Assembly: GCA_031284085.1 (NCBI GenBank)
Contig: JAITAM010000054.1
Coordinates: 1-10,432, forward strand
Length of the DNA stretch: 10,432 nt
Origin: Spirochaetaceae bacterium
Lineage (GTDB): Bacteria > Spirochaetota > Spirochaetia > Treponematales > Breznakiellaceae
Direction of reading: 5' to 3'
Of this stretch, positions 1 through 10,432 are shown one piece after another (the first letter of the stretch is position 1; each line of letters begins with the position of its first letter). The notes below the pieces were generated by a model. The model had not been told where the DNA came from. It saw only the letters and a list, made by a program, of their open reading frames with translations, and ran no database searches. Both the position numbers and the translations under genes were made by a program.

Positions 1-860
1 CCAAAGACGGCTTTCCGTAAGACAGCTTCGCTTTCCTCCGATAAGGGGCCTAAGGGAAGACGGACAGGTCCTGCAGGCAATCCTGCCCATGCCATCGCCG
101 TTTTAATGGGAACGGGATTGGTTTCAATAAATGCGGCTTTTATAAAAGGAAGAAGTTCATAATGCAGCCTTCGCGCTTCATTAAAATCACCGCTCAAGCC
201 GGCATGAACTAAAGCTGCGACTTTAGCAGGAACAAGGTTTGACACGACCGAAATCACGCCGGAGCCTCCAAGCGCCAAAACCGGCAATACAAGAGCGTCA
301 TCGCCGGAGATTAAGGCAAGTTCGGTTTCATTGATTATATCGCCTATTTGAGCAATATCCCCAGAGGATTCTTTTACTCCAATGATGCCGGGGATTTGAG
401 CGAGCTTTTTCATAAGAGCCGCATTGATATTGCGGCCGCAACGGGAAGGTATGTTATACACAAGAACCGGCAGCCCAACTGCGGCAACCGCTTCAAAGTG
501 CCTGATAAGCCCTGAATCGTTGGGCTTATTGTAGTAAGGCGTTACCGCCAACGCAGCATCCGCCCCCATATCTTTAGCCCGCTGGGTATACAACACGGCG
601 TATTTAGTTGAGTTTGAACCGGTTCCTACCACAATGGGTACTCGTCCCTGAACTGTTTCTACAATGATTTTCAAGAGTTTCTCCTCTTCATCGTGTTCAA
701 GAGTCGGGTTTTCTCCAGTTGTGCCTAAAGGAACTAAACCGTCAACGCCGCTGTCAAGTTGGAATTCAATGAGCCTGCGCCATCCATCGTAGTCAACAGC
801 GCCGCCATCTTTCATGGGAGTTATGAGCGCCGTGTAAACACCGCCTAAGGCTCTTAACAT
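1..860 (-). CDS. dapA: 4-hydroxy-tetrahydrodipicolinate synthase, 3' end cut by the window
   Basis: Cytoplasmic class I aldolase that condenses pyruvate with aspartate semialdehyde, the first committed step toward diaminopimelate and lysine. I translated 286 codons on the minus strand from ATG at 858-860 to the left edge with no stop. Family length is about 290, so only a few C-terminal residues are missing. Visible DapA hallmarks are GTTGE with Thr47-Thr48 in the substrate pocket, PYYNKP (Tyr109-Tyr110), VYNIPSR with Tyr135 and Arg140, and GVKESSGD with the Schiff-base Lys163. The start is supported by GGAGG seven bases upstream, which lies inside the end of dapB; the two genes overlap by 7 bp, so translational coupling is likely. 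No disruption is seen and codon use looks normal. Other members of the NAL/DapA superfamily are conceivable, but the adjacent dapB settles the assignment. Confidence 0.96.
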   Translation of the reverse strand, partial: MLRALGGVYTALITPMKDGGAVDYDGWRRLIEFQLDSGVDGLVPLGTTGENPTLEHDEEEKLLKIIVETVQGRVPIVVGTGSNSTKYAVLYTQRAKDMGADAALAVTPYYNKPNDSGLIRHFEAVAAVGLPVLVYNIPSRCGRNINAALMKKLAQIPGIIGVKESSGDIAQIGDIINETELALISGDDALVLPVLALGGSGVISVVSNLVPAKVAALVHAGLSGDFNEARRLHYELLPFIKAAFIETNPVPIKTAMAWAGLPAGPVRLPLGPLSEESEAVLRKAVF

Positions 861-1594
861 AAAAAATCCTCCATAGTAAAAACACCAGAACGTTTCTCAG
901 CAACAAGCCATTGTGCGGCAAGAAAAGCGCCGGCGGCAAAACCTTCACGGTTTCGAGCGGTATGGCGAATCTCAATCGTATCGGACTGCGAATCAACTAT
1001 AATACCATGCGTTCCGGGAACCGCTCCGGCACGAAGGCTTGCAAAATGCAATTCATGCGGTTCAGGCGGCCGGTCAAGCTTATCCCATACAACACTTGTT
1101 TTTCGCGGCATAGCGGCAAGGATACGCTCTGCTAGCGTCTTTGCCGTGCCTGAAGGACTATCAAGTTTCTTATTGTGATGTATTTCAAAGCCTGCAAGGT
1201 CGTATTCGGTAAAGGGATCAACTGCAGCCGCAACAAAAGCTGCAATTCGATAAAAAAGATTGATGCCTAATGAAAAATTGGACGCCCATAAAAGCGAAGA
1301 CCCTGAATCATTGATTAGTTTTTGCACTTCATCCATTCGAGAATGCCAGCCCGTGCTGCCGACTACAACCGGAACCTTTGCCGCGGCTAGAATGTTGATA
1401 TTCTCCACCGCCGTAGCCGGCCCGGTAAATTCCAAAGCGCAATCAATCGCACTGTAATCCACTTCGCTGAGGTGTTTGCACAAAGCATCATCGGCTAGCG
1501 GATCAACCGTAGTTACGATGCGGTGTTTCCATTCCGGCGCTTTTTGTGCAAGCAGCCGCCCCATTTTTCCATATCCAATAAGCGCAATATTCAT
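854..1594 (-). CDS. dapB: 4-hydroxy-tetrahydrodipicolinate reductase
   Basis: Cytoplasmic NAD(P)H-dependent enzyme acting directly after DapA: it reduces 4-hydroxy-tetrahydrodipicolinate to tetrahydrodipicolinate. The 246-aa product is of normal length. Residues 1-12 contain the Rossmann glycine motif IGYGKMG. The middle holds the DapB signature EIHHNKKLDSPSGTAKTLAE, with the paired histidines and lysine of the catalytic site and the PSGTA loop that binds substrate. The ATG at 1592-1594 lacks an obvious Shine-Dalgarno sequence. A TATACT about 20 bases upstream (minus strand) could be a -10 element, which would make the leader very short. The gene is first in a dapB-dapA pair. Upstream, the long repeat-filled region separates it from the divergently oriented methyltransferase gene. 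Confidence 0.96.
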   Translation of the reverse strand: MNIALIGYGKMGRLLAQKAPEWKHRIVTTVDPLADDALCKHLSEVDYSAIDCALEFTGPATAVENINILAAAKVPVVVGSTGWHSRMDEVQKLINDSGSSLLWASNFSLGINLFYRIAAFVAAAVDPFTEYDLAGFEIHHNKKLDSPSGTAKTLAERILAAMPRKTSVVWDKLDRPPEPHELHFASLRAGAVPGTHGIIVDSQSDTIEIRHTARNREGFAAGAFLAAQWLVAEKRSGVFTMEDFLC

Positions 1595-1732
1595 AGTAAA
1601 ATGTACAGTATATCAAAACATAGTTAAATGCTAGCCACAGGCCGGCCTGTCGGACTGTCCCCCCGGTGAGATGGGCAGACAGCGCTTCTCGAAATTGTTT
1701 GCTGCAGTTTTGTACTCCCCAGCCTAGCGGGT
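1595..1732. other. Intergenic DNA upstream of dapB, with a palindrome
   Basis: No gene seen. It holds a perfect 14-bp palindrome at 1637-1650 (ACAGGCCGGCCTGT) followed by GGACTGTCCCCCC. The wording of this block resembles sequences near 5991-6055 and 7168-7180. A dapB promoter would have to lie here; the only candidate I see is TATACT on the minus strand near 1608-1613, without a convincing -35 box. Confidence 0.45.
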
Positions 1733-1870
1733 CTTATTCTGGACTAGACGTGAAGCTTATTCTAGGCTGGGTGTGAGTCTTATTCGGGACTAGGTGTGAA
1801 GCTTATTCTAGGCTAGACGTGGGTCTTATTCTAGTCTAGGTGTGAGTCTTATTCTAGGCTGGGTGTGATT
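1733..1870. repeat. Six tandem copies of a 23-bp repeat
   Basis: Six units of exactly 23 bp start at 1733, 1756, 1779, 1802, 1825 and 1848, each opening with CTTATTC. The consensus begins CTTATTCTAGGCTAGGTG. Units differ from each other at several positions, and units 1+2 and 3+4 look like repeats of a 46-bp dimer: units 1 and 3 end in GAAG, creating HindIII sites at the junctions. A degraded seventh unit may precede 1733. The period is not a multiple of three, so it is not coding. There are no spacers, so it is not a CRISPR array. Confidence 0.93.
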
Positions 1871-1948
1871 GGCAGTTTTATGGGGGTCAGGTTTTTTTAA
1901 CTTGGTGGAACGTCCCGCTGGCTTGTGTCCTCTGTCTCGCTTCTATCA

Positions 1949-2055
1949 GGCAAAAAGCCGTACACCGCTCCCGATACAATAACCTTTGAAACCCGCTGGC
2001 GGGCAAAAAGCCGTACACCTCTCTCGTTACAAGAACCTTTGAAACAAAGCTGGCG
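1949..2055. repeat. Two tandem copies of a 53/54-bp repeat
   Basis: Copy 1 is 1949-2001 and copy 2 is 2002-2055. Both start GGCAAAAAGCCGTACAC, share AACCTTTGAAAC and end GCTGGCG. They differ by several substitutions and one base in length. The CCCGCTGGC at 1913-1921 looks like the tail of an eroded preceding copy. The array ends just before the promoter-like sequence of the methyltransferase gene. I see no coding frame conserved between the copies. A dispersed treponemal repeat is likely but not shown. Confidence 0.85.
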
Positions 2056-2084
2056 TGTTGAAACAGCCTGCGGCTGCTGGCGGG

Positions 2085-2113
2085 TTGACAGAGGGACTGG
2101 GTTATTGTACAGT
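2085..2113 (+). promoter_or_regulatory. Candidate sigma-70 promoter of the methyltransferase gene
   Basis: A perfect -35 box TTGACA (2085-2090) is separated by 17 bp from TACAGT (2108-2113), which matches the -10 consensus at four of six positions. Transcription would begin near 2120. This argues against translation from the upstream GTG at 2055 and for a start at 2124, 2127 or 2133 with a very short leader. Confidence 0.5.
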
Positions 2114-2114
2114 G

Positions 2115-2903
2115 ATGGGAAAAATGATGAATATGTATCCTACCGAATGGTTTAATGACGATATCTTTTGGAAATCGTATGCGCCTATCTTTTTTGATAA
2201 AGCATCTTGGGAGGAAGTGCCTGCTATGGCTGATAGTATCACCGCCCTTGCTCATCTGCCGCTCTACGAAGAATCTCCCCCTCCTTGCGTTACCCTCCTC
2301 GACCAGTGCTGCGGCTTGGGGCGCTTCTCTTTGGAAATGGCGCGGCGCGGCTTTTCGGTAACCGCCGTTGATATAAATGCCGCCTACCTTGAGACTGCCC
2401 GCGAAGATGCCGCTTACGAAAACCTTGCTTTGTCCTTTGTTCAGGATGACGTCCGCTCATTTGTACTACAGAATACGTTTGATATAGTTACCAATGTGTA
2501 TACCTCATTCGGCTACTTTGCCGATACGGCGCACGATAGGCTGACGGTTAAAAATGCCTTCGAATCTCTCAAAACAAACGGTATTTATGTCGTGGAGACC
2601 TTGGGCAAGGAGATCGCAGTGCGTGATTTTGTGGAGCGGGAATGGCTCACCCGTGAGGGATTAACGGTGCTGACGGAGTATAAGCCGATTAACGACTGGG
2701 AGCAACTGTGGAACCGATGGATTCTTATCAACGAACAGACACGCTTTGAAAAGGTATTTGTCCAAAGGCTATACGCGGCTTCGGAACTGCGCAGCATCTT
2801 TGCGGAGATTGGATTTTCTGATATTGCCGTGTACGGCGATTGGGACGCATCCCCTTACGATAATCGGGCGCGGACAATGATTGTGGTAGGGCGCAGGAGC
2901 TAG
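2115..2903 (+). CDS. Class I SAM-dependent methyltransferase, substrate unknown
   Basis: Predicted soluble methyltransferase of the Rossmann-like class I fold; the acceptor cannot be read from sequence. SAM motif I is LLDQCCGLGRFSLEMA (a D-x-C-C-G-x-G-R variant), followed by the motif II region VTAVDIN with the acidic residue that binds the SAM ribose, and FVQDDVRSF as a likely motif III. The C-terminal half, containing WILINEQ and the final MIVVGRRS, gives the usual beta strands. Several in-frame ATGs exist (2115, 2124, 2127, 2133). I give the first, but the promoter at 2085-2113 favours 2124 or later. The open frame extends back to a GTG at 2055, which lies in the repeat end and has no ribosome binding site. 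The 3' end, including the AGGAG for the next gene, is partly duplicated downstream at 3097-3202. Confidence 0.86.
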   Translation: MGKMMNMYPTEWFNDDIFWKSYAPIFFDKASWEEVPAMADSITALAHLPLYEESPPPCVTLLDQCCGLGRFSLEMARRGFSVTAVDINAAYLETAREDAAYENLALSFVQDDVRSFVLQNTFDIVTNVYTSFGYFADTAHDRLTVKNAFESLKTNGIYVVETLGKEIAVRDFVEREWLTREGLTVLTEYKPINDWEQLWNRWILINEQTRFEKVFVQRLYAASELRSIFAEIGFSDIAVYGDWDASPYDNRARTMIVVGRRS

Positions 2904-2908
2904 TGTAA

Positions 2909-3202
2909 ATGGCACTATTTTTTCGGGGATTATGCGGCGCCCTCGTTTTGTTGGCCCTTCCTGTATATTCTGCCGACTGGTATCAGTCTAATGCAGCAGG
3001 GATGGCGATAGAACCGGCTTTATCGGAGGATACAGCGAAACAAAGCCGCTACAGTCTTTCTATTGAACGTATGCCCGGCTCATCGTTAGCGGATAAATGG
3101 ATTCTTACTACTGAAAGGTTATACACAGCTTTGGAACTGCACAAAACTTTGCGGAAATCGGGCGCGGACAATGATTGTGGTAGGACGCAGGAGCTAGCGT
3201 AA
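2909..3202 (+). pseudogene. Chimeric 97-codon ORF: duplicated secretory N-terminus fused to a methyltransferase remnant
   Basis: Residues 1-62 copy the N-terminus of the next gene, including its signal peptide, with only 6 differences in 187 bp, five of them silent. The frame then continues into a degraded copy of the upstream methyltransferase 3' end: WILTTERLYTALELHKTLR corresponds to WILINEQ...QRLYAASELRSIF and is in the same frame. The last 14 or so codons are out of frame because of a 56-bp loss. It ends TAA at 3200-3202, directly abutting the ATG of the full gene. It has an AGGAG nine bases before its ATG, so it could be translated and exported as a short protein. I infer that it is a by-product of tandem duplication, not a functional gene. 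Confidence 0.85.
3097..3202 (+). repeat. Decayed second copy of the methyltransferase gene's 3' end
   Basis: This aligns with 2717-2908. It starts with the shared ATGGATTCTTA and ends with an almost identical GGACAATGATTGTGGTAG block, stop codon and AGGAG. Relative to the original it lacks 30 bp, 1 bp and 55 bp. It still supplies the ribosome binding site (3189-3193) for the downstream gene. Confidence 0.9.
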
Positions 3203-4222
3203 ATGGCACTATTTTTCCGGGGATTATGCGGCGCTCTCGTTTTGTTAGCCCTTCCTGTGTATTCTGCCGACTGGTATCAGTCTAATGCAGCAGGGATGGC
3301 GATAGAACCGGCTTTATCGGAGGATACAGCGAAACAAAGCCGTTACAGTCTTTCTATTGAACGTATGCCCGCCTCATCGTTAGCGGATAGTTTGAAACAG
3401 TATTACTCCGATCAGTACAGCATTGAGTTGCACATACTCTTTGAAGACGGCAGTGAATACAGCAGGCGCATCTACTGTTTTGATCAAGAGAAGAGGGTCC
3501 GCCTTATTGGGAATTTGAGCAAAAACGCTCTCGATTCCTTTGATTCCATTGAAGTTTACGATAATGCTGGTTTAGTAACGATTGAACAGAGGTTTGCCAG
3601 CGCCAACGAAACACTTATGCAGTACTATTACCGCGACCGAATGCTTATTCGGGTAGAGACGGCTCTTAATGCCCAGCCTCTTACAACGGATTATTACCGT
3701 TACAGCCGCTCCAAGGCATTGCGGTACATCGAAAGGGTCTACCATACCGAGTCTCTGCAAAACCAACGCTTATCCTTCCCTTACGGAAGGAGGCCCATTG
3801 ACCATAGCTTTAATGCGCCTGTGGCTATGATTAACTCCGATTTATCAGAGGTCTTATCGACACTTCATGCAGGCGGCAAGAGCGTGTACACTAACGATGC
3901 GCAGGGGCGCATATTAACGGAAACGCTTTACGATGCAGAAGGCAAGAATATCGGCATCTTGGAGAATATCTGGGATGGCAATAGGATCAAATCGGTTCTC
4001 TTCCGTGCAGGAGAGGATGAGAGGCGGACCGATTATGAATACGATGAAGAGGGGAAACGCATCGCCGAGTTAAACTACAACAAAGGCGTTTTGGAAAGAA
4101 CGGTACGCCGCCAGCAAGACAACGCCGACCGTGAAATTGAAGAGCTTTACTACAACGGGAAGGTTATACTCAGAGCGGTATGGGAACAGGGACGCAGGAT
4201 CTCCGAAGAGCGTCTTCGTTAG
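3203..4222 (+). CDS. Secreted protein of unknown function with MORN/YD-like C-terminal repeats
   Basis: I do not recognise a named family for the whole 339-aa protein. Residues 1-22 form a clear Sec signal peptide with a hydrophobic core (GALVLLALPVYSA) and a cleavage site before DWYQ, and no lipobox cysteine, so a periplasmic or exported protein is expected. The middle is rich in Tyr, Ser and charged residues. The C-terminal third has repeated short strands of the form YDxEGKxI, YEYDEEGKRIAEL, YNKGVLERTV and YYNGKVILRAVWEQG, resembling MORN_2 or YD-type antiparallel beta repeats. AGGAG lies nine bases before the ATG. In the ancestral arrangement this gene followed the methyltransferase by 5 bp, so the two were probably co-transcribed. 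Its first 187 bp are duplicated upstream. Confidence 0.8.
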   Translation: MALFFRGLCGALVLLALPVYSADWYQSNAAGMAIEPALSEDTAKQSRYSLSIERMPASSLADSLKQYYSDQYSIELHILFEDGSEYSRRIYCFDQEKRVRLIGNLSKNALDSFDSIEVYDNAGLVTIEQRFASANETLMQYYYRDRMLIRVETALNAQPLTTDYYRYSRSKALRYIERVYHTESLQNQRLSFPYGRRPIDHSFNAPVAMINSDLSEVLSTLHAGGKSVYTNDAQGRILTETLYDAEGKNIGILENIWDGNRIKSVLFRAGEDERRTDYEYDEEGKRIAELNYNKGVLERTVRRQQDNADREIEELYYNGKVILRAVWEQGRRISEERLR

Positions 4223-4307
4223 TGTGGATTCTTTCCAATTGTGTATCCAACTATCCGGCGGCGCCCTCATATTGTGGTGAAAATGTCGCCTCAAAGCCGG
4301 AAATGTA

Positions 4308-4945
4308 TCAAACAACTTCATAAATACGCTTGATTTCGTTCGGCAGCCGCCACGGTATCCCCCGCTGAGCTTTGTCAAAATCAAATGCCGACTTGAATTG
4401 CTTGCCTTTTTCTTGAAACAGTGCAATATTCCGCCTGAAAGTGCTTAAAATTAGAAACAGAACGAATAGAATGATTTATATCAATAGCAAAATATGCCGC
4501 GAAAATGCCGGCAAGAAAATGCCTCATGCAAGGACCAGCGTTGATTGTCCGCGCAAAAATCGCCGGCTGAATTATCAAAACCAATAAAAGGGCGAACAGC
4601 ACCCAGTATAAAGAAAAGTGCAAAGCTATTCTGCCTTTCAGATTAAAAGCTTCGCTCTGATAATCCCACAGTTTTAAGCCGAACACATAGTCGCGTAACA
4701 GGGAGGTCATGTGTTCCAAGACAGCCGGTAAAAGAACCGTTACTGTCCAGTCGATAATCGGCGATAAGGCCAGCACCTCAACGTGCAGGACGCTAATTAC
4801 CATCACGCCGAATCCATAAATCGGCACAAAAGGACCGGAAAGAAAGGCGGCGTTCACAAATCGCTGTTCTTTATAAGATCGGTATATGGATTCTATGATC
4901 CAACCTGAGAAAGCCGCTATACAAAAGTAAAGAAAATAGCCTCAT
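4308..4945 (-). pseudogene. CmpB-type (PF06541-like) multi-spanning membrane protein, frameshifted
   Basis: The longest frame (4381-4857) starts only at a GTG, but the same frame stays open upstream to 4941 and encodes YFLYFCIAAFSGWIIESIYR, the usual first membrane helix, then the family core LSGPFVPIYGFG and LWDYQSEAFNLKGRIALHFS. An ATG at 4943-4945 is separated from this frame by one extra base (4942), so the start looks frameshifted. After NFKHFQAE near 4430 the frame ends early, whereas the next frame continues with a plausible hydrophilic tail (LFQEKGKQFKSAFDFD ... KRIYEVV) to TGA at 4308-4310. PF06541 proteins are integral membrane proteins loosely linked to ABC transport; function is uncertain. 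The gene follows the peroxidase relic by 13 bp. Two sequencing errors could mimic this, but a decayed neighbour makes real decay likely. Confidence 0.78.
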
Positions 4946-4958
4946 AGCCCATCCGCTG

Positions 4959-5270
4959 TCATCTTTCCAAAAAGGCGCTAATAGCAGCTTCAATATCAAA
5001 AGGATTTTGAGCAGGCCCATACCGATTTACCATTTAATCGCAGAACCCCAAACCCCCTTACCAAGGACTTTCGTGCGCACCGTTTGCATCAATTTTCATA
5101 AACTGTCTAAACGTGGTTTTGTGCCGGAGTATACAAAAGCCGCTTCTTTCGGAAGTCGAACCGGGCGCTTGATTTTCAAGTTGGTTTCAGGGAAAGCCGA
5201 GAATCTCAAACCCTTTTTTAGAGATATCTTTGCCAGAATTATCCTTTAGCGTAAAATCATAGATTTCCAT
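4959..5270 (-). pseudogene. Glutathione peroxidase relic with internal deletions
   Basis: A 104-codon relic beginning at ATG 5268-5270 with GAGGT just upstream. It opens MEIYDFTLKDNSGKDIS, a typical GPx N-terminus, then jumps to KKGFEILGFP, so the roughly 40-residue segment carrying the peroxidatic Cys or Sec is deleted. The next codon is TGA (5187-5189) where the family has Cys in GFPCNQ, followed by NQLENQAPG. Further family blocks are TTFRQFMKIDANG and, at the end, RYGPAQNPFDIEAAISAFL. Two TAA stops interrupt the C-terminal half, near codons 71 and 79, with a deletion around the conserved IKW block. Nearly all blocks still share one frame. Intact members are about 160-180 aa. The enzyme would have reduced peroxides with thiols; this copy cannot. 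Confidence 0.88.
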
Positions 5271-5280
5271 ACTGCACCTC

Positions 5281-5492
5281 TTGAATAAAAGGCAGGTATT
5301 TGGACAAAGAAAGAGCAGGGTTAAAGGGGGTGTGTTTTGGGAATGTTTTTAGTTTTGCTGCGGATTGCAAGAATTTCACGGTCAATTCTTGTACTCAATT
5401 ATACTTGACAAAGCTCTAAAGGGCGGTGTAGTACTGTAGCATACTTCTTCTAAGAATACTATTTCTCCTTTTCTGGTAAAGGGGAGATAAAA
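5281..5492. other. Divergent intergenic DNA with an inverted repeat
   Basis: No gene recognised. It contains a perfect 8-bp inverted repeat, CAAGAATT (5368-5375) and AATTCTTG (5384-5391), around an 8-nt loop, just upstream of a promoter-like sequence. It has no T-run, so an operator or a mobile-element remnant is more likely than a terminator. Confidence 0.4.
5405..5434 (+). promoter_or_regulatory. Candidate promoter upstream of the small ORF
   Basis: A perfect TTGACA (5405-5410) is followed after 16-18 bp by a weak -10 candidate (TGTAGT at 5427-5432 or TAGTAC at 5429-5434). The 8-bp inverted repeat at 5368-5391 lies directly upstream. The only frame it could drive that I find is the 42-codon ORF at 5493. 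Confidence 0.3.
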
Positions 5493-5621
5493 ATGCTTGA
5501 TTGGCTGTGGTGGGTGGGGTACAGAATTCGGGGCCTTGATCAAGCAGTCAGGGGGTTTGATCAAGTGATGAGGGGGCTTGGTCAAACGATGGGGGGCTTG
5601 GTCGGGCGGCAGGGGTTCTGA
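5493..5621 (+). CDS. Small ORF (42 aa) with heptad repeats, possibly a truncated gene
   Basis: Unrecognised. An ATG at 5493-5495 is preceded by AAAGGGGAGATAAAA, one of the best ribosome binding sites in the window. The peptide starts MLDWLWWVGYRI and then runs into 7-residue repeats (RGLDQAV, RGFDQVM, RGLGQTM, GGLVGRQ) encoded by a 21-bp tandem repeat, with hydrophobic residues at fixed positions as in an amphipathic helix. It stops at TGA 5619-5621. A one-base shift there would continue the repeat as DQACGWVW and stay open to about 5832, so this may be the intact 5' end of a frameshifted longer gene. It could equally be a genuine microprotein or a chance ORF. Confidence 0.38.
   Translation: MLDWLWWVGYRIRGLDQAVRGFDQVMRGLGQTMGGLVGRQGF
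5535..5617. repeat. 21-bp tandem repeat, about four units
   Basis: Units start at 5535, 5556 and 5577 with exact 21-bp spacing, and a fourth at 5597 is one base short. Each contains CTTGATCAAG or a variant followed by a G-rich run. A possible fifth unit is TTCTGACCAAGCC at 5616. The 7-codon period preserves frame for the first three units. On the minus strand the same DNA reads as a Pro/Lys-rich 7-residue repeat, so the coding strand is not decided by the repeat alone. Confidence 0.85.
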
Positions 5622-5779
5622 CCAAGCCTGTGGGTGGGTTTGGGCTAGGCGGTGGGATGGCCGTTTGTGGCTGGAGGAAGAAGGCTTTATCCAGCATGTA
5701 AAGCGGGGTATTTTGCTGTTTAGGCGGCACAGGCGGTGCAGAAAATGGGTTATCGGGAGGCTGGAACGCATTTTTTGTT

Positions 5780-6016
5780 ATGAAAAAAACATGAGCCTTC
5801 GGGGAAAACAGCGTATTTTCCCGGGAAAATGAGTCATCCGCTGTGGAAAATGAGTCATCCGCCGCGGAAAATAACGTATTTTCCCAGGAAAATGAAGTAC
5901 CCGCCTTTAAGAATCGCTTCAAATCATCACCCGCAATTCATAAAAAACAGTCTGCTGTGGCGCACAAAGAACTTTTCATCCTTCCTTTTTTGAGACAGGC
6001 CTGTTTGCCCCTTTAG
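5780..6016 (+). pseudogene. Possible relic of a heptad-repeat protein
   Basis: An ATG at 5780 is followed by three codons and a TGA. From 5795 the same frame is open to TAG at 6014-6016 and reads as 7-residue repeats (ENESSAV, ENESSAA, ENNVFSQ, ENEVPAF) then a basic tail. The stop right after the start and the absence of a ribosome binding site argue for a relic or for non-coding repeat DNA. The minus strand is also open through the array (FSAADDS, FSTADDS), so strand is uncertain. Confidence 0.25.
5804..5908. repeat. Five tandem copies of a 21-bp repeat in an A-B-B-A-B' order
   Basis: Units begin exactly every 21 bp at 5804, 5825, 5846, 5867 and 5888, each with GAAAA. Units 1 and 4 share CGTATTTTCCC. 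Units 2 and 3 share GAAAATGAGTCATCCGC and differ only near their ends. Unit 5 is a diverged B type. The unit 1/2 junction forms a perfect 16-bp palindrome, ATTTTCCCGGGAAAAT (5814-5829). No spacers are present, so it is not CRISPR. Confidence 0.92.
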
Positions 6017-6386
6017 ATACAATAGCGAAACTAGGAGACAGACCAAGGGGGACAGACCCCAGACCGCTCCTAAGCGGTGCGTTCTGCATTGGGTAAATGT
6101 AGTTCGGAGGGCGCTTTCGTAACGGTGGACGACGCGTGTTATGCGGTAGACCACGGCAATGTCCAAGAATTCTCTGGCGATCTTGCCTCCCGCACATGAG
6201 TCGAGAATTGCCTATGGCATACCGGTTTCCGCCTAAATAACGGTTAGGTTTAGGATAACCAAAGTCTGATTGTCTATGATGAGGGCGCAGTGCGGTAAGG
6301 CTCGAGGTCAATTCCCATCATGTGATAAAGCGGAGACTTCGTATAATAGACCAATATCGCAAGCGCAAAACCGTCGCATAAAAATA
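6017..6386. other. Unassigned region before the AT-rich gene
   Basis: No convincing gene. The first part (6033-6057) has GGAGACAGACCAAGGGGGACAGACCCC-type wording similar to the block near dapB. On the minus strand 6285-6384 encodes a protein-like stretch (VYYTKSPLYHMMGIDLEPYR) that runs into TAG and changes frame, suggesting an unrecognised gene remnant. Base composition is ordinary here and becomes AT-rich abruptly near 6380. Confidence 0.35.
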
Positions 6387-6415
6387 TTGACCAAGATAAG
6401 AAGAATAGATATATT
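6387..6415 (+). promoter_or_regulatory. Promoter of the DUF6483-type gene
   Basis: TTGACC (6387-6392), a 17-bp spacer and TATATT (6410-6415) form a good sigma-70 promoter about 30 bp before the ATG. It lies inside the AT-rich segment, so the gene appears to have arrived with its own promoter. Confidence 0.6.
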
Positions 6416-6445
6416 CATAACAACTTGTGAATTAAAGGAACAAAA

Positions 6446-7078
6446 ATGGTTCAGAGGGATTATATCGTAAGAATAATTGAACAGTTCGCTGCTTTTTTAT
6501 GGGCTATTATTTTCAATAAAAAGATAAGAAACTATGATATTGCATTGGAAAAAATAGAAGAAGCATATAACGAGTTATTAAATTCAAAGAGTAATAAAAT
6601 AAAAAGCCTTGAAGTTGATGAGATCGTAAAAAGTAATACTTATGAAAAAGTATTGAATACAGACAATATTGAAATAATAGCAAACCTTCTTTCTGAAGAA
6701 GCGGATATAATAGAACAGATTAATGGATTGAATAGAATTACTTCAGAATATTACCAGAAGTCATTTGTCTTATTTTATGTATTAGCAAATAAAATGAATA
6801 CAAGAAAACATGATGAAAAAATAGATGAAATAATAAGTAAACTTAACGATTATGAACTAATTGATGAAACAAGATATAAAATATATGAATATTATGAAGA
6901 GAAGGGATTATATGGAAAGGCGGAAGATAAATTATATGAATTAAAAGAAGACAATTATCCAAATATAACAAATACGATAAAAATATTTTATGAAAGAATG
7001 TTGGAAAAAGATAACGAAACATTAGAAAAGGGAAACCTTCCCCGAAATGAAATACTGGAAGAAATGGATAAATTATAA
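6446..7078 (+). CDS. DUF6483-type protein, probably acquired from AT-rich Firmicutes
   Basis: A 210-aa cytoplasmic, largely helical protein of unknown function. The N-terminus MVQRDYIVRIIEQFAAFLWA followed by IIFNKKIRNYDIALEKIEEAYNELL is what I recall of the DUF6483 family, as are YGKAEDKLYEL and the C-terminal ETLEKGNLPRNEILEE; the helix-pair look suggests a TPR-like fold. AAAGGA lies seven bases before the ATG. The gene is far richer in A+T than everything around it, with codons ending mostly in A or T. It has its own promoter, and the AT-rich zone ends at about 7104. Known relatives are mainly in Firmicutes, so lateral transfer is the simplest explanation. No integrase or transposase accompanies it in this window. 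Confidence 0.82.
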   Translation: MVQRDYIVRIIEQFAAFLWAIIFNKKIRNYDIALEKIEEAYNELLNSKSNKIKSLEVDEIVKSNTYEKVLNTDNIEIIANLLSEEADIIEQINGLNRITSEYYQKSFVLFYVLANKMNTRKHDEKIDEIISKLNDYELIDETRYKIYEYYEEKGLYGKAEDKLYELKEDNYPNITNTIKIFYERMLEKDNETLEKGNLPRNEILEEMDKL

Positions 7079-7230
7079 CAATAAAATATATAAACAAAAA
7101 AACGGCACATTACAGGCATCATTGCCATGCCCATTTCAAAAGATTCGCACTTGCAAATCGCTTTTTTAGAGACAGACCTGCCTGCAGCTCCTCGTTACCG
7201 CGCCGGAAACTTAAAAATAGGCTCTGCCTG
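7079..7230. other. Convergent intergenic region with a dispersed-repeat-like block
   Basis: AT-rich flank to about 7104, then ordinary DNA. The block CTTTTTTAGAGACAGACCTGCC (7161-7182) resembles CTTTTTTGAGACAGGCCTG at 5985-6003, pointing to a short dispersed element. No gene is supported here. Confidence 0.35.
7211..7230 (-). terminator. Weak intrinsic terminator candidate after the 237-aa lipoprotein gene
   Basis: On the minus strand, directly after the TAA, AGGC-AGA-GCCT forms a 4-bp stem followed by ATTTTTAA. The stem is short, so this is only a candidate. Confidence 0.3.
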
Positions 7231-7944
7231 TTAAAATAGAGTAAAAAAGTTCTCAGTAACCTTCTTGACCGCAGTTTCTTGGTCCTTAGTGAGAGGAGGG
7301 GTAAACGGAGGAAGATCAGCAAAAATAGCCTGTATTTGTTTTTGCAATAGTTCTTTATTGATGCTGCTTAGCACTAAAAATTCATAGGCTTCGCGTTCAA
7401 CCGTAATACCGTCTTCTTGCAAGTAGCGTTTTAACTGCCAGAAAGTCTCTCCTTGAAGAACGTTGTTGTAGTGTGCATCCGCAACGGCTTTAATAGCTTT
7501 TTCAAAAAAAGCGCCGTATTGGTAATCAGGATACACAGGCGCGCTCCCATCGGCGGGACTTTGTATCGCATTGATGAGCCTATTCTGCACCCGTTCCATA
7601 ACCATTAAGAAAAAATCCTGATGCACCGTCCATGCTTGCGCCCATAACTGGAGCGCACTGAACTGCGTGCCGCTGTTTGACGCCACAAAAACATAGGAAT
7701 CGTAGTACTCCGCCAGATTCTCCATACCCCTCATATCAGTATAATTGTACTGGTGAACCCAGTTGGGAATTGCCTTGCCCTCTTCTTTGCCTTGATAATC
7801 CACCACCTCAAACAGGGTAATGTAGCGCTTTTGTTCAAAGCCCGTCCACGGCAGCAGTACCTCTTTAGGCTTTCCCGCACATCCAAAAAAGATAAGCGCC
7901 GCTAAAACTGTAGAAACAAGAAAAAAAATCGATTCTCTTTTCAT
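7231..7944 (-). CDS. Lipoprotein of unknown function (237 aa)
   Basis: Predicted lipid-anchored envelope protein. Residues 1-21 are a signal peptide with basic start MKRES, a hydrophobic stretch (FFLVSTVLAALIFF) and Cys22 in IFFGC, a relaxed lipobox of the kind spirochaetes use. The mature part is about 215 residues, soluble in appearance, Tyr- and Trp-rich (LPWTGFEQKRYITLFEVVDYQG, LQLWAQAWTVHQDFF), with no motif I can assign to a function. The ATG has no clear Shine-Dalgarno sequence. Just upstream is CCGGTTTATAGTTTTT, whose TATAGT could be a -10 element and which recurs at the end of the 592-aa lipoprotein gene. That similarity suggests this gene once directly followed that one before the toxin-antitoxin segment intervened. 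Confidence 0.82.
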   Translation of the reverse strand: MKRESIFFLVSTVLAALIFFGCAGKPKEVLLPWTGFEQKRYITLFEVVDYQGKEEGKAIPNWVHQYNYTDMRGMENLAEYYDSYVFVASNSGTQFSALQLWAQAWTVHQDFFLMVMERVQNRLINAIQSPADGSAPVYPDYQYGAFFEKAIKAVADAHYNNVLQGETFWQLKRYLQEDGITVEREAYEFLVLSSINKELLQKQIQAIFADLPPFTPPLTKDQETAVKKVTENFFTLF

Positions 7945-7945
7945 A

Positions 7946-7960
7946 AAAACTATAAACCGG
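7946..7960. repeat. Left copy of a 15-bp direct repeat flanking the toxin-antitoxin segment
   Basis: AAAACTATAAACCGG, identical to 8597-8611; the match extends to 18 bp with one mismatch. It sits immediately before the ATG of the 237-aa lipoprotein gene. Confidence 0.85.
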
Positions 7961-7993
7961 CGGACGAGCTTTGTGGGATGAGATGAGGTCCGC
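7960..7993. repeat. Inverted repeat GCGGAC/GTCCGC
   Basis: Perfect 6-bp arms at 7960-7965 and 7988-7993 with a 22-nt loop. On the plus strand a T-run (7996-8004) follows, as in a terminator, but no plus-strand gene leads into it. It overlaps the left direct repeat. Confidence 0.4.
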
Positions 7994-8104
7994 TTCTTTT
8001 TTTTATCCCCTTTTCATATTTTGACCCGAATTTTAGTCCCAAGATATTCATGAACTATCAAACGTTGCAGTGTTTGGCGCCTTGTTTCAAAGACCAAACT
8101 TAGA

Positions 8105-8329
8105 CTAAAGGCTTTTTCCCACCTCTGCTAAAAGAGAAAAACTCTCAGGGTCTTTTCTTCGGCCTTTGCTGCTTTGTTCAAGAAGCTGCTCTTCTTCAAA
8201 AGACAGGAACTTATCCGTATCAACTAGTGCGTCAAGCAAGGGTCTTAACCTATACAGATTATGTTCCGGCATACTATCAATAATCTTATGTATTTCATTT
8301 CTCAGTGCGATAATCTTGTCCATAATCAC
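8105..8329 (-). CDS. Probable antitoxin partner of the RelE-like toxin (74 aa)
   Basis: Small protein starting at GTG 8327-8329 or, more likely, at ATG 8321-8323 (MDKIIALRNEIHKII). It begins with an amphipathic helix and a MPEHNLYRLRPLLDALVD segment, then an acidic LSFEEEQLLEQ stretch and a short tail. This order is typical of small antitoxins that accompany RelE/ParE toxins in toxin-first operons, although I cannot name the family or see a clear DNA-binding motif. It begins right after the toxin stop (TGA immediately followed by GTG), so the two are translationally coupled. If the toxin is inactive, this gene has lost its role. Confidence 0.62.
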   Translation of the reverse strand: MIMDKIIALRNEIHKIIDSMPEHNLYRLRPLLDALVDTDKFLSFEEEQLLEQSSKGRRKDPESFSLLAEVGKSL

Positions 8330-8574
8330 TCAAGTTCTTCTGTATATTTGTCCGTGCGGGGCTATTTTGAAAACGGTACTACAGTCTGTTTCTATCGGGT
8401 AAAGAATTCCGTAAGCTCTTCCTCTTAAATGGAACACGCCGGAATGTCCTCTTAGTTCCTTAATATCCACTTTCTGCGGTTCCGCTTCCAGCCAATCAGT
8501 AGCAGAATTAACCCGACTCATAAGCGACAGCATAAAAACCGCCACACGAAGGCTTTATCTATTGTTCCCGCCAT
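8330..8574 (-). pseudogene. RelE/ParE-family toxin, apparently frameshifted near its start
   Basis: The C-terminal half matches the RelE fold core: VDIKELRGHSGVFHLRGRAY, GILYPIE and FKIAPHGQIYRRT correspond to the family pattern of LxG...G.(Y/F)RLRVGDYRI(L/I)Y...V..I.HR..(V/I)YR. RelE toxins are ribosome-dependent mRNA nucleases; ParE relatives poison gyrase. The open frame with these motifs begins only at GTG 8543-8545 without a ribosome binding site and is about 71 codons, short for the family. An upstream ATG at 8572-8574 has a strong GGAGG five bases before it, but its frame (MAGTIDKAFVWRF) stops after 18 codons. Adding one T to the TTTTT run at 8534-8538 would join them into one protein of about 80 residues. 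A sequencing error or an alternative start remains possible. Confidence 0.6.
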
Positions 8575-8596
8575 TGCGCCCTCCGTCCTCTTATAG

Positions 8597-8611
8597 AAAA
8601 CTATAAACCGG
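8597..8611. repeat. Right copy of a 15-bp direct repeat flanking the toxin-antitoxin segment
   Basis: Identical to 7946-7960. It includes the stop codon and last codons of the 592-aa lipoprotein gene (GGT TTA TAG on the minus strand). Confidence 0.85.
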
Positions 8612-10379
8612 TGGTACTTAACGCAAGCTTGAGACTGTTATCCTGATTTAATACTTCTTCTGCTAGAGGAAAGGACTCCGCAAAATCCTGTTCAGAAAGA
8701 ACCGTTTCAGGATTGGTAAACCACACGGCAAGTTCATCTATAATTGCCACAGGGCGCTTGTTTTCACTCTTGCCCAACTGAAACGACTCGAAAGCGCCGA
8801 TAGGTTCATCGAATTCCAGAGTCATTACTTGAGACTCCGTCAAAGACTCTCCCATGGCTATACCGACGAGGAGCTTCTTATCACGTACCGTAAAATTATA
8901 GGACAAAGAATAAAATACATCGCTTCTAAGCACAAAGCGGTCAAGCGATACCGTTTTTGTCTTGTCTTTAACAGTCGATTGCAGAAACACTCTTCCCTGA
9001 TAGACAAAGGAACTAATCTCGACCGGCACAGCTCCGACCCTGTAGAGCGCACGAAAAAGCGTTCCATCAGCCAAGAAGTAAGCATAGAATGCAATAGTGC
9101 CTGAGTCTCCTTCCCCCTTTTGCGGGGTAAAAGAAGGAAGAGGCAGCGCATACACAGGATTGCCGCCGATAGCAAGCCCGTATATGCCGACCGCTCCCAA
9201 CCATGTGGGCGCTTGGTTGATAGGATAAGCCGCCAAGGTTTTAGGGGTTTTGGAATCGTTCAAGTTCTTCTTAAACTGATACAAAGAATCAGGCGGATAC
9301 GCCTTTCTTGAAAAGAACCCATCGTTTTTATGTTTCGCAGAGACAGGCACAGACAGCTCGCTCACTTTTCCTTTTATAGCGTTGCGCGGCGGGAAGGGAA
9401 AGAGTTCCGCACCTATTGTTTGAAAGCCCACCTGATCCGCTATGTCCAATAAGACCTTATTTGCACCGGCAGAAATAAAACCTTGGGCTATTTCCTTTTT
9501 ATTAAAATACCATACGATATAAGGGTTGAGCCTGCTGTCGACCGTTGCCATGCTTTCCAACATCATCAGGGTATTTGTCGGAATTAGACTCGACTGCTCT
9601 GAAAAATCAGGAATGTAAAGTTGAATGTCGTTGAATTTAAATTCAGCATCTCCGATGAAGTATATCTGTTTTTCCGTCGTAAACAGCACGGCTTTTTCGC
9701 CTTGTACTTGGAATATCAGCGAATACTGCCCCGGAGGAACGGTATTGGGTATTAGAAACGGAGGGAGCAGCCCTGCCAAAGAATCCACACCGATCGTGCG
9801 GGTATTAGCGATAGGATTAGAGATGGGTCTTTGCACCGTCCAGTTTTCAAACTTCTCCGGTTCAGCTGTTTGAGTGATTTCTTCGTTCGCAGGAGAGAGT
9901 TCTCCGGTCATGAGAGGAGGCTCTTCATTCGTGGGAGTAGTGTCTTCACTTGTGGGAGGAAGCTCTTCAGGAGGACTGTCCTCATTTGAAGGACTAGTCT
10001 CTCTATTCGTGAGCGTAGTGTTTTCACTCGTGGGAATAGTGTCTCTGCTTGTGAAAGGAACTTCTTCCATCACAGATGGAACGCCCAGTGTGTAACACAC
10101 CTTGTCCATGACGATCTCCCCTGCGCTGTTTTGTAGAATCACAGTCAGGCTGCGAAGATCCGGATCTTTTGCAACGGAAGTAATAAAATAAGGAGCAATC
10201 GCATCCTTGTCGGTAATAATTGTATTACCCTCTATAGTTGTACCATTCACCTGCGCCGTAACTTTATAGACGGTTCCGGTCGTAAAAACCATCTCCATTT
10301 CTTTGCAAGAAACAAAGAGCATAGAAAAGAAAAGCACCGCTATCAATATATAAAATTTCTGAAGAACATACATAAGCAT
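8601..10379 (-). CDS. Large lipoprotein with heptad-repeat linker and LamG-like C-terminal domain
   Basis: A 592-aa predicted envelope lipoprotein of unknown function. Residues 1-24 are a signal peptide ending LFVSC, with Cys25 as the lipidation site. Residues 30-105 form a small beta-rich domain. Residues 110-170 are a Thr/Ser/Pro/Glu linker built of 7-residue repeats (TSRDTIP, TSENTTL, TNRETSP, TSEDTTP and variants) with one 5-residue interruption. The remainder is beta-rich; residues from about 430 to 570, with FYSLSYNFTVRDKKLLVGIAMG and VAIIDELAVWF, look like a concanavalin/LamG-type sandwich, in which a closing IDE(V/L)xx(Y/W) is usual. That would fit a carbohydrate or host-ligand role, but this is inference. 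ATG at 10377-10379 is used here; ATG at 10371-10373 with GGGA upstream is an alternative. Confidence 0.85.
   Translation of the reverse strand: MLMYVLQKFYILIAVLFFSMLFVSCKEMEMVFTTGTVYKVTAQVNGTTIEGNTIITDKDAIAPYFITSVAKDPDLRSLTVILQNSAGEIVMDKVCYTLGVPSVMEEVPFTSRDTIPTSENTTLTNRETSPSNEDSPPEELPPTSEDTTPTNEEPPLMTGELSPANEEITQTAEPEKFENWTVQRPISNPIANTRTIGVDSLAGLLPPFLIPNTVPPGQYSLIFQVQGEKAVLFTTEKQIYFIGDAEFKFNDIQLYIPDFSEQSSLIPTNTLMMLESMATVDSRLNPYIVWYFNKKEIAQGFISAGANKVLLDIADQVGFQTIGAELFPFPPRNAIKGKVSELSVPVSAKHKNDGFFSRKAYPPDSLYQFKKNLNDSKTPKTLAAYPINQAPTWLGAVGIYGLAIGGNPVYALPLPSFTPQKGEGDSGTIAFYAYFLADGTLFRALYRVGAVPVEISSFVYQGRVFLQSTVKDKTKTVSLDRFVLRSDVFYSLSYNFTVRDKKLLVGIAMGESLTESQVMTLEFDEPIGAFESFQLGKSENKRPVAIIDELAVWFTNPETVLSEQDFAESFPLAEEVLNQDNSLKLALSTTGL
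9870..10052 (-). repeat. 21-bp (7-codon) degenerate repeat coding for the lipoprotein linker
   Basis: Eight heptads plus a 5-codon interruption, residues 110-170 of the 592-aa lipoprotein, with consensus near T-S-E-D-T-T-P. DNA identity between units is partial. The length is likely to vary between strains because the unit keeps frame. Confidence 0.75.
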
Positions 10380-10389
10380 CCCATGTACT

Positions 10390-10418
10390 ATTATAGCACG
10401 TTTACGGTGATTTATCTA
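10390..10418 (-). promoter_or_regulatory. Extended -10 promoter of the 592-aa lipoprotein gene
   Basis: On the minus strand TAGATA (10418-10413), a 17-bp spacer and TGC-TATAAT, with a perfect -10 box at 10395-10390. The predicted start of transcription is near 10383, leaving a leader of only about 4 to 10 nt before the candidate start codons. Confidence 0.65.
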
Positions 10419-10432
10419 TAATAATTTCTAGA

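Follow-up and report, generated by a model that had tools for sequence, protein, structure and literature searches.

How a reading frame came to lie between two intact genes

What is a short reading frame that starts like an exported protein, continues like a methyltransferase and stands between intact genes for both, and how did it come to be there? The question is raised by a 97-codon open reading frame (positions 2909 to 3202, plus strand), delimited from a list of open reading frames and by alignment, in a stretch of spirochaete DNA of 10,432 nucleotides that we call the window. The window is contig 39 of a metagenome-assembled genome (G000) of 1,779,700 bases in 247 contigs, 67.6% complete, whose likely source habitat we take to be the termite gut. 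A preliminary description of the sequence had derived the frame from a tandem duplication and had seen in it the direct origin of a small exported protein. The window contains no tRNA, its promoter-like and terminator-like sites are no more frequent than in shuffled sequence, and searches for near-identical DNA among plasmids and among phages returned no match.

The upstream parent is a SAM-dependent methyltransferase gene (2124 to 2903, plus strand; Pfam Methyltransf_25, 2.5e-15) with an 82% orthologue in G002, another genome of the genus. Its start is likely to be among the in-frame ATG codons at 2115 to 2133, and the longest mechanical reading frame begins with GTG at 2055. Against solved structures it matched 19 distinct sequences, the best being 9ri2_A (1.6e-24), which is named as a putative methyltransferase. 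The downstream parent is a secreted-protein gene of 339 codons (3203 to 4222, plus strand), whose G002 orthologue is 69% identical over residues 1 to 339. Both genes are open at full length when compared with G002, and both are intact.

Where homologues of the secreted protein bear organism names, these are Treponema, Leadbettera and other spirochaetes. Modelled from 53 sequences, the 339-residue protein reached a pLDDT of 86.3 and a pTM of 0.76, and in the model the first 62 residues, those retained in the short frame, form an N-terminal helix (likely a signal peptide) and three strands. Foldseek searches with this model returned RHS effectors, Teneurins, parts of Tc complexes and OspA mutants, none of the best 50 matches listed having a query TM-score above 0.28; because these scores are low, we claim a loose repeat-beta likeness (RHS/YD repeats) and nothing further. 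The Pfam RHS_repeat family stayed under its cut-off (18.6 versus 22), no other Pfam family scored above cut-off, and a sequence search of the protein's profile against solved structures gave no match at E 1e-3. The family, exported and beta-rich, was present in 32 of the 35 genomes searched within the bacterial family, G000 included, and gave weak matches in 2 of 23 genomes from other families of the order.

A tandem duplication across the gene boundary

A direct repeat of 241 nt, ungapped and 95% identical, links positions 2855 to 3095 with 3149 to 3389 in a mechanical repeat search, and blastn reports it as 234 nt at 96.6%. A tandem repeat of this length and identity is far beyond chance. 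The donor segment (2717 to 2908, plus strand; 192 nt) comprises the 3' end of the methyltransferase gene together with the bases that lead up to the next ATG, AGGAG among them, and it reappears at 3097 to 3202 in 106 nt. The second copy is thus 86 nt shorter, as the preliminary description had stated, and we read this shortfall from the alignments as three losses: 30 nt (in frame), 1 nt and 55 nt. The first copy of the secreted-protein 5' end (2909 to 3095, plus strand) differs from the second (3203 to 3389, plus strand, within the full-length gene) at 6 of 187 sites. Five of these differences are silent, as had been reported, and lie in codons 5, 11, 15, 19 and 47; the sixth is a replacement in codon 57 (GGC Gly in the first copy, GCC Ala in the second). 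The duplication that had been proposed, of a methyltransferase 3' end together with a secretory N-terminus, is therefore borne out by the repeat and by the few differences within it. The copy lies head to tail with an intact parent gene on each side, a feature of short-junction tandem duplications.

Between the two copies, the segment 3096 to 3202 (plus strand) holds the duplication junction and the shortened, decayed methyltransferase 3' end, and it also contains the ribosome binding site of the 339-codon gene that follows. The junction, at about 3095 to 3098, reads GCGGATA-A-ATGGATT, against GCGGATAGTTT and CCGATGGATT in the parents; the bases in common are a few at most, and later mutation is possible. 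We consider it very unlikely that the repeat is an artefact of assembly or of strain mixing. G000 is indeed fragmented and incomplete, and the protein database holds no independent copy of the 97-residue protein, but the copies differ at six sites, their longest identical run is 83 bp, and the junction has only a few bases in common with either parent. Since the copies differ and junction homology is minimal, a k-mer assembler would have had no obvious reason to join the sequence there.

We compared the locus with its relatives. A DNA search of the four genomes of the genus with both genes gave matches in G000 itself and in one of the three relatives, G002, which is the nearest relative having the locus. 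In G002 (JAISMB010000057.1, Spirochaetaceae bacterium isolate Im510_bin15; locus L032) the methyltransferase gene (4219 to 4992) and the secreted-protein gene (5001 to 6023; 69% identity) are 8 bp apart, without a repeat, so that the single-copy arrangement sought in relatives was found. The other two genomes, G001 and G003, contain only proteins more distantly related to the secreted one (37% and 44%). Because the sole DNA-matching relative in the genus has the single-copy order, the duplication is probably derived and the single-copy order probably ancestral, judging from this one outgroup.

The comparison was extended to 30 other loci (L003 to L032, of which L003 and L032 are one place), most with flanks of about 1.5 kb. 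The 97-residue sequence matched 19 of them at E 1e-3, once each; with E up to 10, 25 of the 30 matched and 7 had second matches, at E 1.0 to 8.7. The methyltransferase matched L003 and L032 only. In five other genomes (G004, G005, G008, G016 and G020) both genes were found on separate contigs, and for this reason the adjacency of the two genes may be peculiar to G000 and G002, within the limits set by fragmented assemblies.

Direct repeats are common in both genomes. We sampled 20 contigs of G000 other than the window's own (175,600 bases) and 20 of G002 (191,177 bases): repeats of at least 60 bp within 3 kb occurred in 12 and 16 of them, respectively, and with a spacing of at least 100 bp the counts were 10 and 14. 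Many of the sampled repeats are short-unit arrays, and one (L077, 9521 to 9990) is a 78-codon repeat within a 583-codon frame. Given how common they are, tandem duplication appears ordinary in the two genomes, these counts not being specific to copies at gene boundaries. Antigenic-cassette variation was set aside by judgement, as the locus contains one fragment only and gives no indication of varying.

The window has further features that we record in their own right. Upstream of the methyltransferase gene, 1640 to 2130 is a dispersed repeat with at least 75 matches in its own genome, its own place included, a lower bound since 40 of 321 candidates were scored. It holds a 23-bp tandem array (1731 to 1868) and two 44-nt units 53 bp apart, and its part from 1900 to 2110 had no match in the three other genus genomes in a search run without a positive control. 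The segments 4223 to 5402 and 5566 to 7230 lack a counterpart between the orthologous G002 genes; a partial ABC_trans_CmpB gene (4381 to 4857, minus strand) lies in the first and an AT-rich DUF6483 gene (6446 to 7078) in the second. Two 21-bp tandem arrays (5530 to 5600 and 5824 to 5872) lie in DNA without a recognised gene. On the minus strand, 8105 to 8545 holds two small adjacent reading frames (74 and 71 codons), where the G002 counterparts of the flanking genes, taken as mechanical reading frames, are 5 bp apart. We take this arrangement to recall a toxin-antitoxin pair; neither frame matched a Pfam or NCBIfam family.

The chimeric frame

The 97-codon frame has AGGAG 9 nt before its ATG and, as judged by eye, a signal-peptide-like N-terminus, which agrees with the preliminary description; the ATG of the 339-codon gene follows its TAA without a gap. 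Residues 1 to 62 are those of the secreted protein, residue 57 excepted. The middle of the frame had been assigned to the native methyltransferase frame, and this is correct for WIL (residues 64 to 66) and RLYTALEL (residues 70 to 77, versus RLYAASEL), about 15 codons aligned with an in-frame gap. Past about codon 78 the methyltransferase frame is lost, and the assignment fails for the last 20 or so residues, which are out of frame. The 105-nt continuation stayed open in 718 of 5000 dinucleotide shuffles (14%), and its openness is thus not beyond chance.

A search of 5.8 billion proteins, covering lengths 0.55 to 1.75 times that of the query (about 53 to 170 residues) and relatives with short exact words in common, returned the 97-residue query itself as the sole match. 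A single-sequence model had low confidence (pLDDT 56.7, pTM 0.22) and is uninformative either way. Predicted RNA folding of the two start regions gave -19.8 and -14.8 kcal/mol (z against shuffles, -0.46 and 0.92); as neither differs from its shuffles, we claim no structural RNA role for them. Conservation of the frame as a separate gene, expected of an established small secreted protein, was not found in relatives: the protein search met only the query, and L032 is single-copy. The solitary search result and the mostly out-of-frame tail also tell against the new exported protein that had been envisaged. Most likely the frame is now a by-product, at most a translated leader cistron, rather than an established exported protein.

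Which copy changed

The excess of silent differences had been taken to mean that the duplication is recent or that the sequence is constrained. With G002 as the outgroup (56 of 186 sites from copy 1, 59 of 186 from copy 2), the changes in codons 5, 11, 15 and 47 fall to copy 2 (the full-length gene) and the replacement (A57G) to copy 1 (the 97-codon copy), leaving codon 19 ambiguous; because this outgroup is distant, each assignment is only probable. With four of the five silent changes on copy 2, the ratio of five in six mostly mirrors selection on the full-length gene. The idea that the duplication is recent also became doubtful: about 44 silent sites of the copies include 5 that differ, similar to 5 of 38 alignable sites in the decayed methyltransferase part. 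Of those 5 sites, 4 are placed on copy 2, all as G/C-to-A/T changes. Four of the 5 differences, all within 3119 to 3141, fall at copy-1 CpG sites (3 when the difference placed on copy 1 is omitted), a number too small to interpret.

The low-divergence block, about 3156 to 3389, has 8 differences in 232 sites and extends some 46 bp upstream of the ATG (2 of 46 there). Both this extension and the contrast with the decayed part (5 of 38 versus 8 of 232, P 0.023) would fit an old duplication in which gene conversion with copy 1 later evened out the block but spared the decayed part. We find this highly improbable, since the 46-bp stretch is itself indistinguishable from the decayed part (P 0.24), and divergence at the block's silent sites matches that of the decayed part, so that no such reset is needed.

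As to the constraint half of the earlier inference, copy 1 is short of changes in most tests: it has 1 to 2 changes in 186 sites, compared with about 10% at neutral-like sites in the rest of the repeat. On the assumption that copy 1 is free to drift and that no replacements are tolerated in the full gene, one replacement among six changes has P 0.034, and at most one in six has P 0.0033 to 0.085 across mutation models and selection strengths on the full gene. The replacement shortage has P 0.005 with the decayed sites added (11 events) and P 0.008 when only the decayed sites serve for comparison (5 events); if every change on copy 1 is counted, P is 0.0002 to 0.002 (10 events). For the copy-1 share of the six changes, P is 0.0012 to 0.11 if that share is at most one and 0.014 to 0.34 if it is at most two. 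All of these tests draw on the same few events (5 to 11), were chosen after the data had been seen and mostly depend on the outgroup. Across their range (P 0.0002 to 0.34, 5 to 11 events) they provide a moderate hint against a plain relic and make constraint on the 97-codon copy no more than possible; the signal can disappear should the full gene be under weak constraint itself.

Such a shortage would be expected either from selection on the small frame or from an origin in two alleles. Under the former, the frame would encode a working small exported protein or a decoy of the full-length protein, with purifying selection on its first 62 codons. Besides the shortage itself, the intact AGGAG, the signal-peptide-like start and the retention of W24, S27, N28, G31, S39, A43 and Y48, which are invariant or nearly so in the 53-sequence alignment, are consistent with this. 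We nevertheless regard it as unlikely: the protein search returned the query alone, the sole replacement is placed on the frame's own branch, the tail is out of frame, the frame retains no more than the opening strands of a larger beta fold, and the shortage tests reach P 0.34. We are similarly doubtful of a long-lived chimera in transition between birth and established gene, with the secretory 62 codons selected and the methyltransferase tail trimmed. In a two-allele origin, unequal recombination between strains would have set the 5' end of one strain's gene before that of another, both copies having been constrained within full genes until they were joined. The five silent changes to one replacement would then arise without the 97-codon frame having any function, and the likeness in divergence between silent sites and decayed part would be explained as well. 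This too seems improbable, as it requires a strain with an already decayed methyltransferase end, and none was seen, one other genus genome being DNA-matching.

A probable short-junction duplication in decay

We consider the best reading, and a reasonably probable one, to be a short-junction tandem duplication in decay, comparable to those at sigH in Staphylococcus aureus. The duplicated unit would have measured about 379 bp at birth and would have set the last 61 codons of the methyltransferase behind codon 62 of the secreted-protein gene, leaving a complete methyltransferase gene upstream and a complete secreted-protein gene downstream; slippage or microhomology may have been the cause. Because the join falls in the methyltransferase frame, the frame would at first have encoded a chimera of about 62 + 1 + 61 = 124 residues, if the junction length is unchanged. 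The redundant methyltransferase piece would then have decayed through the three losses (30, 1 and 55 bp) and through base changes, mainly from G/C to A/T, yielding the 97-codon frame, which we infer to be without function. The shortage of changes in copy 1 speaks against such a relic.

Truncated tandem gene duplicates and pseudogene remnants occur in bacterial genomes, with indels and G/C-to-A/T changes. The locus resembles them in having a partial copy beside an intact gene, indels and the same base changes, and departs from typical remnants in that the 5' 62 codons of the fragment have few changes.

The closer parallel is S. aureus, in whose tandem duplications sigH was fused in frame to codon 50 of nusG or to codon 42 of rplK (PMC3486894). 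The units there measured 1210 and 1888 bp with junction repeats of 8 and 7 bp, the parents stayed intact, the duplications were easily lost again, and the chimeras arose under selection in culture and gave an active sigma factor (PMC3486894). The two cases have in common a tandem duplication within a row of genes that joins a downstream gene's start in frame to an upstream gene's end and keeps both parents intact, and we file the locus under this known kind because the topology is the same. Here, in contrast, the unit is only about 379 bp and decayed, and the chimera has no recognised domain and a frame that was later broken. Tandem repeats as long as this one tend to be lost, as stated for short-junction duplications (PMC3486894), so that long persistence of the repeat would not be free.

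The rearrangement thus appears to be of a familiar kind, and the 97-codon frame, on sequence evidence, a putative gene only. As it stands, the locus serves mainly as a caution: counts of silent changes between copies need to be accompanied by asking which copy changed. It is also a clean natural example, with an outgroup, of a boundary-spanning tandem duplication that made a signal-peptide chimera with neither parent harmed. If the 97-codon frame is translated and constrained, it would document a small secreted protein near the start of its emergence.
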